From the NCBI GenBank assembly GCA_017630455.1, contig JAGBVG010000085.1, positions 1-64,000 of the forward strand: DNA of 64,000 bases, written 5' to 3'. The position numbers were made by a program, and so were the translations under genes. Within the stretch, counting starts at the first letter, position 1, and every line of letters starts with the position of its first letter. The notes below the pieces were generated by a model. That model worked only from the letters and a program-made list of their open reading frames with translations, was not told the DNA's origin and did not search any database. The stretch is from Alistipes sp. (GTDB lineage Bacteria; Bacteroidota; Bacteroidia; Bacteroidales; Rikenellaceae). Shown here in pieces: positions 1-64,000 of this stretch.

Positions 1-1413
1 GCCTGCGAGGTAGTCACCGATAGTGTAAGGGAGGATGAAGTAACCGTCAGCAATACCCTGCATGAGGGCTGAAGCACCGAGACGGTATCCACCGTGGTCA
101 GAGAAGTTAGCCTCACCAATAGCGTACAAACCAGGGATTGTAGTCATAAGGTTGTAGTCAACCCAGATACCACCCATTGTGTAGTGTACAGCAGGGAAGA
201 TCTGCATTGGCTGCTCGTATGGGTTAACGTCGGTAATCTCCTCGTACATATCGAACAAGTTACCATAACGCTGCTTGATAGTCTCCTTACCAAGACGCTC
301 GATAGCTGTCTTGAAATCGAGGAATACAGCCAAACCTGTCTCGTTTACACCGAAACCTGCGTCGCAACGCTCCTTTGCTGCACGTGATGCAACGTCACGT
401 GGCACGAGGTTACCGAAGGCTGGGTAACGACGCTCCAAGTAGTAGTCGCGGTCTGCCTCAGCGATGTCAGATGGCTTCTTAGTACCCTTACGGATAGCCT
501 CAACATCCTCCATCTTCTTTGGAACCCAGATACGACCATCGTTACGCAATGACTCAGACATAAGAGTCAACTTAGACTGCTGTGTACCGTGAACTGGGAT
601 ACAAGTAGGGTGAATCTGTGTGAAGCAAGGGTTTGCGAAACCAGCACCCTTACGGTAGCACTGGAATGCTGCCGAGCCGTTAGATGCCATAGCGTTAGTT
701 GAGAGGAAGAATACGTTGCCGTAACCACCTGTAGCGATAACTACAGCGTGAGCACCGTGACGCTCGATCTCACCAGTAACGAGGTTACGTGCGATGATAC
801 CGCAAGCCTCGCCATTCTCAATAACAACATCCAACATCTCGTGACGTGGGTATGACTTTACAGAGCCTGCAGCGATCTCCTTGTTCAATGCTGCGTAAGC
901 GCCGAGCAACAACTGCTGACCGGTCTGACCACGAGCATAGAAGGTACGAGATACCTGAGCACCACCGAATGAACGGTTAGCCAACAAACCACCGTACTCA
1001 CGTGCGAAAGGTACACCCTGAGCTACGCACTGGTCGATAATGAGGTTAGAAACCTCAGCCAAACGATATACGTTAGCCTCACGTGCGCGGTAGTCACCAC
1101 CCTTGATTGTATCGTAGAAGAGACGATATACCGAGTCGTTATCGTTCTGATAGTTCTTAGCTGCGTTGATACCACCCTGTGCAGCGATAGAGTGCGCACG
1201 ACGTGGAGAGTCAGAGATGCAGAAAATCTTTACGTTGTAGCCAAGCTCACCGAGTGAAGCAGCTGCAGAAGCACCACCAAGACCGGTACCTACAACGATA
1301 ATATCCAACTTACGCTTATTAGCTGGGCTAACAACCTTGATAGCTGCCTTGTGGTTGCTCCACTTCTGAGCCAACTCACCAGCTGGGGTTTTTGCGTCTA
1401 ATTTATAAGCCAT
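1..1413 (-). CDS. sdhA: Fumarate reductase/succinate dehydrogenase flavoprotein subunit (3' end outside window)
   Basis: Membrane-associated flavoprotein that interconverts succinate and fumarate; in anaerobic Bacteroidota it mainly works as menaquinol:fumarate reductase. I translated 471 codons from the ATG at 1411-1413; the frame stays open to base 1, so the C-terminus is missing. Visible marks are a dinucleotide-binding [11 protein letters not shown] near residue 41, and [13 protein letters not shown], whose His (about residue 74) is the usual covalent FAD attachment site. FTQIHPTC and the [11 protein letters not shown] arginine segment of the active site follow. It lies 35 nt downstream of sdhC and must be co-transcribed with it; the iron-sulfur gene sdhB is expected just beyond the left edge. 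Whether it acts as Sdh or Frd cannot be told from sequence. Confidence 0.95.
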
Positions 1414-1448
1414 ATTTATTTAGTTTTTATTGTTACCGAATCAAGATA

Positions 1449-2156
1449 TTACAATGCAGCCAAGAACTCGCCACTCTTAAGGAAGCAGAATACTGCAACA
1501 ACTGCGAAGCCCAAGAAGATGAGTGTAGCAACTACGTTAGCAGCACACTTCAAACGTGGGTACCAAGTGTCGTTTGCCCAACCTACAGTCTGGAACATAG
1601 ACCAAACACCGTGTGTAAGGTGGAACCATAACGCTGCGAACCATACGATGTAAAGCACTACGTTGTACCACTTTGAGAATGTAACCATCATAAGTGCAGC
1701 ACCGCTTGTAGCAGCGATCTCATAGCCGTCAACTACAGATGCGTGACCACCCATAATCTCAACAAGCTGCATCTTTGACCAGAAGTGTACGAGGTGGAGG
1801 CCAAGACCCAAGATTACGATAACGCCCAAAACGAGCATATTCTTAGATGACCAAGCAACACCCTTCTCCTGAACGGTAACAGCATAACGCTGCTTACCAC
1901 GAGCGCGGTAGTTGTCTACAGTGAGGATGAACGCGTAAACGAAGTGTACGAGAACACCCAACGCCAAAACTGCTGTACCTGCAAGTGCATACCAGTTAGC
2001 ACCCAAGAAAGCACAAATTGCATCATAACCCTCATAGCTGAAAAGCATTGTAAGGTTCATTGACATATGGAAAAGAATGAAGAGCACGAGGAAACATCCA
2101 GAAATACTCATAACAAGTTTCTTTCCCACAGATGAATTAGTTAAAAAACAGCTCAT
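1449..2156 (-). CDS. sdhC: Succinate dehydrogenase/fumarate reductase cytochrome b subunit
   Basis: Membrane anchor of the complex, carrying haem b and passing electrons between menaquinone and the iron-sulfur subunit. The 235 residues show five hydrophobic segments (about 15-35, 55-78, 108-125, 160-178, 210-228), as in the single-subunit Bacillus/Wolinella-type anchors. Candidate haem ligands lie in these helices, for example His30 in LFHMSMN and the His residues in LGLHLVHFW and WFHLTHGVW. The ATG at 2156 is preceded by a leader of about 120 nt and a good promoter at 2283-2312. It is the first gene of the sdhC-sdhA(-sdhB) operon. Confidence 0.93.
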   Translation of the reverse strand: MSCFLTNSSVGKKLVMSISGCFLVLFILFHMSMNLTMLFSYEGYDAICAFLGANWYALAGTAVLALGVLVHFVYAFILTVDNYRARGKQRYAVTVQEKGVAWSSKNMLVLGVIVILGLGLHLVHFWSKMQLVEIMGGHASVVDGYEIAATSGAALMMVTFSKWYNVVLYIVWFAALWFHLTHGVWSMFQTVGWANDTWYPRLKCAANVVATLIFLGFAVVAVFCFLKSGEFLAAL

Positions 2157-2213
2157 AGTGTAAAAAATTTAGATTATATTTGTAAATAGTTTTGGCGATT
2201 ATTGGGTTTAGCA

Positions 2214-2268
2214 TCGTAGTAATTAGCACGTTTCGCACCCCACAACCATACTACGAGCGCCCGAAACG
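2214..2268 (-). promoter_or_regulatory. Possible H-type pseudoknot in the sdhC leader
   Basis: Two complementary pairs interleave in the 5' untranslated region: TCGTAGTA (2214-2221) with TACTACGA (2249-2256), and CGTTTCG (2229-2235) with CGAAACG (2262-2268). The order along the RNA is B-A-B'-A', which is pseudoknot topology rather than nested hairpins. It begins within about 10 nt of the inferred transcription start. Function is unknown and chance pairing is possible. Confidence 0.35.
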
Positions 2269-2282
2269 CAACTTTGCTACCG

Positions 2283-2312
2283 CAAAGATAACAATTGTTT
2301 GCATAATAACAA
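2283..2312 (-). promoter_or_regulatory. Promoter of sdhC-sdhA
   Basis: On the minus strand TTG (2310-2312) is followed by exactly 19 nt and TATCTTTG (2283-2290), matching the Bacteroidota -33/-7 consensus. The start of transcription should fall near 2276. Confidence 0.75.
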
Positions 2313-2381
2313 TACCAAACAACGTTTTTTTTAGAGTTTAAAATTACACTTTTTACGTTTCTACATAAAGATTCTTGAGTT

Positions 2382-2921
2382 ATGGAAGAGAAAAAGGAGA
2401 TCAGACGCATTGTGCGTCAACGAATAAAGGAGATGACACCCGAGTATAGGGATGCCGCCGCAGTGGCAATATTTCGAAATATCGAGCAGTCTCACACGTT
2501 TGACGAGGCACACTGCATTGCGCTCTTTGCCGCTATGAACGACGAGGTGGCAACATCCGCGGCACTGCTCCGCTGGTGCGAGATGGGTAAGCGAGTGGTG
2601 GTACCGAGGGTCGAGGGCGACATTATGCGCTTCTACGACTACGACCCCGCGCAGATGACCATAGGAGCTTTCGGCATCGAGGAGCCCACCTCCGAGGTGG
2701 AGGTTATGCCAGAGGCGATAGACCTTATGATAGTTCCCGCGCGCGCCTTCACACGCGAGAGCATACGCTTAGGACGCGGAGGAGGTTTCTACGACAAGTA
2801 TATGTCGCAACCCACGTTTCGCGCGTATAAGATAGGAATAGCATACGCCTGTCAGATTTTCGACTCACTGCCCCACGACCCGCACGACATTGCGGTGAAC
2901 ACGGTAGTAACTGAGAAGTAA
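2382..2921 (+). CDS. 5-formyltetrahydrofolate cyclo-ligase
   Basis: Converts 5-formyltetrahydrofolate plus ATP to 5,10-methenyltetrahydrofolate, returning an inhibitory storage folate to the one-carbon pool. The 179-residue length is normal for the family. The N-terminal basic stretch RRIVRQRIKEM, the VVVPRVEG strand and the signature RLGRGGGFYDKYM (ATP/Mg site) are all visible, and the C-terminus ends with the usual IAVNTVVTE. The gene stands alone, divergent from sdhC, and is closed by the perfect hairpin at 2927-2955. Confidence 0.93.
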   Translation: MEEKKEIRRIVRQRIKEMTPEYRDAAAVAIFRNIEQSHTFDEAHCIALFAAMNDEVATSAALLRWCEMGKRVVVPRVEGDIMRFYDYDPAQMTIGAFGIEEPTSEVEVMPEAIDLMIVPARAFTRESIRLGRGGGFYDKYMSQPTFRAYKIGIAYACQIFDSLPHDPHDIAVNTVVTEK

Positions 2922-2926
2922 AAGGT

Positions 2927-2955
2927 ATGGCATCGTCTCAATGAGACGATGCCAT
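2927..2955. terminator. Perfect 13-bp hairpin after the cyclo-ligase gene
   Basis: ATGGCATCGTCTC and its exact complement are separated by AAT. The hairpin starts 5 nt after the stop codon. It lacks a long T-run on either side, so it may be a weak terminator or an RNA stabiliser. Confidence 0.6.
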
Positions 2956-2964
2956 AATATCTAA

Positions 2965-3076
2965 GTCATTCTGAGCGAAACGGAGTGTAGTCGAAGAATC
3001 TCCTAATATACAACACGCCAACAAAGGGTGGACTACGAGGAGATCCTTCGACGTCGTTTCACTACGCTCAGGATGA
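2965..3076. repeat. Long imperfect inverted repeat (GTCATTCTGAGCG type)
   Basis: The left arm starts GTCATTCTGAGCGAAACG and the right arm ends CGCTCAGGATGAC; about 38-40 nt on each side are complementary with a few mismatches, around a spacer of about 35 nt. From memory, sequences of the GTCATTCTGAGCG...GAAGAATCTC kind occur as dispersed intergenic inverted repeats in many unrelated bacteria. Here it lies between two convergent genes and could fold in the transcripts of both. Confidence 0.7.
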
Positions 3077-3110
3077 CATTTATAGTTCGACGTGGTATAT
3101 TGGTGCGGTA

Positions 3111-4220
3111 TTATTTCACCTCCCCTATCGGCAAGGTAATAGTAAACTCCAAACCACCAACCTTACGATTCTTCACCGAGATATCGCCACCGTGGAATAG
3201 CACTGCATTCTTGACAATCGAGAGACCAAGACCCGTGCCACCAAGTTTACGCGAGCGACCCTTATCTATGCGGTAGAAACGCTCGAAGATATGTCCTATA
3301 TGCTCCTCGTCGATACCGATGCCGTTATCCGCAAACGAGAGAGTGTAGAACGCCGCATCCTTATCCACAAGACGCACATAGATATCACGACCTCCAGAGT
3401 ATGCTATAGCATTGTCCGTCAAGTTCTTGAATATCGACATAAGCAGCGTTGAATTACCCTTTACCATCAGCTGCTCTGGTAGCTCCACATTCACGCGCAT
3501 ACGCTTATCATCAGGCAACAGCGCCACCTCCGAAGCTATCTCATCAATGAGTGCACGAAGCTCAACACCCTCACACGCGATATGGCTGCTACCATCTTCA
3601 AGGCGTGTGATCGTCGAGACATCCTGCAGCAGCTGCGTGAGGCGCTGGCAGTGAGCATAGCTCTTCTCTATGAACGCCATACGCTCCTCGTCGCTCATAT
3701 CCTTCGACGATATCATAGTCTCGAGGTAGCCCTGAATAGCCGCCACAGGGGTCTTCAATTCGTGGTTGATGTTATTTGTCAACTGACGCTTGATGCGTAG
3801 CTTCTCCTGCTGCTCGTGCAGCGCCTTGTTATGCTCACGCTCCACATCGCTCGAAGCCTGATGCAGACGACCGTAGAGGTCGATAATATGTCGTGACAAA
3901 TCGCCCAACTCGTCGTTGGCAAACTTCGGCATAGAGTCTATATTTCCGCCATTCTCCATAGCACGTGCCACACGCTCGAGGCTTCTGAGGTTGCGATTGA
4001 GACGCACGGCAAGCAGCAGCGCGACAACCACCGTCGCCACAGCGACACCGATAATCGTATAGAATATCACCACGTCGAGGATATTCTCGCGATTGAGGTG
4101 GCTAAGCAGCGAGTAACGATACACTATAAACCCTCCTATGAGCGAGAGCAATAACAACGTGAGCAGCAGATACATACCGCCGCGATAACTGATAACCTTA
4201 GTCTTCGAATCCATAGCCAT
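3111..4220 (-). CDS. Membrane sensor histidine kinase
   Basis: Autophosphorylating sensor that passes phosphate to the adjacent response regulator. The 369 residues show two membrane helices (about 17-35 and 49-72) with only a short periplasmic loop between them. A HAMP-like linker (about 73-125) follows, then the HisKA segment NNINHELKTPVAA with phospho-His at about residue 153. The ATPase domain has NLTDNAIAY (N box), DNGIGID (G1), FERFYRID (F box) and GGTGLGLS (G2). The start overlaps the regulator gene by 23 nt, so the two are co-translated. The very small external domain suggests it senses a membrane or envelope signal. It resembles Bacteroides RprX, but I cannot assign it firmly. Confidence 0.92.
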   Translation of the reverse strand: MAMDSKTKVISYRGGMYLLLTLLLLSLIGGFIVYRYSLLSHLNRENILDVVIFYTIIGVAVATVVVALLLAVRLNRNLRSLERVARAMENGGNIDSMPKFANDELGDLSRHIIDLYGRLHQASSDVEREHNKALHEQQEKLRIKRQLTNNINHELKTPVAAIQGYLETMISSKDMSDEERMAFIEKSYAHCQRLTQLLQDVSTITRLEDGSSHIACEGVELRALIDEIASEVALLPDDKRMRVNVELPEQLMVKGNSTLLMSIFKNLTDNAIAYSGGRDIYVRLVDKDAAFYTLSFADNGIGIDEEHIGHIFERFYRIDKGRSRKLGGTGLGLSIVKNAVLFHGGDISVKNRKVGGLEFTITLPIGEVK

Positions 4221-4890
4221 ATCCTGTACGTGTTATAATGTGATTACCATATTGGCGCAATTTCTTACGCATACGTGTGATGTTCACGTCGATGGTGCGG
4301 TCGAGGACTATCACCTCATCTCTCCACACCTGACGCATTATCTGCTCGCGCGAGAGTATCGTACCACGATTTGTGAGCAGCAACGTCAGGATATCAAACT
4401 CCTTACGCGTGAGCTGCACCTCCTCGCCATCCACAAAGCAGCGCTTATTCAGCGTGTTAACCTCCAGGCCCTCGAAGCGAATGACATTCTCCGCCGGCTG
4501 CTCCGCAACGACATTGCGCTTTGTGCGGCGCAACACGCTACGCACACGCGCCATAACCTCAGCAATGGAGTATGGCTTGGCGATGTAGTCATCAGCACCC
4601 AAGTCGAGGCCCTTAATCTTATCATCCTCACCATCGAGCGCCGAGCAGAAGATGATAGGAATATCGACTGTCTCGGGACGCTTCTTCAGTATTCGCGCGA
4701 GGCCGAAGCCACTCAACTCACCCATCATAATATCGAGGATTATGAGGTGCATATCGGTGATATCTATCGAGAGCACCTCCTCGGCGCTGTATAGCGTAGT
4801 CACCTCATACCCCTCCTTCTCGAGGTTAAACTTTAGGATTTCGCATAGCGACTCCTCGTCATCGACAACCAATATTTTGTACTTACTCAT
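4198..4890 (-). CDS. OmpR/PhoB-family response regulator
   Basis: DNA-binding partner of the overlapping kinase. The receiver domain (about 1-120) has the acidic pair VVDDEES, phospho-Asp at about residue 53 in LIILDIMMGE, and the lysine in DDYIAKPYS. The C-terminal winged helix (about 135-230) includes LTRKEFDILTLLL and RTIDVNITRMRKKL and ends TRTGYGYGFED. A longer reading from 4956 exists. I choose the ATG at 4888-4890 because it gives the standard MSKYKILVVDDEE start and because the promoter at 4926-4956 would start transcription downstream of the longer start. It resembles RprY. Confidence 0.92.
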   Translation of the reverse strand: MSKYKILVVDDEESLCEILKFNLEKEGYEVTTLYSAEEVLSIDITDMHLIILDIMMGELSGFGLARILKKRPETVDIPIIFCSALDGEDDKIKGLDLGADDYIAKPYSIAEVMARVRSVLRRTKRNVVAEQPAENVIRFEGLEVNTLNKRCFVDGEEVQLTRKEFDILTLLLTNRGTILSREQIMRQVWRDEVIVLDRTIDVNITRMRKKLRQYGNHIITRTGYGYGFED

Positions 4891-4925
4891 AGTATGCTTC
4901 GGGCAATAATAGCTCATCAATACTA

Positions 4926-4956
4926 CAAATATAGCAAAATTTCTAATATCGAGCAA
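4926..4956 (-). promoter_or_regulatory. Promoter of the two-component operon
   Basis: On the minus strand TTG (4954-4956), 20 nt, then TATATTTG (4926-4933). The expected start site near 4919 leaves a leader of about 30 nt before the regulator ATG. Confidence 0.65.
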
Positions 4957-4968
4957 TAAATTTCGATA

Positions 4969-5158
4969 AAATAATGAGGAATTAGGAATTAGTAGTGAGG
5001 AATGGTGTCGCTCCTTTGGAGCGATTATAGGGAGTTTAGTGAGATTAGGGTAATTAGAGAGTTTTGAGAAGTTAGCGGTTAGCGGTTAAACCTTTAACAC
5101 TAAACTCATCAATTTCCCTATAACTCCCAATCTCTACCCATCAACACTATCAACACCA
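4969..5158. repeat. Intergenic AT-rich fold-back element (family B, copy 1)
   Basis: This fills most of the gene-free stretch 4957-5297. It begins TAATGAGGAATTAGGAATTAG, contains the small hairpin CGCTCC-TTT-GGAGCG, and then pairs a GGGAGTTTAGTGAGATTAGGG arm imperfectly with a CACTAAACTCATCAATTTCCC arm. A related copy lies at 54840-55031. In both cases it sits immediately upstream of a promoter on the minus strand. No coding potential is seen. Confidence 0.6.
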
Positions 5159-5180
5159 CCTCAATTAGCGGTTATACCCA

Positions 5181-5308
5181 ATTTCTTGTCAGAAGGCGTG
5201 AGATGTGTTATATCACAAAAGTATCCCACTTGGGATAGTACCTGTAGTACAGCCCAAGTGGGATATCTTTTAGGGATATGACGCAGATTGCGCCTTATCA
5301 CAAGAAAT
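5181..5308. repeat. Stop-codon-abutting structured element (family A, copy 1, at pyrB)
   Basis: The ends are inverted repeats: TTTCTTGTCAGAAGGCG on the left against CGCCTTATCACAAGAAA on the right. Inside lies a 13-bp hairpin TATCCCACTTGGG...CCCAAGTGGGATA (5222-5265) whose loop holds GTAC-CTGTA-GTAC. The pyrB stop codon (TGA, 5298-5300 complement) lies inside the right end. It is homologous to the elements at 38401-38654 and 53047-53276. Confidence 0.75.
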
Positions 5309-6371
5309 CGGCTTGACTTTCGCAGTATACGCAACGTACTACACCATCCACATTCTCGAAGCGTGGACGTACAGGCTCAAGATTCGAGATACAGAGTGGA
5401 TTAGGACACTTGCACGACATAGCCTCGCCGTGCTGCTGGAACTCCTTACCATCCTCCTTCTGCCATTGCAAAAGCTTGAGGATAAGCGCCATACGCACAA
5501 ACTTACCATTCTCCACCTGGCGGAAGTATGCGGCACGCGGGTCGGTGTCTACGTCGATGGCAATCTCGTTTACGCGTGGCAGCGGATGAAGAACCGCCAT
5601 ACGCTCCTTAGCAAGACGCATCTTAGCGGCATCGAGCACGAAGCAATCCTTAACACGTTCATACTCATCAAGATCCGTGAAACGCTCCTGCTGAACACGT
5701 GTCATATAGAGGATATCTACGTCGCCGATAACGCTCTCAATGTCGTTAGACTCGCGGTACTCCACGCCGAGGCGGTCAAAAACATCGCGCTTGATATAGT
5801 CCGGCAGTGCCAACTCAGGTGGCGAGATAAGTACAAATTTTGTATTCTCGTAGCGGGTCATAGCCTTGATCAGCGAGTGCACGGTACGACCATACTTGAG
5901 GTCGCCAACAAGACCTATCGTAAGGTTATTCAGCGTTCCCAACTCACGCTTGATGGTGAGTAGGTCGGTCATAGTCTGCGTTGGGTGGCTGTGTGAGCCA
6001 TCACCAGCATTGATGATAGGCGTCGACGACACCTCCGTAGCGGCGAGGGGCGCACCCTCCACCTTGTGACGCATTGCGATGATATCGGCAAAACAGTTGA
6101 TAACCCTCACCGTATCCTGCACAGTCTCGCCCTTGGATACCGACGACGACTTGGCATCTGCGAAGCCCAAGACATTACCACCGAGCTCCATCATCGCAGC
6201 GGTGAAACTGAGGCGTGTGCGTGTACTTGGCTCGTAGAAGAGTGTTGCGAGTTTTTTGCCACGACACACATCGCTATACTGCTCGCGGTTGGCAATGATA
6301 TCCTCGGCAACGGCTATAATCTCTGAAATCTCCTGTACCGAGAGGTCGGTAGGGTCTATCAAATGTTTCAT
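5298..6371 (-). CDS. pyrB: Aspartate carbamoyltransferase with C-terminal PyrI-type zinc domain
   Basis: Condenses carbamoyl phosphate with aspartate in the second step of UMP synthesis. The catalytic part (about 1-305) has the carbamoyl-phosphate motif [31 protein letters not shown] and HPLPRVNEI. The protein is 357 residues, some 45 longer than ordinary PyrB. The extra tail reads CPNPLC...CVYCE with cysteines at about 322, 327, 347 and 350. This is the same C-x4-C...C-x2-C spacing and EPV context as the zinc domain of the separate regulatory chain PyrI of E. coli. The nucleotide-binding half of PyrI is absent. It is the last gene of pyrF-pyrE-pyrB; the stop codon lies in a structured repeat. 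Probably unregulated by CTP/ATP (inference). Confidence 0.95.
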
Positions 6372-6390
6372 CTAATCCTCTGTGTTAATG

Positions 6391-7020
6391 TTACTTAATC
6401 CAGCTCTCGTCTGATGGGTTGTTGCGGAACTTAAGGATACGGTCCTTGTCCTCAGCCTTGATGTAACCCTCCTCAGCTGCCACCTCTACGAGTGCATCGA
6501 GATTTGAGAGTGAGTAGTTCTTGGTGTTTGCAGCTGCGATGCGGTCGATACCCTTCTGCATACCGTATGTGAAGATGCTCACGATACCGAGAACATCAGC
6601 ACCAGCGTTACGCAACGCCTCGACAACCTCGATACAGCTACCACCTGTAGAGATCAAATCCTCCACAACAACAACCTTCTGACCCTTCTCTAACTTACCC
6701 TCGATCTGGTTACCACGGCCGTGATCCTTAGAACCTGAGCGAACATAGCCCATAGGGAGGTCGAGAATTGTAGCTGTGATGGCAGCGTGAGCGATACCTG
6801 CTGTAGACGTAGCCATCAACACCTCCACCTCTGGATAGTGCTGGCGGATAAGCTCTGCGAGCCCCTCCTCCACGTGGTTACGCACCTCGGGAGCTGTGAG
6901 TGTCAAACGGTTATCGCAATAGATAGGGCTCTTGATGCCACTTGCCCAAGTGAAAGGCTGCTCAGGGCGCAAAAATACTGCACCAATAGAGAGCAAATCT
7001 TTAGCAATCTTCTTTTCCAT
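6391..7020 (-). CDS. pyrE: Orotate phosphoribosyltransferase
   Basis: Transfers the phosphoribosyl group from PRPP to orotate to give OMP. The 209-residue length is usual. The PRPP-binding loop is [16 protein letters not shown] (about 113-128), the flexible catalytic loop is [15 protein letters not shown], and the N-terminal [22 protein letters not shown] contacts the substrate. It lies 32 nt after pyrF and 19 nt before pyrB in one minus-strand operon. Confidence 0.95.
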
Positions 7021-7052
7021 AATATCTTCGTTTTTAATTATTTACAATTCAA

Positions 7053-7754
7053 TTACTCTGCGAACTCGCGCATACAACGCTCGTATGCCGCTACAGGATC
7101 ATCAGCCGCGGTAATAGGACGACCTACAACGATGAAGTCTGAGCCAATCTCCTTGGCACGCTCGGGGGTTGTAACACGCACCTGGTCGCCAACATCGCCA
7201 TCAGCAAAACGTACACCAGGCGTTACGGTCATAAACTCCACGCCGCACGCCTCCTTAACCATAGCAGCCTCGAGAGGTGAGCATACCACGCCATCCAAGC
7301 CTGCAGCCTTAGCATTTTCGGCATACTTAACGATGGTGTCGTTGATAGATGCGCCGATGAGCAACTCCTTCTGCATACGCTCCTCCGATGTAGAGGTGAG
7401 CTGTGTAACAGCGATAAGGAGAGGACGTGTGCCATCCTCGCGTGTGAGGCCCTCGATAGCAGCCTTCATCATATCGACAGTACCCGCAGCGTGTACGTTT
7501 GTCATATCCACGTCGAGGTTACGAAGCACCGACATCGCCTTCTTAACGGTATTTGGAATGTCGTGAAGCTTGAGGTCGAGGAAGATACGGTGACCACGCT
7601 CCTTGATAGTACGCACGATCTCTGGACCCTCGGCATAGAAGAGCTCCATACCGATCTTCACGAAAGGCTTGCGGCCTGTGAACTTATCCAAGAAGTTGAG
7701 TGTCTGCTCCTTGCTGCTGAAATCGCAAGCAATAATTACATCACGTTTGCTCAT
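7053..7754 (-). CDS. pyrF: Orotidine 5'-phosphate decarboxylase
   Basis: Decarboxylates OMP to UMP, the last step of the pathway. The catalytic D-K-D array is seen in [13 protein letters not shown]; the phosphate-binding end has [12 protein letters not shown]. The 233 residues correspond to the short bacterial form rather than the longer 270-residue form found in some Bacteroidota. It is the first gene of the pyrF-pyrE-pyrB operon, preceded by a short leader and the promoter at 7816-7845. No attenuator is seen here. Confidence 0.95.
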
Positions 7755-7815
7755 ATTTTTATGGTTTGTTTATATTGTTGTTCTAAACTTTCGCCATCAG
7801 GCATACTTTATTTTA

Positions 7816-7845
7816 CAAAGTTAGCAAAAAATATTTAGATATCAA
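7816..7845 (-). promoter_or_regulatory. Promoter of pyrF-pyrE-pyrB
   Basis: TTG (7843-7845), 19 nt, TAACTTTG (7816-7823) on the minus strand. The expected start near 7809 gives a leader of about 55 nt. Confidence 0.7.
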
Positions 7846-7887
7846 CACCCAAAACACGATTTGTTGCAAAGATACCCCACTACATAA

Positions 7888-7931
7888 AAATAGTGGGATT
7901 GTCCGACACATATCAGACAATCCCACTATTT
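7888..7931 (-). terminator. Intrinsic terminator of the pyrC-carAB-pyrKD operon
   Basis: A 16-bp stem (AAATAGTGGGATTGTC and its complement) with a 12-nt loop, followed on the minus strand by T residues. It ends the upstream pyr operon and separates it from the pyrF promoter. Confidence 0.85.
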
Positions 7932-7933
7932 CA

Positions 7934-7966
7934 CATAAGTCGTATAACCTTGTTTGATGGCTTCTA
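7934..7966 (-). repeat. Mini copy of the family C stop-codon element (at pyrD)
   Basis: The minus strand reads TAGAAGCCATCAAACAAGG followed by TTATACGACTTATG, starting with the pyrD stop codon. These two blocks match the two ends of the 127-nt element at 55077-55203, joined as if the interior had been removed between ATAA direct repeats. Confidence 0.55.
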
Positions 7967-8884
7967 CTTTACAATGCCGATGATGTCACGCAATCTCTCT
8001 ATTCCGAGACGCTCCATCTCCGCTGGCAACGCCTCGATAATCTCCTTCGAAGCGTATGGATTTCGGAGGTTAGCAGCACCAACCTGAACAGCCGTAGCAC
8101 CCGCCATCATCATCTCGATAACATCCGACGCTGAGCTTACACCGCCGCAACCCATAACAGGAATTTGGCAGGCGTTAGCAACCTGGTAGACCATACGCAG
8201 CGCAACAGGGAAGATAGCATCACCCGAGAAGCCACCCATCTTATTGGCGATAACAGGCTTGCGACGCACGGTGTCGATACGCATACCAAACAATGTGTTA
8301 ATCAAGCAGATGCCGTCAGCACCAGCATCCTCGCAAGCGCGAGCGATAGAGACCACATCCGTAACATTAGGGCTGAGCTTAATGAACACAGGCTTCGTAG
8401 TCACGGCCTTAACACGGCGTGTAACCTCGGCTGCTGACTCGGGCTGCGTACCGAAGTTCACACCACCCTTATGCACGTTAGGACACGACACGTTGACCTC
8501 GATAATCTCCACCTGATCCTCCTTGTCAATCTTCGCGCAGCACTCCTCGAACTCCTCGAACGAGAAGCCGCTGATATTGGCAACAATAGGCTTATGGTAA
8601 ATCTCGCGCAAGCGTGGTAGCTCCTCCGCGATTACCCTATCGATACCCGGATTCTGCAATCCTACGGCATTGATAAGACCTGCCTTACACTCCGCGATGC
8701 GAGGTGTAGGGTTACCAAAGCGTGCCTCACGTGTAGTACCCTTGATAGATATCGCGCCGAGGCAGTTGATGTCGTAGAACTCCGCGAACTCCTGACCAAA
8801 GCCAAAGGTTCCCGAGGCTGGGACTACAGGGTTGTCGAGCTTCACACCGCAAAGTTCGACAGATGTATCATAGTGCTTTACCAT
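7964..8884 (-). CDS. pyrD: Dihydroorotate dehydrogenase, class 1B catalytic subunit
   Basis: FMN enzyme oxidising dihydroorotate to orotate, working with PyrK to use NAD+. The N-terminal NPVVPASGTFGFG, substrate-binding NAVGLQNPG and the active-site NVSCPNVHKGG with catalytic Cys are present. A Cys rather than Ser base marks class 1. The FMN phosphate site GCGGVSSASDVIEMMMAGA follows. Length 306 is usual. The start overlaps the end of pyrK by 7 nt. It is the last gene of the pyrC operon, and its TAG stop is part of a small repeat. Confidence 0.95.
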   Translation of the reverse strand: MVKHYDTSVELCGVKLDNPVVPASGTFGFGQEFAEFYDINCLGAISIKGTTREARFGNPTPRIAECKAGLINAVGLQNPGIDRVIAEELPRLREIYHKPIVANISGFSFEEFEECCAKIDKEDQVEIIEVNVSCPNVHKGGVNFGTQPESAAEVTRRVKAVTTKPVFIKLSPNVTDVVSIARACEDAGADGICLINTLFGMRIDTVRRKPVIANKMGGFSGDAIFPVALRMVYQVANACQIPVMGCGGVSSASDVIEMMMAGATAVQVGAANLRNPYASKEIIEALPAEMERLGIERLRDIIGIVK

Positions 8885-9618
8885 ATTATCTCCTCTCGTT
8901 TAAGTACAGGACCCTCCTTACATATACGCTTGTTGCCATACTTGGTCTTGCAGGTGCAACCCACACAAGCGCCAAAGCCACAACCCATACGCTCCTCGAA
9001 GCTAAACTCGCCATCTACCTCCGTAGCGTCGTACAACGCCTTGAGCATAGGCAGCGGACCACAAGTGTAGAGATAGTCGAACTGCATAGCCTTCTCGCGG
9101 ATTACATCCGTAACAAAGCCCTTTGTGCCGTGCGAGCCATCGGCCGTAGAGCAATACACCTCCACGCCCAACGCCTTAAACTCCTCCTCGTAGAAGATTT
9201 CGTCCTTAGTGTTAAAACCAAGGATCACAGACGGCTTCTTACCCTCCGCGAGCAACCTTTTGCAGAGGTTATAGAGCGGTGGCACGCCAACGCCGCCACC
9301 CACCAACAACGGAGACTTAGCCTCGTTCTCAGTGTTGAAGCCATTGCCGAGACCTGTGAGGATGTCGAGTTTCGTACCGACAGCCATACCACGCATCTGA
9401 TCCGTACCGCTACCCACTACCTTATATATAATAGTAATGGTCTTGTCGTCGTAATCCGAAACCGAGATGGGACGGCGCAGAAACTTACCCTCGAGTTCGA
9501 TGTTTATGAACTGTCCCGAGCGGGTGATATACTGGGTATCGCCCTCCAACACCATACGGTAAACCGCAGGTGTCAGAGGTTCGTTACTCAATACTGTATA
9601 TATGTCTCTCTTGTACAT
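8878..9618 (-). CDS. pyrK: Dihydroorotate dehydrogenase electron-transfer subunit
   Basis: FAD and [2Fe-2S] subunit that passes electrons from PyrD to NAD+. The flavin domain shows RRPISVSDYDDKTITI, the NAD domain LLVGGGVGVPPLYNL, and the C-terminal cluster ligands MGCGFGACVGCTCKTK...RICKEGPV give the expected four cysteines. Length 246 is typical. Its ATG overlaps the carB stop by one base (TAATG), indicating translational coupling. Confidence 0.94.
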   Translation of the reverse strand: MYKRDIYTVLSNEPLTPAVYRMVLEGDTQYITRSGQFINIELEGKFLRRPISVSDYDDKTITIIYKVVGSGTDQMRGMAVGTKLDILTGLGNGFNTENEAKSPLLVGGGVGVPPLYNLCKRLLAEGKKPSVILGFNTKDEIFYEEEFKALGVEVYCSTADGSHGTKGFVTDVIREKAMQFDYLYTCGPLPMLKALYDATEVDGEFSFEERMGCGFGACVGCTCKTKYGNKRICKEGPVLKREEIIW

Positions 9619-12600
9619 TATTCTGCATCAATTGTAGATACACCGAGAGTAATCTCCTCCAAAACGTCGAGAAGCACGCTAACGGTCTCGAGAGCTGTGA
9701 AGATTGTCACGTTGTTCTCAACGGCACAGCGACGGATGTCGTAGCCATCGAGACGTGAGCTACTCTGGTTGATATCTATGGTGTTGATAACATAGTTTAC
9801 GTGACCCTTGCGGATAGAATCGAAGATCTCTGTAGAGCCCTCGCTGAGTTTCTTGAGGCAACGTGTGCGGATGCCATTCTCGCGCAAGAACTTGGTAGTG
9901 CCGCTGGTAGCCTCGATATTGAAGCCCAACTCATAGAAGCGGCGGATGAGAGGCAAGGCACGCTGCTTATCGACATCTGCAATGCTCACGAAGATAGTAC
10001 CATAGTTTGCGATGGTCATACCTGATGACTGCAATGACTTGTACAACGCACGGCGCAACGATGAGTCGTAGCCGATAGCCTCACCCGTAGACTTCATCTC
10101 TGGCGAGAGGTATGAGTCTACGCCACGAATCTTCGCGAATGAGAAGGCTGGAGTCTTTACGTACCAACGCTTCTTCTCGTCGGCGATGACCTTCGTAACA
10201 CCCTGCTCCTTAAGGCTCTTGCCAAGCATCACGTTTGTAGCGATGTTTGCCATAGGAGTGCCTGTAGCCTTAGAGAGGAATGGCACGGTACGAGAAGAAC
10301 GTGGGTTAACCTCGATAACGTATACCATATCGTTGTCATCGGCGATGAACTGGATGTTATACAAACCTACGATACCAATCTCTTTACCGAGGCGGATTGT
10401 GTAGTCGATAATTGTATCCTTAACCTTCTGGCTAACGCTGAATGTTGGGTATACGCTGATAGAGTCACCAGAGTGGATACCTGTGCGCTCTACGTGCTCC
10501 ATAATACCTGGGATGAAGACATCGGTGCCGTCGCAGATAGCATCAACCTCCAACTCCTTACCCATAATATACTTGTCTACCAACACTGGCTGATCCTCGT
10601 TAATCTCCACAGCGGTCTTGAGGTAGTGGCGCAAAGCCTCCTCGTTCGACACAATCTGCATAGCGCGACCACCAAGTACATAACTTGGACGTACCAACAC
10701 AGGGTAGCCGATACGCTCTGCAGCAGCTACACCACGCTCTATGTCGGTAATAGCCTCAGCCTCAGGCTGTGGGATGCCCGCCTTACGCATAATAGCCTCG
10801 AAGCACTTACGGTCCTCAGCATTGTTGATAGCCTCGATGCCTGTACCGATAATCTCCACGCCGAGGTCTGCCAAAGGCTTCGCCAAGTTGATAGCGGTCT
10901 GACCACCCAACGACACTACAACACCTGTAGGCTTCTCCAACTCGATGACGTTCATAACATCCTCAACGGTAAGTGGCTCAAAGTAGAGCTTATCGCTGGT
11001 TGTATAGTCTGTAGATACGGTCTCAGGGTTATTGTTGATGATAATAGCCTCGTAGCCCGCCTCGCGGATAGCCCAGATAGCGTGAACTGTAGAGTAGTCG
11101 AACTCGACACCCTGACCGATACGGATAGGACCAGAGCCGAGAACCACGATCTTCTTGCGGTCGGTAACGATAGACTCGTTCTCCTGCTCGTATGTAGAGT
11201 AGAGATAAGGCACATCTGAGTGGAACTCCGCAGCGCAAGTATCGATCATCTTGTATACTGGGAAGATGGCGTTAGCCTTGCGGAACAAGAATACCTCGCT
11301 CTCGCTCATCCCCCACAACTGACCGATAAACTTATCGCTGAAGCCCATACGCTTAGCCTCCTTCAACACCTCGATATCGCGAACGTGCTCCTTAACAACC
11401 TTCTCCATCTCAACGATATTCTTCAACTTCTCGAGGAAGAAGAGGTCAATTTTGGTGTTGTCGTAGACGTGCAACAAGTCAACGCCACGGCGAATCAACT
11501 CCGCGATAGCGTAGATACGGTCGTCGGTACCCTTGCGGATATATGCCAAGATTCCCTCAACGGACATAGTGTCGAACTTCTTGTGGTATATGTGGCACAC
11601 ACCTGTCTCAAGCGAACGTACCGCCTTGAGAAGACCCTCCTCGAAGGTACGGCCGACGCTCATAACCTCACCCGTAGCCTTCATCTGCGTACCAAGCTCG
11701 TTCGATGCGTCGCTGAACTTGTCGAATGGGAAGCGAGCCACCTTCGTAACGATGTAGTCGAGTGTAGGCTCGAAGCTCGCAGGGGTGTTGGCGATGCGAA
11801 TCTCGTCGAGAGTCATACCGATAGCAACCTTCGCAGTAACGCGAGCGATAGGATAACCGCTGGCCTTAGATGCAAGAGCCGATGAGCGGCTTACACGAGG
11901 GTTAACCTCGATGATGAAGTATTTGAACGAGAGTGGGTCCAAAGCAAACTGAACGTTACAACCACCCTCAATCTTCAACGCGCGGATGAGCTTCAAGGCG
12001 CTTGAGCGAAGCATATTGTACTCCTTAGCTGCGAGAGTCTGGCTTGGCGCAACAACGATAGAGTCACCAGTGTGGATACCCACAGGGTCAACATTCTCCA
12101 TAGAGCAGATGGCAATCGCAGTGTCGTTCTTGTCGCGCATAACCTCGAACTCAATCTCCTTGTAACCCTTGATACTCTTCTCGACAAGTACCTGGTGGAT
12201 AGGCGACAACGCCAAGGCGTTACGCATAGTGTCGCGCAACTCCTCCTCGTTATCCGCGAAACCACCACCTGTACCACCCAACGTAAAGGCTGGGCGCAAC
12301 ACCACTGGGTAGCCAATCTCCTTAGCTGCCTCAACACCCTCCTCGATGGAGTTGGTGATGCGTGATGGGATTACAGGCTCGCCAATGCGAACACACAGAT
12401 CCTTGAACAACTCACGGTCCTCAGCCTCCTCGATAGAGGTGAACGACGTACCGAGAATCTCTACGCCACACTCCTCCAAGATACCCTTCTTGGCGAGCTG
12501 CACAGCGAGGTTCAAACCTGTCTGACCACCGAGACCTGGAACGATAGCATCAGGACGCTCGTAGCGGATAATCTTGGCAACATACTCCAAGGTCAATGGC

Positions 12601-12800
12601 TCCATATATACCTTATCGGCGATATGGGTATCTGTCATTATGGTTGCAGGGTTAGAGTTTACGAGGATAACCTGGTAACCCTCCTCCTTGAGTGCGAGAC
12701 ACGCCTGTGTACCTGCATAGTCGAACTCTGCGGCCTGGCCGATAACGATAGGGCCTGAGCCGATAACCATCACTTTCTTAATATCTGTTCTCTTTGGCAT
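9618..12800 (-). CDS. carB: Carbamoyl-phosphate synthase large subunit
   Basis: Synthesises carbamoyl phosphate from bicarbonate, ammonia and two ATP. The 1060 residues contain the two homologous ATP-grasp halves; each begins with a [22 protein letters not shown] type loop and an [18 protein letters not shown] segment. The C-terminal allosteric (MGS-like) domain spans about 935-1060. No frameshift or missing segment was noticed. It starts 3 nt after carA. Because the partner CarA lacks the glutaminase nucleophile, this subunit probably uses free ammonia (inference). Confidence 0.96.
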
Positions 12801-12803
12801 AGT

Positions 12804-13880
12804 TTACTTCTCCATTAGTTTGATGAATTTATCGAAGAGATATGTGCTGCTGGCCTCAGGTGTGCAATCAGGCTGATACTGCACCGAGAACACCTTATCG
12901 ACAACTGACTCAATACCAGCAACGGTGTTGTCCAAAAGGTTGCGGTGGGTAACCTCCAAAGGGGTATTCTTCAACGACTCCTCGTCGATTACATAGCCGT
13001 GGTTCTGCATAACAATCTCCAACTTACCATTCTCCAAGCACTTCACAGGGTGGTTTGCACCGCGGTGACCGACCTTCATCTTCACGTTCTTAGCACCATA
13101 ACTGATGGCAAGCAACTGATGACCGAGGTCCACACCAAAGATTGGCAACTTACCACGCAACGCTCTGAGAGTCTCGCAGATAACCTCCGCATCGGCAGGG
13201 TTACCAGGACCATTCGATACGAATACGCCATCTGGATTGAATGCCATAATATCCTCGGCTGTAGAGTTATAAGGCACGATAGTTACGTTACAGCCCTTAG
13301 CGTTGAGCTGACGAATGAAGCTATACTTGATACCGCAGTCTATAGCCACCACGTCGTACTTGTGGTTTGGCGTACGTGAGAACCAACGCTTCTTGCAGCT
13401 CACGCGCTCCAAGAGGTTGTGACGAAGCTCCGTAGTACGAAGAAGCTCCATAGCCTCCTCGTATGGCATAGCGTAGTCTACGATAGCAGCCTTCATAGTA
13501 CCCTCGTTGCGGATAATGCGGGTGATCATACGTGTATCCACGCCGCTGATACCTGGAACATCGAGCTCCTCGAAGGCCTCGTTGAGGGTCTTGGTGTAGC
13601 GGAAGTTGCTTGGTGAGTCGCAGCACTCGCGAACCACCATACCACCCATAGATGGGAACTTACTCTCGTAATCCTCATCTGCAAAGCCGTAGTTACCCAT
13701 CAAAGGATAGGTCATAACCACAATCTGATCTGTGTAAGTTGGATCGGAAACAATCTCCTGATAGCCTACCATAGAGGTATTGAACACCAACTCGCATACC
13801 GCAGTGCGGTTCGCGCCGAAGCCATAGCCAGGAAACTCCTTACCGTTCTCAAGCACAAGTTTCTTAGTAAAAGGTTTCAT
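12804..13880 (-). CDS. carA: Carbamoyl-phosphate synthase small subunit lacking the glutaminase triad
   Basis: By family this subunit hydrolyses glutamine and feeds ammonia to CarB. Overall fold and length (358 aa) are normal: the N-terminal domain has NTSMVGYQEI, and the amidotransferase domain has VSNGPGNPAD and GHRGANHPV. However, the nucleophile elbow that reads GxCLGHQ in active enzymes is GVDLGHQ here (Asp about 251, codon GAC at 13128-13130). The usual HPE of the triad is QPD (Gln336, Asp338). Cys, His and Glu are thus all replaced, with no frameshift nearby. It probably serves as a structural partner of an ammonia-dependent synthase, comparable in logic to animal CPS1, where the Cys is also lost. 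Neighbours are pyrC (17 nt upstream) and carB. Confidence 0.93.
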   Translation of the reverse strand: MKPFTKKLVLENGKEFPGYGFGANRTAVCELVFNTSMVGYQEIVSDPTYTDQIVVMTYPLMGNYGFADEDYESKFPSMGGMVVRECCDSPSNFRYTKTLNEAFEELDVPGISGVDTRMITRIIRNEGTMKAAIVDYAMPYEEAMELLRTTELRHNLLERVSCKKRWFSRTPNHKYDVVAIDCGIKYSFIRQLNAKGCNVTIVPYNSTAEDIMAFNPDGVFVSNGPGNPADAEVICETLRALRGKLPIFGVDLGHQLLAISYGAKNVKMKVGHRGANHPVKCLENGKLEIVMQNHGYVIDEESLKNTPLEVTHRNLLDNTVAGIESVVDKVFSVQYQPDCTPEASSTYLFDKFIKLMEK

Positions 13881-13897
13881 CTACTTACTTTTTTATA

Positions 13898-15169
13898 TTA
13901 TTTGTTTTTGTTGTCGTATACTACTTCGCCACGGTGTAGGGTCATCACCACGTCGCCAGTCATCTCTCTACCGTCGAACATCGTAATCTTACCCATAGAG
14001 TAGAACTTCTCGCTATCTACCATCCACTCCTTATTTACGTCGAGAAGCACCACGTCGGCACGCTGACCAACCTCGATACCTCCCTCGATGCGGAAGACTT
14101 TGCGAGGGTTATCGCTCATAATCTTCACAAGGTGTTCCAACGTAATGACACCCTTACGCACCAAGTGGGTATTCAACGCTGCAAAGGCAGTCTCCAGGCC
14201 TACGATACCCATCGCGCTATCCTTCAGACCTCGCGACTTCTCCTCGATGCTATGTGGTGCGTGGTCGGTGGCAATCATATCGATAGTACCATCCTTGATA
14301 CCCTCCACCAACGCCTCGCGATCCTCAGCCGAGCGGATTGGTGGGTTCATCTTCCAGCGAGCATCCTCCTGAAGATCCATATCCGTGAAGATAAGGTAGT
14401 GAGGACCTGTCTCGCAAGTAACCTTCACGCCACGAGCCTTAGCCTCGCGAACAAGCTGCACAGTCTCCTTGGTAGAGATATGGCACACGTGGTAGCGGCA
14501 GCCAAGACGCTCTGCAATCTCGATATCGCGCTTCACCTGCGCCCACTCACTCTCCGAGCAGATACCCTTATGGCCGTGCTGGCGGGCATAATCACCATCG
14601 TGGATATATCCACCTTTGAGCAACTCCTCAACCTCGCAGTGTGCCGCGATAAGGGCATCATACTTCACAGCCTCCATCATAGCGCGCTCCATCATACCAT
14701 CCACCTGCACACCCGAGCCATCATCCGAGAATGCACATACCTTGTCGTGCAACGCCTCCACGTCGACCAACTCCGTACCCTTGCGACCCACGGTGATTGC
14801 TGCGTATGGCAACACCTCGATCTTGGCATCGCGGTCTATTATCTCCTGCTGCACCTTGAGATTCTCGACGCTATCTGGCACAGGGTTAAGGTTTGGCATA
14901 GGACACACCGTGGTATATCCTCCACGTGCCGCAGCCATAGTACCTGTCTCGATGCGCTCCTTATATCCGAATCCCGGCTCGCGAAGATGCACGTGGACAT
15001 CGACAAACGCTGGGGCAACAACAAGACCACAGGCATCAATAACCTTATCGCCCTCCGCCACCACAATATTCTCACCACGCTCCGCAATGCGACCATCCAC
15101 GATTGCAACATCCTCAACGCCACGACCTACGACGTAGCCTCCCTTGATGATAGTTCTTCTATTTCCCAT
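13898..15169 (-). CDS. pyrC: Dihydroorotase (class I)
   Basis: Cyclises carbamoyl-aspartate to dihydroorotate. The 423-residue protein has the first metal motif DVHVHLREPGFGYKE and a GGYTTVCPMPNLNP substrate loop. AAHCEVEEL, CRYHVCHIS and ATDHAPHS carry the other zinc ligands and catalytic Asp. It is the first gene of pyrC-carA-carB-pyrK-pyrD. Its ATG (15167-15169) lies only 4 nt downstream of the T-run of an intrinsic terminator and is preceded by a leader ORF, so expression is probably controlled by attenuation. Confidence 0.94.
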   Translation of the reverse strand: MGNRRTIIKGGYVVGRGVEDVAIVDGRIAERGENIVVAEGDKVIDACGLVVAPAFVDVHVHLREPGFGYKERIETGTMAAARGGYTTVCPMPNLNPVPDSVENLKVQQEIIDRDAKIEVLPYAAITVGRKGTELVDVEALHDKVCAFSDDGSGVQVDGMMERAMMEAVKYDALIAAHCEVEELLKGGYIHDGDYARQHGHKGICSESEWAQVKRDIEIAERLGCRYHVCHISTKETVQLVREAKARGVKVTCETGPHYLIFTDMDLQEDARWKMNPPIRSAEDREALVEGIKDGTIDMIATDHAPHSIEEKSRGLKDSAMGIVGLETAFAALNTHLVRKGVITLEHLVKIMSDNPRKVFRIEGGIEVGQRADVVLLDVNKEWMVDSEKFYSMGKITMFDGREMTGDVVMTLHRGEVVYDNKNK

Positions 15170-15173
15170 ATAT

Positions 15174-15201
15174 AAAAAAACAGGCGGCCCAAAAAGCCGC
15201 C
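15174..15201 (-). terminator. Leader terminator (attenuator) before pyrC
   Basis: On the minus strand GGCGGC, 7-nt loop, GCCGCC, then TG and a run of seven T that ends 4 nt before the pyrC start codon. It lies inside the transcript started at the promoter 15330-15360, so most initiations must pass it before reaching pyrC. Confidence 0.8.
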
Positions 15202-15205
15202 AATA

Positions 15206-15310
15206 TCAATTAAAAACAATGATTCCCAATGAGTTGAAACGTCGAGAGTTAACCCACGACTGCTTGCTAAGCAGAGCACAGTCATATATGTTATTTGTCG
15301 CACGCTTCAT
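15206..15310 (-). CDS. Putative pyr operon leader peptide (34 aa)
   Basis: ATG at 15308-15310 opens a 34-codon frame, MKRATNNIYDCALLSKQSWV... ending ...GIIVFN, with TGA at 15206-15208. The stop lies 4 nt before the first arm of the terminator, so a terminating ribosome would cover that arm and allow read-through. The last codons and the following bases are U-rich (GTTTTTAATTGATATT), as at the UTP-sensitive pause of the enterobacterial pyrBI attenuator. No homologue is known to me; translation is not proven. Confidence 0.55.
   Translation of the reverse strand: MKRATNNIYDCALLSKQSWVNSRRFNSLGIIVFN
15258..15283 (-). promoter_or_regulatory. Hairpin within the pyr leader
   Basis: GACTG-TGCT...AGCA-AG-CAGTC can pair as a stem. 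An alternative 6-bp hairpin CTGCTT-AGC-AAGCAG uses the same bases. Either could act as a polymerase pause upstream of the terminator. Confidence 0.45.
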
Positions 15311-15329
15311 ATATAATCCCAAATTTGTG

Positions 15330-15360
15330 CAAATATAAGTATTTTTTCGATTTCTCGCAA
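15330..15360 (-). promoter_or_regulatory. Promoter of the pyrC-carAB-pyrKD operon
   Basis: TTG (15358-15360), 20 nt, TATATTTG (15330-15337) on the minus strand. The start is expected near 15323, giving a leader of about 150 nt that holds the leader ORF and terminator. Confidence 0.72.
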
Positions 15361-15382
15361 CACTTTGCCCTATATTTTCGGA

Positions 15383-15832
15383 TTATATTGTCGCAATAAC
15401 CACACCCTCGATAATCGCCCAACAGATATACCTGCCACACTTACCCACCAACATCCAAAATGCCGAGGGCAGAAACTTCGCCTTATAGAAGCCCAGCACT
15501 ATGGCAAAGATATCACCTACGAAGGGTGTCCACGTCAATAGTGCCAGGAGCGAACCCCACTTCGCGACCTTTGCCCTATGCCGCTCTATAGTCTCGTGCC
15601 GCACACGAAACCACCTCTCGAGCCACACCAACTTACCGAGCCAACCCATCCAGTAGCCCACCAAGCCTCCCGCCCAGTTACCCAGCGTTGCCACGACAAC
15701 CGTAGTAACAGGATCGCCACCCGCCACGAGCATACCGAGAAGCAGCACATCGGAGCTAAACGGAAATATCGTTGCCGCGAGAAACGAACCCACGAATAGG
15801 CCTATGTATCCAAACTCAAGAAGTGACTCCAT
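15383..15832 (-). CDS. DedA/YqaA-type (SNARE-associated) inner-membrane protein
   Basis: Small integral membrane protein of the VTT/DedA superfamily, whose members take part in lipid transport and membrane homeostasis. About 149 residues from MESLLEFGYIG show the re-entrant hairpin segment FLAATIFPFSSDVLLLGML, a GNWAGGLVGYWMG motif, a central RHRAKVAKWGS and LLTWTPFVGDIFAIVLGF. A longer reading from 15910 exists. I choose 15832 because the -7 element TATCTTTG lies at 15840-15847, inside that extension. The transcript should then be nearly leaderless. It lies just upstream of the pyr operon on the same strand. Confidence 0.85.
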   Translation of the reverse strand: MESLLEFGYIGLFVGSFLAATIFPFSSDVLLLGMLVAGGDPVTTVVVATLGNWAGGLVGYWMGWLGKLVWLERWFRVRHETIERHRAKVAKWGSLLALLTWTPFVGDIFAIVLGFYKAKFLPSAFWMLVGKCGRYICWAIIEGVVIATI

Positions 15833-15839
15833 AACAGCG

Positions 15840-15847
15840 CAAAGATA
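15840..15847 (-). promoter_or_regulatory. -7 element of the DedA-type gene
   Basis: TATCTTTG on the minus strand, 7 nt before the ATG; no clear TTG 19-20 nt further upstream. It implies a start site within a few bases of the start codon. Confidence 0.5.
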
Positions 15848-15957
15848 GCGAAAAAAGGAATAGTGTGAAACGAAAAACCACGAATGAGTTGTACATTGCA
15901 TACTTCTCATTCGAGGCTTTAACGTTTACCGCACTATGGCGGTGTTATACTAATGGC

Positions 15958-17217
15958 TTACCACTCGGTAAACTTACCAGTACCACGGAACACACCTGCG
16001 ATACGGTGGCCCTCGTCATCAATGCAGTCGATAGTGAAGGTGTAGTTCTCCTCGGCATCCTTCTCAACCACAATCTTACCGTCGATAAGTGGGGCAAAAT
16101 CCAAGTAACCAGCAGTCATATACCAGGTATTAACCTGCATATACTGACCGCCACCCATATCCTCCATAGAGCCAATAAGGAAGTGACCCGCAGAGGTACC
16201 TGGGGTATAAGTACCACAGATATCTGTCTCGCCACGTGGCAACTGAAGGTCGAGCTGGAACTCGTCGCCAGACTCCTCGCCAGTCTCAAGGTCAAGCTCC
16301 TCGAAGAGATATACCTGACAAGTGTCGTAGCCAGCGTAGTACATATTACCTACGTAAGCACCTACAAACAAGCCATCGTTGATATCGAAATAGTAGTCAC
16401 GACGAAGGGTACTAAAGCCCTCGTTAGAGTCGGCTTTATAGAGGTCGATAACAAGACTTCCCTCATACTTAACATAGTGCACCTCGCCATTCTCAAGGGT
16501 AATGAATGCCTCAATCTTATTCTCCGACACCACAAGGCGCACCTCCGAGTAACGTACCGTAGAAGAGCCTGAAGAGGTTGTCTTCACGAACTTGCTATAA
16601 GCATCGTTGATGATACCCGCCTTCTTCTCGAAACCGAGTACGTACTCACCCGCAGGGATAGTAGCTACGCCATCTACGGCAGGCTCAGCAGCATAAAGGT
16701 CGAAGAGGTAGTACGAAGCATCGTCGTACATATTACCACTCTGGTTAAGGCCCTTATCCGAAATCATAAGGTTGTAGCTATAACTCTGAGCGCCCTCCAC
16801 AGTATCCATATAGTAGCTACCATTGAGAGTCTTGGCATAGAACACCACGTCGGCATTAAGCTCAATGCGCTGCATAACGCTAACGCTGAAGCTCTTATCG
16901 CCATACTCAACAGTGATAATACCACGGCGCTCCTCCTCTGTCTCGTTCTTCGCTACGACATAGGTAATGGTCTGCGCAACATCCTTAATCTCAATCCACT
17001 CTACAGAGCTTGTTGCAGTAAGGTCAACGCCCTTAACCGCATTCTCAAGCGTGTAGGTGATAACGCCCTCGCCACCCTCGGCATCAAACCACAACGAATC
17101 ATCGGATGTAAGTTCAAGCGTCGCCTCCTCGGTTGAAGGTGGTGTTGGCGCTGGCTTCTCGGTATCGCAAGCAACGACACCGAGAAGCATAGCCAAAAGA
17201 AACAATATCTTTTTCAT
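15958..17217 (-). CDS. Surface lipoprotein with BACON domain
   Basis: The signal peptide MKKILFLLAMLLGVVAC ends in a lipobox with Cys at about residue 17, followed by the acidic DTEKP that in Bacteroidota often favours export to the cell surface. Residues about 35-115 form a BACON-type beta domain (EGGEGVITYTLENAV, then VEWIEI, RGIITVEYGDKSFSVSVMQ). BACON domains occur in carbohydrate- or mucin-binding proteins of gut Bacteroidota. The remaining 300 residues are rich in beta strands and acidic, without a motif I recognise. It is the last of three adjacent lipoprotein genes. Function unknown. Confidence 0.85.
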   Translation of the reverse strand: MKKILFLLAMLLGVVACDTEKPAPTPPSTEEATLELTSDDSLWFDAEGGEGVITYTLENAVKGVDLTATSSVEWIEIKDVAQTITYVVAKNETEEERRGIITVEYGDKSFSVSVMQRIELNADVVFYAKTLNGSYYMDTVEGAQSYSYNLMISDKGLNQSGNMYDDASYYLFDLYAAEPAVDGVATIPAGEYVLGFEKKAGIINDAYSKFVKTTSSGSSTVRYSEVRLVVSENKIEAFITLENGEVHYVKYEGSLVIDLYKADSNEGFSTLRRDYYFDINDGLFVGAYVGNMYYAGYDTCQVYLFEELDLETGEESGDEFQLDLQLPRGETDICGTYTPGTSAGHFLIGSMEDMGGGQYMQVNTWYMTAGYLDFAPLIDGKIVVEKDAEENYTFTIDCIDDEGHRIAGVFRGTGKFTEW

Positions 17218-17249
17218 TTACAAGATAGTTCTAAAGTATTAGACCACTA

Positions 17250-19445
17250 TTAGTTACCAGGCTTGAAAGCCTCAGACATAAACACAGTTGTAGTTGGACC
17301 ATTGTTGTAGCCCCAAACAACTACTACATACTCATAGAAGCTATTTACGCTCTTGTTCAACTGTGTATTGGTGATAGTCTGCTCGCCAGTGAAGAGACGT
17401 GGAGTAAGCTGTGAATCGTACTCTGGGAGGAGGTATGCGATAAGCTCATCGTAGCTCTTCTCCTTATCTGGACCATAGTTGCTTACGATACCCACCCTCT
17501 CAACAGTCACATAGTACTGGTCGTTGTTTGTAGGAGTTACAGTAAACTCAACAGATGAGCTTGTTGTAGAGTTGATAGTGATTGTAAACTCGTTTGATGA
17601 CTGTGCTGGAGTAAGTGTTTTGAACTCCTTGAGAATCACATCAGTGTTACGAGTGCCATCAGCACCAACACCAAAGATTGCAAATACATACTCTGTATTC
17701 CAAGTAAGCTTACCAATATCAGCTACACCACTACCCTCGTTAGTGTACCACGATGCCACTGTAGCAACATCATAGCCATCAGATGCAGCATCGCTCTCCC
17801 AACCAGCATATACCTTCTCGTAGAAGGCATCAGCAGAGCCATAATACTCGTTGAACTCAGCCTTTGTACGGCACTCGTAGTAGTAACGGAAATCGCTGTT
17901 AGGAATTACATAGATATCAGCACCATTCCACGCGAGGTTTGTAACCTCAACGTCGAGTGCTGGAGCAGCCTGAGGCTCCGCAGGAGTTGTGATAAGCTCG
18001 CTGAGGAATACCTCCGAAGTCATACTCTTTGTATCAGGGTTATAGCCAAAGACAACAACATAGTAGTTGCTCTCAGGCTGCACCTCTACCTCCTTCTGTA
18101 CAGAGCCGCTGATGAGGTTAGCGTTAATGTTACCCTCGATGAGTGATGCTGCAAGTGCTGCGCCACCATCCTCACCTACCTCGGCTGCAGTGTGCAATGC
18201 GTGGTAGTATGTAGCACTGCTATTAGGTACTACACTATAGATAACCTTGCGATGGTTGTACTCATCTACAGAGATTGCTGGTTCGAAGTCGATAACAGGG
18301 TCTGTTGGGTTGAACTCCTCCGACATATAAACATCGGTAGTAGGGCCATTCTCGAAGCCCCATACAACTACACGATAAGTCTTGAAGCTATTAACGCTCT
18401 TACCAAGGTCAGAGTTGTAGAGAGTCTGCTTACCTGTGAAGGTACGCTGCTCGATAGTCATATCATACTCTGGAGTGAGGTATCTTACCATATCCTCGTA
18501 TGACTGCTCCTTATCTGGACCATAAAGTGCCAAAACATCTACCGACTCAATAGTTACGTAGTATGGGTCGTCGGTTGTAGGCTCAACGGTGAACTCTACA
18601 GAAGTCTTTGTAGTCTCGCCAATAGTGATTGTGAAGGTATTTGATGTTGGCACTGGAGCCTCTGTGCGGAACTCCTCAACAACTACATAAGCAGTCTGCT
18701 CACCCTCGTCATCCATACCGAAGCAGTAAACAACATACTCCGTATCCCAAGACATATTGTAGAGCGAGTCATACTTCACGCTATATGTTCTCTCGCCAGA
18801 ACGCTGCTCGTTCTTCAAGTAGTACTGCCAAGGATCATCGTAACCCATATCCTGGTACTCCTGTGCAGTCTCCTTCCACTCCTCTACACGTGCAGCAACG
18901 AGTGACTCGATATCCTCTGCGTATGGAGCAAAATCCTCCTTAGTCATAACGCCAAGGATATACTCCACATCCTCCGAAGGAGTTACGGTTACATCAGCAT
19001 TGTTCCAAATTACGTTCTCCACCTCGAGAGTAATAGTTGCCAACTCTGGTGTAGGAGCAACGCTCTTTGCTGCCTGAGTAACAGCGATAGTACGTGCCTC
19101 TGCACCAGTGTACTCTACATTAAGAGTAGCCTCACGAGCCTCCTCAAGGTCGTTTGCAGCAACTGCGAAGCTGATACTATTCTCCGCAACCTCTACATCT
19201 GAAATCCACGCTACATCCTCCGCAACTGCGAGTGTCACACCCTCAACAGCGTTCTCGATAGTATAGTTTACGGTAAACTCGCCACCCTCTGCCGAAACCT
19301 CAACGCTCTGCTTATCAAGGGTTACCACTGGAGCCTTAACCACTGGTTCTGGCTCTGGCTGCGGCTGTGGCGCAGGCTCATTTGTCTCCTTACAACCCAC
19401 CAATGCCAATGCAGCAAAGAGGGCCAATGTTATAAACTTTTTCAT
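17250..19445 (-). CDS. Large lipoprotein with BACON domain and internally duplicated beta modules
   Basis: Signal peptide MKKFITLALFAALALVGC with lipobox Cys18, a Pro/Glu-rich linker (about 22-38), then a BACON-like domain (about 39-126). The rest is two related blocks of about 240 residues. Each begins with an ADxxVxP...YxxxxTKxxF segment and ends with an FTITI...YGPDKExSY...NGPTTxVxMSE segment (copies near 271-390 and 616-731). The internal repeat suggests a rod of beta-sandwich modules at the cell surface. It lies between two other lipoprotein genes (gaps 32 and 45 nt), so probably one operon. Ligand unknown. Confidence 0.85.
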   Translation of the reverse strand: MKKFITLALFAALALVGCKETNEPAPQPQPEPEPVVKAPVVTLDKQSVEVSAEGGEFTVNYTIENAVEGVTLAVAEDVAWISDVEVAENSISFAVAANDLEEAREATLNVEYTGAEARTIAVTQAAKSVAPTPELATITLEVENVIWNNADVTVTPSEDVEYILGVMTKEDFAPYAEDIESLVAARVEEWKETAQEYQDMGYDDPWQYYLKNEQRSGERTYSVKYDSLYNMSWDTEYVVYCFGMDDEGEQTAYVVVEEFRTEAPVPTSNTFTITIGETTKTSVEFTVEPTTDDPYYVTIESVDVLALYGPDKEQSYEDMVRYLTPEYDMTIEQRTFTGKQTLYNSDLGKSVNSFKTYRVVVWGFENGPTTDVYMSEEFNPTDPVIDFEPAISVDEYNHRKVIYSVVPNSSATYYHALHTAAEVGEDGGAALAASLIEGNINANLISGSVQKEVEVQPESNYYVVVFGYNPDTKSMTSEVFLSELITTPAEPQAAPALDVEVTNLAWNGADIYVIPNSDFRYYYECRTKAEFNEYYGSADAFYEKVYAGWESDAASDGYDVATVASWYTNEGSGVADIGKLTWNTEYVFAIFGVGADGTRNTDVILKEFKTLTPAQSSNEFTITINSTTSSSVEFTVTPTNNDQYYVTVERVGIVSNYGPDKEKSYDELIAYLLPEYDSQLTPRLFTGEQTITNTQLNKSVNSFYEYVVVVWGYNNGPTTTVFMSEAFKPGN

Positions 19446-19490
19446 AATTTTAGTTTTAGGTATGTTAGTTAGTAAAAACTCTCAAAAAGA

Positions 19491-20762
19491 CTACTCCTCC
19501 TGTGCTGGGCGCTGTGGAGTTGTGAACTCGTAAATCTTGAGAGGTGTTGTTGGACCATTCTCATCGAGGCCAAAGACAAAGACACCATACTCACGATTAG
19601 GGCTGAAGTACTGGTTACGTGACTCGTGTGGCTTGTAAACGGTCTCACCCTGCATACGGAAGTCCTCGAGAAGCTCCCACGACTGCTTTGAGGCGTTGAG
19701 AAGAATCTGATACTGGATATACTCCTCGTCGCTACGGCCAGTGTTGTCAGAGGTAAAATACCAATCATACCAGCTCATATTGGTGATTGTCACATAGAAC
19801 TTTGCCTCAGGATCTGAAGGGGTAATCTTTGCTGATACGGCAAACTTATTAAATGCTACATCCCACTCTGTTGACTCAATGCTAATGTCGAATGTTACAT
19901 CCTTTGCCTCAGGCTTTGGGCTTGTTTTGAAGTGCTTCTTGGTCATCTGTGTTGTGAGGTTACCCTCTGTGTCAAGACCATATACATATACCATATATTC
20001 ATTATCCCACATCAAGAGGTTGTATAGCGAGTCAGAGCTATCCACAGTTGTGCCACTTGTAAGGTCCCAGTTCATAACCTCCTTCCAATCCAAACCCTCC
20101 AAATCGGCGTAATACTGCCAGAAAGCAAAGTCGTTCTGAATAAGGAGGTTATCGCTATTATCGAACCACTCATCGTACTCTGAAATTTCCTCAATCCACC
20201 AGAAGTATGTCATCGACATATCGTCAGGCGTAATGGTAACATCTGCACTAAGGCCTGTAACATTCGACACCTCGATATCGAAGCGCTCTGTTCCGTCAAG
20301 AGTTGTGATACGATCCGAGCGCATCAAATCGCCGAAAATCCACTCCTTCTCGCTATCGTACTGGAAGTAGAGCAAGCGGTAGTGTGAGTGTGCGATAAGA
20401 CCACCGAATGTAAGGGTCTGCTCACCGCGGAAGATCATCTGCGCGGCATTAGGGTCATTAAGCTGGTTAGATACGATGTCGAGATCATCACCACCGAGTA
20501 TCTTCACTGTATCCGATACAAGGCAAGCATAGTAGTAGTCTACCTCAGCAGAAGGGGTGATGGTGATTGTCACGGTGCTTTCGGTAACCTCATCCACCAC
20601 AACCTCAAACGTACCCTCCACAAGTTCCTTTGGAGGCTCTGGTGTTGGATCTGGATTTGGTGTTGGCTCTGGAGTTTTAGCAGGCTCCTTGTCACAACCC
20701 ACTGTGAGGGCTGTCGCAAACATCAAGCACAATGCAAGTGCTTTAGTGTAGAAAATTCTCAT
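19491..20762 (-). CDS. Lipoprotein related to the downstream duplicated-module protein
   Basis: Signal peptide with lipobox LTVGC (Cys about 23) followed by a Pro-rich linker with PEPTPNPDPTPEPP. The body (423 aa in total) has three Thr/Asp-rich beta modules: a TVTITITPSAEVDYYYAC start, a second ADVTITPD module, and a last module with YVTITNMSWYDW and ENGPTTPLKIYEF. The last shares the GPTT hallmark with the 731-residue neighbour. It is the first gene of the three-lipoprotein cluster. No enzyme motif is visible; an adhesin or glycan-binding role is only inference. Confidence 0.82.
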   Translation of the reverse strand: MRIFYTKALALCLMFATALTVGCDKEPAKTPEPTPNPDPTPEPPKELVEGTFEVVVDEVTESTVTITITPSAEVDYYYACLVSDTVKILGGDDLDIVSNQLNDPNAAQMIFRGEQTLTFGGLIAHSHYRLLYFQYDSEKEWIFGDLMRSDRITTLDGTERFDIEVSNVTGLSADVTITPDDMSMTYFWWIEEISEYDEWFDNSDNLLIQNDFAFWQYYADLEGLDWKEVMNWDLTSGTTVDSSDSLYNLLMWDNEYMVYVYGLDTEGNLTTQMTKKHFKTSPKPEAKDVTFDISIESTEWDVAFNKFAVSAKITPSDPEAKFYVTITNMSWYDWYFTSDNTGRSDEEYIQYQILLNASKQSWELLEDFRMQGETVYKPHESRNQYFSPNREYGVFVFGLDENGPTTPLKIYEFTTPQRPAQEE

Positions 20763-20818
20763 TTTTAAAATTTTTTAGTTTTTTTTAGGTTGATTACATT
20801 TTTTTTTAAAAAGCAGTG

Positions 20819-20826
20819 CAAAGATA
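20819..20826 (-). promoter_or_regulatory. -7 element upstream of the lipoprotein cluster
   Basis: TATCTTTG on the minus strand, 57 nt before the first lipoprotein ATG, in AT-rich DNA. No good TTG at the proper distance, so only half the consensus is supported. Confidence 0.45.
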
Positions 20827-20894
20827 TATAAAAATATTATTCTTCATAATTTTCCGCGATAATTTTATTCCCACAAATAAAAAAATTGGTATTT

Positions 20895-20927
20895 TTGCTT
20901 ATATTTTGCCAAAAATAATTACCTTTG
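20895..20927 (+). promoter_or_regulatory. Candidate promoter of threonine dehydrogenase
   Basis: TACCTTTG (20920-20927) with TTG at 20895-20897; the spacing of 22 nt is longer than the usual 19-20. It would give a leader of about 90 nt. Confidence 0.45.
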
Positions 20928-20941
20928 CAATGTGAAACGCT

Positions 20942-21007
20942 ATGTCCACGACACAGGGCACAGCCACACAATGGGAAAAAGAGTTTAAACTTTGTACATA
21001 TAACTAA
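20942..21007 (+). CDS. Possible leader ORF (21 aa, Thr-rich) before threonine dehydrogenase
   Basis: ATG at 20942 opens MSTTQGTATQWEKEFKLCTY plus a last Asn, then TAA at 21005-21007, 16 nt before the tdh ATG. Five of 21 codons are threonine (ACG, ACA, ACA, ACA, ACA). This is suggestive in front of a threonine-degrading enzyme, but no terminator or competing hairpin is obvious, so it may be chance. Confidence 0.3.
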   Translation: MSTTQGTATQWEKEFKLCTYN

Positions 21008-21023
21008 TCGTTAAACGAATCAA

Positions 21024-21968
21024 ATGAAGCGTATTTTGGTTTTGGGTGCCGGTGGTCAGATTGGATCTGAGTTGGTACCATATCTTCGCTCAATCTATGG
21101 AGCATCGAATGTTGTTGCAACAGACGTTAAGCACAACGCAGTATTGGCTGAGGCTGGTCCTTTCGAGTTGGTTGACGCACTCGACGCAAAGCAGTATGCT
21201 GAGGTTGTAAACAAGTACAACATCGACTCTATCTTCAACCTCGTTGCCCTCCTTTCAGCAACTGGCGAGAAGAACCCACAGTTGGCTATGCGCATCAATA
21301 TGGGCGCTTTGGAGAACTCTTTGGAGATCGCTCGCGAGAAGAACTGCGCAGTCTTCACTCCAAGCTCTATCGGTGCTTTCGGTGGTGACTTTCCACGCGA
21401 CAAGACTCCACAGGACACTGTTATGCAGCCTAACACTATCTACGGTGTATGTAAGGTTACTGGTGAGCTTTTGTCAAACTACTACCACTCACGCTTCGGC
21501 GTTGACACACGTTCGGTACGTTTCCCAGGTATCATCTCTAACGTGACACTCCCTGGTGGCGGTACTACCGACTACGCAGTAGAGATCTACTACGAGGCTG
21601 TTAAGGGCAATAAGTTCGTATGTAACATCGCTCCAGATGTATATATGGATATGATGTATATGCCTGATGCGTTGCGCGCTACAGTAGAGTTGATGGAGGC
21701 TGACCCTGCAAAGTTGAAGCACCGCAACTCATTCAACATCGCAGCTATGAGCTTCACACCAGAGATCATCCGCGAGGTTGTTGAGCGTCACGTACCTGGC
21801 TTCCAGATGGAGTACAACGTAGACCCTGTTAAGGATGTTATCTCACGCAGCTGGCCAAACTCTTTGGACGACACTTGCGCACGCGAGGAGTGGGGCTGGA
21901 AGCCTGAGTGGGACTTGGAGTCTATGACCAAGGATATGTTGGAGAAGGTTGCTGCAAAGTTGAAGTAA
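21024..21968 (+). CDS. tdh: L-threonine 3-dehydrogenase (short-chain, NAD-dependent epimerase-like)
   Basis: Oxidises threonine to 2-amino-3-ketobutyrate, which Kbl (not in this window) cleaves to glycine and acetyl-CoA. The 314 residues form an extended-SDR fold: NAD-binding LVLGAGGQIGSEL (about 5-17), ATDVK, FTPSSIGAFG, and the catalytic Tyr-x3-Lys in IYGVCKVTGEL. The PGGGTTDYAVEIYYEAV and MMYMPDALRATVELM segments are typical of the SDR-type threonine dehydrogenases. The zinc-type Tdh is unrelated. Monocistronic, with a strong terminator at 21990-22019. Confidence 0.88.
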   Translation: MKRILVLGAGGQIGSELVPYLRSIYGASNVVATDVKHNAVLAEAGPFELVDALDAKQYAEVVNKYNIDSIFNLVALLSATGEKNPQLAMRINMGALENSLEIAREKNCAVFTPSSIGAFGGDFPRDKTPQDTVMQPNTIYGVCKVTGELLSNYYHSRFGVDTRSVRFPGIISNVTLPGGGTTDYAVEIYYEAVKGNKFVCNIAPDVYMDMMYMPDALRATVELMEADPAKLKHRNSFNIAAMSFTPEIIREVVERHVPGFQMEYNVDPVKDVISRSWPNSLDDTCAREEWGWKPEWDLESMTKDMLEKVAAKLK

Positions 21969-21989
21969 TCCTCGAAAAACATAAAATAA

Positions 21990-22019
21990 TTAAGGGAGCG
22001 ACATCAATCGCTCCCTTAA
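21990..22019. terminator. Hairpin terminator shared by tdh and the convergent gene
   Basis: TTAAGGGAGCGA, 6-nt loop, TCGCTCCCTTAA: a perfect 12-bp stem between convergent genes, with T-rich DNA after it on the plus strand (TTGTTATAGACTTTTTTT). Confidence 0.85.
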
Positions 22020-22048
22020 TTGTTATAGACTTTTTTTGATATAGCCGT

Positions 22049-22966
22049 TTACTTCGCTACATTCCACAGGTTCTTTGGATAAATACCCTCCTCGATAAGC
22101 TCCTCAATCTTGGCTACGAGCTGTGGCTTATCCTCCTTGTAAGTCACACCAAACCAGTTAGATGCGGTCTTGAGAACACGCATTGTGGCAGTACCCTCGC
22201 TGATAACCTTGTTGACCATAAGAGGGATAAAGAACTCGGACTTAAGGTTTGAGATATTTGCGGAGAGGAACTCCTTGAAGAAAGCCTCGGAATATTCGAA
22301 GTAGTCGGGTGTGAAGCCAAAGAGGTTCATAGATACTGGGGTATCCTCGGCAAGAGGCTCGTCAGCACCGCCATCGTGGAATACGATAGTGCCGTTGACA
22401 CGCTCAATCTGTGTGCGCTCGACCATACCTGTGAGGTTGCCCTCAGCATCCACGGTGCACACACCACGAGAGACTGTGCCATTCTCCGAGAGGGTCTTAT
22501 TTACCTGATAGCCAACCATACAGTAGCGGTTGCGGCTGCCCTCGAGCTGAGATAGGTAGTCGCCGATGGTCTGATAAGCCTCACGGCCATAGAAGTCATC
22601 GGCATTGATAACGGCAAAAGGCTCGCGGATAGCATCCTTAGCCATCATAACAGCGTGATTTGTACCCCAAGGCTTTACGCGCTCAGTGGGAAGCGTGAAG
22701 CCCTCAGGGAGATAGTCCAGCTCCTGGAAGACATACTCCACAGCGATCTTATTACCGAAACGCTCGGCATTGAAGACCTCCTGGAACTCCTGCGCGAAAG
22801 AGTGACGGATAACGAAGACAACCTTGCCAAAACCTGCGCGAATGGCATCGTAGACCGAGTAGTCGATGATAGCCTCACCATTAGGGCCTACGCCATCCAT
22901 CTGCTTGAGAGAGCCGTAGCGCGAACCCATACCTGCGGCCAAAACTAAAAGTGTTGGTTTTACCAT
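22049..22966 (-). CDS. Sugar-phosphate nucleotidyltransferase
   Basis: Member of the NTP-transferase family that activates sugar phosphates as NDP-sugars for envelope glycans. The nucleotide-binding N-terminus LLVLAAGMGSRYGSLKQMDGVG is intact, VINADDFYG carries the metal-binding Asp, and the last third is less conserved. I choose the ATG at 22964-22966 (305 aa), since a longer reading from 23050 would start upstream of the promoter at 23000-23030. The substrate cannot be assigned; in other Bacteroidota such a gene often pairs with a sugar kinase, absent here. Confidence 0.82.
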   Translation of the reverse strand: MVKPTLLVLAAGMGSRYGSLKQMDGVGPNGEAIIDYSVYDAIRAGFGKVVFVIRHSFAQEFQEVFNAERFGNKIAVEYVFQELDYLPEGFTLPTERVKPWGTNHAVMMAKDAIREPFAVINADDFYGREAYQTIGDYLSQLEGSRNRYCMVGYQVNKTLSENGTVSRGVCTVDAEGNLTGMVERTQIERVNGTIVFHDGGADEPLAEDTPVSMNLFGFTPDYFEYSEAFFKEFLSANISNLKSEFFIPLMVNKVISEGTATMRVLKTASNWFGVTYKEDKPQLVAKIEELIEEGIYPKNLWNVAK

Positions 22967-22999
22967 ATCAATATATTTTTGTTCAGAATTTTCGTAGCA

Positions 23000-23030
23000 C
23001 AAAGGTAGCAAACTTCTTGGAAAATAGCAA
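23000..23030 (-). promoter_or_regulatory. Promoter of the nucleotidyltransferase gene
   Basis: TTG (23028-23030), 20 nt, TACCTTTG (23000-23007) on the minus strand, back to back with the repeat promoters at 23039-23155 on the other strand. Confidence 0.68.
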
Positions 23031-23038
23031 TACAACCA

Positions 23039-23155
23039 TTGAAATCTCAATACTATTTTGTATCTTTGGCATCATTAGATGCGTCTATTACAGGAGTCTC
23101 TTTGCAAAAACCACCCTCTCAAGTGTTGAAATCTCAATACTATTTTGTATCTTTG
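23039..23155 (+). repeat. 87-nt promoter repeat, locus 1 (two promoters, before the M23 gene)
   Basis: Promoter copy 1: TTG 23039-23041, 19 nt, TATCTTTG 23061-23068. Copy 2: TTG 23126-23128, 19 nt, TATCTTTG 23148-23155. The period is 87 nt. Between them lie the palindrome GCATC-ATTA-GATGC (23069-23082), a variable centre and CCTCTCAAGTGTTG. The proximal promoter would start transcription about 14 nt before the ATG of the next gene. Same family as 29625-29804, 33817-33911 and 57674-57855. Confidence 0.85.
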
Positions 23156-23175
23156 CGCGTTAAGTATATAAATAT

Positions 23176-24036
23176 ATGAGTATGATACATAGTTTTTGGG
23201 AAGATCTAACCGAAAAGAGACAGCTCACGATGCGCGACGGCTCATCCGAGAATACGCTCTGGAGCATCAACATATCGCCCTTGGCACTATGGGGCAGCAT
23301 CGCAGCACTCGTCATTCTACTTATGGCTGTGCTGATGCTCCTTATGGCATACACCTCGATACTCGACATCCTGCCTGGCTATCGCACAAAATCCGAAAAG
23401 CTCAGCGAGCAGCTGACACAGAACATTATGCGTCTCGACCTTATGGAGCGTAATATGCAGGAGGTGCTGGCATACAACGAATCGGTGGCAACGATAATGG
23501 GTGGTAGCACCCCAACACTCCACTCTACAGTTATGACCGACACCATACGCTACGACAAGTCACGCATCCTCCCTACACGTGCCGACTCGCTGCTGCGCGA
23601 GGCTTTGGAGAGCACCACGGGAGAGTACTCCCTCTCAAATACCAAGCCACTTATGTCCGAGGCTGCGATGTTCAGCACACCTATGCGTGGCAACATCACA
23701 CGTGGCTTCGAGGCTCCTGAGTCGCACTACGACATCTCTATTATGAGCATCGACGGCGATGACTCGGTGATGGCGGTGGAGAATGGCACCGTGATAGCCG
23801 TAGCGAGCCTCAACGAGGGTCTCCAGAGCATCACCATACAGCACAACGGCGGCTACATATCCGTATACAAGAACATCGGAGAGGTTTTGGTGCGCAAGGG
23901 TCAGACGCTGCAGAGCGGCGCTGTGATAGGTCGCCTCAGCATCCCCGATGAGCAGTCGGAGACAAAACCCGAACTCGGCTTCGAGCTATGGCGCGATGGC
24001 ACGGCTGTAGATCCACAGCGATATATACTCTTCTAA
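23176..24036 (+). CDS. Membrane-anchored M23-like (LytM) protein, probably catalytically inactive
   Basis: 286 residues: a cytoplasmic N-terminus, one membrane helix (about 34-58), a helical stretch that may form a coiled coil (about 68-100), then a LytM-type beta domain (about 165-286). Zinc peptidases of this family need HxxxD and HxH. Here the equivalents read SHYDISIM and ELGFELWRDG, so the HxH histidines are missing. This points to a regulator of a cell-wall hydrolase, as with EnvC-type factors, rather than an endopeptidase (inference). First gene of M23-dxr-rseP-radA, driven by the promoter repeat. Confidence 0.8.
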   Translation: MSMIHSFWEDLTEKRQLTMRDGSSENTLWSINISPLALWGSIAALVILLMAVLMLLMAYTSILDILPGYRTKSEKLSEQLTQNIMRLDLMERNMQEVLAYNESVATIMGGSTPTLHSTVMTDTIRYDKSRILPTRADSLLREALESTTGEYSLSNTKPLMSEAAMFSTPMRGNITRGFEAPESHYDISIMSIDGDDSVMAVENGTVIAVASLNEGLQSITIQHNGGYISVYKNIGEVLVRKGQTLQSGAVIGRLSIPDEQSETKPELGFELWRDGTAVDPQRYILF

Positions 24037-24046
24037 CCCCCAGATT

Positions 24047-25204
24047 ATGAGTATCGAACGACTATCAATTTTAGGCTCCACAGGCTCTATAGGCGTGCAG
24101 ACGCTCGACATCGTGCGTCGCCACCCCGAGCGTTTCAAGGTTACGTCGCTTGTTGCGGGTAACAACTGGGAGATACTTGCAGCGCAGGCCCGAGAGTTTG
24201 GCGTGGAGAGCGTGGTGATAGGCAACGAACGCCACTACGCAGCTCTCAAAGAGGCACTTAAGGATACCAACATCGAGGTACTCGCAGGCTGCGAGGCGAT
24301 AAACCACATAGCACGTAGCTACCGCAGCGACACCGTTGTAAATGCCCTTGTGGGCTATGCGGGATTACACCCCACATACCTCGCCATAGAGAGTGGCAAG
24401 CGCATAGCCTTAGCAAACAAGGAGACTTTAGTTGTGGGTGGCGACATCATTATGTCGGCCGCCAAGCACAAGGGTGTCGACATACTACCTATCGACTCCG
24501 AGCACTCGGCAATTATGCAGTGTTTGGAGGGTGAGAAGCGTAACTCTATCCGCAACCTCATCATCACCTGCAGCGGCGGTGCTCTGCGCGATGTTCCGCG
24601 CGAGGAGCTTGCCGACGTTACCCCTGAGCGAGCCTTGAAACATCCTCAGTGGTCGATGGGTGCAAAGATCACCATCGACTCGGCAACCCTCGTGAACAAG
24701 GGTTTTGAGGTTATCGAGGCGCGCTGGCTTTTCGACATCGAGCCTGAGCGAATCAAGGTTGTGATACACCCCCAGTCGATAATACACTCGATGGTGGAGT
24801 TTACGGATGGCGCGGTGAAGGCGCAGCTTGGCAATGCCGATATGCACACACCAATCAGCTACGCGCTGCTATATCCCGAGCGTGCCGCAGAGGCTATGGA
24901 GCAGTTCTCGATCCTCGACTACCCCACCCTTACGTTCCGTGATGTTGACCGCGAGAAGTATCCAGCATTAGACATCGCATACGAGGTACTGCAGCGCGGT
25001 GGCACAGCACCCTGCACGATGAACGGAGCCAATGAGGTTGCTGTGGCAGCATTCCTTGCCCACAAGTGCCGCTATACCGACATCGTAGGTGCTATACGCT
25101 ATGCCCTCGACAACGCCTCGTTCGAGAAGCACCCTACGCTTGCGACATACGACATTGCCAACCAGGAGTCTCGCGACTTGGCACAACGATACTTGAAACT
25201 TTAA
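24047..25204 (+). CDS. dxr: 1-deoxy-D-xylulose 5-phosphate reductoisomerase
   Basis: Second enzyme of the MEP isoprenoid pathway; makes MEP from DXP with NADPH. The N-terminal ILGSTGSIGVQTLDIV is the nucleotide-binding loop; ALANKETLV, LPIDSEHSAIMQCL (metal and substrate) and HPQWSMGAKITIDSATLVNKG follow in the right order, and NGANEVAV lies near the end. Length 385 is usual. It starts 10 nt after the M23 gene and ends 22 nt before rseP. Pairing dxr with rseP is common in bacteria. Confidence 0.96.
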   Translation: MSIERLSILGSTGSIGVQTLDIVRRHPERFKVTSLVAGNNWEILAAQAREFGVESVVIGNERHYAALKEALKDTNIEVLAGCEAINHIARSYRSDTVVNALVGYAGLHPTYLAIESGKRIALANKETLVVGGDIIMSAAKHKGVDILPIDSEHSAIMQCLEGEKRNSIRNLIITCSGGALRDVPREELADVTPERALKHPQWSMGAKITIDSATLVNKGFEVIEARWLFDIEPERIKVVIHPQSIIHSMVEFTDGAVKAQLGNADMHTPISYALLYPERAAEAMEQFSILDYPTLTFRDVDREKYPALDIAYEVLQRGGTAPCTMNGANEVAVAAFLAHKCRYTDIVGAIRYALDNASFEKHPTLATYDIANQESRDLAQRYLKL

Positions 25205-25226
25205 ACAGAAAACTTTGAAATAGATT

Positions 25227-26678
25227 ATGGGAATATTGATTCAAGCCCTTCAATTCTTCGCATCACTCTCGATGCTTGTCCTTATACACGAGTTCGGACA
25301 CTTCATCACCGCACGTATGGTCGGTGCACGTGTCGACAAGTTCTACCTCTTCTTCAACCCTTGGTTCTCGCTCTTCAAGCGCAAGATAGGCGGTGTGGAG
25401 TATGGTGTGGGATGGATTCCACTCGGAGGTTACGTATCGCTCTACGACAGCCGCGAGACACTTATGGACGAGGAGAGTGCCACATCGAAGAGACGTGATG
25501 AGGCCAAGGAGCAGCTTAAGAGGGCACGCCGCCACGGTAATAGCGAGAAGGTCGCTCGTCTCGAAGCCGAAGTGGAGAGCCTCGATGCGGAGATTCAGAA
25601 TCTGCAGGAGCGTCAGCGCACCCTCGAGCCTGTAAAGGATGAGCTTCGCGCCAAGAAGCCGTGGCAGCGTCTTATAGTTATGATTGCTGGCGTGGTGATG
25701 AACGTACTCTTTGCTATCGGCATCTACTCTGCGATGCTCTACACCTGGGGTGAGCACTATTACCACAACGACGATATGGTTAGCGGCTACATCTTCAACC
25801 AGGAGGCTGAGGCCCTCGGATTTATGGATGGCGACCGCATAGTGACCATCGACGGCGAGAAGATTGGCAACGTTATGGAGATCACCGAGCGACTCCTGCT
25901 GGTGGATCACGACATAGATGTCGAGTTGCTACGTAACGACGAGCCTGTTAGCCTATCGCTTGCGATGAACGACCTTGTGGCTATGCGCGAGAGGGGCGGA
26001 TATGTTGACTTGATTGGCGAGTATGTGCCGTTTGTAATCTCGTCGGTGGAGTATGAGACAACCAAGGCTGCGGGCCTTATGGAGGGCGACCGCATCGTGG
26101 CGATTAATGGCGAAGCTGTGGAGGAGTTCCTAGGCGCAGTACCTCTCTTGGAGAGTGCCAAGGCTACCACTGCTACAATCGCCGTGGAGCGTGATGGTGC
26201 AATAGAGAAGCTTGCTGTTGCTGTGGATGAGAATGGCAAGATCGGCGTGAGAGTGTCGAGCGTTGCGCCACGCAGTGTTGAGTATGGATTCTGGGAGTCT
26301 ATTCCTGCGGGTCTGAAGCTCACGGGCAAGAAGATATCCTCATACTGGGATCAGCTGGTTATGATGTTCAATCCCGAGACCAAACTCTACAAGGAGGTGG
26401 GTGGATTCATCTCCATCGGCAGCATCTTCCCCGATGTTTGGAACTGGCAGAACTTCTGGAATATCACAGCACTACTATCAGTGATGTTGGCAGTTATGAA
26501 CCTTCTACCTATTCCGGTTCTTGACGGTGGACACGTGCTCTTTACCCTCTGGGAGATGATCACACGCCGCAAGCCAAGCGAGAAGTTTATGACCATAGCA
26601 CAGAATATCGGCCTCTACCTTCTCCTTGCACTTATGATATATGCCAACGGCAGCGACATCCTAAAGCTCTTCAGCTAA
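25227..26678 (+). CDS. rseP: RseP-type site-2 protease with an inserted coiled coil
   Basis: Intramembrane zinc metalloprotease that cleaves anti-sigma factors and similar membrane proteins. The zinc motif is HEFGH (21-25), the third ligand region is NLLPIPVLDGGH, and two PDZ-like segments lie between (about 185-235 and 260-330). At 483 residues it is longer than usual; the excess lies at about 82-135, a highly charged heptad-like stretch with KEQLKRARRHG and ARLEAEVESLDAEIQNLQ, placed between the first membrane segment and KPWQRLIVMIAGVVMN. Operon with dxr and radA. Confidence 0.93.
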   Translation: MGILIQALQFFASLSMLVLIHEFGHFITARMVGARVDKFYLFFNPWFSLFKRKIGGVEYGVGWIPLGGYVSLYDSRETLMDEESATSKRRDEAKEQLKRARRHGNSEKVARLEAEVESLDAEIQNLQERQRTLEPVKDELRAKKPWQRLIVMIAGVVMNVLFAIGIYSAMLYTWGEHYYHNDDMVSGYIFNQEAEALGFMDGDRIVTIDGEKIGNVMEITERLLLVDHDIDVELLRNDEPVSLSLAMNDLVAMRERGGYVDLIGEYVPFVISSVEYETTKAAGLMEGDRIVAINGEAVEEFLGAVPLLESAKATTATIAVERDGAIEKLAVAVDENGKIGVRVSSVAPRSVEYGFWESIPAGLKLTGKKISSYWDQLVMMFNPETKLYKEVGGFISIGSIFPDVWNWQNFWNITALLSVMLAVMNLLPIPVLDGGHVLFTLWEMITRRKPSEKFMTIAQNIGLYLLLALMIYANGSDILKLFS

Positions 26679-26688
26679 TCGAGGCACT

Positions 26689-28047
26689 ATGGCAAAGATA
26701 AAACGAGCATTCTTCTGCAGCGACTGCGGCTATGAGACACCTAAGTGGTTGGGCAAGTGTCCCGCTTGCGGAGCGTGGAACACCATCACAGAGCATATCG
26801 TAGCCAAGGAGTCGTCGTCGGTAGCTGCACGTGTGGTATCAGTTCCCAAGTCCGAGCCACGCAAGGTGCAGGAGATCGAGGAGGGAACCACACGCCGCAT
26901 CGACATCGGAAACAAGGAGGTTAACCGTGTACTTGGCGGAGGCCTCGTGCCAGGATCGCTGATCCTGTTAGGCGGCGAGCCGGGCATCGGAAAGTCGACA
27001 CTCTCGTTGCAGTTGGCCCTCACCGAGAACTCACTTAGAACTCTATACGTATCGGGTGAGGAGTCTGCGGAGCAGATTAAGATGCGCGCAAACCGCATCG
27101 GCATCCGCAACACGGAGTGCACGGTGTTCACCGAGACGCTACTCGAGAATATCGTGGCACAGATCGAGGAGACGCACCCCGATGTAGTCATCATCGACTC
27201 GATACAGACTATGTCTACCGACCTTGTGGAGTCATCGCCGGGTAGCGTCACGCAGATTCGCGAGTGCGCCGCCACGCTTCTCAAGGTGGCAAAGAGTAGC
27301 GGCATAGCGATATTTATCATCGGACATATAACCAAGGAGGGCTCTATTGCTGGCCCAAAGATCTTAGAGCATATCGTGGATGTGGTGCTGCAGTTCGAGG
27401 GTGATGGCAACCACACCTACCGCATACTGCGAGGCCTGAAAAACCGCTTTGGCGCTACATACGAGATTGGTGTATTTGAGATGCGCGAGGATGGACTCAA
27501 GGAGGTGGATAACCCTTCGGAGATCCTCCTTACGCACTACGACGAGCCTCTTGCTGGCTGCGCCGTAGGAGCTGCTGTGGATGGTCTGCGTCCATATCTC
27601 ATTGAGGTTCAGGCCTTAGTCAGCAACGCCGCATACGGCACTCCGCAACGCTCGGCAACGGGCTTCGACCAGAGACGTATGAATATGCTCCTTGCTGTGC
27701 TGGAGAAGCGCGTGGGTATGAAGATGTTTCAGAAGGATGTATTCTTGAACTTCGCAGGTGGCTTCAAGATTTCGGATACGGGTATGGACCTCGCTGTTGT
27801 GGCGGCAATAATCTCGTCATACTACGACCGCGCACTTATGGATGGCGTATGCTGCGCTGGTGAGATAGGACTCTCGGGAGAGGTGCGCCCCGCACCCCGC
27901 ACCGAGCAGCGCATATCGGAGGCGGCACGTCTGGGCTTCAAGCGCATCGTGGTGTCGTCGTTCGCCAAGAAGGGCATAAAGCCTGTCAAAGGCATCGAGG
28001 TGGTATACATCTCGCGAATCGAGGAGCTACCGAAAGCGCTATTCTAA
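26689..28047 (+). CDS. radA: DNA repair protein RadA
   Basis: RecA-like branch-migration helicase used in recombination repair. The N-terminal zinc finger CSDCGYETPKWLGKCPACG (about 10-28), Walker A GGEPGIGKST, the RadA signature KNRFG, and a C-terminal Lon-like domain are all present. Length 452 is normal. It starts 10 nt after rseP; the shared terminator at 28046-28077 ends the operon. Confidence 0.96.
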   Translation: MAKIKRAFFCSDCGYETPKWLGKCPACGAWNTITEHIVAKESSSVAARVVSVPKSEPRKVQEIEEGTTRRIDIGNKEVNRVLGGGLVPGSLILLGGEPGIGKSTLSLQLALTENSLRTLYVSGEESAEQIKMRANRIGIRNTECTVFTETLLENIVAQIEETHPDVVIIDSIQTMSTDLVESSPGSVTQIRECAATLLKVAKSSGIAIFIIGHITKEGSIAGPKILEHIVDVVLQFEGDGNHTYRILRGLKNRFGATYEIGVFEMREDGLKEVDNPSEILLTHYDEPLAGCAVGAAVDGLRPYLIEVQALVSNAAYGTPQRSATGFDQRRMNMLLAVLEKRVGMKMFQKDVFLNFAGGFKISDTGMDLAVVAAIISSYYDRALMDGVCCAGEIGLSGEVRPAPRTEQRISEAARLGFKRIVVSSFAKKGIKPVKGIEVVYISRIEELPKALF

Positions 28048-28077
28048 AAAAAAAGAGCCATACGGCTCTTTTTTTTT
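28046..28077. terminator. Bidirectional terminator between radA and the AlkD-like gene
   Basis: A-run, AAGAGCC, ATAC, GGCTCTT, T-run: symmetric hairpin with eight or more U on either strand. It overlaps both gene ends almost exactly. Confidence 0.9.
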
Positions 28078-28722
28078 CTACACATACTCCAGCTGCCATT
28101 CGAGTTCCTCGACAATCCTTCTCTTTGTGGGGCAGTCGGGCATACTATCCAGTAGCGCAGGGATCCCCACCTTCACCGACTTGTCGCGTGAGGCGATGTA
28201 GCACATAAGCGTAACCACGCCACCTGCGATATAGACCGAGTTGGGATTTGCCATAACAGTCCTCTCCGAAGCTACGAACGCCACCTCCGAGGTGGTACGC
28301 TCGTTACGCGCCGCAGCCATAAGCGATGCGTAGGCCACCATCTCGTTACTCTCCGTGCTCCACACGCCCATCAGCGAGTTAATGTCGTAGATCTTCGACA
28401 GCAGAGCAAAGGCAAGCTCCTCCGCGAGTTCGGCATTGGCAATGCCACGCGACCAGAATGGGAATTCGTGCGTGTCGAGTTGCTGAGGATCAGCGATATG
28501 GCAAGCACACAACTTCAACTCACGCACCTGCTGCTGATAGAGATACTTCGCAAAGGCGTAATCCTTAGGCTCGTCAGCCACAATCTCACGTAGCGTGGCG
28601 ATGCTGACGCCATAGTTAAGGCCATATTTCTGGTTGTGCGTGGTCATACTCTCCGCCACAGCACCATTCATCTGCTTTCGCACACGCCCCAAGAGGGATA
28701 TCATTCGCTGTGTAAAATCCAT
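28078..28722 (-). CDS. DNA alkylation repair (AlkD-like, HEAT-repeat) protein
   Basis: 214 residues, mostly helical, with the AlkD-family pattern: YGVSIATLREI, LYQQQVRELKLCACHIADP, FPFWSRGIANAELAEELAF, and regularly spaced Ala-rich helices. AlkD-type glycosylases excise alkylated purines without base flipping, but many family members have unknown substrates and the catalytic residues cannot be verified by eye. It lies 6 nt after the DUF4831 gene and is probably co-transcribed with it from the promoter repeats at 29625-29740. Confidence 0.7.
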   Translation of the reverse strand: MDFTQRMISLLGRVRKQMNGAVAESMTTHNQKYGLNYGVSIATLREIVADEPKDYAFAKYLYQQQVRELKLCACHIADPQQLDTHEFPFWSRGIANAELAEELAFALLSKIYDINSLMGVWSTESNEMVAYASLMAAARNERTTSEVAFVASERTVMANPNSVYIAGGVVTLMCYIASRDKSVKVGIPALLDSMPDCPTKRRIVEELEWQLEYV

Positions 28723-28728
28723 ACCCTA

Positions 28729-29601
28729 TTATTTTGGTTGTAGGAACATTACGGTCTTACCAAACTCATAGAGCGGCAATATGCGACAAGCGATAACCTC
28801 TCCGCCGAACGCCACCTTCACCTCTGCATTATTTGCATAGCGATAGGCCACAGTGCCCTTGATATCGCTCTCGGGGTAGTTCATATCGGATGGTGTGATG
28901 GTCACGAGGATGATATCTCCCGTGAGGTCGTTAGTAGCCACAAGACCCTGCTCGGCACTGAAACGCGCCACAACTGTTGTAGGCTGCTCGGCACTTACAG
29001 GGATGATATATCGCTGCGACTCGGTAGATATGCTGCGCTTGCCATAGAAAAGCTCGAGATACTCCCTCTCGAGACGTGAAATTTCGGCAAGAGCGCTCTC
29101 AAGACCACCGCCATAGACGCCCTCGCCAAACTCACCTGTGATGAGATCGAGGCGTGCGCGGCGAAGTGAAAGAATCTGCTCCGCGGCAACCTTTGCAGCA
29201 GCCTCAGGGGTACGCTCAGCACCCGAGATACGATCTACGGGCAATGGCGACTCACCCATATATACCGGAGCGTTGTGGTCAGGTCGCTCATCATCAGAGA
29301 CATAGTGCGTAGGCTCCTCGATGATTGCCACATCGGCCTCCACGATGCGGTACTCATCACGCTCGACAAGCGAAGCACGTGTACCGAGTAGCTTCTGCGC
29401 ATAGCGGGCATAAACACCTGGCGTGAAGATCTCGTGCTCCACCACCACATCTACGGCGAGGGTTGTGGATGCCTCGGCGATAACCACATTACCACTCTCC
29501 TTATACGAACCTATACGCTTCTTGACAATATGCTGTGCCGAAGCATCGACACTTATGGCAACAGCCGCAACAGCGACCAATAGTTTGAATACTCCTTTCA
29601 T
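28729..29601 (-). CDS. DUF4831 family exported protein
   Basis: 290 residues from the ATG at 29599-29601 with a signal peptide (MKGVFKLLVAVAAVAISVDASAQ). The family hallmark EHEIFTPGVYARYAQKLLG is followed by a RIVEADVAIIEEPTHYV strand. DUF4831 proteins are confined to Bacteroidota and uncharacterised. A longer reading from 29700 would run through the promoter repeat and is rejected. Transcription is expected from one or both promoters in the repeat, the nearer starting about 17 nt before the ATG. Confidence 0.82.
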   Translation of the reverse strand: MKGVFKLLVAVAAVAISVDASAQHIVKKRIGSYKESGNVVIAEASTTLAVDVVVEHEIFTPGVYARYAQKLLGTRASLVERDEYRIVEADVAIIEEPTHYVSDDERPDHNAPVYMGESPLPVDRISGAERTPEAAAKVAAEQILSLRRARLDLITGEFGEGVYGGGLESALAEISRLEREYLELFYGKRSISTESQRYIIPVSAEQPTTVVARFSAEQGLVATNDLTGDIILVTITPSDMNYPESDIKGTVAYRYANNAEVKVAFGGEVIACRILPLYEFGKTVMFLQPK

Positions 29602-29624
29602 AAACTCAATTTTATATAATTTCA

Positions 29625-29804
29625 CAAAGATACGAAATAGTATTGAGATTCCAACACTTGAGAGGATTGATTTTGTTAAAGCTTCTTGTAGTAGGCGCAT
29701 CTAATGATGCCAAAGATACGAAATAGTATTGAGATTCCAACACTTGAGAGGATTGATTTTGTTAGAGTTTCTTATAGTAGGCGCATCTAATGATGCCAAA
29801 GATA
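29625..29804 (-). repeat. 86-nt promoter repeat, locus 2 (two full units plus a -7 remnant)
   Basis: Minus-strand promoters at 29625-29654 and 29711-29740, each TTG-N19-TATCTTTG, and a third TATCTTTG at 29797-29804 without a TTG at the right distance. Period 86 nt. The two units are nearly identical and each contains GCATC-ATTA-GATGC and CCTCTCAAGTGTTGG. They fill the space between trmN6 and the DUF4831 gene. Confidence 0.88.
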
Positions 29805-29822
29805 CGAAATAGTCTCCCAATA

Positions 29823-30521
29823 TTAAAAATTAAGATAGAAATCCTGCGTCAGAGTGCGATATTGCTCGGTGTAGCTACCATCGCGATGCTGTATGACAAG
29901 GGTGTCGCAGCGCGGCATAAGAGGCCTGTCGCATAGCTGAAACTCCATAAGCGTGCGCTTGGGGACTCCACCCTCCACCGTCACAACATCCATCTGACGG
30001 CGAAGCCACAGATGCTCAAAGGCAACACCGCGAAATGCCATAGCTGCATCGTAGGGCAACACCACGCTCAGCTTTCCTCCCGGCATCAGGAGTCGCTCGG
30101 CAACCGCAACAATATCCTGGTAGGTGAGTGTTGTGGCGTGACGCGCGGTGCGGCGAGCCTCGTCGGGCGACTGTAGTGTCTCCGTAAAGAATGGTGGATT
30201 GGAGACTATATGGTCGAACTTGCGCTCCACATTCAGCTCGTTGACATCACCACAAAGCACCTCGATACGCCTGCTCCACGCGCAACGTTCGACATTTGCA
30301 CGTGCCTGCGCCGCAGCATCCTCCACAATATCTATAGCTACGATGTCGGCCTGGGCATTGCGCTGCGCCGCCATAATGGCTATCAATCCCGAGCCAGTAC
30401 CCACATCGAGGATGTCGCTATTCCCATCGACATCTGCCCACGCACCGAGAAGCACCCCATCGGTGCCTATCTTCATCGCAGTATGCTCGTCCTCTATGGT
30501 AAAGTGCTTGAATCTGAACAT
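29823..30521 (-). CDS. tRNA1(Val) adenine-N6 methyltransferase (TrmN6 type)
   Basis: SAM-dependent methyltransferase of the YfiC/TrmN6 family that modifies adenine 37 of tRNA-Val. The 232 residues carry KIGTDGVLLGAWA, motif I LDVGTGSGLIAIMAAQ, AIDIVEDAAAQA and the amino-methyltransferase motif SNPPFF. The final PLMPRCDTLVIQHRDG is typical. Last gene of the long operon starting at 33790; it ends right at the promoter repeat. Confidence 0.88.
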   Translation of the reverse strand: MFRFKHFTIEDEHTAMKIGTDGVLLGAWADVDGNSDILDVGTGSGLIAIMAAQRNAQADIVAIDIVEDAAAQARANVERCAWSRRIEVLCGDVNELNVERKFDHIVSNPPFFTETLQSPDEARRTARHATTLTYQDIVAVAERLLMPGGKLSVVLPYDAAMAFRGVAFEHLWLRRQMDVVTVEGGVPKRTLMEFQLCDRPLMPRCDTLVIQHRDGSYTEQYRTLTQDFYLNF

Positions 30522-30523
30522 CG

Positions 30524-31315
30524 CTAATCGAACATACGTGTGATACCTACACCAAAGAGCGAGTAGTCGTAGCGCACAGGATCCTCGGCATCGAACCTAC
30601 GCAGCGACACCGTAAGCTCCTCGACAGCCTTCCAGTCGTTTTGCTTGCGATTGAGGAGCGAAAGGTTGCGTCCCATACGGCTTGTGTGGATGTCGAGCGG
30701 CATATAGAGTGCCGACATAGGGATCTTGCGCCACAGACCGAAGTCCACACCCCTATCATCACGGCGCACCATCCACCTGAGATACATACACAGCCTCTTG
30801 CACGCAGCACCCTTATCGATAGATGACAGATGCTTCTCCGAGTGGATGTTATGCGGCACGCTGTGAAACTCGCGGCGAAACTCCGAAAATGCCCTACGCA
30901 GGTCGCTGTGCTCGGCATATTGCTCCTCGAAGAAGTCGCCAATGCTACCCCACTTCGTAAATATATGGCGTATACCACGCACGAAGTCCTGAAAATCCTC
31001 GCCATTGAAGGTGCGGTGAACATACGTAGAGAGCGATGCCATCTCCCGCTCCGAGGCATTGAGCACGAAATCCTTTGGCGCGCCATCCATATATCGCATC
31101 ATACGGTGTGCGCTCTGCACTATTGCACGGCGATTACCCCACGCTATGGTTGCCGCGAGGAGTCCCGAGATCTCTATATCACCCGCATCGCTGAACGAGT
31201 GAGGAACGCTGATAGGGTCGGCCTCAATGAAACTCTCGTTGTTGAATTTATCGTGCAGCGTCTCGAGGATTTCGAACAGCTCCTCGTGACTCATCTCGCT
31301 ATATAATCTCTCCAT
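30524..31315 (-). CDS. TIGR02757 (DUF2400) family protein
   Basis: 263 residues, family of unknown function widespread in Bacteroidota and Epsilonproteobacteria, predicted by some to have a helix-hairpin-helix DNA glycosylase-like fold. Visible conserved segments are [34 protein letters not shown], and [21 protein letters not shown] followed by IPLDIH-like MPLDIHTSR. It overlaps the ABC gene by 17 nt and ends 2 nt before trmN6. Confidence 0.85.
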
Positions 31316-31949
31316 CCTTCATTAAAATTTTTCGATCCGAGCCATCGGCAAGCGCTGCATCGTGCGTCACGATTACGAATGTCTGCCCCGTGCGCTCACG
31401 AAGCTCAAAGAAGAGGCGCTGGATATCTTCGCGAGTCTCCGAGTCGAGGTTTCCCGTAGGCTCATCTGCAAGCACCACAGCAGGACGGTTGGCCAACGCA
31501 CGTGCTATGGCCACACGCTGCTGCTCGCCACCCGACAAAGCCGAGGGTTTATGCTCCGCGCGGTGCGACATCGAAACCATATCCAGCAGCTCACGCGCCC
31601 TCGCCTCGGCATCTTTGCGCTTCTGGCCCGCTATCAGCATCGGCATCATAACATTCTCCACCGCCGTAAACTCGGGCAATAGGTGGTAGGACTGGAAGAT
31701 GAAACCTATGCGACGATTACGAAACTCCGAGAGTGCATCATCCGAGAGCGTGCCGAGCGGGACGCCATCTATAACCACCTCGCCAGACGAGGCCGCCATA
31801 AGCGAACCGATAATCTGCAGCAGCGTGCTCTTACCCGCGCCACTGGCTCCGACTATCGACACAATCTCCCCCTCCGACACCGTGAGCGACACGCCGTGAA
31901 GCACCTCCAGCTCACCAAAGCTCTTCTTAATATCTTTTACCTCAATCAT
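31299..31949 (-). CDS. ABC transporter ATP-binding protein (LolD/MacB type)
   Basis: 216-residue ATPase with Walker [11 protein letters not shown]-loop [16 protein letters not shown], signature [15 protein letters not shown], Walker [13 protein letters not shown] and H-loop VTHD. The spacing and NLDS motif place it with LolD/MacB-like exporters that move lipoproteins or peptides away from the inner membrane. No permease gene is next to it, so the partner must be encoded elsewhere. It overlaps folP by 4 nt. Confidence 0.88.
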
Positions 31950-32779
31950 ATTTTATTATATATTTCCCAAAGGCGCATAACCTGCACAGTCTCAGCTACA
32001 TCGTGAACACGAAGTATAGCCGCTCCACTACGCAGCGTCTCCCACGCCAAGGCCAACGAACCAGGCAGCGATGCCTCGGGTGTGATATCCAACGAGCGGT
32101 AGATCATCGACTTACGCGACACACCAATAAGAACAGGATATCCCAATGCGCGAAGCTCTGGTAGCCCCCTGAGCAACTCGAAATTCTGCACCGCACTCTT
32201 AGCGAATCCGAAGCCTGGGTCGAGGATAATATTCTCAGGCGCGATACCCGCCTCGTGCAGATCGCGAACACGGCCACGAAAATACTCCACGACACCCGCC
32301 GTGACTCCACCGTCGTAGTGGGTCATCTGCTGCATCGTCGAGGGCGTGCCACGCATATGCATAGCGATATAGGGTAGCTTATACCTTGCCACCACATCCA
32401 ACATCCCCTCGTCAAGCTCACCTGCCGAGATATCGTTGACGATGATTGCGCCAAACTCCTCCACGGCGCGGCGTACAACCTCCGCGCGGAAGGTATCTAT
32501 CGAGACCACAGCACCGCGCTCGGCATTTCGCACAGCCTCGAGACCCATCCTCACGCGCGACCACTCCTCCTCCAGCGTAACCTCCTGGGCTCCTGGGCGT
32601 GAGGAGTAACCTCCAATGTCGATAATCGTAGCTCCCTCGGCAATGACACTATCTATACGATGACATAAACCCTCGACACTCTCCATACGGCTTTCGGCAT
32701 AGAATGAGTCGGGGGTGACATTCACGATAGCCATAACGTGGCTATCCCTTAAATTTATACTACTTGGAACGAGAATCAT
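31946..32779 (-). CDS. folP: Dihydropteroate synthase
   Basis: Joins 6-hydroxymethyl-dihydropterin pyrophosphate to p-aminobenzoate in folate synthesis; target of sulfonamides. The motifs MAIVNVTPDSFY, IIDIGGYSSRPG, VSIDTFRAEV, VNDISAG, MHMRGTPSTMQQ, LDPGFGFAK and GVSRKSMI are in order. Length 277 is normal. Its start overlaps coaE by 20 nt. Confidence 0.95.
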   Translation of the reverse strand: MILVPSSINLRDSHVMAIVNVTPDSFYAESRMESVEGLCHRIDSVIAEGATIIDIGGYSSRPGAQEVTLEEEWSRVRMGLEAVRNAERGAVVSIDTFRAEVVRRAVEEFGAIIVNDISAGELDEGMLDVVARYKLPYIAMHMRGTPSTMQQMTHYDGGVTAGVVEYFRGRVRDLHEAGIAPENIILDPGFGFAKSAVQNFELLRGLPELRALGYPVLIGVSRKSMIYRSLDITPEASLPGSLALAWETLRSGAAILRVHDVAETVQVMRLWEIYNKI

Positions 32780-33353
32780 AACTTAAACGACGGTGCAGCT
32801 GTTCCACATCTTCGCGAAGCTCATCGAGGTCGATATTCACAATTGCATATTTCGATCTGTCACTACGCTCATCATCACTCATCTGCGCCCTTATGCGCGC
32901 CTCGACCTGCTCTCTCGATGCGCCGTCACGCGCCATAGCACGCTCCACACGCAGAGCCTCGGGTGTCATAACCGACACCACAGCATCGACACGATTCTCC
33001 AACTTAGCCTCGAAAAGTATTGCCGACTCAAGAACCACATAGCCACCCTCCTGAGCCTCGGCCCACGCATCGAAGTCGGCCATAACAGCGGGGTGAACGA
33101 TGGCATTTAGTGCCGCCAACTCCTCAGCATTACCAAACACCCTCTCGGCGAGATATGCACGGTTGAGACCCTCCGAGGTGTATACCTCCGCGCCAAAACG
33201 CTCCATAAGCTGCTGGCGCAGGGCATCACTGCACGACATAAGCTCCTTGGCTCGCAGATCGGAGTTGTAGACCGCAACGCCAAACTCCTCGAGAATGGAG
33301 CATACCACGCTCTTTCCCGAACCTATACCTCCTGTGATGGCAACCTTATACAT
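32760..33353 (-). CDS. coaE: Dephospho-CoA kinase
   Basis: Phosphorylates dephospho-CoA at the 3'-hydroxyl, the last step of CoA synthesis. The P-loop AITGGIGSGKSVVCSIL (about 4-20), YNSDLRAKELM, VHPAVMADF and the lid region RDGASREQVEARI are present in 197 residues. It lies 23 nt after the CdaR/YbbR-like gene and overlaps folP. Confidence 0.94.
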   Translation of the reverse strand: MYKVAITGGIGSGKSVVCSILEEFGVAVYNSDLRAKELMSCSDALRQQLMERFGAEVYTSEGLNRAYLAERVFGNAEELAALNAIVHPAVMADFDAWAEAQEGGYVVLESAILFEAKLENRVDAVVSVMTPEALRVERAMARDGASREQVEARIRAQMSDDERSDRSKYAIVNIDLDELREDVEQLHRRLSYDSRSK

Positions 33354-33376
33354 ATATTTATATATATTACGCAGTG

Positions 33377-33790
33377 TTAATCTATCGGCTCGTAGCTCTC
33401 TATCACTGGCAAAGCTCCCACGGCTACGATATCGACATTATTCATACGCGACGCCAAAGCCTGCTGCAACGAGGTGTTGGTGATGTGACGGTATGTACGA
33501 CCGAGGGTGTCGGTAACCTCCTTGTCGAAGCTAAGCTCCCCAACCTGCACAACAAAACGGCTGCGCGACGTTGAGAGGGTGTAACCAACCAAGTCGGTAC
33601 CCTTACCGCGAATGGTGCAATGCACGTCATACTCCTTCTCGTCAATCACTACCACTACGTTGTGGTCGGTGGTGTATGTACCACCCAACTTTGTGATGTA
33701 CCACAATACGAATGCCGCAAAGAGAAGTGACACGTATACTGGCGACACATAGCTACGAAGTAGTGCAAAAAATGCCTTAATCTTTCCCAT
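33377..33790 (-). CDS. YbbR/CdaR-like single-pass membrane protein
   Basis: 137 residues with one N-terminal membrane helix (about 17-33) after a positive start, followed by a small beta domain. In Bacteroidota a YbbR-like protein is regularly encoded next to coaE; in Firmicutes YbbR (CdaR) regulates the diadenylate cyclase, but that partner is not seen here. Only a weak family match can be made by eye. First gene of the operon to trmN6, with its start 27 nt downstream of the repeat promoter. Confidence 0.65.
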   Translation of the reverse strand: MGKIKAFFALLRSYVSPVYVSLLFAAFVLWYITKLGGTYTTDHNVVVVIDEKEYDVHCTIRGKGTDLVGYTLSTSRSRFVVQVGELSFDKEVTDTLGRTYRHITNTSLQQALASRMNNVDIVAVGALPVIESYEPID

Positions 33791-33816
33791 TTTCTAATGT
33801 GTTTGCATTAATAACG

Positions 33817-33911
33817 CAAAGATACGAATTTGTATTGAGATTACAACACTTGAGCTGCTCGATTTTGTGATTTGCGACCTGCGGTAGTCGCATCTAATGA
33901 TGCCAAAGATA
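33817..33911 (-). repeat. 87-nt promoter repeat, locus 3 (single unit)
   Basis: Promoter TTG 33844-33846, 19 nt, TATCTTTG 33817-33824 on the minus strand, then GCTCAAGTGTTG, a variable centre, GCATC-ATTA-GATGC and a second TATCTTTG at 33904-33911. The distance between -7 elements is 87 nt. It drives the YbbR-like/coaE/folP operon. Confidence 0.82.
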
Positions 33912-33929
33912 AGTAAAAAAATAAAAATA

Positions 33930-33960
33930 TAGGTCGCAACCCGAAAAAGATTGCGACCTA
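33930..33960. terminator. secDF terminator
   Basis: TAGGTCGCAA, 11-nt loop, TTGCGACCTA; T-rich DNA follows on the minus strand (TATTTTTATTTTTTTAC). It lies 21 nt after the secDF stop. Confidence 0.85.
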
Positions 33961-33981
33961 CAATGATAGTATCTATACATA

Positions 33982-36870
33982 CTACTCCTCGTCAGCCTTA
34001 ATAGCCTTCTTACGCTGAAGATCGTAAGCAATAGGTGTAGCGATGAATACTGAAGAGTATGTACCGATGATAACACCGAGGATCAACGCGAATACGAAAC
34101 CGCGGATAGTCTCACCACCGAAGATGAAGATAGCCAAGAGGGTTACGAGGGTTGTACCTGAGGTGTTGATAGTACGTGACAATGTAGCGCAGATAGCGTT
34201 GTCGATGTTAGTCTTGATATCACGCTTTGGATAGAGACCGAGGTACTCACGGATACGGTCGAAGATAACCACTGTATCGTTGATAGAGTAACCGATGATA
34301 GTCAAGATAGCAGCGATGAATGCCTGGTTAACCTCGAGGTTGAAAGGCATAACTGCGTACAACATTGAGAAGATACCGATAACAAGGAGTGCGTTGTGTG
34401 CCAATGCTGCTGTAGCACCCAAAGCCCACTGCCAACGACGGAAACGGATAGCGATGTAGATACCGATAGCCACCAACGCGATAAGGCAAGCTACGATAGA
34501 GTTTACGGTCATCTCAGAAGAGATAGACTCGCTAACCTGCTCTGAAGATGCGATACCCCACTGTGCGATACCGTCACCAGCTGTACGGAACTCATTGAAG
34601 CCAAAGTCCTCGATTGTGAAGTACTCGTCCAAAGCCTGGAACAACAAGCGGTCTACAGCATCGTTAGCCTCCTCGCCCTCGAGACCCTCAGGCTGGTACT
34701 GAGTAACGACACGGATCTGGTTGTCAGCACCAAACTGCTTAACCTCGATAGAAGAGTTTGCAGCATCGGCAACAGACTCGAAAGTCTCCTCCAAGCTTGC
34801 GCGAACATCCTCAACGTTTACAGTCTCGTTGAACTTAACAACGTATGAGCGACCACCTGTGAACTCTACGCCCTGGTTAAGACCGATGGTGCAAAGAGAG
34901 ATGATAGACGCGATAAGGAGAATACCTGATACCAAGTATGAAACCTTACGCTTAGAGATGAAGCTGAACTTAACGTTCTGCAAGAAGTTCTCAGTCATCT
35001 TTGTAGAGAACTTAAGCTCACCCTTACGCTCAACACGAGTCTCGATCAAGAGACGTGTGATGAAGATAGCGCAGAACAACGATGTGATAATACCGAGCAC
35101 CAAAGTTGTTGCGAAGCCCTTAACAGGACCTGTACCGAAGTAGAAGAGGACAACACCAGTGATGATTGTTGTGAGGTTACCGTCGATGATCGCTGAGTAA
35201 GCGTTTGAGAAACCATCCTTGATAGCGAGTGCAAGACCCTTACCACCACGCAACTCCTCCTTGATACGCTCGAAGATGATAACGTTAGCATCCACAGCCA
35301 TACCCATAGTAAGTACGATACCTGCGATACCTGGGAGTGTCAACACAGCGCCGAATGATACCAACACACCGAAGAGCAACAATACGTTGCAGATGAGGGC
35401 GATGTTAGCGAACCAACCAGCACGGTTGTAGAAGAAGCCCATATAAAGAAGTACAAGGCAGAATGCCAATGCGAACGAAATCAAACCAGCGTTGATAGAC
35501 TGCTGACCGAGTGATGGACCTACAACCTCAGAGTAGATGATTGTTGCAGGAGCTGGAGACTTACCTGAGCTAAGTACGTTAGCCAAGTCCTCAGCCTCCT
35601 GAGCTGAGAAGTTACCAGTGATAGATGAAGAACCACCATCAATACGGCCGTTAACACGTGGTGCTGAGTATACGTAGCTATCCAAAACGATAGCGATAGA
35701 GCGACCTACGTTAGCACCTGTGATGTTACCCCACTCGATAGCTGTCTTTGAGTCCATAGTCATAGATACCTCGAAGCCACCATACTGACCACCCTGAGCA
35801 CGTGCAGAGGTGATGCCTGAGCCATCCAATACTGGGAGCATAGCGCCATCCTTACCCTTCAAAGCGTAGAGGAGGAACACACCCTTTGAGCTATCCAAAG
35901 AGCTCTTGTTTGACCAAGCGAGCTTAACATCTGCTGGGATCAACGCGTCAACACCCTCAAGTGAGAGGTACTCGTTGATAAGCTGGATGTTAGACTTATC
36001 GGCAGCAGCAACGATAGGCTCACCTACGTTGAAAGTCATTGTCGAGCCATCAGCACCCATAGCTGGGTAAGATGTCATAAGCAACTCGCTAAGTGGAGTG
36101 AGGCTAACCTCAGCCTCATCCTCACCCTGTGCCAAAAGGTAGTCACGAACAGCAGCGTCAGCGTTAACGAACAAAGTCTCCATCACTGCGTTAACATCCT
36201 CAGACTGGCATACTGTCCAGAACTCGAGGTTTGCAGTAGATGCCAAAAGCTTGCTCACGCGCTCTGGCTCCTTAACACCTGGCAACTCAACCATAATACG
36301 GTTTGTACCTGCTACAGGCTGGATGTTTGGCTGTACGACACCGAGGAGGTCGATACGTGTAGCGAGAACCTCGTTCATCTTCGATACCGAACCTGCGATG
36401 TGGTCGTTAAGTTCCTTTACCACTGCTGAAGCATCCTCAGTGCCATAGATAGCCATAAGGTTCTCAGCCGAAAGTGCTGCAACATAAGCATCAACTACCG
36501 CTGCTGGAGACTCCATCTTAGCAGCTGTGCGAAGTGCAGACTCGATAGCGTCGCGAAGCATATTGTTTGATGCTACAGCGATGTCGTTGTAAGCGTTGGT
36601 GCGGATAACATCCTCAGCCTTAATCTCAAGCATAACGTTCATACCGCCCTTGAGGTCAAGACCCAAGTTCAACTCCTTCTCCTTACACTCACCATAAGTG
36701 TAACCTACATAAACACTCTTGTCCCACATCTCATCGAGATAAGCCTGTGGGTTCTCCTGCTTAGCAGCCTCTGCCTCTACGTGACGTGTCACGAAGGTGA
36801 ATGAGAGCTGCCAAATGCTGGCAATACCTAAAAGCACTGCCAACCACTTGATAATACCTTTACTCTGCAT
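33982..36870 (-). CDS. secDF: Fused protein-export membrane protein SecD-SecF
   Basis: Proton-driven accessory of the Sec translocon. At 962 residues it joins SecD (about 1-620) and SecF (about 640-962), the usual arrangement in Bacteroidota. N-terminal helix (about 9-27), GLDLKGGMNVMLEI (D1 motif), the large periplasmic P1 region, then six membrane segments including GMAVDANVIIFERIKEELR. The SecF half has GVEFTGGRSYVV and GYSINDTVVIFDRIRE. It has its own promoter and a leader of about 100 nt holding a possible 20-codon ORF. Confidence 0.95.
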   Translation of the reverse strand: MQSKGIIKWLAVLLGIASIWQLSFTFVTRHVEAEAAKQENPQAYLDEMWDKSVYVGYTYGECKEKELNLGLDLKGGMNVMLEIKAEDVIRTNAYNDIAVASNNMLRDAIESALRTAAKMESPAAVVDAYVAALSAENLMAIYGTEDASAVVKELNDHIAGSVSKMNEVLATRIDLLGVVQPNIQPVAGTNRIMVELPGVKEPERVSKLLASTANLEFWTVCQSEDVNAVMETLFVNADAAVRDYLLAQGEDEAEVSLTPLSELLMTSYPAMGADGSTMTFNVGEPIVAAADKSNIQLINEYLSLEGVDALIPADVKLAWSNKSSLDSSKGVFLLYALKGKDGAMLPVLDGSGITSARAQGGQYGGFEVSMTMDSKTAIEWGNITGANVGRSIAIVLDSYVYSAPRVNGRIDGGSSSITGNFSAQEAEDLANVLSSGKSPAPATIIYSEVVGPSLGQQSINAGLISFALAFCLVLLYMGFFYNRAGWFANIALICNVLLLFGVLVSFGAVLTLPGIAGIVLTMGMAVDANVIIFERIKEELRGGKGLALAIKDGFSNAYSAIIDGNLTTIITGVVLFYFGTGPVKGFATTLVLGIITSLFCAIFITRLLIETRVERKGELKFSTKMTENFLQNVKFSFISKRKVSYLVSGILLIASIISLCTIGLNQGVEFTGGRSYVVKFNETVNVEDVRASLEETFESVADAANSSIEVKQFGADNQIRVVTQYQPEGLEGEEANDAVDRLLFQALDEYFTIEDFGFNEFRTAGDGIAQWGIASSEQVSESISSEMTVNSIVACLIALVAIGIYIAIRFRRWQWALGATAALAHNALLVIGIFSMLYAVMPFNLEVNQAFIAAILTIIGYSINDTVVIFDRIREYLGLYPKRDIKTNIDNAICATLSRTINTSGTTLVTLLAIFIFGGETIRGFVFALILGVIIGTYSSVFIATPIAYDLQRKKAIKADEE

Positions 36871-36892
36871 TGTTTAAAAGTTTAATTATTTG

Positions 36893-36955
36893 TTAGTTTA
36901 TATGATTTTTACGCCAATAGTCGTAGTAATCAATATTATAGCACGCTTTTTGCAT
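36893..36955 (-). CDS. Possible leader ORF (20 aa) before secDF
   Basis: ATG at 36953-36955 begins MQKACYNIDYYDYWRKNHIN, stop TAA at 36893-36895, 22 nt before secDF. It contains five aromatic residues in seven positions' reach (YYDYW preceded by Y). It lacks a signal sequence, so it is not an obvious VemP/SecM-type arrest peptide. Translation is unproven. Confidence 0.3.
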   Translation of the reverse strand: MQKACYNIDYYDYWRKNHIN

Positions 36956-36963
36956 ACGCAAAC

Positions 36964-36978
36964 GCGCGATAATCGCGC
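36964..36978. promoter_or_regulatory. Palindrome centred on the inferred secDF start site
   Basis: GCGCGAT-A-ATCGCGC, perfect 7-bp arms, touching the last base of the -7 element. Operator or 5'-end RNA hairpin are both possible. Confidence 0.45.
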
Positions 36979-37007
36979 AAAGATAACAAAAAAATCGCAA
37001 TCCACAA
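36978..37007 (-). promoter_or_regulatory. secDF promoter
   Basis: TTG (37005-37007), 19 nt, TATCTTTG (36978-36985) on the minus strand. The TTG lies in the loop of the terminator of the upstream fucosidase gene. Confidence 0.72.
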
Positions 37008-37022
37008 ACGTGAACTGCGATT
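36993..37022 (-). terminator. Fucosidase terminator overlapping the secDF promoter
   Basis: AATCGCA...TGCGATT stem (36993-36999 with 37016-37022) followed on the minus strand by seven T. The -33 element of secDF is inside it. Confidence 0.65.
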
Positions 37023-37063
37023 AATTTCAATATTTTAGAACTATACTTTGCGTTCCAAAGGCT

Positions 37064-38368
37064 TTACTTCGTGATAATCTCCACAACATAGTCTGTCATC
37101 TCTGGCAGCTTACCGAGATTTAGGACCACACCCTTAGCCACTTTCTGGAACTTAACAGGCTCGCCCGACACAAAAACCTTAGCCTCCACAACCTTGCAAT
37201 CGAGAGGCAAGTAGAGCATCTCATCCTCCAACTCAAAGATGTGAACATACAGCTTCTCGCCATCGCGCGTTGTGCAACCCCACTGCTGCTGTTTCACATC
37301 GCCAGCCTCGGTGCCATAGATGGTCTTGCCATAGACATCGAGCCACTCTCCCATAGCCTTCATACGCTCCAATGCCGCAGCAGGAAGCTCGCCATTAGGC
37401 TGAGGACCAACGTTCAGGAGGAGGTTTGCACCCTTACCCGCAGCACTGACAAGGTAACGGATAAGCGTCTCGGGAGTTTTGTAGTTCTGATCGATAATCT
37501 TATAGCCCCACATACCGTTCATAGTCTGGCAAGTCTCCAAAGGCAGACGGCTGATATCCTGACCCGAGAGTCCGTGGGTGTTCTCACCTGGAAGGTCTCG
37601 CTCGAAGATCTGAATATCCTCACCCTCGAAAGGTGTGATATGGTGGTTATTGGCGATAAGACACGATGGCTGCAACTTATGAATCATAGCATACTGCTCC
37701 TCGAGTTGCCAATTGAAAGGCGTTGCATCCTCGTCGTGGTCCCACAAGCCATCGAACCAGATAGCACCGATAGGGCCATAGTTCGTAAGAAGCTCCGTAA
37801 CCTGACGATTCATAAATGCGTAGTAATGGTCCCAATCAATCTTCGACTCATCGCGACCTGTGACGTTACGCGCCGTACGACCACGTGGGTAGTCATCGCG
37901 CAACCAGTCGATATGCGAGTAGTAGAAATGTAGCTTTATGCCGTGCTTCTGACACGCCTCGGCCAACTCCTTAACCACATCGCGGCCAAATGGTGTGGCA
38001 TCCACAACATTGAAATCTGACTGCGCGGTATCCCACATCGAGAAACCATCGTGGTGGCGTGTGGTGAAACATATATACTTTGCTCCAGCATCCTTTATCG
38101 CCTTAACCCACTCATCGGCATTGAAGCGGTGAGGGTAGAATGCATCGGCAGCCTTGGCATACTCATCGCGGTTGAGACCTGCGTTCTGCATATACCACTC
38201 GCCCTGGGCAAACATACTGTAGATACCCCAGTGGATGAAGATACCGAAACGAGCATCGGCAAACTCCTCGCGAGCCTTAAGATTCTCAGGCGTAGGCTGA
38301 TAGCCCTGCGCCGATAGCGACACCACCGAGAGAAGCATCGCAGCAGCCAATAATGTTTTCTTTATCAT
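37064..38368 (-). CDS. Secreted alpha-L-fucosidase (GH29)
   Basis: Retaining glycosidase that removes terminal fucose from mucin-type or milk glycans. Signal peptide MIKKTLLAAAMLLSVVSLSAQ (about 1-21), then the GH29 barrel: FGIFIHWGIYSMFAQGEWY, CFTTRHHDGFSMWD, LHFYYSHIDW, and the nucleophile region GAIWFDGLWDHD with Asp about 206. A C-terminal beta domain follows in 434 residues. It lies downstream of lepA on the same strand, separated by two structured repeats, with no clear promoter of its own. No SusCD pair or other glycosidase is adjacent. Confidence 0.93.
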   Translation of the reverse strand: MIKKTLLAAAMLLSVVSLSAQGYQPTPENLKAREEFADARFGIFIHWGIYSMFAQGEWYMQNAGLNRDEYAKAADAFYPHRFNADEWVKAIKDAGAKYICFTTRHHDGFSMWDTAQSDFNVVDATPFGRDVVKELAEACQKHGIKLHFYYSHIDWLRDDYPRGRTARNVTGRDESKIDWDHYYAFMNRQVTELLTNYGPIGAIWFDGLWDHDEDATPFNWQLEEQYAMIHKLQPSCLIANNHHITPFEGEDIQIFERDLPGENTHGLSGQDISRLPLETCQTMNGMWGYKIIDQNYKTPETLIRYLVSAAGKGANLLLNVGPQPNGELPAAALERMKAMGEWLDVYGKTIYGTEAGDVKQQQWGCTTRDGEKLYVHIFELEDEMLYLPLDCKVVEAKVFVSGEPVKFQKVAKGVVLNLGKLPEMTDYVVEIITK

Positions 38369-38400
38369 AAATTTAAGGTTTTTAGGTTGATTAGCAGAAT

Positions 38401-38529
38401 AATTTGTTGTTAGAAAGGGTTAGGCTTGGTGCCAAGTCGAAATCTACACGGATGGGGGTGTACTGGTGTACACCCCCATTCGGGGAGATGAGCTTGGTGC
38501 CGAGAATAGCCCCTTATCACAACAAATTT
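38401..38529. repeat. Structured element family A, copy 3
   Basis: Ends AATTTGTTGTTAGAAAGGG and CCTTATCACAACAAATT are inverted repeats. The centre is a perfect 12-bp hairpin ATGGGGGTGTAC-TGGT-GTACACCCCCAT (38452-38479). It is joined to copy 2 through the shared 16-nt palindrome ACAACAAATTTGTTGT (38519-38534). Confidence 0.78.
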
Positions 38530-38654
38530 GTTGTCAGAAGGTAGTAGATGTAACGCTCGGCGAATTTCGAGGCGATGGGCTGTACTAAAGCATACTACCT
38601 ATTGCCGAGATAATTCGTTAGCGGCAGCAGATGCTGCCTTATCACAACAAATTT
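38524..38654. repeat. Structured element family A, copy 2 (at the lepA stop codon)
   Basis: Ends AAATTTGTTGTCAGAAGG and CCTTATCACAACAAATTT. The right end overlaps the lepA TAA (38653-38655 complement). Internal motifs GTAGTAGATGTAACGCT and GGCAGCAGATGCTGCC match copy 4 at proS (GTAGATACAACGCT, GGCAGTAGATGCCGCC). Confidence 0.78.
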
Positions 38655-40443
38655 AGTCCATCTTGAGGACTGCTAAGAACGCCGACTGCGGCACCTGAAC
38701 AGATCCCACCTGACGCATACGCTTCTTACCAGCCTTCTGCTTCTCGAGAAGCTTACGCTTACGCGAGATATCACCACCATAACACTTGGCAGTAACATCC
38801 TTACGCACAGCCTTCACAGTCTCGCGGGCAATGATCTTCGCGCCGATAGCCGCCTGAATAGCGATATCGAACTGCTGGCGTGGGATAAGCTCCTTCAACT
38901 TCTCGCACATCTTACGGCCGAAGTCGTAGGCGTGGTCGGCATAGATAAGCGACGACAACGCATCGACAGGCTCGCCATTGAGGAGGATATCGAGTTTTGC
39001 GAGCTTCGAAATCTGATACCCTGTGCGGTGGTAGTCAAACGAGGCATAACCCTTAGAGATACTCTTGAGCTTATCGTAGAAGTCGAAGACAATCTCCGAG
39101 AGTGGCATCTCAAAATTCACCTCCACACGATCCTGCGTGATAAAGGTCTGATTCTTCATCACACCGCGCTTGTCGATACAAAGTTTCAGCACGTTACCGA
39201 GGAAGTCAGCCTTGGTGATGATCTGTGCAAGGATATATGGCTCCTCGATCTTTGCAACCTTGGTAATCTCCGGAAGACCCGATGGGTTGTGCACCTCGAG
39301 CTCCTCGCCGAGGGTGGTTGTGATGTGGTACGACACGTTAGGCACAGTGGTGATAACATCCATATCGAACTCACGATAGAGACGCTCCTGGATAATCTCC
39401 ATATGGAGAAGACCCAAGAAGCCGCATCGGAAACCAAAGCCCAACGCCAACGAGCTCTCAGGCTCGAAGGTGAGCGAAGCATCGTTGAGCTTCAACTTCT
39501 CGAGCGAGGCACGCAGATCCTCATACTGGTCTGCCTCAACAGGATAGACACCCGCGAAGACCATAGGCTTCACATCCTCGAAACCAGCGATAGCCTCCTG
39601 CGCAGGGTTCGCCACCGAGGTGATGGTATCACCCACCTTGACATCCGTAGAGTTCTTGATACCCGAGCAGATATATCCTACGTCGCCAGCCTTGATCTCA
39701 TCGCGAGCCACCATCTTCAGCTTCAAAACACCGATCTCATCGGCATCATACTCGCTACCAGCGTTGAAGAACTTAACGTGCTCACCCTTGTGGATTGTAC
39801 CGTTGAAGACACGGAAGTAGGCAATAACGCCGCGGAAAGGGTTGAACACCGAGTCGAAGATAAGCGCCTGGAGCGGAGCATTCTCATCACCCTTTGGAGC
39901 AGGGACACGCTCCACGATAGCCTCCAGCACCCCCTCGACACCCTGGCCAGTCTTACCCGAAGCGAGGAGAATATCCTCATCCTTGCAACCGATAAGGTCG
40001 ATAATCTGATCCTTAACCTCGTCAATCATAGCCGAGTCGCAGTCGATCTTATTAAGTACTGGAATAATCTCAAGATCCTGACCAAGAGCGAGATAGAGAT
40101 TCGATATCGTCTGTGCCTGAATACCCTGTGTGGCATCGACAACAAGCAGCGCACCCTCGCACGAAGCGATAGCACGCGACACCTCGTAAGAGAAGTCGAC
40201 GTGTCCTGGGGTGTCAATAAGGTTCAAGGTATACATCTGGCCATCCTTAGCCTTGTACTCCATCTGTATGGCGTGGCTCTTGATGGTGATACCCTTCTCG
40301 CGCTCGAGGTCCATATCATCGAGCACCTGCGACTGCATCTCGCGCTGATTCAGCGTGTTAGTCTTTTCAAGGAGACGATCCGCAAGGGTACTCTTACCGT
40401 GGTCAATGTGAGCAATAATGCAAAAGTTACGTATGTTCTTCAT
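38653..40443 (-). CDS. lepA: Elongation factor 4 (LepA)
   Basis: Ribosome-bound GTPase that acts on stalled or mis-translocated ribosomes. From [19 protein letters not shown] the G1 loop [10 protein letters not shown]2 region [13 protein letters not shown] (G3), NKID (G4) and SGKTG (G5) are present. The LepA-specific C-terminal domain ends [22 protein letters not shown]. Length 596. A start 21 nt upstream (40464) is possible but would be nearly leaderless relative to the -7 element at 40475-40482. Its stop codon lies in family A repeat copy 2. Confidence 0.95.
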
Positions 40444-40474
40444 CGTGCGATGTTTATTAATCATATTTAACGTG

Positions 40475-40482
40475 CAAAGATA
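40475..40482 (-). promoter_or_regulatory. -7 element of lepA
   Basis: TATCTTTG on the minus strand, 32 nt before the chosen start; upstream DNA is T-rich without a TTG at 19-20 nt. Confidence 0.5.
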
Positions 40483-40579
40483 TGAAAAAAATGTGAAAAA
40501 GAAAACTTTTTACCGATTTATAGAACTTTTCACACCTCCGCGATCATATATAAATAGTGTCACTTGAGCGTCACTATAT

Positions 40580-40620
40580 CTGCCATTTTGTCAGTTGCGA
40601 GGGCGTGGCACATAGTTTGA
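40580..40620 (+). promoter_or_regulatory. Candidate non-standard promoter region of htpG
   Basis: An inverted repeat CTGCCATTTTGTCAG (40580-40594, one mismatch) lies 11 nt before TGGCACATAGTTTGAT (40606 onward). The latter resembles a sigma-54 -24/-12 box except for A in place of the final C of TTGC. No TAnnTTTG element is seen before htpG. Weak evidence. Confidence 0.3.
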
Positions 40621-40663
40621 TAAGAGCAAAAATCAGACAATAATAACTAAACAGCATAAAACT

Positions 40664-42721
40664 ATGAGAAATGGCAAAATTGGGGTAACAACAGAAAATA
40701 TCTTCCCCGTTATTAAGAAGTTCCTATACTCCGACCACGAGATTTTCCTCCGCGAGTTGGTATCGAATGCCGTGGATGCAACCCAGAAGTTGAAGACCCT
40801 CTCGGCAAAGGGTGAGGCTGAGGGCGAGCTTGGCAACCTCACAATACATATCGCTGTGGATGAGGCATCTAAGACCCTGACAATCACCGACCGCGGTATT
40901 GGTATGTCGATTGACGAGGTGGACAAATACATCAACCAGATTGCATTCTCGGGTGCCGAAGAGTTTATGGCGAAATATAAGGATCAGGCCATCATCGGAC
41001 ACTTCGGTCTCGGCTTCTACTCGTCGTTTATGGTGGCGGATAAGGTGGAGATCTTCTCGCAGTCGTATCGCACAGCAGAGAAGAGCGTACACTGGAGCTG
41101 CAACGGCTCACCAGAGTTTAAGATGGAGGAGCTGAGCGAGAAGCTCGAGCGCGGAACACGCATCGTGCTACACCTCTCGGAGGAGTGTGCGGAGTATGCT
41201 CAGAAGATGGAGATTCAGAAGTTGCTACGCAAGTATTGCCACTTCCTGCCTATCCCTATCGCCTTTGGCAAGAAGAGCGAGTGGAAGGATGGTAAATATA
41301 TTGACACCGAGGAGGATAACATCATTAACATAACAACGCCGCTCTGGACACGTAAGCCATCGGAGATCAGCGAGGAGGAGTACAAGGCCTTCTATGCCGA
41401 CCTCTACCCCACTGCCGACGAGCCCCTGTTCTACATCCACCTAAATATCGACTATCCGTTCAACCTTACGGGAATCCTCTACTTCCCTAAGATTCACACC
41501 AACTTCGATATTCAGCGCAACCGCATACAGCTATACTCCAATCAGGTATTCGTAACCGACGAGGTGAATGGCATCGTACCGGAGTATCTCACACTCCTAC
41601 ACGGCGTTATCGACTCGCCAGACATTCCTCTCAACGTATCACGCAGCTACCTCCAGAGCGACTCGAACGTGAAGAAGATATCAAGTTACATCACACGTAA
41701 GGTTGCCGACCGCCTGCAGGAGCTGTTCAACACTATGCGCTCCGACTACGAGGCAAAGTGGGACGACCTCAAGATTTTCATTCAGTACGGCATCCTCACC
41801 GACGAGAAGTTCGCCGAGAAGGCCGCATCGTTTATGCTATGGAAGTCTATCGAGGGCAAGTACTACACTCCCGAGGAGTATGTAGCGAAGATTCAGGATA
41901 CGCAGACCGACAAGAATGGCTTTACAATTGTATTATACACCGATGACGTTGTGAGCAAGAACGCCTTTGTGGAGGCTGCCAAGGCTAAGGGTTACGACAT
42001 CCTCGAGATGAACGGACAGCTCGACAGCCACTACGTACAGTACTACGAGTCGAAGCACGAGAAGACCCGCTTCGTACGCGTAGATAGCGACGTTGTCGAG
42101 AACCTCATTCGCAAGGAGGAGCGCGCCGCGATGTCACTCACCTCGGAGCAGCAGGATATTATGCGCCCTGTATTCGAGAGCCAGATGCCTACCGACGAGA
42201 AGATTCACTACCATATCTCGTTCGAGGCTATGGCTGCCGATGCACAGCCTGTGGTGATTACACAGAATGAGTTTATGCGTCGTATGAAGGATATGGCTGC
42301 GACATCGGGTGGCGAGATGAGCCGCTTCTACGGCGAGATGCCCGATAACTTCACCATCACCGTAAATGGCAACCACCCTATCGTCCTCGACATCCTCGGC
42401 GAGGTGGAGAACGAATACGGCGACAAGCTTCGCACTATAGGCAAGAAGATCACCGCTGCAGAGCAGGAGGAGAGCCGCTTCGAGGAGACCGTGAAGGGCA
42501 AGAAGGAGGATGAGCTTACGGCAGAGGAGAAGGATATGCGCGAGAGCCTCTCGAAGCGTATCGTGGAGCTTCACCAGGAGCGCGACACACGCCTCGAGGA
42601 GATTGGCAAGCAAAACAGAAAGGTTCGCCAGATCATCGACCTCGCACTCCTCTCCAACGGTATGCTCAAGGGTAAGAACCTCACCGACTTCATCCAGCGC
42701 AGTATATCGCTTATCGAGTAA
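40664..42721 (+). CDS. htpG: Molecular chaperone HtpG (Hsp90)
   Basis: ATP-dependent dimeric chaperone. The GHKL ATPase domain has LRELVSNAVDA, TDRGIGMS, GHFGLGFYSSFMVA and GTRIVLHL; the middle domain includes NLTGILYFP and IQRNRIQLYSNQVFV with the catalytic-loop Arg. 685 residues, slightly longer than E. coli HtpG because of an acidic insertion with KGKKEDELTAEEKDM near the C-terminus. The upstream region lacks a standard promoter and may be stress-regulated. A terminator follows at 42754-42784. Confidence 0.95.
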   Translation: MRNGKIGVTTENIFPVIKKFLYSDHEIFLRELVSNAVDATQKLKTLSAKGEAEGELGNLTIHIAVDEASKTLTITDRGIGMSIDEVDKYINQIAFSGAEEFMAKYKDQAIIGHFGLGFYSSFMVADKVEIFSQSYRTAEKSVHWSCNGSPEFKMEELSEKLERGTRIVLHLSEECAEYAQKMEIQKLLRKYCHFLPIPIAFGKKSEWKDGKYIDTEEDNIINITTPLWTRKPSEISEEEYKAFYADLYPTADEPLFYIHLNIDYPFNLTGILYFPKIHTNFDIQRNRIQLYSNQVFVTDEVNGIVPEYLTLLHGVIDSPDIPLNVSRSYLQSDSNVKKISSYITRKVADRLQELFNTMRSDYEAKWDDLKIFIQYGILTDEKFAEKAASFMLWKSIEGKYYTPEEYVAKIQDTQTDKNGFTIVLYTDDVVSKNAFVEAAKAKGYDILEMNGQLDSHYVQYYESKHEKTRFVRVDSDVVENLIRKEERAAMSLTSEQQDIMRPVFESQMPTDEKIHYHISFEAMAADAQPVVITQNEFMRRMKDMAATSGGEMSRFYGEMPDNFTITVNGNHPIVLDILGEVENEYGDKLRTIGKKITAAEQEESRFEETVKGKKEDELTAEEKDMRESLSKRIVELHQERDTRLEEIGKQNRKVRQIIDLALLSNGMLKGKNLTDFIQRSISLIE

Positions 42722-42753
42722 TCCTCTCCCGCGATATAGCGTTTCACACAACA

Positions 42754-42784
42754 GAGGGTGCCCACAAAACTGTGGACACCCTCT
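42754..42784 (+). terminator. htpG terminator
   Basis: GAGGGTG-C-CCACA, AAAC, TGTGG-A-CACCCTC hairpin followed by a run of eight T. Confidence 0.88.
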
Positions 42785-42796
42785 CTTTTTTTTAAT

Positions 42797-42911
42797 AATT
42801 TGTATAACAAGAGTTAGTTAGGCGCACGAAGCACAAAAAAGCGCAGTTTACTAATCGTAAATTAGCATTTTGAGTGCAAATGCAACGAAGAAGGCAACTT
42901 CGAACTGCTTA
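42797..42911. repeat. Family C element, copy at the lipoprotein pseudogene stop
   Basis: GTATAACAAGAGTTAGTTAGGCGC and onward (AGCGCAGTTTACT, CGTAAATTAGCATTTTGAGT, GCAACG) matches 55090-55175 closely. The right end reaches the TAA of the pseudogene at 42909-42911. The outer ends differ from the 55-kb copy. Confidence 0.65.
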
Positions 42912-44098
42912 GCGAGTTGCTACCGACAGACGCTGCACACTTGCAGTATCGCCACCAGCAATCTCATCCGAGAGATCATCGACATTCACAACACCTGTCC
43001 AGTCGCCAGTAATCTTGTTACCGCCATCATCAACGAGGTCGAAAGTGAATTTATAGTTACCATCACCCATATCCTCAACAACGATATCAACATACGAGTA
43101 CGATGGGTTATAGGTGAATGGTGCATACTCCGAACCCGCCTCATAAACACCATTTGGCAATACAGGGTTTAGCGGGTCGCTATCCTCCACGTTATACAAG
43201 TCGAGGAATACCTGGATATCACCCACCCACTCCGGTGCGGTGCAGTTACCGAATGTTACCTGTAGTTGCCCGCCACAGCGTCGTTGTCGGTGCGATATAC
43301 CGCCTGAGCCAACTTATTAAACTCATAGCCATCGAACTCCGACTCGGCAGTCACAAACTCCTACGCCGTCACAGCCTTTCTATCACCATTTACAGCCAAC
43401 GCAAAGACCACATAACCAGTCTCTGGCTGAAGACCTCCAATAGTAGCCTCCGAGCCGCTAAACTTCTGACCCTCAGTCTTAATAATCTCTGACGTAGGCT
43501 CACCACTGGCTTTGAGGCGCACTGGCTGATTTGTATCTGCGTCAGTCTCGAAGTAGATAGCACCCTCTGGGATATCGAGACACGCAGGTGGCAGATGATA
43601 ACCCTCGATAAGACCCTTGTAGCGGAACACAACCTCGTAATCACCCTCCGAAGAGTAGAGATGACCCTCCAACGCATATAGAATCTCGCGTGTCTCCTCG
43701 TTAGGCTCAGCAACAACATCTATCACACCGCTTGCAAAACGCTTACCCTCTGCAGCGCCATCCAAATAGAGCATCGTATAGGTAGTATTGTAGTAGTTAT
43801 CGCCCTCTAGCTGGAACTCCGCCGTAGGGAGATAAGTACCTACCTCTGCAGTATAGAGATCCAACTTAAGCTGATTATTCTGCTCATCGGCAAGAACAAT
43901 GAAAAAGTTATTCTGCGAAGAGCCAGGCTGTGACACCGCACTCACAGGGGCAATGTCGTAGACCTTCCACCTTCATAAGCGTCGTAGCCTCCAACTTATC
44001 CGACATCACCACACGCTCGCTGCGCTGCAACATATACCTCATACGCAGTCGAAGAATCTAAGCCATCAACCTTCACCTCAGCAGCCTCGACCTCAGTC
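42909..44098 (-). pseudogene. Decayed lipoprotein gene (5' end deleted, several frame breaks)
   Basis: Minus-strand reading frames can be joined to one protein with Thr/Asp-rich beta modules of the kind found in the lipoproteins at 16-21 kb (SGSEATIGGLQPETGYVVFALAVNGD; GDGNYKFTFDLVDDGGNKITG). Breaks seen: an in-frame TAG at 43361-43363, a one-base deletion near 43259, and at least one more frameshift between 43945 and 44090. The 5' end with signal peptide is missing; the frame runs into the truncated opposite-strand gene at about 44100. It cannot make an exported protein. Confidence 0.8.
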
Positions 44099-44865
44099 TA
44101 TCGTCGCACGGCGGTGACTGGGTACCTGCCGACCTCTATGACATATACCTCCTTGGCGAGGGCTCACGCGCCGAAGAGCCAAAGGCCTCGCCTCTCTTCT
44201 ACGGTCAAGACGACTACGACTGTATGGAGATTCCCGACTTGGTGGAAGCCATAGACGTTATGCACTTCAACTATATAATCTTCGACGCCTACTTTATGGG
44301 TAACGTGGAGGCGTTGTACGATATGCGCTCGAGTGCCGACTACATCATCGCCTCACCCGCTGAGCTTCTCGGTGCAGGATTCCCATACGAGACGATACTG
44401 CCTATGCTCTTCGAGTATGAGGGTCATCAGCTGAAGGAGATCTGCGAGGAGTATATGGCATCATACGAGGGATCTTCGGCAACCGTAACCCTTGTAGATT
44501 GCTCGAAGTTTGACGATCTTGCCACCGCTATGCGCGCAGCTATGGAGAGCGGCGACCAGACAAAGGTCGATATCGACGCGCTTCAGGCATTCGACAACTT
44601 CGATGCGCACCTCTACTTCGACTTGGGACACTACGTGGAGCAGATAGCGACAGACGAGGCACTTAACGCTTTCAACAAGGCACTTAAAGATGTGGTCATC
44701 TTCACCGACCACACCTCATCACTGCTCACCGTCACAGGCACGGAGAACACCATAGCCGTAACTCGTTCATCGGGCTTCACGACATACGTCAAGTAGGATT
44801 GCTACCCTGTAACCTATGAGGAGTGGTTGAAAACTGCGTGGGCACAGGCCATCGGTGCGAAGTAA
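44087..44865 (+). pseudogene. Truncated clostripain-like (C11) cysteine peptidase remnant
   Basis: The frame contains SLSSHGGDWVP (catalytic His of C11 peptidases, CAC at 44107-44109) and IIFDAYFMGNVEALYDM, where active enzymes read FDAC; the nucleophile Cys is Tyr (TAC, 44290-44292). Everything upstream of the His motif, including any signal peptide, is absent. A TAG at 44794-44796 interrupts the last 22 codons (VTYEEWLKTAWAQAIGAK). The first ATG in frame is 44224. Three independent defects support a dead gene. Confidence 0.82.
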
Positions 44866-44888
44866 AACTACATAAACCCCATATTCAG

Positions 44889-44922
44889 AGCATTCAACAA
44901 AGCGTTGGATGCTCTTTTTTTA
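44889..44922 (+). terminator. Terminator after the peptidase remnant
   Basis: GAGCATTCAAC, 5-nt loop, GTTGGATGCTC, then seven T. It still looks functional although the gene is not. Confidence 0.82.
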
Positions 44923-45020
44923 TGTAACGTTATTAACAATCAAATTTAATTTTATTTCATTTGTCGATAAATTGTTATAAACAATCCTCAATTCAGCTCT
45001 TATTTCTATGAAATAATAGC

Positions 45021-45084
45021 TATCTTTGTACGTTTGAGTATTATACCTACCACCGAAGGTGGATAGTTGCACTTGGATTGCAAC
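45021..45084 (+). promoter_or_regulatory. lon promoter element and leader hairpins
   Basis: TATCTTTG at 45021-45028, without a convincing TTG upstream. The leader of about 85 nt begins with two adjacent small hairpins: CTA-CCACC-GAA-GGTGG-A-TAG (45047-45066) and GTTGC...GCAAC (45066-45084). Confidence 0.5.
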
Positions 45085-45120
45085 AACGACATAAGAAAAA
45101 TAAGAGTAAAACAGATTGAT

Positions 45121-47541
45121 ATGAACAGAAAAAAGAGTAATGAATTTGATGACTTGGGTCTTGTTCCAGAGCTTTTCGATGGCAAGCACCAGGTGATACC
45201 TATCATCTCGGGTGGCGATGACACCATCGAGGATGTCACACTCCCCGAGGTACTGCCTATCCTCACCCTCCGCAGCTCGGTGATATTCCCTGGCTCGGTA
45301 ACGCCTATTACAGTGGGCCGCGCAAAGTCGATAGCCCTCGTGCGTGCCGTGGAGGCGAGCGACGGACTCCTCGGCGCAGTGCTTCAGGTAGATAGCTCGG
45401 TTGAGGACCCGCAGCCTAACGATATGCACAAGGTGGGTACGTCGGCACGTATCCTCAAAATACTCGAGATGCCTAATGGTAACCTCACCGTGATTCTCTC
45501 GGGCTTGGAGAAGATAGAGGTTGGCGAGTATATATCCACACAGCCATACTTCAAGGCTACAGTGACACCTATTCAGGATAGCACGCCCGATGCTAAGAAT
45601 GTGGAGTTTATGGCCCTCGTGGACTCTATCAAGGAGGTAGCCCTCAACATCATCAACATCTCGCAGTCGATGCCTAAGGAGGCGGCATTTGCCATCAAGA
45701 ACCTCGACTCGAGCCGCGCCATCGTCAACTTCATCTGCTCGAATATGGAGCTTACGGACGATGACCGCCAGCACCTCCTCGAGGCCCCAGGACTCCTCGC
45801 ACGCTCACGCCGTCTGTTGGAGATCTTGGTGCGCGAGCAGCAGCTGGCCGAACTTAAGAACGATATTCAGAATCGCGTGAAGCGCGACATAGATAAGCAG
45901 CAGAAGGATTACTACCTCCAGCAGCAGATGCGTGTCATTCAGGATGAGCTTGGCGACGGTATGGATGCTGACGTGGAGCGTCTCCGCGAGGCTGCAAAGA
46001 GCAAAAAATGGTCACAGGCTACTGCCGAGCTCTTCGAGAAGGAGGTTGCAAAACTCGAGCGTCTGAACCCTGCTGTTGCGGAGTACTCGGTGCAGATCAA
46101 CTACCTGCAGCTTATGCTCGACCTGCCTTGGGATGTGATGACGGAGGATCACCTCGACCTCGCTGCTGTAAAGGCACAGCTCGACAAGGATCACTTCGGC
46201 CTCGACGAGGTTAAGGAGCGATTGTTGGAGCACCTCGCCGTCATAAAACTCAAGGGCGACTTGAAGTCCCCAATCCTCTGCTTGTATGGTCCTCCAGGAG
46301 TTGGTAAGACCTCGCTCGGCAAGTCGGTTGCTGAGGCTATGGGACGCAAATTTGGTCGTATCTCACTTGGTGGCCTACACGACGAGTCTGAGATTCGCGG
46401 CCACCGTCGCACATATATCGGTGCTATGCCTGGCCGTATCATCGAGACCATCAAGCGTTGTGGCGCGTCGAACCCTGTGATCATCCTCGACGAGATCGAC
46501 AAGGTATCACGCTCGAACCACGGCGACCCATCGAGCGCACTTTTGGAGGTTCTCGACCCAGAGCAAAACACCACATTCCACGATAACTACCTCGACACGG
46601 AGTATGACCTCTCGAAGGTGCTGTTCATCGCTACGGCAAACAACATCGAGAATATCTCGGCTGCGTTGCGCGACCGTATGGAGATGATCAACATCCCGGG
46701 CTACATCCTTGAGGATAAGGTGCAGATTGCCGAGCAGCACCTCGTGCGCAAGCAGCGCGAGGCTCACGGCGTCGATGAGGATAAGCTGAGCCTTACGAAA
46801 GAGGCCATAGTGCGCATCATCGAGGACTACACCCGCGAGTCGGGAGTTCGCACCCTCGACAAGACTATCGCCAAGATAGCGCGTAACAGAGCCAAGGCGA
46901 TTGCCTTCGAGGAGGATATAACACCTACCGTCGAGGCAGATATGTTGGAGCCTATCCTCGGCAAGCCAATCTTCCGTAACGACCGCTACGACATCGCTGG
47001 TATGCGCGGCGTGGTAACAGGCTTGGCGTGGACACAGGTGGGTGGCGACATCCTCTACATAGAGTCTATCCTCACTCCGGGCAAGGGCAAGCTCTCGCTT
47101 ACGGGTAACCTCGGCGATGTTATGAAGGAGTCGGCAACCATAGCCTTTGAGTGGGTTAAGGCTCACCACGAGGAGTTGGGCATCGACCGCACGAAGTTCG
47201 AGGAGTATGACCTCAACATCCACGTTCCAGAGGGCGCAACGCCTAAGGATGGTCCTTCGGCAGGTATTACAATGGTGACATCCATCGTCTCGACATACAC
47301 AGGCCGCGAGGTTAAGGAGCGTATCGCAATGACGGGTGAGACCACGCTGCGTGGTCGTGTAACGGCCGTAGGTGGCATCCGCGAGAAGATTCTGGCTGCC
47401 AAGCGCGCAGGTATCAGCGAGCTTATCCTCTCGGAGGAGAATCGCAAGGATATCGAGGAGATAAAGCCAGAGTATGTGGAGGGTCTTACGTTCCACTACG
47501 TGAGAAACAATAGCGAGGTACTCGCCATAGCACTTAAATAA
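45121..47541 (+). CDS. lon: ATP-dependent protease Lon
   Basis: Hexameric AAA+ serine protease for misfolded and regulatory proteins. From MNRKKSNEF (806 aa): LON N-terminal domain beginning [20 protein letters not shown] (about 40-250), a long helical region, Walker [11 protein letters not shown], Walker [10 protein letters not shown], and the protease domain with [11 protein letters not shown] (catalytic Ser) and the Lys in [15 protein letters not shown] start 54 nt upstream is possible but gives a tail not expected in Lon. kdsB follows after 8 nt, so lon appears to head the kdsBA operon, an unusual combination. Confidence 0.95.
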
Positions 47542-47549
47542 TCCCACGA

Positions 47550-48305
47550 ATGAGAGCCATAGCGATCATACCTGCTCGTTACGCTTCGACACGCTTCCCC
47601 GCCAAGCCCCTTGCACAGCTTGGCGGAAAGCCTATCATAGAGTGGGTATATCGTATTGCTGAGCAACTATTTGAGAGGGTCGTGGTAGCAACTGACGACA
47701 GCCGTATTGCAGATGCTGTCACGGCATTCGGCGGCGAGGCTGTTATGACCTCTACGGAGCATCGTTGCGGTACGGAGCGTTGCGCCGAAGCCCTCAAGAA
47801 GATTGACGGGGAGTGGGATGTGGTGGTGAATATTCAGGGCGACGAGCCTTTTACCACCATAGAGCAGCTGCGAAGCCTCGTTGCGCTCTTCGAGAATCCG
47901 AGAGTGGAGATTGCCACACTTGCCACACCTATACGTGGCTGCCGTGCTGCGGAGGATATTCTAAATCCAAATATTGTGAAGGTGGCGATAACCCCGCACT
48001 CCACCGCCCAATACTTCTCGCGCAGCGCAATACCTCATCTCCGTGGCATAGCACCCGAGGAGTGGGCCAATCACCACACCTTCTATCGCCACGTGGGCAT
48101 ATACGCCTTTCGCAGCGAGGTACTTCGCAATATCGTGACCCTCGAGCCAACACCTTTGGAGTGTGCCGAGAGCCTCGAGCAGCTCCGCTGGTTGGAGAAC
48201 GGCTACACCATCGGCATCGCCATCACCGAGGATGTGGGCATAGGTATCGACACCCCCGAGGATCTACGCCGTGCCGAGGAGATTATATCAAAATCAAAAC
48301 TTTAG
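47550..48305 (+). CDS. kdsB: 3-deoxy-manno-octulosonate cytidylyltransferase
   Basis: Activates Kdo as CMP-Kdo for lipid A/LPS core. N-terminal IIPARYASTRFPAKPLAQLGGKP is the CTP-binding loop; STEHRCGTERCAEA, NIQGDEPF (Mg ligand) and GIGIDTPEDL follow. 251 residues, standard. It lies in the kdsB-kdsA-kdsD cluster. Confidence 0.95.
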   Translation: MRAIAIIPARYASTRFPAKPLAQLGGKPIIEWVYRIAEQLFERVVVATDDSRIADAVTAFGGEAVMTSTEHRCGTERCAEALKKIDGEWDVVVNIQGDEPFTTIEQLRSLVALFENPRVEIATLATPIRGCRAAEDILNPNIVKVAITPHSTAQYFSRSAIPHLRGIAPEEWANHHTFYRHVGIYAFRSEVLRNIVTLEPTPLECAESLEQLRWLENGYTIGIAITEDVGIGIDTPEDLRRAEEIISKSKL

Positions 48306-48314
48306 GGAGGAGCT

Positions 48315-49082
48315 ATGATGAATATGCCGAAGATTATCGCAGGACCGTGTGTCATCGAGGATATGGAGGTGATGGATATCATCGCCCGCACCATACGCGA
48401 CATATCGCAACGCTCGGGTGTGGAGATTATCTTCAAGACCTCGTTCGACAAAGCCAACCGCACATCTATACACTCCTACCGCGGCTTGGGTATGGAGCGC
48501 GGCTTGGAGATCCTCAGCGACATCAAGAGCCGCTACGGGCTACCTATCCTTAGCGACATCCACGAGGCGTGGCAGGCAGAACCTGTAGCCGAAGTTGCCG
48601 ACGTAGTGCAGATCCCTGCGTTTCTATGCCGCCAGACCGACATCATCGCCGCGGCGGCACGTCACGCCAAGATAGTAAACATTAAGAAGGGGCAGTTCCT
48701 CTCGGGCGCGGATATGCGACACCCCTACCTCAAGGCTATGGAGAGCGGAGCCAAGGAGGTGTGGCTCACGGAGCGTGGTAATATGTTTGGCTACAACAAC
48801 CTCGTTGTGGACTTCCGAAATATAGTGGATATGCACACCTTTGCCCCCACAGTGATTATGGACTGCACACACTCTGTGCAACGCCCTGGAGCTATGGGTG
48901 ATAGCAGCGGCGGCAACCGCGAGATGATACCCTATATGGCTCGTGGAGCTAAGGCCTTTGGTGCCGACGGCTACTTCTTCGAGGTGCACCCCAACCCCGA
49001 CAAGGCTCTCTGCGATGGCAGCAACTCCCTGCCACTCGACAACTTAGACCCCATACTGAAATCGATACTTGAAAACCAATAA
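48315..49082 (+). CDS. kdsA: 3-deoxy-8-phosphooctulonate synthase
   Basis: Condenses arabinose-5-phosphate and PEP to Kdo-8-phosphate. MPKIIAGPCVIEDMEVM, FKTSFDKANRTS, IPAFLCRQTDII, IKKGQFLSGADM, ERGNMFGYNNLVVDFRN, DCTHSVQRPG and GFFFEVHPNP-like YFFEVHPNP are all there. An AGGGAGGAGCT sequence 5 nt before the ATG is a Shine-Dalgarno match, unusual in this window. 255 residues. Confidence 0.95.
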   Translation: MMNMPKIIAGPCVIEDMEVMDIIARTIRDISQRSGVEIIFKTSFDKANRTSIHSYRGLGMERGLEILSDIKSRYGLPILSDIHEAWQAEPVAEVADVVQIPAFLCRQTDIIAAAARHAKIVNIKKGQFLSGADMRHPYLKAMESGAKEVWLTERGNMFGYNNLVVDFRNIVDMHTFAPTVIMDCTHSVQRPGAMGDSSGGNREMIPYMARGAKAFGADGYFFEVHPNPDKALCDGSNSLPLDNLDPILKSILENQ

Positions 49083-49086
49083 CCCA

Positions 49087-49704
49087 ATGACAACCCAAGA
49101 GCAAGAGCTACTCGAAATAGGATGTCAAAGCATACGCTGCGAGATGGAGACGCTGCAACGCATAGCCTCGTCACTCGACATCTCATTCGCAAAAGCCGTG
49201 GAGAGAATCCTCGAATGTCGAGGCAAGGTTATACTCACGGGAATGGGAAAATCGGGACACATAGCACGTAAGATTGCCGCGACACTGACAAGCACTGGCA
49301 CTCCGTCACTCTTCCTCCACCCTGCCGAGGCGTCGCACGGAGATATGGGCATTATAACTGCGGAGGATGTCATATTGGCACTCTCGTTCTCGGGTGAGAC
49401 CGATGAGCTTCGGGATATTGTAGCCTACGCCTCAGAGCTTGGCACAACGCTTATCGCCATCACAGGCAACGCGTCGTCATACTTGGCGCAGCGTGCCCAG
49501 ATACATATCCTTACAGCGGTCGAGAGAGAGGATTGTGTGATAAACGCCGTACCTATGTCCTCGACCGTGGCGCAGCTCGCCATAGGCGACGCCATAGCAA
49601 CAACACTGATGTATAGACGAAATTTCCACGCCGAGGAGTTTGCTCACCTCCACCCTGGAGGACATATCGAAGAGCGTATCGAGGCGAACAAAAATAATAA
49701 ATAG
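49087..49704 (+). CDS. Arabinose-5-phosphate isomerase-like SIS protein without CBS domains
   Basis: KdsD/KpsF isomerises ribulose-5-phosphate to arabinose-5-phosphate, the Kdo precursor, which fits its place after kdsB and kdsA. The SIS domain is complete: GKVILTGMGKSGHIARKIAATLTSTGTPS, HPAEASHGDMG and ALSFSGETDEL, ending with HLHPGG. At about 205 residues it stops there, while the usual enzyme continues for about 120 residues with two CBS domains. A TTG start at 49069 would overlap kdsA; the ATG at 49087 is preferred. Confidence 0.85.
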   Translation: MTTQEQELLEIGCQSIRCEMETLQRIASSLDISFAKAVERILECRGKVILTGMGKSGHIARKIAATLTSTGTPSLFLHPAEASHGDMGIITAEDVILALSFSGETDELRDIVAYASELGTTLIAITGNASSYLAQRAQIHILTAVEREDCVINAVPMSSTVAQLAIGDAIATTLMYRRNFHAEEFAHLHPGGHIEERIEANKNNK

Positions 49705-49712
49705 AGTAAAGT

Positions 49713-51554
49713 ATGAGACTCCGAGAGTTTATCAAGAGGCTCGAAGCCGAGGGCGAGTTGCTGCGCATCGAGACAAAGGTTGACACACGTTTCGAGATGT
49801 GCGAGATCGTGGACCGAATATCCAAGAGCGAGGCGGGCGGCAAGGCTGTGCTCTTCGAGAACAGCGGCACCGACTACCCCGTACTTATGAATATGATGGG
49901 TTCGGATAGGCGTATGGCTATGGCTTTGGGCGTAGAGTCGTTAGAGGAGATCTCCCAGCGCATAGACGATCTGCTCAAGGGTGCTATGTCGCCCAAAAAC
50001 TCGCTGTGGGAGAAGCTGCAGATGTTGCCACTGCTGAAGGATGTTGCAAAGTGGTTTCCTAAGCGCAGCACCTCGCGTGGCGAGTGTCAGGAGGTGATAT
50101 GGCACGGCGAGGATGCCGACCTCACGCGACTGCCCATCATAACCTCGTGGCCTCACGACGGCGGAGCATTCATAACCCTTCCAATGGTGGCTACCAAAGA
50201 TCCCGAAACCGGCATTCCAAATCTCGGAATGTATCGTATGCAGATTTTCGACAAGCATACAACAGGTATGCACTGGCACAGACATAAGACTGGTGCACGC
50301 CACTACGATGGTTATAAGCGTCGCGGCGAGCGTATGCCTGTAAGCGTTGCCATAGGTGGTGACCCCGCGTATATCTACTCTGCCACAGCCCCTATGCCCG
50401 ATAATATGGATGAGATGCTACTGGCGGGTATGCTGCGCCAGAAGCCTGTAAAGTTGGTGAAGTGTATAACAAATGATTTATGGGTACCTGCCGACTGCGA
50501 CTTCGTACTCGAGGGCTATGTAGACCCTACGGAGGAGCTTACCGTGGAGGGACCTTTTGGCGACCACACGGGATTCTACTCCCTCACCGACCTCTACCCG
50601 AAGTTCCATATCGAGGCTATCACCTCGCGTCGCGATGCCATCTACCCCGCCACTATCGTGGGCGTGCCACCTATGGAGGATGCCTACATCGCCAAGGCCA
50701 CGGAGCGCATATTCCTCTCTCCAATACGCCTCGCCGTGCAACCCGAGGTTCGCGACCTCTATATGCCAATTGAGGGTACTGCACACAACATCGCCTTAGT
50801 ATCCATCGTCAAGCGCTACCTCGGACAGCCCAACAAAGTTGCACAGGGATTGTGGGGCGCGGGACAGATGATGTTCAACAAATATATGGTCGTAGCACCC
50901 GAGGAGTGCGACATACGCTCCAAGGATGAGGTGCTGCGCCGCATAGCAAACATCGACCCTCGGCGTAACCTGATTTGGTCGGAGGGAATCCTCGACGTCC
51001 TCGACCACGCCACGCAGACCACAGGCTACGGCTCGAAACTCGCGATAGACCTCACAGAGGTGAGTGCCGCGCCACGAAGCCTCAACGTACCACGCACAGC
51101 ACACCCCGTAGGCGGTGTGGAGTTGTTCAATACCGAGCTTGCGAAGGAGTATGGCATTCTGATTCTCTTTGCCGAGAGGGAGCATCGTGATGTTGTGGAT
51201 ATAGAGAGCTACGTCACCCAGAACAACCTTACGGATATGCGAGTGGTTGCGCTCTTCGACCACGGCGCAGCGGGAAGTATGACGCTCTCGGATCTGCTGT
51301 GGTTAGCTGCGGCAAACACCGATCCTAAGCGCGACATCCGCATCCTCAACCAGACCATAATCATCGATGCACGCTCGAAGCGCCCAGGATATGGCGACAA
51401 CCCTTCGCGCTTTCCAAATGTCGTGACCTCGCACCCCGACACCATACACCACGTGGATAGTCGCTGGGAGGAGTATGGCATAGGAGAGTTTATAGAGTCG
51501 CCATCACGCCGCTACCGCAAGCTATGGCTTGCCGAGAGCGCACAATGGGAGTAA
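49713..51554 (+). CDS. UbiD-family decarboxylase (menaquinone biosynthesis type)
   Basis: Prenylated-FMN dependent decarboxylase; this subfamily in Bacteroidota is annotated for the late futalosine/menaquinone step. 613 residues with MRLREFIKRLEAEGELLRI at the start, GMYRMQIFDKHTTGMHWHRHKTGARHY, the EGPFGDHTGFYS active-site block and a C-terminal DARSKRPGYGDNPSRFPNVV. The presence of mqnA at 62.9 kb supports a menaquinone role. The flavin prenyltransferase UbiX is not in the window. Confidence 0.85.
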   Translation: MRLREFIKRLEAEGELLRIETKVDTRFEMCEIVDRISKSEAGGKAVLFENSGTDYPVLMNMMGSDRRMAMALGVESLEEISQRIDDLLKGAMSPKNSLWEKLQMLPLLKDVAKWFPKRSTSRGECQEVIWHGEDADLTRLPIITSWPHDGGAFITLPMVATKDPETGIPNLGMYRMQIFDKHTTGMHWHRHKTGARHYDGYKRRGERMPVSVAIGGDPAYIYSATAPMPDNMDEMLLAGMLRQKPVKLVKCITNDLWVPADCDFVLEGYVDPTEELTVEGPFGDHTGFYSLTDLYPKFHIEAITSRRDAIYPATIVGVPPMEDAYIAKATERIFLSPIRLAVQPEVRDLYMPIEGTAHNIALVSIVKRYLGQPNKVAQGLWGAGQMMFNKYMVVAPEECDIRSKDEVLRRIANIDPRRNLIWSEGILDVLDHATQTTGYGSKLAIDLTEVSAAPRSLNVPRTAHPVGGVELFNTELAKEYGILILFAEREHRDVVDIESYVTQNNLTDMRVVALFDHGAAGSMTLSDLLWLAAANTDPKRDIRILNQTIIIDARSKRPGYGDNPSRFPNVVTSHPDTIHHVDSRWEEYGIGEFIESPSRRYRKLWLAESAQWE

Positions 51555-51557
51555 GGG

Positions 51558-52658
51558 ATGGAGAACCGCACGAGTCAATACCGAAGGGGAGTACTTCTAC
51601 TAATCCCACTGCTACTCATAGTGGTGATACTTAGCCTCTTGGCACGCCCAAAGGCCTACGACACCTACCACTACGAGCCTAAGCAGGAGGAGCCCCGCGA
51701 CACGCTGATAACCGAGGAGGCTACCCCACCCGCGCTCCACGCCTTCGACCCCAACACCGCCCAGTATTTGGAGATGGTGAAGATGGGCATAGAGCGTCGC
51801 GTGGCAGTGGCGATGATACGTTGGCGCGAGGCAGGCAAGGTATACCGCATCAAGGAGGATGTTGCGCTGTGCTACAATATGACCGACTCTATGTACCGCG
51901 TCCTCGAGCCTTATATAAATATAGGTGAGCACTATCGCATTAAGCCTGCGGAGCATACCGAGTTTAAGCGCGACACCGTACTAAGACACTACACATATAC
52001 CCCATTCCGTATAGATACAGCCACGGTGACATACCTCCACAGCATAGGATTCTCGGCGCGTCAGGCATCGCTGATTATTCGTTACCGCGATATGATCGGC
52101 GGCTACCGCAACTTCGCGGAGTTCGCAGAGTGCTACGCCGTGGATAGCACCAAAGCCGCAGAGCTGAAGCCATACATAATATTTCCGCCCGAGGAGCCAA
52201 TCGCACGCAATAACTTTTCGGAGACCAAGATTGTGGATATAAATTCGGCCGACTCCGCAACCCTCGTGCGCCTGCCGGGTATAGGCGCAAAGAGTGCACA
52301 GGCGATCATACGTTACCGCGAATTACTGGGTGGATACCACGATATTTCGCAAATTAGGGAGTTAGAGGTGGTGACAGAGGAGAATTTTTGCAAATTTTCG
52401 CAACAAATTTCGTGTGATAGTGCTGTAATTGAGAAAATTTATATTAACTTTGCACGCCCAAAAGAGTTAGAGGTTCACCCATACTTGTCGAACCGTATGC
52501 TCAGGCGAATTATTAACCACAGAGAATTGAAAGGAGGTTGGAGTACCATAGAAGAGATGATAGACTCTAAAATATTTAATGAGGAGGAGGCAGCGCGCAT
52601 AGCGCCCTATCTCGATTTTGGTACACCAGACAGAGAACCACAACAACCTACCGAATAG
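51558..52658 (+). CDS. Membrane-anchored helix-hairpin-helix (ComEA-like) protein
   Basis: 366 residues: one N-terminal membrane helix (about 11-30), a linker, then three or four helix-hairpin-helix segments recognisable by LPGIGAKSAQAIIRYRELLGGY, FSARQASLIIRYRDMIGGY and LSNRMLRRIINHRELKGGW. Such repeats bind DNA in ComEA-type uptake receptors, but Bacteroidota carry many such proteins of unproven role. It follows ubiD after 3 nt and ends the lon-kds operon. Confidence 0.82.
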   Translation: MENRTSQYRRGVLLLIPLLLIVVILSLLARPKAYDTYHYEPKQEEPRDTLITEEATPPALHAFDPNTAQYLEMVKMGIERRVAVAMIRWREAGKVYRIKEDVALCYNMTDSMYRVLEPYINIGEHYRIKPAEHTEFKRDTVLRHYTYTPFRIDTATVTYLHSIGFSARQASLIIRYRDMIGGYRNFAEFAECYAVDSTKAAELKPYIIFPPEEPIARNNFSETKIVDINSADSATLVRLPGIGAKSAQAIIRYRELLGGYHDISQIRELEVVTEENFCKFSQQISCDSAVIEKIYINFARPKELEVHPYLSNRMLRRIINHRELKGGWSTIEEMIDSKIFNEEEAARIAPYLDFGTPDREPQQPTE

Positions 52659-52786
52659 AGAGAGTCGGTCCATAACTCAAGCGACCCGCGAAATTTGTAG
52701 GCGGAGAGCTTAAAGATGGACAACAGCCCCGAAAGTGGGCAAACAACAGACAAGATTATTAAAAAACTAAAAAAAAGAATAGAGCT

Positions 52787-52978
52787 ATGATTATTATGAA
52801 GTTGCAGGAGGGTGAGAACATCGAGCGTGCCCTTAAGAAGTTTAAGAGAAAGTATGAGCGTACAGGCGTATTGAAGGAGCTTCGTCGTCGTCAGTACTTC
52901 ACAAAGCCTTCAATCGAGAAGCGTGAGGCTATGCAGCACGCAATCTACGTTGAGCACACTTACCGTCAGGAGGAGTAA
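52787..52978 (+). CDS. rpsU: 30S ribosomal protein S21
   Basis: Small basic protein of the 30S subunit that helps base-pairing of initiation regions. 63 residues with the family pattern LQEGENIERALKKFKRKYER and KELRRRQYFTKPSIEKREA. The leader of over 100 nt after the preceding gene contains no clear TAnnTTTG, so its promoter is not identified. Closed by the hairpin at 53001-53026. Confidence 0.95.
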   Translation: MIIMKLQEGENIERALKKFKRKYERTGVLKELRRRQYFTKPSIEKREAMQHAIYVEHTYRQEE

Positions 52979-53000
52979 TAATCAAACGTTAGAAGAGCGA

Positions 53001-53034
53001 GGTGTCAGACCATAGGGTTTGACACCTTTTTTTT
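53001..53034 (+). terminator. rpsU terminator
   Basis: GGTGTCA, 12-nt loop, TGACACC followed by eight T. Confidence 0.88.
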
Positions 53035-53046
53035 GTTTTATACACA

Positions 53047-53149
53047 GAATTTTGATTAGAAGTCGTGAGATGTGGTGTATCACAAAAGTGACCACCCGAG
53101 GATAGTACAAAACTACAGCCCGAGGATGCCACATTATCACAACAAATTT
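53047..53149. repeat. Structured element family A, copy 5
   Basis: Left part GAATTTTGATTAGAAGTCGTGAGATGTGG and GTATCACAAAAGT, GATAGTAC and ACAGCCC match copy 1 at pyrB (GCGTGAGATGTG, TATCACAAAAGT, GATAGTAC, ACAGCCC). The right end is ATTATCACAACAAATTT. The central hairpin is poor here, and its ends match less well, as if decayed. Confidence 0.65.
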
Positions 53150-53276
53150 AATTTTGATTAGAAGGCTGTAGATACAACGCTCAGCAAAAATGCCACCGAT
53201 GGGTAGTACTTGGTTGTACGTCCCATTGGTGGCATTTTTTGTTAGCGGCAGTAGATGCCGCCTTATAATCGAAATT
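53150..53276. repeat. Structured element family A, copy 4 (at the proS stop codon)
   Basis: Ends AATTTTGATTAGAAGGC and GCCTTATAATCGAAATT. The central stem of 18 bp, AAAAATGCCACCGATGGG with CCCATTGGTGGCATTTTT (53186-53239), encloses GTAC-TTGGTT-GTAC. The proS TAA (53275-53277 complement) overlaps the right end. With its A/T flanks the stem can also end transcription on either strand. Confidence 0.8.
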
Positions 53277-54759
53277 AGTATGATTTGGCGAAAAGAACGC
53301 GGAACTTAGACGGCTTGCCTGAGTAAATACAAGTACCCTCCTCCTCGACAACATCCATAGGGATGCAGCGGATGGTAGCCTTTGTAGCCTCCTTGATAGC
53401 CTGCTCGGTCTCTGGAGTACCATCCCAGTGAGCCGAGATGAAACCACCCTTCTCGTTGAGCACCTGCTGAAACTCCTCCCAGGTGTCGACCTTGGTAATC
53501 ATAGAGTTGCGGTAGTCGAGAGCCTTCTTGAAGATATTAGCCTGGATCTCGTCAAGAAGTGCTACGATGCGCTCTGTAAGACCCTCCATAGACACCACCT
53601 CCTTTGTAAGGGTATCGCGGCGTGCAAGCTCGATAGTGCCATTCTGAAGGTCGCGAGGGCCGAGCGCGAGACGCACAGGCACACCCTTCAACTCATACTC
53701 CGCGAACTTGAAGCCCGAACGAACATTGTCGCGAGAGTCAATCTTAACTGATACGCCCTTAGCACGAAGATCCTTAGCCAACTCCTCAAAGCGAGCCAAG
53801 ACCTCCTGTCGCTGCTCATCACCCTTGTAGATAGGCACCATAACAACCTGAATAGGAGCCAACTTTGGAGGAAGCACAAGACCGTTGTTATCCGAGTGAG
53901 CCATAATCAACGCACCCATAAGACGTGTTGACACACCCCACGATGTAGCCCACACATACTCCTGCTTGCCCTCCTTCGAGGTGTACTGAACATCGAAAGC
54001 CTTAGCGAAGTTCTGACCGAGGAAGTGCGAAGTACCGCTCTGGAGTGCCTTACCATCCTGCATCAAAGCCTCGATGGTGAGGGTGTCTACAGCACCTGCG
54101 AAACGCTCGTTAGGCGACTTGTGGCCCACAACCACAGGCACACCCATCCACTCCTCGGCGAAGGTCTTGTAGACGTTGATCATACGCTCTGTCTCCTCGA
54201 TAGCCTCCTCGGCTGTAGCGTGCGCGGTGTGACCCTCCTGCCACAAAAACTCGGCAGTACGGAGGAAGAGACGTGTACGCATCTCCCAGCGCACCACGTT
54301 AGCCCACTGGTTGCAGAGGATAGGCAGATCGCGGTATGATGTAATCCAATTCTTGTATGTATTCCAGATGATGGTCTCCGATGTAGGACGCACGATAAGC
54401 TCCTCCTCGAGGCGTGCCGCAGGGTCTACAACGATACCCTTACCCTCCTCATCGTTCTTGAGGCGATAGTGAGTAACCACAGCACACTCCTTTGCGAAGC
54501 CCTCCACATGGCTTGCCTCACGCGAGAAGAACGACTTAGGTATGAAGAGTGGGAAGTAGGCATTCTCGTGTCCTGTCTCCTTGAACATCTTATCCAACAC
54601 ATCGTGCATCTTCTCCCAGATAGCATAGCCATAAGGTTTGATAACCATACAACCGCGCACTGCAGAGTTCTCTGCGAGGCCGGCCTTAATAACCAAGTCG
54701 TTGTACCACTGTGAGTAGTTCTCGTCGCTCTTGGTCAAATCTTTAAGTTCTACTGCCAT
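53275..54759 (-). CDS. proS: Prolyl-tRNA synthetase (archaeal/eukaryal type)
   Basis: Charges tRNA-Pro. At 494 residues without the bacterial editing insertion it belongs to the archaeal-type class found in many Bacteroidota. Class II motif 2 [20 protein letters not shown], motif 1 region [19 protein letters not shown] and motif 3 [20 protein letters not shown] are present, and the C-terminal zinc-binding-like domain ends in [11 protein letters not shown] with a terminal Tyr, typical of this class. Confidence 0.95.
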
Positions 54760-54818
54760 TGTAATATATATTTTTTGTTATTCTTATCCTTTTTGGAGTG
54801 ATATGGGCATAATCGATG

Positions 54819-54826
54819 CAAAGATA
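54819..54826 (-). promoter_or_regulatory. -7 element of proS
   Basis: TATCTTTG on the minus strand, 60 nt before the ATG; the -33 region is TTTTCAC rather than TTG. Confidence 0.5.
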
Positions 54827-54839
54827 CAAAAAAAAGTGA

Positions 54840-55031
54840 AAAGTGAAAAGAAATATCAGTGAGTAATGAGGAATTAGTAATTAGTAGTGGGTCATCTCTG
54901 CGAGATGATTTGGGGATTTAGTAGTTAAAGGGAGAGATAGGGAGTTTAGCGATTTAGACGAAACACTAAACTCTCTAAACTCATTATTATCGCCTCTGCG
55001 ATGCGACACCATTACTCACTACTCATTACAT
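54840..55031. repeat. Intergenic AT-rich fold-back element (family B, copy 2)
   Basis: Left arm GAGTAATGAGGAATTAGTAATTAG, small hairpin ATCTC-TGC-GAGAT, arms GGGAGTTTAGCGATTTAGA and CACTAAACTCTCTAAACTC, right arm CATTACTCACTACTCATTAC. It resembles 4969-5158 in order and sequence. The gene-free stretch 54760-55198 consists of the proS promoter, this element, a terminator and a family C element. Confidence 0.65.
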
Positions 55032-55041
55032 AAAACAGTCA

Positions 55042-55067
55042 ACCCCAGGAGCGTGATGTCCTGGGGT
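55042..55067 (-). terminator. DPP-IV terminator
   Basis: ACCCCAGGA, 8-nt loop, TCCTGGGGT; on the minus strand it is followed by TGACTGTTTT. Confidence 0.7.
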
Positions 55068-55076
55068 CTGCTTTCA

Positions 55077-55203
55077 GAAGTCGTATAATAAGAGTTAGTT
55101 TTAGGCGCGCGAAGTACGAAAAAGCGGAGTTTACTTAAGCGTAAATGAGCATTTTGAGTATGAGCGCAACGCCAAAATAACCTTGTTAGACGGCTTCGCT
55201 ACA
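55077..55203 (-). repeat. Family C element, complete copy (at the DPP-IV stop codon)
   Basis: The minus strand starts with the stop codon: TAGCGAAGCCGTCTAACAAGG, and ends TTATACGACTTCTG. The interior holds AGCGGAGTTTACTTAAGCG and TGAGCATTTTGAGT, shared with 42797-42911. The end pieces joined give the mini copy at pyrD. Confidence 0.65.
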
Positions 55204-57631
55204 AATCGTTATTAAGTTGTGGGATATCTGTTGTTCTCTCGCGCTCACCAAGGAGGTGCTCCGAGAAGTAATCCGCCATACGCCAGAAGAAGTACTCGTT
55301 CATATCACCGAAGCCGTGACGCTGGCCAGGCAACAAGAGCATATCGAAGCGCTTATTAGCACGAATCAAGGCATCGACAACACGGAGTGTACAGCCAGGG
55401 TGTACATTCTCGTCGATATCGCCGTGAACGAGGAGGAGGTTACCCTTGAGGCGCTCTGCGAGTTCGTGGTTAGCAGAGATGTGGTACTCGAAGATGGTCT
55501 CGCCATCCTTCTCAACCTCGCGGATACCGTGGTGCTTCTCGCTCCACCAACGGTTGTAGATGTTGTTATCGTGGTTACCGGCGCAAGATACCGCAACATC
55601 GAAGAAGTCGGGGTACATAAGGATAGCGGCGGTAGACATAAAGCCACCACCCGAGTGGCCGTGAATACCTACGCGAGAGATATCAATAAAGCTGTGGCGT
55701 GCTGCGAGCTGCTGTGCTGCAACAACCTTATCCTTCAAACCGTAGTCACGCAAGTTACCGTAGCCATAGTTGTGATACCACTTAGAGCGGTCTGGGTGGC
55801 CACCACGGTTACCAACGGTGATGACGATGAAGCCCATCTGCGCGAGGCGATCTGTACGCACCTGAGGACGGTACCACGACTGCTCCACAGCCTCGGTCTG
55901 AGGACCTGGGTAAACGTACTCGATGATAGGATACTTCTTCGATGGATCGAAGTCGTAAGGCTTATACATAACGCCGTGGATGTCGGTGATGCCATCGGCA
56001 GCCTTCACAACAAAGCGCTCAGGATATGTGTAGCCCATAGCGAAGAGAGGCTCGAGGTCTACGCTCTCCAGAGCCATAACGCGCTTACCTTCAGTGGTAT
56101 ATAGCTCTGAAACTGGAGCTGCGTCGACGCGAGAGTAGGTCGTTGTGAAATAGCGGCGGTCGTCAGAGAGCGAGAACTCACCATTGAAGCCCGCAGGATC
56201 GAGCTGCTTGAGACCTGTACCGTCGTAGTTCACGCGGAAGAGGTGCAAGTAGTAAGGGTTCTCATCCTTGTTGTAGCCCGTAGCGGTGAAGTAGATAACA
56301 CGCTTAGCATCGTCAGCACCAAGAACATTCGACACGTGCCACTCGCCCTTGGTGATAGCATTGAGGAGGTTACCCTCAGCATCGTAGCGGTAGAGGTGCG
56401 CCCAGCCGGTACGCTCCGACCACTGTATAATCTCCGTGTCGTTAGAGACAAGCGTAGGCATCTGCCACTCGATAGAGGTGTTCATCTCCTCGACGATGAG
56501 ATCCTTAGCCGTAGCCGAGGCTACATCGACAACGCAGAGGTCAGCACGCTGGATATCGCGGCTCTGGCGGATAACATAGAACTTAGAGTTATCACCCATC
56601 CACACAGCGCGCATAGGACGCTGGTAGCGGTCGGCATTTGTGCGAGCCTTAGGGGCTACGAAGAGCATCTGCTCCTTATACTTTGGCATATCCACCACGC
56701 GGCGCTCCATCTTCTCGGCATCGAACAACTCGAGAGTAAACTCTGGGCTCTCCTCGCCAGGCATCTGATACTTATATGTAAAGAGCTCTGGGCGTGGCTT
56801 GAGCACGTTGATAACCCAGAAATCCTTGAGCATCGCGGTGTTGCAACGCACGGTAGCAAAGTGCTTAGAGTCTGGCGACCACTGCAAGAAGACCTGGTAG
56901 CGCTCATCAGCCTTAATCTGCTCGATGCAATCCTCAAACCAGTGGTATGCGGTGTGCTCCGTAGCGTCGAAAGTGATCTGGTGCTCCACGATGGTGGTAT
57001 CCTTAGAATCCTTAGCCAGCTTCTCGACATCCTCCATAGACATATACCAGAGGTTGTAGTTCTTCTCATAAACGGCAATCTTGCCATCTGGCGATACGTT
57101 AGCCCAGCGTGGGATGCGTGCCTCACGCTCCTCAACCTCGGTCAGCTCCTGCTTCTTGATATCCCACTGGAAGTGGAATGTGAGAGGCTTACCCTCCTCG
57201 TCCTTTGGTGCATAGTCGTTGTTCTCGACCATAACCTTAGCAGGCATAACATCGAACAACACGAGGTTATCCTCCTTAAGCTGAATGTTGTCGATAGGTA
57301 GGTGCTGAGCATCGAAAGGATATCCCGTTACGAGGGTTATCTTCTCCGCAAGGTCGCTCATAGCCCACATCTCGCTCTTCTTGCCCGATGCAGGGTCTAC
57401 AACATAGTAGTGGATATCATCCACACTCTGCCACGAATACCAGAACTTATTGCTCTTCTCGTACCACGCAGGGCGCACAGATGTCTGAGGCACCACGCGG
57501 CGCATCTTGTTTGGTGAAAAACGCTCCGCCAACTCATAATTTGGCGATGCTGCAGGCTCTTCGGCCTTGAGAGTTGCCGCAGTAGAGAGTGTCGCCACAG
57601 CAGCAAGGATCAGTGTTAGGTGTTTAATCAT
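55199..57631 (-). CDS. Dipeptidyl-peptidase IV family serine protease (S9B)
   Basis: Exported peptidase that removes N-terminal X-Pro dipeptides. Signal peptide MIKHLTLILAAVATLSTAATLKA, then the N-terminal beta-propeller (about 40-540) and the alpha/beta hydrolase domain with the catalytic Ser in GIHGHSGGGFMST, Asp in LLVHGDIDENVHP and His in LPGQRHGFGDM. 810 residues, as in other Bacteroidota. Probably periplasmic, feeding amino acids from host or dietary peptides. Two copies of the promoter repeat precede it. Confidence 0.93.
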   Translation of the reverse strand: MIKHLTLILAAVATLSTAATLKAEEPAASPNYELAERFSPNKMRRVVPQTSVRPAWYEKSNKFWYSWQSVDDIHYYVVDPASGKKSEMWAMSDLAEKITLVTGYPFDAQHLPIDNIQLKEDNLVLFDVMPAKVMVENNDYAPKDEEGKPLTFHFQWDIKKQELTEVEEREARIPRWANVSPDGKIAVYEKNYNLWYMSMEDVEKLAKDSKDTTIVEHQITFDATEHTAYHWFEDCIEQIKADERYQVFLQWSPDSKHFATVRCNTAMLKDFWVINVLKPRPELFTYKYQMPGEESPEFTLELFDAEKMERRVVDMPKYKEQMLFVAPKARTNADRYQRPMRAVWMGDNSKFYVIRQSRDIQRADLCVVDVASATAKDLIVEEMNTSIEWQMPTLVSNDTEIIQWSERTGWAHLYRYDAEGNLLNAITKGEWHVSNVLGADDAKRVIYFTATGYNKDENPYYLHLFRVNYDGTGLKQLDPAGFNGEFSLSDDRRYFTTTYSRVDAAPVSELYTTEGKRVMALESVDLEPLFAMGYTYPERFVVKAADGITDIHGVMYKPYDFDPSKKYPIIEYVYPGPQTEAVEQSWYRPQVRTDRLAQMGFIVITVGNRGGHPDRSKWYHNYGYGNLRDYGLKDKVVAAQQLAARHSFIDISRVGIHGHSGGGFMSTAAILMYPDFFDVAVSCAGNHDNNIYNRWWSEKHHGIREVEKDGETIFEYHISANHELAERLKGNLLLVHGDIDENVHPGCTLRVVDALIRANKRFDMLLLPGQRHGFGDMNEYFFWRMADYFSEHLLGERERTTDIPQLNNDL

Positions 57632-57673
57632 TTTGTTTTATGGTTTTATTCGTTGTTTCACATCATTTCAGTG

Positions 57674-57855
57674 CAAAGATACAAAAATGTCACGAGATTT
57701 CACCACTTGAAAGGAGGGTTTTTGTGATGACCATATTGTGATAGACGCATCTTATGATGCCAAAGATACAAAAATGTCACGAGATTTTACCACTTGAAAG
57801 GAGGGTTTTTGTGATGACCATATTGTGATAGACGCATCTTATGATGCCAAAGATA
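57674..57855 (-). repeat. 87-nt promoter repeat, locus 4 (two nearly identical units, before DPP-IV)
   Basis: TATCTTTG occurs at 57674-57681, 57761-57768 and 57848-57855 on the minus strand, spaced exactly 87 nt. The two units differ by only one base. Each holds GCATC-ATAA-GATGC and CTTTCAAGTGGT. The -33 position reads GTG or GTA rather than TTG, so these promoters may be weaker than at the other three loci. The gene-free stretch 57632-58040 otherwise contains only the hairpin at 57966-57995. Confidence 0.88.
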
Positions 57856-57965
57856 CAAAAAAAGAGAAGAGAGGAGAAACTGAATCGAAATATTTTTTGA
57901 TTTACGGACCAAGCATAAAGGCGCCTTACTGCCATTTATAGGCTCGTAGAGCGTCTCTAAACAGC

Positions 57966-57995
57966 GAACGTGTCCGCTATATTGCAGACACGTTC
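57966..57995. terminator. Hairpin downstream of the membrane protein gene
   Basis: GAACGTGTC, 12-nt loop, GACACGTTC; no T-run, so only a possible terminator. Confidence 0.4.
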
Positions 57996-58040
57996 ATATC
58001 CTGACAATTCAAAACCTGATAGTCAGATCAGATAGTAGTA

Positions 58041-58661
58041 TTATTTCTCGTAAAAAGTATCACCATCATCATTGGTTCTGTACTCCTTTCCACTTGAGCC
58101 TCTGTAGTAACTCTCGCCACATATACCCTTCTCCTCAGTCACCTCATCACCATTATCGAGTCTCCATCTTCTCTTTCCGTCTGGGAAAAGCACTGTGAAA
58201 CCCAACCACAAGCAGATCAAAGCTACAACTATATAGAACGATATGATGATAAGTCCGATGAGAATATATATGGGAGCAAGTATCACCAAACCACCAAAGA
58301 GGAATCCCAGGATAACCTGCAGGCAATACCACCACTTACGACCCTGAATGAAAGGCAATCGCTTCTTAAGATACAACGTGATGTAGATAACTGGAAGAGC
58401 TAAGCTCAGGAGGGAAGATATGACAAATAAAAAACTCTCATCAATACCCTTCTCCATAAAGATAGGCGCCAGCACGCCAAAGCATAGTAGAGATGCAAGG
58501 AAATTCACTACCATAGCTGCAAAGTGATAAATCAGGGCATTCATCGCCAACTTTGACTTATACTCTGGATTGAACTTCTGCAAGAAGTTCTCCTCACACT
58601 CGTTAATTTTGCAAAAGATCTTCTTTGGCAATCTCCAAAGGAAAAGGAAAAGTCTCTTCAT
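58041..58661 (-). CDS. Hypothetical membrane protein
   Basis: 206 residues, not recognised. A basic amphipathic N-terminus (MKRLFLFLWRLPKKIFCKIN) is followed by four hydrophobic segments (about 42-62, 78-96, 112-132, 134-156) and a hydrophilic cytoplasmic or periplasmic tail with DGKRRWRLDNGDEVTEEKG and a Gly/Ser/Tyr-rich stretch. Monocistronic, with a good promoter 150 nt upstream. No motif allows a function to be named. Confidence 0.7.
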   Translation of the reverse strand: MKRLFLFLWRLPKKIFCKINECEENFLQKFNPEYKSKLAMNALIYHFAAMVVNFLASLLCFGVLAPIFMEKGIDESFLFVISSLLSLALPVIYITLYLKKRLPFIQGRKWWYCLQVILGFLFGGLVILAPIYILIGLIIISFYIVVALICLWLGFTVLFPDGKRRWRLDNGDEVTEEKGICGESYYRGSSGKEYRTNDDGDTFYEK

Positions 58662-58810
58662 AGTAGTTTAGGGTTTTATGAATAAAATAGGTTTTCGTCA
58701 GCTATACGCAAATTTTCTGCACGGAATTGATGTGATTTCTATTTCATATTCCGCACTACACAGATCAACACACCCCATCTCAAAGATTACGTGTCGCTGC
58801 ATCTGTATTA

Positions 58811-58841
58811 CAAATATAGGAATTTAAAACCTATTTTGCAA
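58811..58841 (-). promoter_or_regulatory. Promoter of the hypothetical membrane protein
   Basis: TTG (58839-58841), 20 nt, TATATTTG (58811-58818) on the minus strand; leader of about 140 nt. The gene-free stretch 58662-59030 shows nothing else apart from the short direct repeat at 58948-58977. Confidence 0.62.
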
Positions 58842-58947
58842 CTCCCCGTCGAATTTTTGACGGGTAGAGCCACAAGCTACTCCCATAGCGGCAAACATCT
58901 ATACTCCGCCCCACCCTGCCCCACCCCACACGCACACCCGCGTGGAA

Positions 58948-58977
58948 GAGACACTCGCGATAGAGACACTCGCGATA
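58948..58977. repeat. 15-nt tandem direct repeat
   Basis: GAGACACTCGCGATA twice in a row. Too short to assign a role. Confidence 0.6.
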
Positions 58978-59030
58978 GATAGACTTACGGCAAACACCAT
59001 AGCGGCAGACACCGAGAATACGCAATAACA

Positions 59031-59061
59031 AAAAAAAAGGAAGACCTTTCGATCTTCCTTT
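59031..59061 (-). terminator. tRNA-Asp terminator
   Basis: AAGGAAGA, CGAAAGG-type loop, TCTTCCTT followed by T-run on the minus strand, directly after the tRNA 3' end. Confidence 0.85.
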
Positions 59062-59064
59062 CTG

Positions 59065-59138
59065 CGGTGCGTAGGGGACTCGAACCCCTGACCCCGTGCG
59101 TGACAGGCACGTATTCTAACCAGCTGAACTAACGCACC
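59065..59138 (-). tRNA. tRNA-Asp (anticodon GTC)
   Basis: 74 nt on the minus strand: acceptor GGTGCGT pairs with ACGCACC, discriminator base G, D-arm GTTCAGCTGGTTAGAAT, anticodon loop CCTGTCACG with GTC, T-arm GGGGTTCGAGTCCCC. The CCA end is not encoded. Its own promoter lies at 59189-59218. Confidence 0.97.
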
Positions 59139-59188
59139 AAGATTTTTTAGAACCTTGCTCTCAAGTGGTTTATTTCTTGATTGCGATG

Positions 59189-59218
59189 CAAAGGTACTAC
59201 ATTTTTTTTAATCTGCAA
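59189..59218 (-). promoter_or_regulatory. tRNA-Asp promoter
   Basis: TTG (59216-59218), 19 nt, TACCTTTG (59189-59196) on the minus strand. Confidence 0.7.
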
Positions 59219-59246
59219 ATTTTTCTGCAACTTTTTTTCAAAAAAA

Positions 59247-59783
59247 TTACACTTTTTTGAAGAAGGAAAATTGAACACTACCGTAACTCCTTGTTTGCCA
59301 GAGATTTGGATGATCTAAGAAATTTTGGTCTTTTGAGTGCTCAAATATCAAAAATCCGTCCTCTTTTAGCAAATCGCGCTCAAAAATAATTTTGATCACC
59401 TCCTCACTTCCCTCCAAATCGTAGGGTGCATCGGAGAAAATAAGGTCAAATTTCTTAGCGCAGCTCTTAAGATATAGGAAAACATTTGCCTTAACAGGGT
59501 AGAAATTATCAAACTTCAGCTCGCGCGCGGTCTGGCGAATGAAGTTATGATGCACACTATTGATCTCCACCGAGGTGACACTGCGTGCCTCGCGCGATGC
59601 AAACTCATAGCTTATGGAGCCTGTACCCGAAAAGAGATCGAGGACATCGAGATCCTCGAAGTCGACAAGGTTTGTAAGGACATTAAAGAGATTCTCCTTT
59701 GCAAAGTCTGTCGTTGGACGCGCTCTGAGGTTTCGGGGAGGATTGATGGTACGTCCACGATATTTTCCGCTTATAATTCGCAT
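59247..59783 (-). CDS. rsmD: 16S rRNA (guanine966-N2)-methyltransferase RsmD
   Basis: Methylates G966 of 16S rRNA. 178 residues starting MRIISGKYRGR, with RPTTDFAKENLFN, SAM motif VLDLFSGTGSISYEFASR, VEINSVH and the catalytic motif SDAPYDL, which reads DPPY in most members (Pro replaced by Ala here). It follows the DUF3822 gene, as usual in Bacteroidota. Confidence 0.9.
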   Translation of the reverse strand: MRIISGKYRGRTINPPRNLRARPTTDFAKENLFNVLTNLVDFEDLDVLDLFSGTGSISYEFASREARSVTSVEINSVHHNFIRQTARELKFDNFYPVKANVFLYLKSCAKKFDLIFSDAPYDLEGSEEVIKIIFERDLLKEDGFLIFEHSKDQNFLDHPNLWQTRSYGSVQFSFFKKV

Positions 59784-59796
59784 AGCATTAAAAGTG

Positions 59797-60372
59797 TTAC
59801 TCTACTATATTTTTGAAGCATCGGCCACACACACGCTTTACTCGCTCGACATCTTCTCGCGCGTGCGCGTTCATATTATATATACTATAGAGGGTATTCA
59901 GCTTCTCGGCGAGATAGCTGAGTCCCGCATCGCTACCTATGGTCACAGCCTCGGCAAAGCGCAAGCTGCCGTCGTAGACGCGAATAAAGGCCACATCGCC
60001 ATCGAGCTCTATGATCGTTCCACGCTCCACAGGAGCATCGAGAAGCGGCGAGGTAAGAGCCACATCGCCCTTGAGCTGCGCGACACCATCCGCAAACTCG
60101 CGATCCACAGCCATAACAGCAACCATACCCTCCCTTTCCGAGGTAGCCACAACGTTCTCCGTGCAGGATGGTGTAAGACCCATAGAGGTAAGAAGTTGCG
60201 TGCCCATCTGACTATCATAGTGAGCCGCAGGCATAAGTACCGTCTTATGCGTCACAACACGAATCTCGACACTCTTTCGCTGTGCCGTGAGCGACTCTAC
60301 CTCCTTCGCTGAAAAAGAGTGTCCACCCGACTTATATCGGATGGACACCTTGTTTGTTGATGTTAAGCTCAT
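59797..60372 (-). CDS. DUF3822-like protein
   Basis: 191 residues; the segment TLYSIYNMNAHAREDVERVKRVCGRCFKN and the position directly before rsmD suggest the DUF3822 family, an ASKHA-like fold of unknown role in Bacteroidota. The family is usually somewhat longer (about 260), so this copy may be shortened. Assignment rests mainly on context. It ends 13 nt before rsmD and starts 2 nt after the upstream gene, so the three form one operon. Confidence 0.6.
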   Translation of the reverse strand: MSLTSTNKVSIRYKSGGHSFSAKEVESLTAQRKSVEIRVVTHKTVLMPAAHYDSQMGTQLLTSMGLTPSCTENVVATSEREGMVAVMAVDREFADGVAQLKGDVALTSPLLDAPVERGTIIELDGDVAFIRVYDGSLRFAEAVTIGSDAGLSYLAEKLNTLYSIYNMNAHAREDVERVKRVCGRCFKNIVE

Positions 60373-60374
60373 AA

Positions 60375-61169
60375 TTAGTTGCTTGAACCACCCCAGTTAC
60401 CTGCCTCGTTAGTAGGCTCCTCAAGGCTACCAAATGTAACACCGAAGAACTCGAGATCCATTGGGATTGGATGAGCCTCGCCAATCATAAACTTAGGATT
60501 GCGAGTAACTGTCGCCTTAAGACCATCAGCCTTCATCTTCTTCATATCCTCGTTAGCCTCAGCGTGGTTGATGAAGTAGTTGAAACGGTCGTTAAGCTCG
60601 TTCCAGAACTCCTGGTTGTAAGTATCGGTATCAATAAACTTGATGTATGGAGCGTGGCAACGGATAAGGTGAGTACGGTAGCTACCTACCTCGTATGTTG
60701 CTGTATCGAGCTCAAACTCCTCTGTGTTGTGAGTAAATGGGATGTAGCGCAAGTTGCAGATATCCTCCTCAGAGAGGCGGCATACACCCAAGTCATCATC
60801 GAAGAGAGTATCACGTGCTGGAACACGCACGATACGCTCGTTCTTCCAGTTCTTATCCTTACGCAACTCTGCAAGGATCTCTGCATTCTTGAGGTTGTTC
60901 TCATCGTAGATCTGGCTACGGTACTCCATAGTGCCGTTAAGCGCGAAATCGATAAGCTCATCCCAGCTTGTGGTGAACTTCTTGTCGGCATTAGCATCAC
61001 GGTAGCCCTGTACGAGCTTGATGATGTACTCCTCCTTCTCGATCACCGCCTGCTGACGGCTCTTGAAATGCTGCTCGAAGTGGATAGGCACTGAAAGCAT
61101 TGACCAAATCCAGTAGATAAGACCTACAACCGCAGCTAACAATACTAAAGTAATTGCTGTTTTTTTCAT
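60375..61169 (-). CDS. Hypothetical membrane-anchored periplasmic protein
   Basis: 264 residues with an N-terminal anchor helix (about 4-25), then a mostly charged soluble domain. KKFTTSWDELIDFALNG and a repeated C-terminal HPIPMDLEFFGVTFGSLEE are visible but not recognised. It leads the short operon with DUF3822 and rsmD. A TATATTTG at 61201-61208 on the minus strand could be its -7 element. No function is proposed. Confidence 0.7.
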   Translation of the reverse strand: MKKTAITLVLLAAVVGLIYWIWSMLSVPIHFEQHFKSRQQAVIEKEEYIIKLVQGYRDANADKKFTTSWDELIDFALNGTMEYRSQIYDENNLKNAEILAELRKDKNWKNERIVRVPARDTLFDDDLGVCRLSEEDICNLRYIPFTHNTEEFELDTATYEVGSYRTHLIRCHAPYIKFIDTDTYNQEFWNELNDRFNYFINHAEANEDMKKMKADGLKATVTRNPKFMIGEAHPIPMDLEFFGVTFGSLEEPTNEAGNWGGSSN

Positions 61170-61229
61170 TTTAGTTATTTTATTATTAAGTTTGTATCGG
61201 CAAATATAAATAACGAAATACGTAAGCCT

Positions 61230-62648
61230 ATGGAAAGTTCACATATATCGCAACAAATTTACGCAAAATTATTGTTCGAAGCAACTTTTAATCAAAAAAA
61301 AATCATCGAACAGCTATCCGAGTGGCTATCTAATGAGGATTACACACGTATTTTTATGCTCAATGGATATGCCGGAACGGGAAAAACAACCATAATAGCG
61401 GCATTCGTAGCAGCACTCAAAGAGTTAGGTATCAAGACAATACTCCTCGCACCTACGGGTCGTGCAGCAAAGGTACTATCACACTACTCATCTGCCGATG
61501 CCTTCACCATCCATAAACGCATCTATCGCGAGCGAACCTTGGCAAACTACGAGTCGAAATTCTCACTGGACTACAACAAGGAGCGCGGCGCGGTATTTAT
61601 TGTCGATGAGGCCTCTATGCTGTCAAGTGGCTCGAGCGAGGATGCCACATTCGGCTCGGGAAACCTCCTCGAAGATCTCATAACCTACGTGCGCAGCGGC
61701 AAGGAGTGCAGGCTGATGTTGGTGGGTGATGATGCACAGCTCCCTCCAGTTGGCGACGACTACAGCCCCGCCCTCGACCCTGCGACACTCCTACCATACG
61801 GTGATGTGGAGTATGCCACAATGGACGAGGTGGTGCGCCAATCCCACGACTCGGGGATACTCTTCAATGCGACTATGCTGCGCTGTATGCTCGAGAATCG
61901 CATCTTTGAGATTCCGAAGTTCGAGATGTCCTACCCCGATTTTAAGAGTGTCGAGGGTGGCGAGCTGCTCGAGACCCTCCAGGATTGCTACGACCGCTAT
62001 GGCCGCGACGAGACGATAGTCATCACACGCTCAAACAAACGCGCCAACCGCTACAACCAGGGTATCCGCCGCTACAACCTATCGGCAGAGGAGGAGATCG
62101 AGAGTGGCGATATGCTTATGATTGTCAAGAACAACTACCACTATGCCGAGCGTGACGAGCAGTCGCCGATGGCGTTTGTGGCAAATGGCGATGTGGTGCG
62201 CCTGAAGCGTATTCGCCGCTTCGAGGATTTCTATGGCTTTAGGTTTATCGACGCGCAGATAGAGTTCCCCGATTACGACGACTACAGAATGGATGTGAAG
62301 ATTATGCTCGACACCTTGGCCTCGGAATCGCCATCCCTCACCCGCGAAGAGAGCAAAAAGCTCTTCTACGAAGTGGAGAAGGATTACCTCGACATCAACG
62401 CCAAGACGAAGCGTTATCGTGCCATTCGTGAGAATGCCCACTTCAATGCTATGCAGGTTAAGTTTGCCTACGCCGTGACGTGCCACAAAGCTCAGGGCGG
62501 ACAGTGGAAGGCGGTCTTTGTCGACAGATGTCTCTTTGGCGACGAAACGATGTCGAAGGATATGCTTCGCTGGCTCTACACCGCCATCACACGAGCCACC
62601 GAGAGGATCTACCTTGTGAACTTCGACGAACGCTTTTTCTCGGAGTAG
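61230..62648 (+). CDS. RecD-like superfamily 1 DNA helicase
   Basis: 472-residue ATPase with Walker A LNGYAGTGKTT (about 44-54), APTGRAAKVLS (Ia), VDEASMLSS (II), VGDDAQLPPVGDDYSP (III) and the C-terminal VTCHKAQGGQWKAVFVD and LYTAITRATERIYLV (V/VI). Domain order is as in RecD2/Dda helicases but without the long N-terminal region of RecD2. Likely a 5'-3' helicase used in repair or recombination (inference). Divergent from the membrane-anchored protein gene. Confidence 0.88.
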   Translation: MESSHISQQIYAKLLFEATFNQKKIIEQLSEWLSNEDYTRIFMLNGYAGTGKTTIIAAFVAALKELGIKTILLAPTGRAAKVLSHYSSADAFTIHKRIYRERTLANYESKFSLDYNKERGAVFIVDEASMLSSGSSEDATFGSGNLLEDLITYVRSGKECRLMLVGDDAQLPPVGDDYSPALDPATLLPYGDVEYATMDEVVRQSHDSGILFNATMLRCMLENRIFEIPKFEMSYPDFKSVEGGELLETLQDCYDRYGRDETIVITRSNKRANRYNQGIRRYNLSAEEEIESGDMLMIVKNNYHYAERDEQSPMAFVANGDVVRLKRIRRFEDFYGFRFIDAQIEFPDYDDYRMDVKIMLDTLASESPSLTREESKKLFYEVEKDYLDINAKTKRYRAIRENAHFNAMQVKFAYAVTCHKAQGGQWKAVFVDRCLFGDETMSKDMLRWLYTAITRATERIYLVNFDERFFSE

Positions 62649-62781
62649 CGACCACGACACTGCCATCGAAGAGAGATTCTAAGGCCAATAGTACCCGATA
62701 TAACCACCGCAGGCTAAAGCCAATAGCTCCTTTTTATATTAAATTGCAGGGGGCAAGTTTTCAGATTTTTTAGCTTTACTC

Positions 62782-62812
62782 TTGCTCGGCTCGAAATTTT
62801 ATACTACCTTTG
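62782..62812 (+). promoter_or_regulatory. mqnA promoter
   Basis: TTG (62782-62784), 20 nt, TACCTTTG (62805-62812). The start near 62819 gives a leader of about 60 nt. Confidence 0.68.
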
Positions 62813-62877
62813 CACTGATAATGTGGCGCGAAATTGGCTGCCACGATGTTTAACCTTTACCAACAACAGTATGGACG

Positions 62878-63648
62878 ATGGCTATCATTCCAACAATAAC
62901 AGCCGTATCGTATCTCAATACGATACCATTCGTCTATGGACTCCAGCACGCAGATAACCTTCGTGCCGATTTGTTGTTGGCCCCACCAGCCCAGTGCGCT
63001 AAAAACTACATTGAGGGTAAGGCTGATATCGCCCTACTCCCCGCGGCTGTCGTTCCCGAGCTCAAGCAAACAAACATCATAACCGACTACTGCATTGGCG
63101 CAGTGGGCGCAGTACGCACCGTGACCGTAATGTCCAACACACCAATTGGTCGTGTGAAACGTATATGGCTCGATGCTCACTCACGCACATCGGTGCAGCT
63201 ATGTGGCTACCTCGCGAAGCATAAGTGGCACATAGAGCCTGAGTGGCTGCAGATGCAGGATTACAGCGTTGTCGAGAGGGCACAGGAGGGCGATGCCTTC
63301 TTGCTCATTGGCGACAAGGTCTTCGGCTACGAGGGCAAGTTTGCCTACACCTACGACCTCGCCATAGAGTGGCGCGAGGTTACGAAGCTACCATTTGCCT
63401 TTGCAGTGTGGGTGGCGCGCAAGGGTGTTCCCTATGAGATTACCGACGAGTTGCAGCGCGCGCTGACATTTGGTGTGGAGCATATCTGGGAGGCAGTCTC
63501 GGAGTCCAATTATATGGGGTCGGATAATGGCATCACAGCCTACGACTACCTCACACGCAACATCGACTTTATCCTCGACGAGGAGAAACATAAGGCTCTT
63601 AAGAAGTTCTGGGACGCAGGCATCCGCATAGTCCCCCGATCCTACTAA
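62878..63648 (+). CDS. mqnA: Chorismate dehydratase MqnA
   Basis: First enzyme of the futalosine route to menaquinone: dehydrates chorismate to 3-enolpyruvyl-benzoate. 256 residues with AVSYLNTIPFVYGL, the PAQCAKNYIEGKADIALLPAAVVPEL core and AHSRTSVQLCGYL, the latter with the Ser/Thr that contact substrate. FLLIGDKVFGYEG and LPFAFAVWVARKG complete the periplasmic-binding-protein-like fold. It agrees with menaquinone-dependent fumarate respiration (sdhCA at the other end). A nearby ATG at 62871 is out of frame. Confidence 0.92.
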   Translation: MAIIPTITAVSYLNTIPFVYGLQHADNLRADLLLAPPAQCAKNYIEGKADIALLPAAVVPELKQTNIITDYCIGAVGAVRTVTVMSNTPIGRVKRIWLDAHSRTSVQLCGYLAKHKWHIEPEWLQMQDYSVVERAQEGDAFLLIGDKVFGYEGKFAYTYDLAIEWREVTKLPFAFAVWVARKGVPYEITDELQRALTFGVEHIWEAVSESNYMGSDNGITAYDYLTRNIDFILDEEKHKALKKFWDAGIRIVPRSY

Positions 63649-63764
63649 AGAGGTCGCGTGGACGAGATAGCGACAGAAAATAGGCGTGGAGACAGATGAT
63701 AAGTGCAGAACACTCCGCCTCGCAACTCTCGACAACAACCACACGGCTTCTTACCTCCGCATAC

Positions 63765-63795
63765 TGAGGCGTTATAGAGTTGTCGCCTCACTAAA
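63765..63795 (+). terminator. Possible mqnA terminator
   Basis: TGAGGCG, 12-nt loop, CGCCTCA followed by CTAAAAA; weak because no T-run follows. Confidence 0.4.
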
Positions 63796-63845
63796 AACCC
63801 AATGGGTTAAAGTTGAATATTAAAGAATAAAACTTTGGAGGAGAT

Positions 63846-64000
63846 ATGATCACTATCTATCTTAAGCAATACAACAAGATTATCCGCAACGCAGATACCG
63901 AGCTCTTCGACGAGCTTGGCTTCGATGATATTCTCTGGATCGACCTTCTCGAGCCTACGATCAAGGAGCAGAAGGCCGTGGAGAACTTTATGGAGCTGAG
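63846..64000 (+). CDS. CorA-like divalent cation transporter (5' part only)
   Basis: Starts MITIYLKQYNKIIRNADTE and contains DDILWIDLLEPTIKEQKAVENF, the WIDLxxPTxxE block found at the N-terminus of CorA magnesium/cobalt channels. A strong Shine-Dalgarno-like GGAGGAGAT precedes the ATG. Only 51 codons lie in the window, so membrane segments and the GMN motif cannot be checked. Confidence 0.65.
   Translation, partial: MITIYLKQYNKIIRNADTELFDELGFDDILWIDLLEPTIKEQKAVENFMEL

Follow-up and report, generated by a model that had tools for sequence, protein, structure and literature searches.

Introduction

Integron gene cassettes form head-to-tail arrays through insertion at a short shared site, and their recombination end is structured. 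Sharing of promoters between genes has been proposed mostly from similar sequences. The term “mobile promoter” appears in the part of PMC4596501 consulted here, where BrickBuilt of Porphyromonas gingivalis is suggested to be such an element. It is described as MITE-like, with terminal inverted repeats and 23-nt internal repeats, and its promoter activity was shown in a reporter (PMC4596501). The consensus given for sigma-ABfr in the consulted part of PMC7366714 is TAnnTTTG at -7 and TTTG at -33.

The locus described here consists of two tandem 87-nt units before a DPP-IV peptidase gene. It lies in a window, i.e., the whole stretch of 64,000 nt which was analysed. We consider it probable that the units belong to a family of non-autonomous mobile promoter cassettes, 85–93 nt and mostly 87 nt long, which home to -7 boxes. 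As in putative mobile promoters and promoter propagation, a promoter-bearing sequence is copied to many unrelated genes, but the cassette differs from these by its readable ends, its -7-box target, its empty sites and its stacking into arrays. With BrickBuilt, as far as the consulted part of its description goes, the cassette shares the host group Bacteroidota, the intergenic position, the non-autonomous character and the tandem repeats; it differs in being 87 nt long, without terminal inverted repeats, and situated at -7 boxes. The nearest hairpin population is that of the REPINs, which in the consulted part of PMC8049555 are, with their RAYTs, likewise short, hairpin-forming, non-autonomous populations persisting in a lineage. 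Compared with that part of the description, however, the cassette genomes are without a Y1/RAYT gene, and the cassette has no inverted-REP doublet, has a promoter-shaped end and targets promoters. Integron cassettes are similar in their head-to-tail arrays at a short shared site and in an end whose structure matters, whereas the present unit is gene-less, has no known integrase locus, occupies many scattered sites and is inserted at promoters. To our knowledge no known element has this anatomy, and searches of the open-access literature returned no description of the cassette.

Results

The array before the DPP-IV gene

Boxes reading CAAAGATA on the plus strand, i.e., TATCTTTG on the minus strand, start at 57674, 57761 and 57848 with a spacing of 87 nt. 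The two 87-nt units between them are identical at 86 of 87 positions. Self-identity over 87 nt was 0.99 at lag 87, against 0.47 at the best other lag (20–299 nt, region 57401–58100), and TRF gave a score of 369 with a period of 87. The exact spacing and near-identity given in the preliminary description were thus confirmed. A palindrome, GCATC-N4-GATGC, had also been placed directly after a -7 box in each unit. This is correct for both units, where the palindrome lies directly 3' of the two upstream boxes, but not for the gene-proximal box, after which CACTGAAATGATGTG is found instead. Both units contain the CTTTCAAGTG block. In gene direction a unit begins with the palindrome, continues with a variable middle holding CTAC.ACA-like and CAAAA-like blocks, and ends with CTC-AAGTG.TG, a 19-nt T-rich spacer and TATCTTTG, according to an alignment of units (A2, described below). 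The features of the array, all on the minus strand, are:

57848–57855, minus strand: left TATCTTTG box, read by analogy with the native left boxes of other loci as the -7 box of a native promoter entered by the cassette
57761–57847, minus strand: cassette unit 2, upstream, from palindrome to right box, 87 nt (sequence, TRF)
57834–57847, minus strand: left-end palindrome GCATC-N4-GATGC of unit 2, pairing conserved across the cassette family
57674–57760, minus strand: cassette unit 1, gene-proximal, from palindrome to right box, 87 nt (sequence, TRF)
57747–57760, minus strand: left-end palindrome GCATC-N4-GATGC of unit 1, pairing conserved across the cassette family
57701–57703, minus strand: GTG, spaced N19 from the gene-proximal box; candidate -33 element of the cassette
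57674–57681, minus strand: gene-proximal TATCTTTG, candidate active -7 box brought by the cassette, read as a right box from other loci
55199–57631, minus strand: DPP-IV gene (Pfam DPPIV_N, Peptidase_S9), beginning 42 nt downstream of the last box

At this locus the nearest relative, with 95% protein identity in DPP-IV, has a different upstream neighbour and so gives no comparison for the left join. An Rfam scan of 57000–58600 was negative at E≤1. At 58947–58979 there are 2.2 copies of a 15-nt unit in perfect tandem (AGAGACACTCGCGAT), apparently unrelated to the cassette.

Distribution of the cassette

Further copies were searched for with two sequence models, R1 from 11 copies and R2 from 86 units of 16 genomes. 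In the window's own genome, G000 (2.0 Mb in 93 contigs), R1 gave 40 matches at E≤1 and 36 at E≤1e-3. Among the latter, 26 begin at model position 17 or earlier and nine at position 36 or later, comprising the right half only, while the remaining match (29–97) is a complete unit by R2. Seven of 150 sampled genomes of the wider taxonomic family had matches, all of them in the window's own genus (one of 22 genera), and within this genus of gut bacteria, Alistipes or one near it, R2 at E≤1e-4 found matches in 27 of 180 genomes. The richest genomes, G000, G130, G140, G173, G205, G239 and G244, have at least 20–23 R2 matches each. Sister genomes differ sharply, with at least 20 matches in G130 against two in G143. 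Most of the genomes compared are draft MAGs; G000 is estimated to be 7.15% contaminated, and the same cassette family is also present in genomes with 1%.

Individual units were collected by a script which required TTTG with at most one mismatch, a stem with at most one mismatch, and a right TAnnTTTG 73–85 nt further on. A second filter, demanding a 5' arm among eight arms already seen, kept 87 of 126 candidate units. The length was 87 nt in 56 of these 87 and 85 to 93 nt in the rest, 85–93 nt being what the script permitted. Alignment A2 comprises 86 units, 85 of them distinct, one 93-nt unit having been excluded.

Three other loci in the window belong to the family:

23061–23155, plus strand: left box plus a single unit, preceding an M23 peptidase gene (Pfam), from sequence
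29625–29804, minus strand: left box and two units before a DUF4831 gene (Pfam), from sequence and TRF
33817–33911, minus strand: left box and one unit before ORF 33377–33790, beside secDF, from sequence

The dispersed family proposed in the preliminary description is real, including its loci at 23.0, 29.6 and 33.8 kb, and a promoter-like end of the unit is well supported by sequence; the genome search which had been advised yielded many more copies. A right-half piece lies at 23010–23068, just upstream of the 23.0-kb copy. The longest ORF of the DUF4831 gene (28729–29700, minus strand) begins within the array; translation more likely starts about 23 nt downstream of the last box, which gives 290 aa. 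At 7816–7874 on the minus strand there is a weak family match (41 bits, R2) with TTGATATCTAAATATTTTTTGC before TAACTTTG and without the palindrome. This stretch and L205, the counterpart in G236 of locus L035, look like decayed cassette promoters, and some weak matches may thus be ordinary promoters.

Several other forms were encountered. Contigs 6 and 42 of G173 (loci L147 and L150) carry an identical two-unit array with identical printed flanks, which is either a real duplication or an assembly effect. At L158 (G095) and at L165 and L166 (G140), a box and palindrome stand right before the gene and the second box is absent; they are either cassette fragments that keep just the left end or palindromes with another origin. 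L161 in G244, the counterpart of L067 in G130, has a box, the palindrome GCATCGTAACGATGC, approximately 20 nt and then TATATTTG, and looks like a cassette shortened by internal deletion. Carriage by phages was rejected. A first pattern found no viral contigs and a second pattern found one, taken as a chance match, in which the matching 19 nt do not follow a -7 box and no second box occurs in the 261 nt read. A match in Hyphomicrobiaceae (L040) was likewise taken as chance, on the pattern match alone.

Empty sites and the origin of the boxes

The DUF4831 locus, with its conserved upstream neighbour, has two units in G000 and one unit in each of G164, G210 and G130. In the other 22 orthologues read, TAnnTTTG occurs once and units are absent, and R2 run on the 30 fetched loci found units in four, some of them fragmentary. 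An empty and a filled site with common flanks read as follows:

G143, empty: ..aaaaagtgag-TATCTTTG-tcgaaataacc..
G130, filled: ..aaaaagtgag-TATCTTTG-(79 nt)-TACCTTTG-tcaaaataacc..

For DPP-IV, R2 units (E<0.1) were found in one of 30 orthologous loci, the window's own, and TAnnTTTG stands close before the start codon in 24 of the other 26 orthologues printed. Orthologues of further filled loci were retrieved with two composite queries. Both flanks were homologous in a cassette-free relative at ten of 16 filled loci (16 of 27 comparisons), and these ten provide the empty sites in relatives which are expected of a mobile promoter. Their upstream 50-nt identity was 0.74–1.00, in each case higher than the best of 100 random placements for that locus (0.51–0.81). 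The join was exact at an intact box in eight of the ten (DUF4831, L062, L064, L066, L067, L071, L072 and L009), in the order native upstream flank with TAnnTTTG, palindrome to second TAnnTTTG, native downstream flank; at the remaining two, L069 and L026, the left box was altered. In the other six of the 16 loci the homologous upstream flank or the box was missing in the relative. The upstream flank had diverged in five, with L061 (0.62–0.67) barely above its null, and at L023 the box was not found in relatives. Some loci were viewed only, outside the count of 16, namely L070 and, in G000, L014, L019, L029, L034, L035, L038 and the 33.8-kb locus; they were left out because their upstream flanks were non-homologous or, for L035, because the relative also has a cassette-like promoter. 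L187 was not placeable, and L012, L021, L022 and L027 of G000 had no counterpart in the two relatives searched. Neither an excised form of the cassette nor an insertion within a species was seen in the genomes compared.

The two boxes of a filled site could be told apart at three clean loci, and in all three the left box equals the native box of the relative and the right box differs. DUF4831 has native TATC with left TATC and right TACC, L064 has native TATC with left TATC and right TAAC, and L066 has native TATA with left TATA and right TATC. L024 agrees (native TACC, left TACC, right TATC), but its upstream flank has diverged. L069 is an exception (native TACT, left TGCC, right TACC); the stretch before its left box resembles the end of a unit, so an earlier unit may have been lost there. 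L067 and L072 are ambiguous, since the two relatives of each differ in the box. From a native left box together with a different right box we conclude that insertion takes place directly behind TTTG and that the cassette supplies a box of its own. As it brings its own promoter end, it does not create an ordinary target-site duplication, and the identical duplication on both sides expected of a MITE of a DDE transposon was absent at the three clean informative loci. The difference might still derive from an old duplication that has since mutated. Terminal inverted repeats, the other mark of a MITE, were not seen by eye in A2, where the left end is GCATCATAATGATGC and the right end ..CTTTTTNN-TAnnTTTG. 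Judged from these alignments, the unit has been inserted precisely at a -7 box that was already there, a point missed in the preliminary description, and the palindrome would thus be the left end of the element.

The palindrome

In the 85 distinct rows, changes on both sides were present at four of the six pairs, in 19 cells. None of 500 shuffles reached this count or the observed values of three other covariation measures, while for another one, the number of further pair types, 25 of 500 shuffles did so. When the partner was slid by 1–3 columns, at most two cells with changes on both sides were left. The stems used include GCATC/GATGC, GCGTC/GACGC, GTATC/GATAC, ACATC/GATGT, CCATC/GATGG and CCGTC/GACGG; G000 by itself contains the first three, each with perfect pairing. 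Paired cells make up 98.1%, a figure inflated by the way units were collected, with at most one stem mismatch tolerated and a 5' arm from the set of eight demanded. Pairing which is kept while the letters change suggests that the palindrome is recognised by its shape.

Transcription starts a few nt after a -7 box. Since the left box is followed at once by the palindrome, transcripts initiated from this box should begin inside the palindrome, which would place its role at the DNA level. An RNA hairpin at the 5' end of the transcript was for this reason rejected as the main role. Some copies persist with the promoter half alone, suggesting that the palindrome matters more for movement than for expression. 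Folding of whole units as single-stranded DNA was not uniform, with z from -0.7 to -4.8 in 12 units. A possible second stem joins the middle block to the -33 region, as CATCAC/GTGATG in G000 and GTTACA/TGTAAC in G130. Its score was reached by none of 300 permutations within genomes and by eight of 300 over all units, and this stem is suggestive only.

Promoter features and downstream genes

In the native flanks before left boxes, TTG at N19 was found in 9 of 55 units, compared with 8 of 550 at ten other spacings; this comparison kept 55 of the 87 units and dropped those whose upstream flank ends like the end of another unit. The insertion targets thus look like ordinary promoters. Before right boxes, xTG at N19 was present in 64 of 87 units and TTG in 16 of 87. 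We infer that the right end of the cassette may be an active sigma-ABfr promoter.

After merging of duplicates there were 65 distinct loci. A co-oriented ORF of at least 60 aa begins 4–64 nt (median 26) after the last box in 64 of them, the exception, L146, having none within 100 nt, and a divergent ORF within 100 nt on the other side was present at 28. Release factor 3, lpxB, RidA, an M16 peptidase and a glycosyltransferase are among the genes, as judged by eye from their N-terminal residues. Together with M23 peptidase, DUF4831 and DPP-IV (Pfam) they show no common theme by eye. The position before many unrelated genes in the same direction, another mark of a mobile promoter, was found at 64 of 65 loci.

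Unit number and similarity

The mean identity of units was 0.92 within the same array, 0.74 between loci of the same genome and 0.64 between genomes. The nearest unit from another locus was in the same genome for 51 of 87 units, whereas shuffling gave a mean of 10.75 and at most 26, kinship of loci being uncontrolled in this comparison. The gene next to secDF (33.8 kb) is preceded by a single unit in G000 and by four in G140, for which orthology was judged by eye; in G164 and G236 it has none. At orthologous sites the number is therefore 0 or 2 for DPP-IV, 0, 1 or 2 for DUF4831, and 0, 1 or 4 for the secDF-adjacent gene. The preliminary description had proposed that unit number could change by recombination and had advised a comparison of strains. 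Variation was seen between species, but not between strains of one species, and recombination between units does not alone explain the first unit at an empty site.

Discussion

The cassette directly follows, on the 3' side, the TAnnTTTG that forms the -7 box of an existing promoter, whereas relatives without the cassette have a single box. The right end of the cassette reads xTG-N19-TAnnTTTG, so that the gene-nearest box comes with the cassette and a promoter-shaped sequence is restored beside the gene. An enzyme acting in trans would recognise the left palindrome, probably as a single-stranded DNA hairpin, and join the cassette after TTTG. The right-end promoter could then take over from the native promoter or add to it. 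The same end may serve again as a target, and later insertions, or recombination between boxes, would give head-to-tail arrays. Searches for the Y1, Y2 and SAM_5 families did not single out a mover. More tentatively, the cassette may represent a gene-less, site-specific promoter-homing element which has a shape-recognised end, enters only after the -7 boxes of working promoters, rebuilds the promoter from its own right end and thereby with low harm, stacks into arrays and is moved by an enzyme of a new kind.

Insertion without a dedicated enzyme is possible, although we regard it as rather unlikely. A nascent strand would switch by microhomology from a native TATCTTTG to the left box of a unit elsewhere, copy 87 nt to the right box and switch back, the palindrome stalling the fork and making the switch likelier. 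Such copying requires no common sequence other than an 8-nt box at either end, a native left box with a unit-derived right box is predicted, as seen, as are arrays, and the left-end-only pieces by genes (L158, L165 and L166) fit a switch which ended early. Template switching alone, however, leaves unexplained both the compensatory changes of the palindrome over many species and the gap in copy number between the sisters G130 (at least 20 matches) and G143 (two), and the use of an 8-nt microhomology twice per event should be rare. A wholly non-mobile regulon, in which promoters sharing a palindrome operator are inherited vertically and homogenised by gene conversion, would agree with the position of 64 of 65 loci directly before genes, with the conserved dyad and with the likeness of units within a genome. 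It is very improbable, and in its strict form refuted, in view of clean empty sites with differences of one or two units. Three perfectly paired stems in one genome are also odd for the operator of one protein, the downstream genes have no common theme by eye, and the nine of 36 matches which start at model position 36 or later persist with the promoter half only, so the palindrome is not needed there.

Known types of movers were also considered. A hairpin element of the IS200/IS605 or REP/RAYT kind, placed 3' of TTTG by a Y1 transposase that works on single-stranded DNA, would suit a short hairpin beside a fixed short target, the lack of terminal inverted repeats and a right end equal to the target. 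Yet Y1_Tnp (PF01797) was found in only one of 180 genomes of the genus, G060, itself without the cassette, while five of 14 control genomes were positive, and the unit has a single clear hairpin, at the left end only. As far as these assemblies go, a Y1 transposase is unlikely as the mover, and we give this mechanism hardly any weight. The search for the Y2 transposase PF04986 was uninformative, as it found none in 180 genomes of the genus and none in 14 control genomes. A circular cassette could instead be integrated by a tyrosine recombinase with a -7-box-like crossover core, as in the CTnDOT integrase, whose core is GTANNTTTGC; an open-access literature search gave no support for this core. 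The box with its neighbours often reads GTANNTTTGC or near to it, and box-unit-box structures and arrays are products expected from site-specific recombination. SAM_5-type integrases (PF13102) occur in eight of nine chosen cassette-rich genomes, but also in 10 of 13 chosen poor or cassette-free ones (18 of 22 overall), and do not discriminate rich from poor genomes. The integrase is missing from G203, which has 13 cassette matches in a genome 81% complete, and no inverted core arms were seen around the box. We consider this route unlikely.

A mobile promoter cassette homing to -7 boxes remains our preferred reading. Its ends, target and empty sites are directly visible in the sequence, with before-and-after pairs supplied by related species. 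Inserted singly or in rows at the core promoter boxes of many unrelated genes, such a tiny mobile part would allow a genome to re-wire gene control. If the right end is active, the cassette would be a natural experiment in the bacterial re-wiring of many genes at once, and would point to a new reaction, by recombination or by copying, which is directed at the -7 box of sigma-ABfr.
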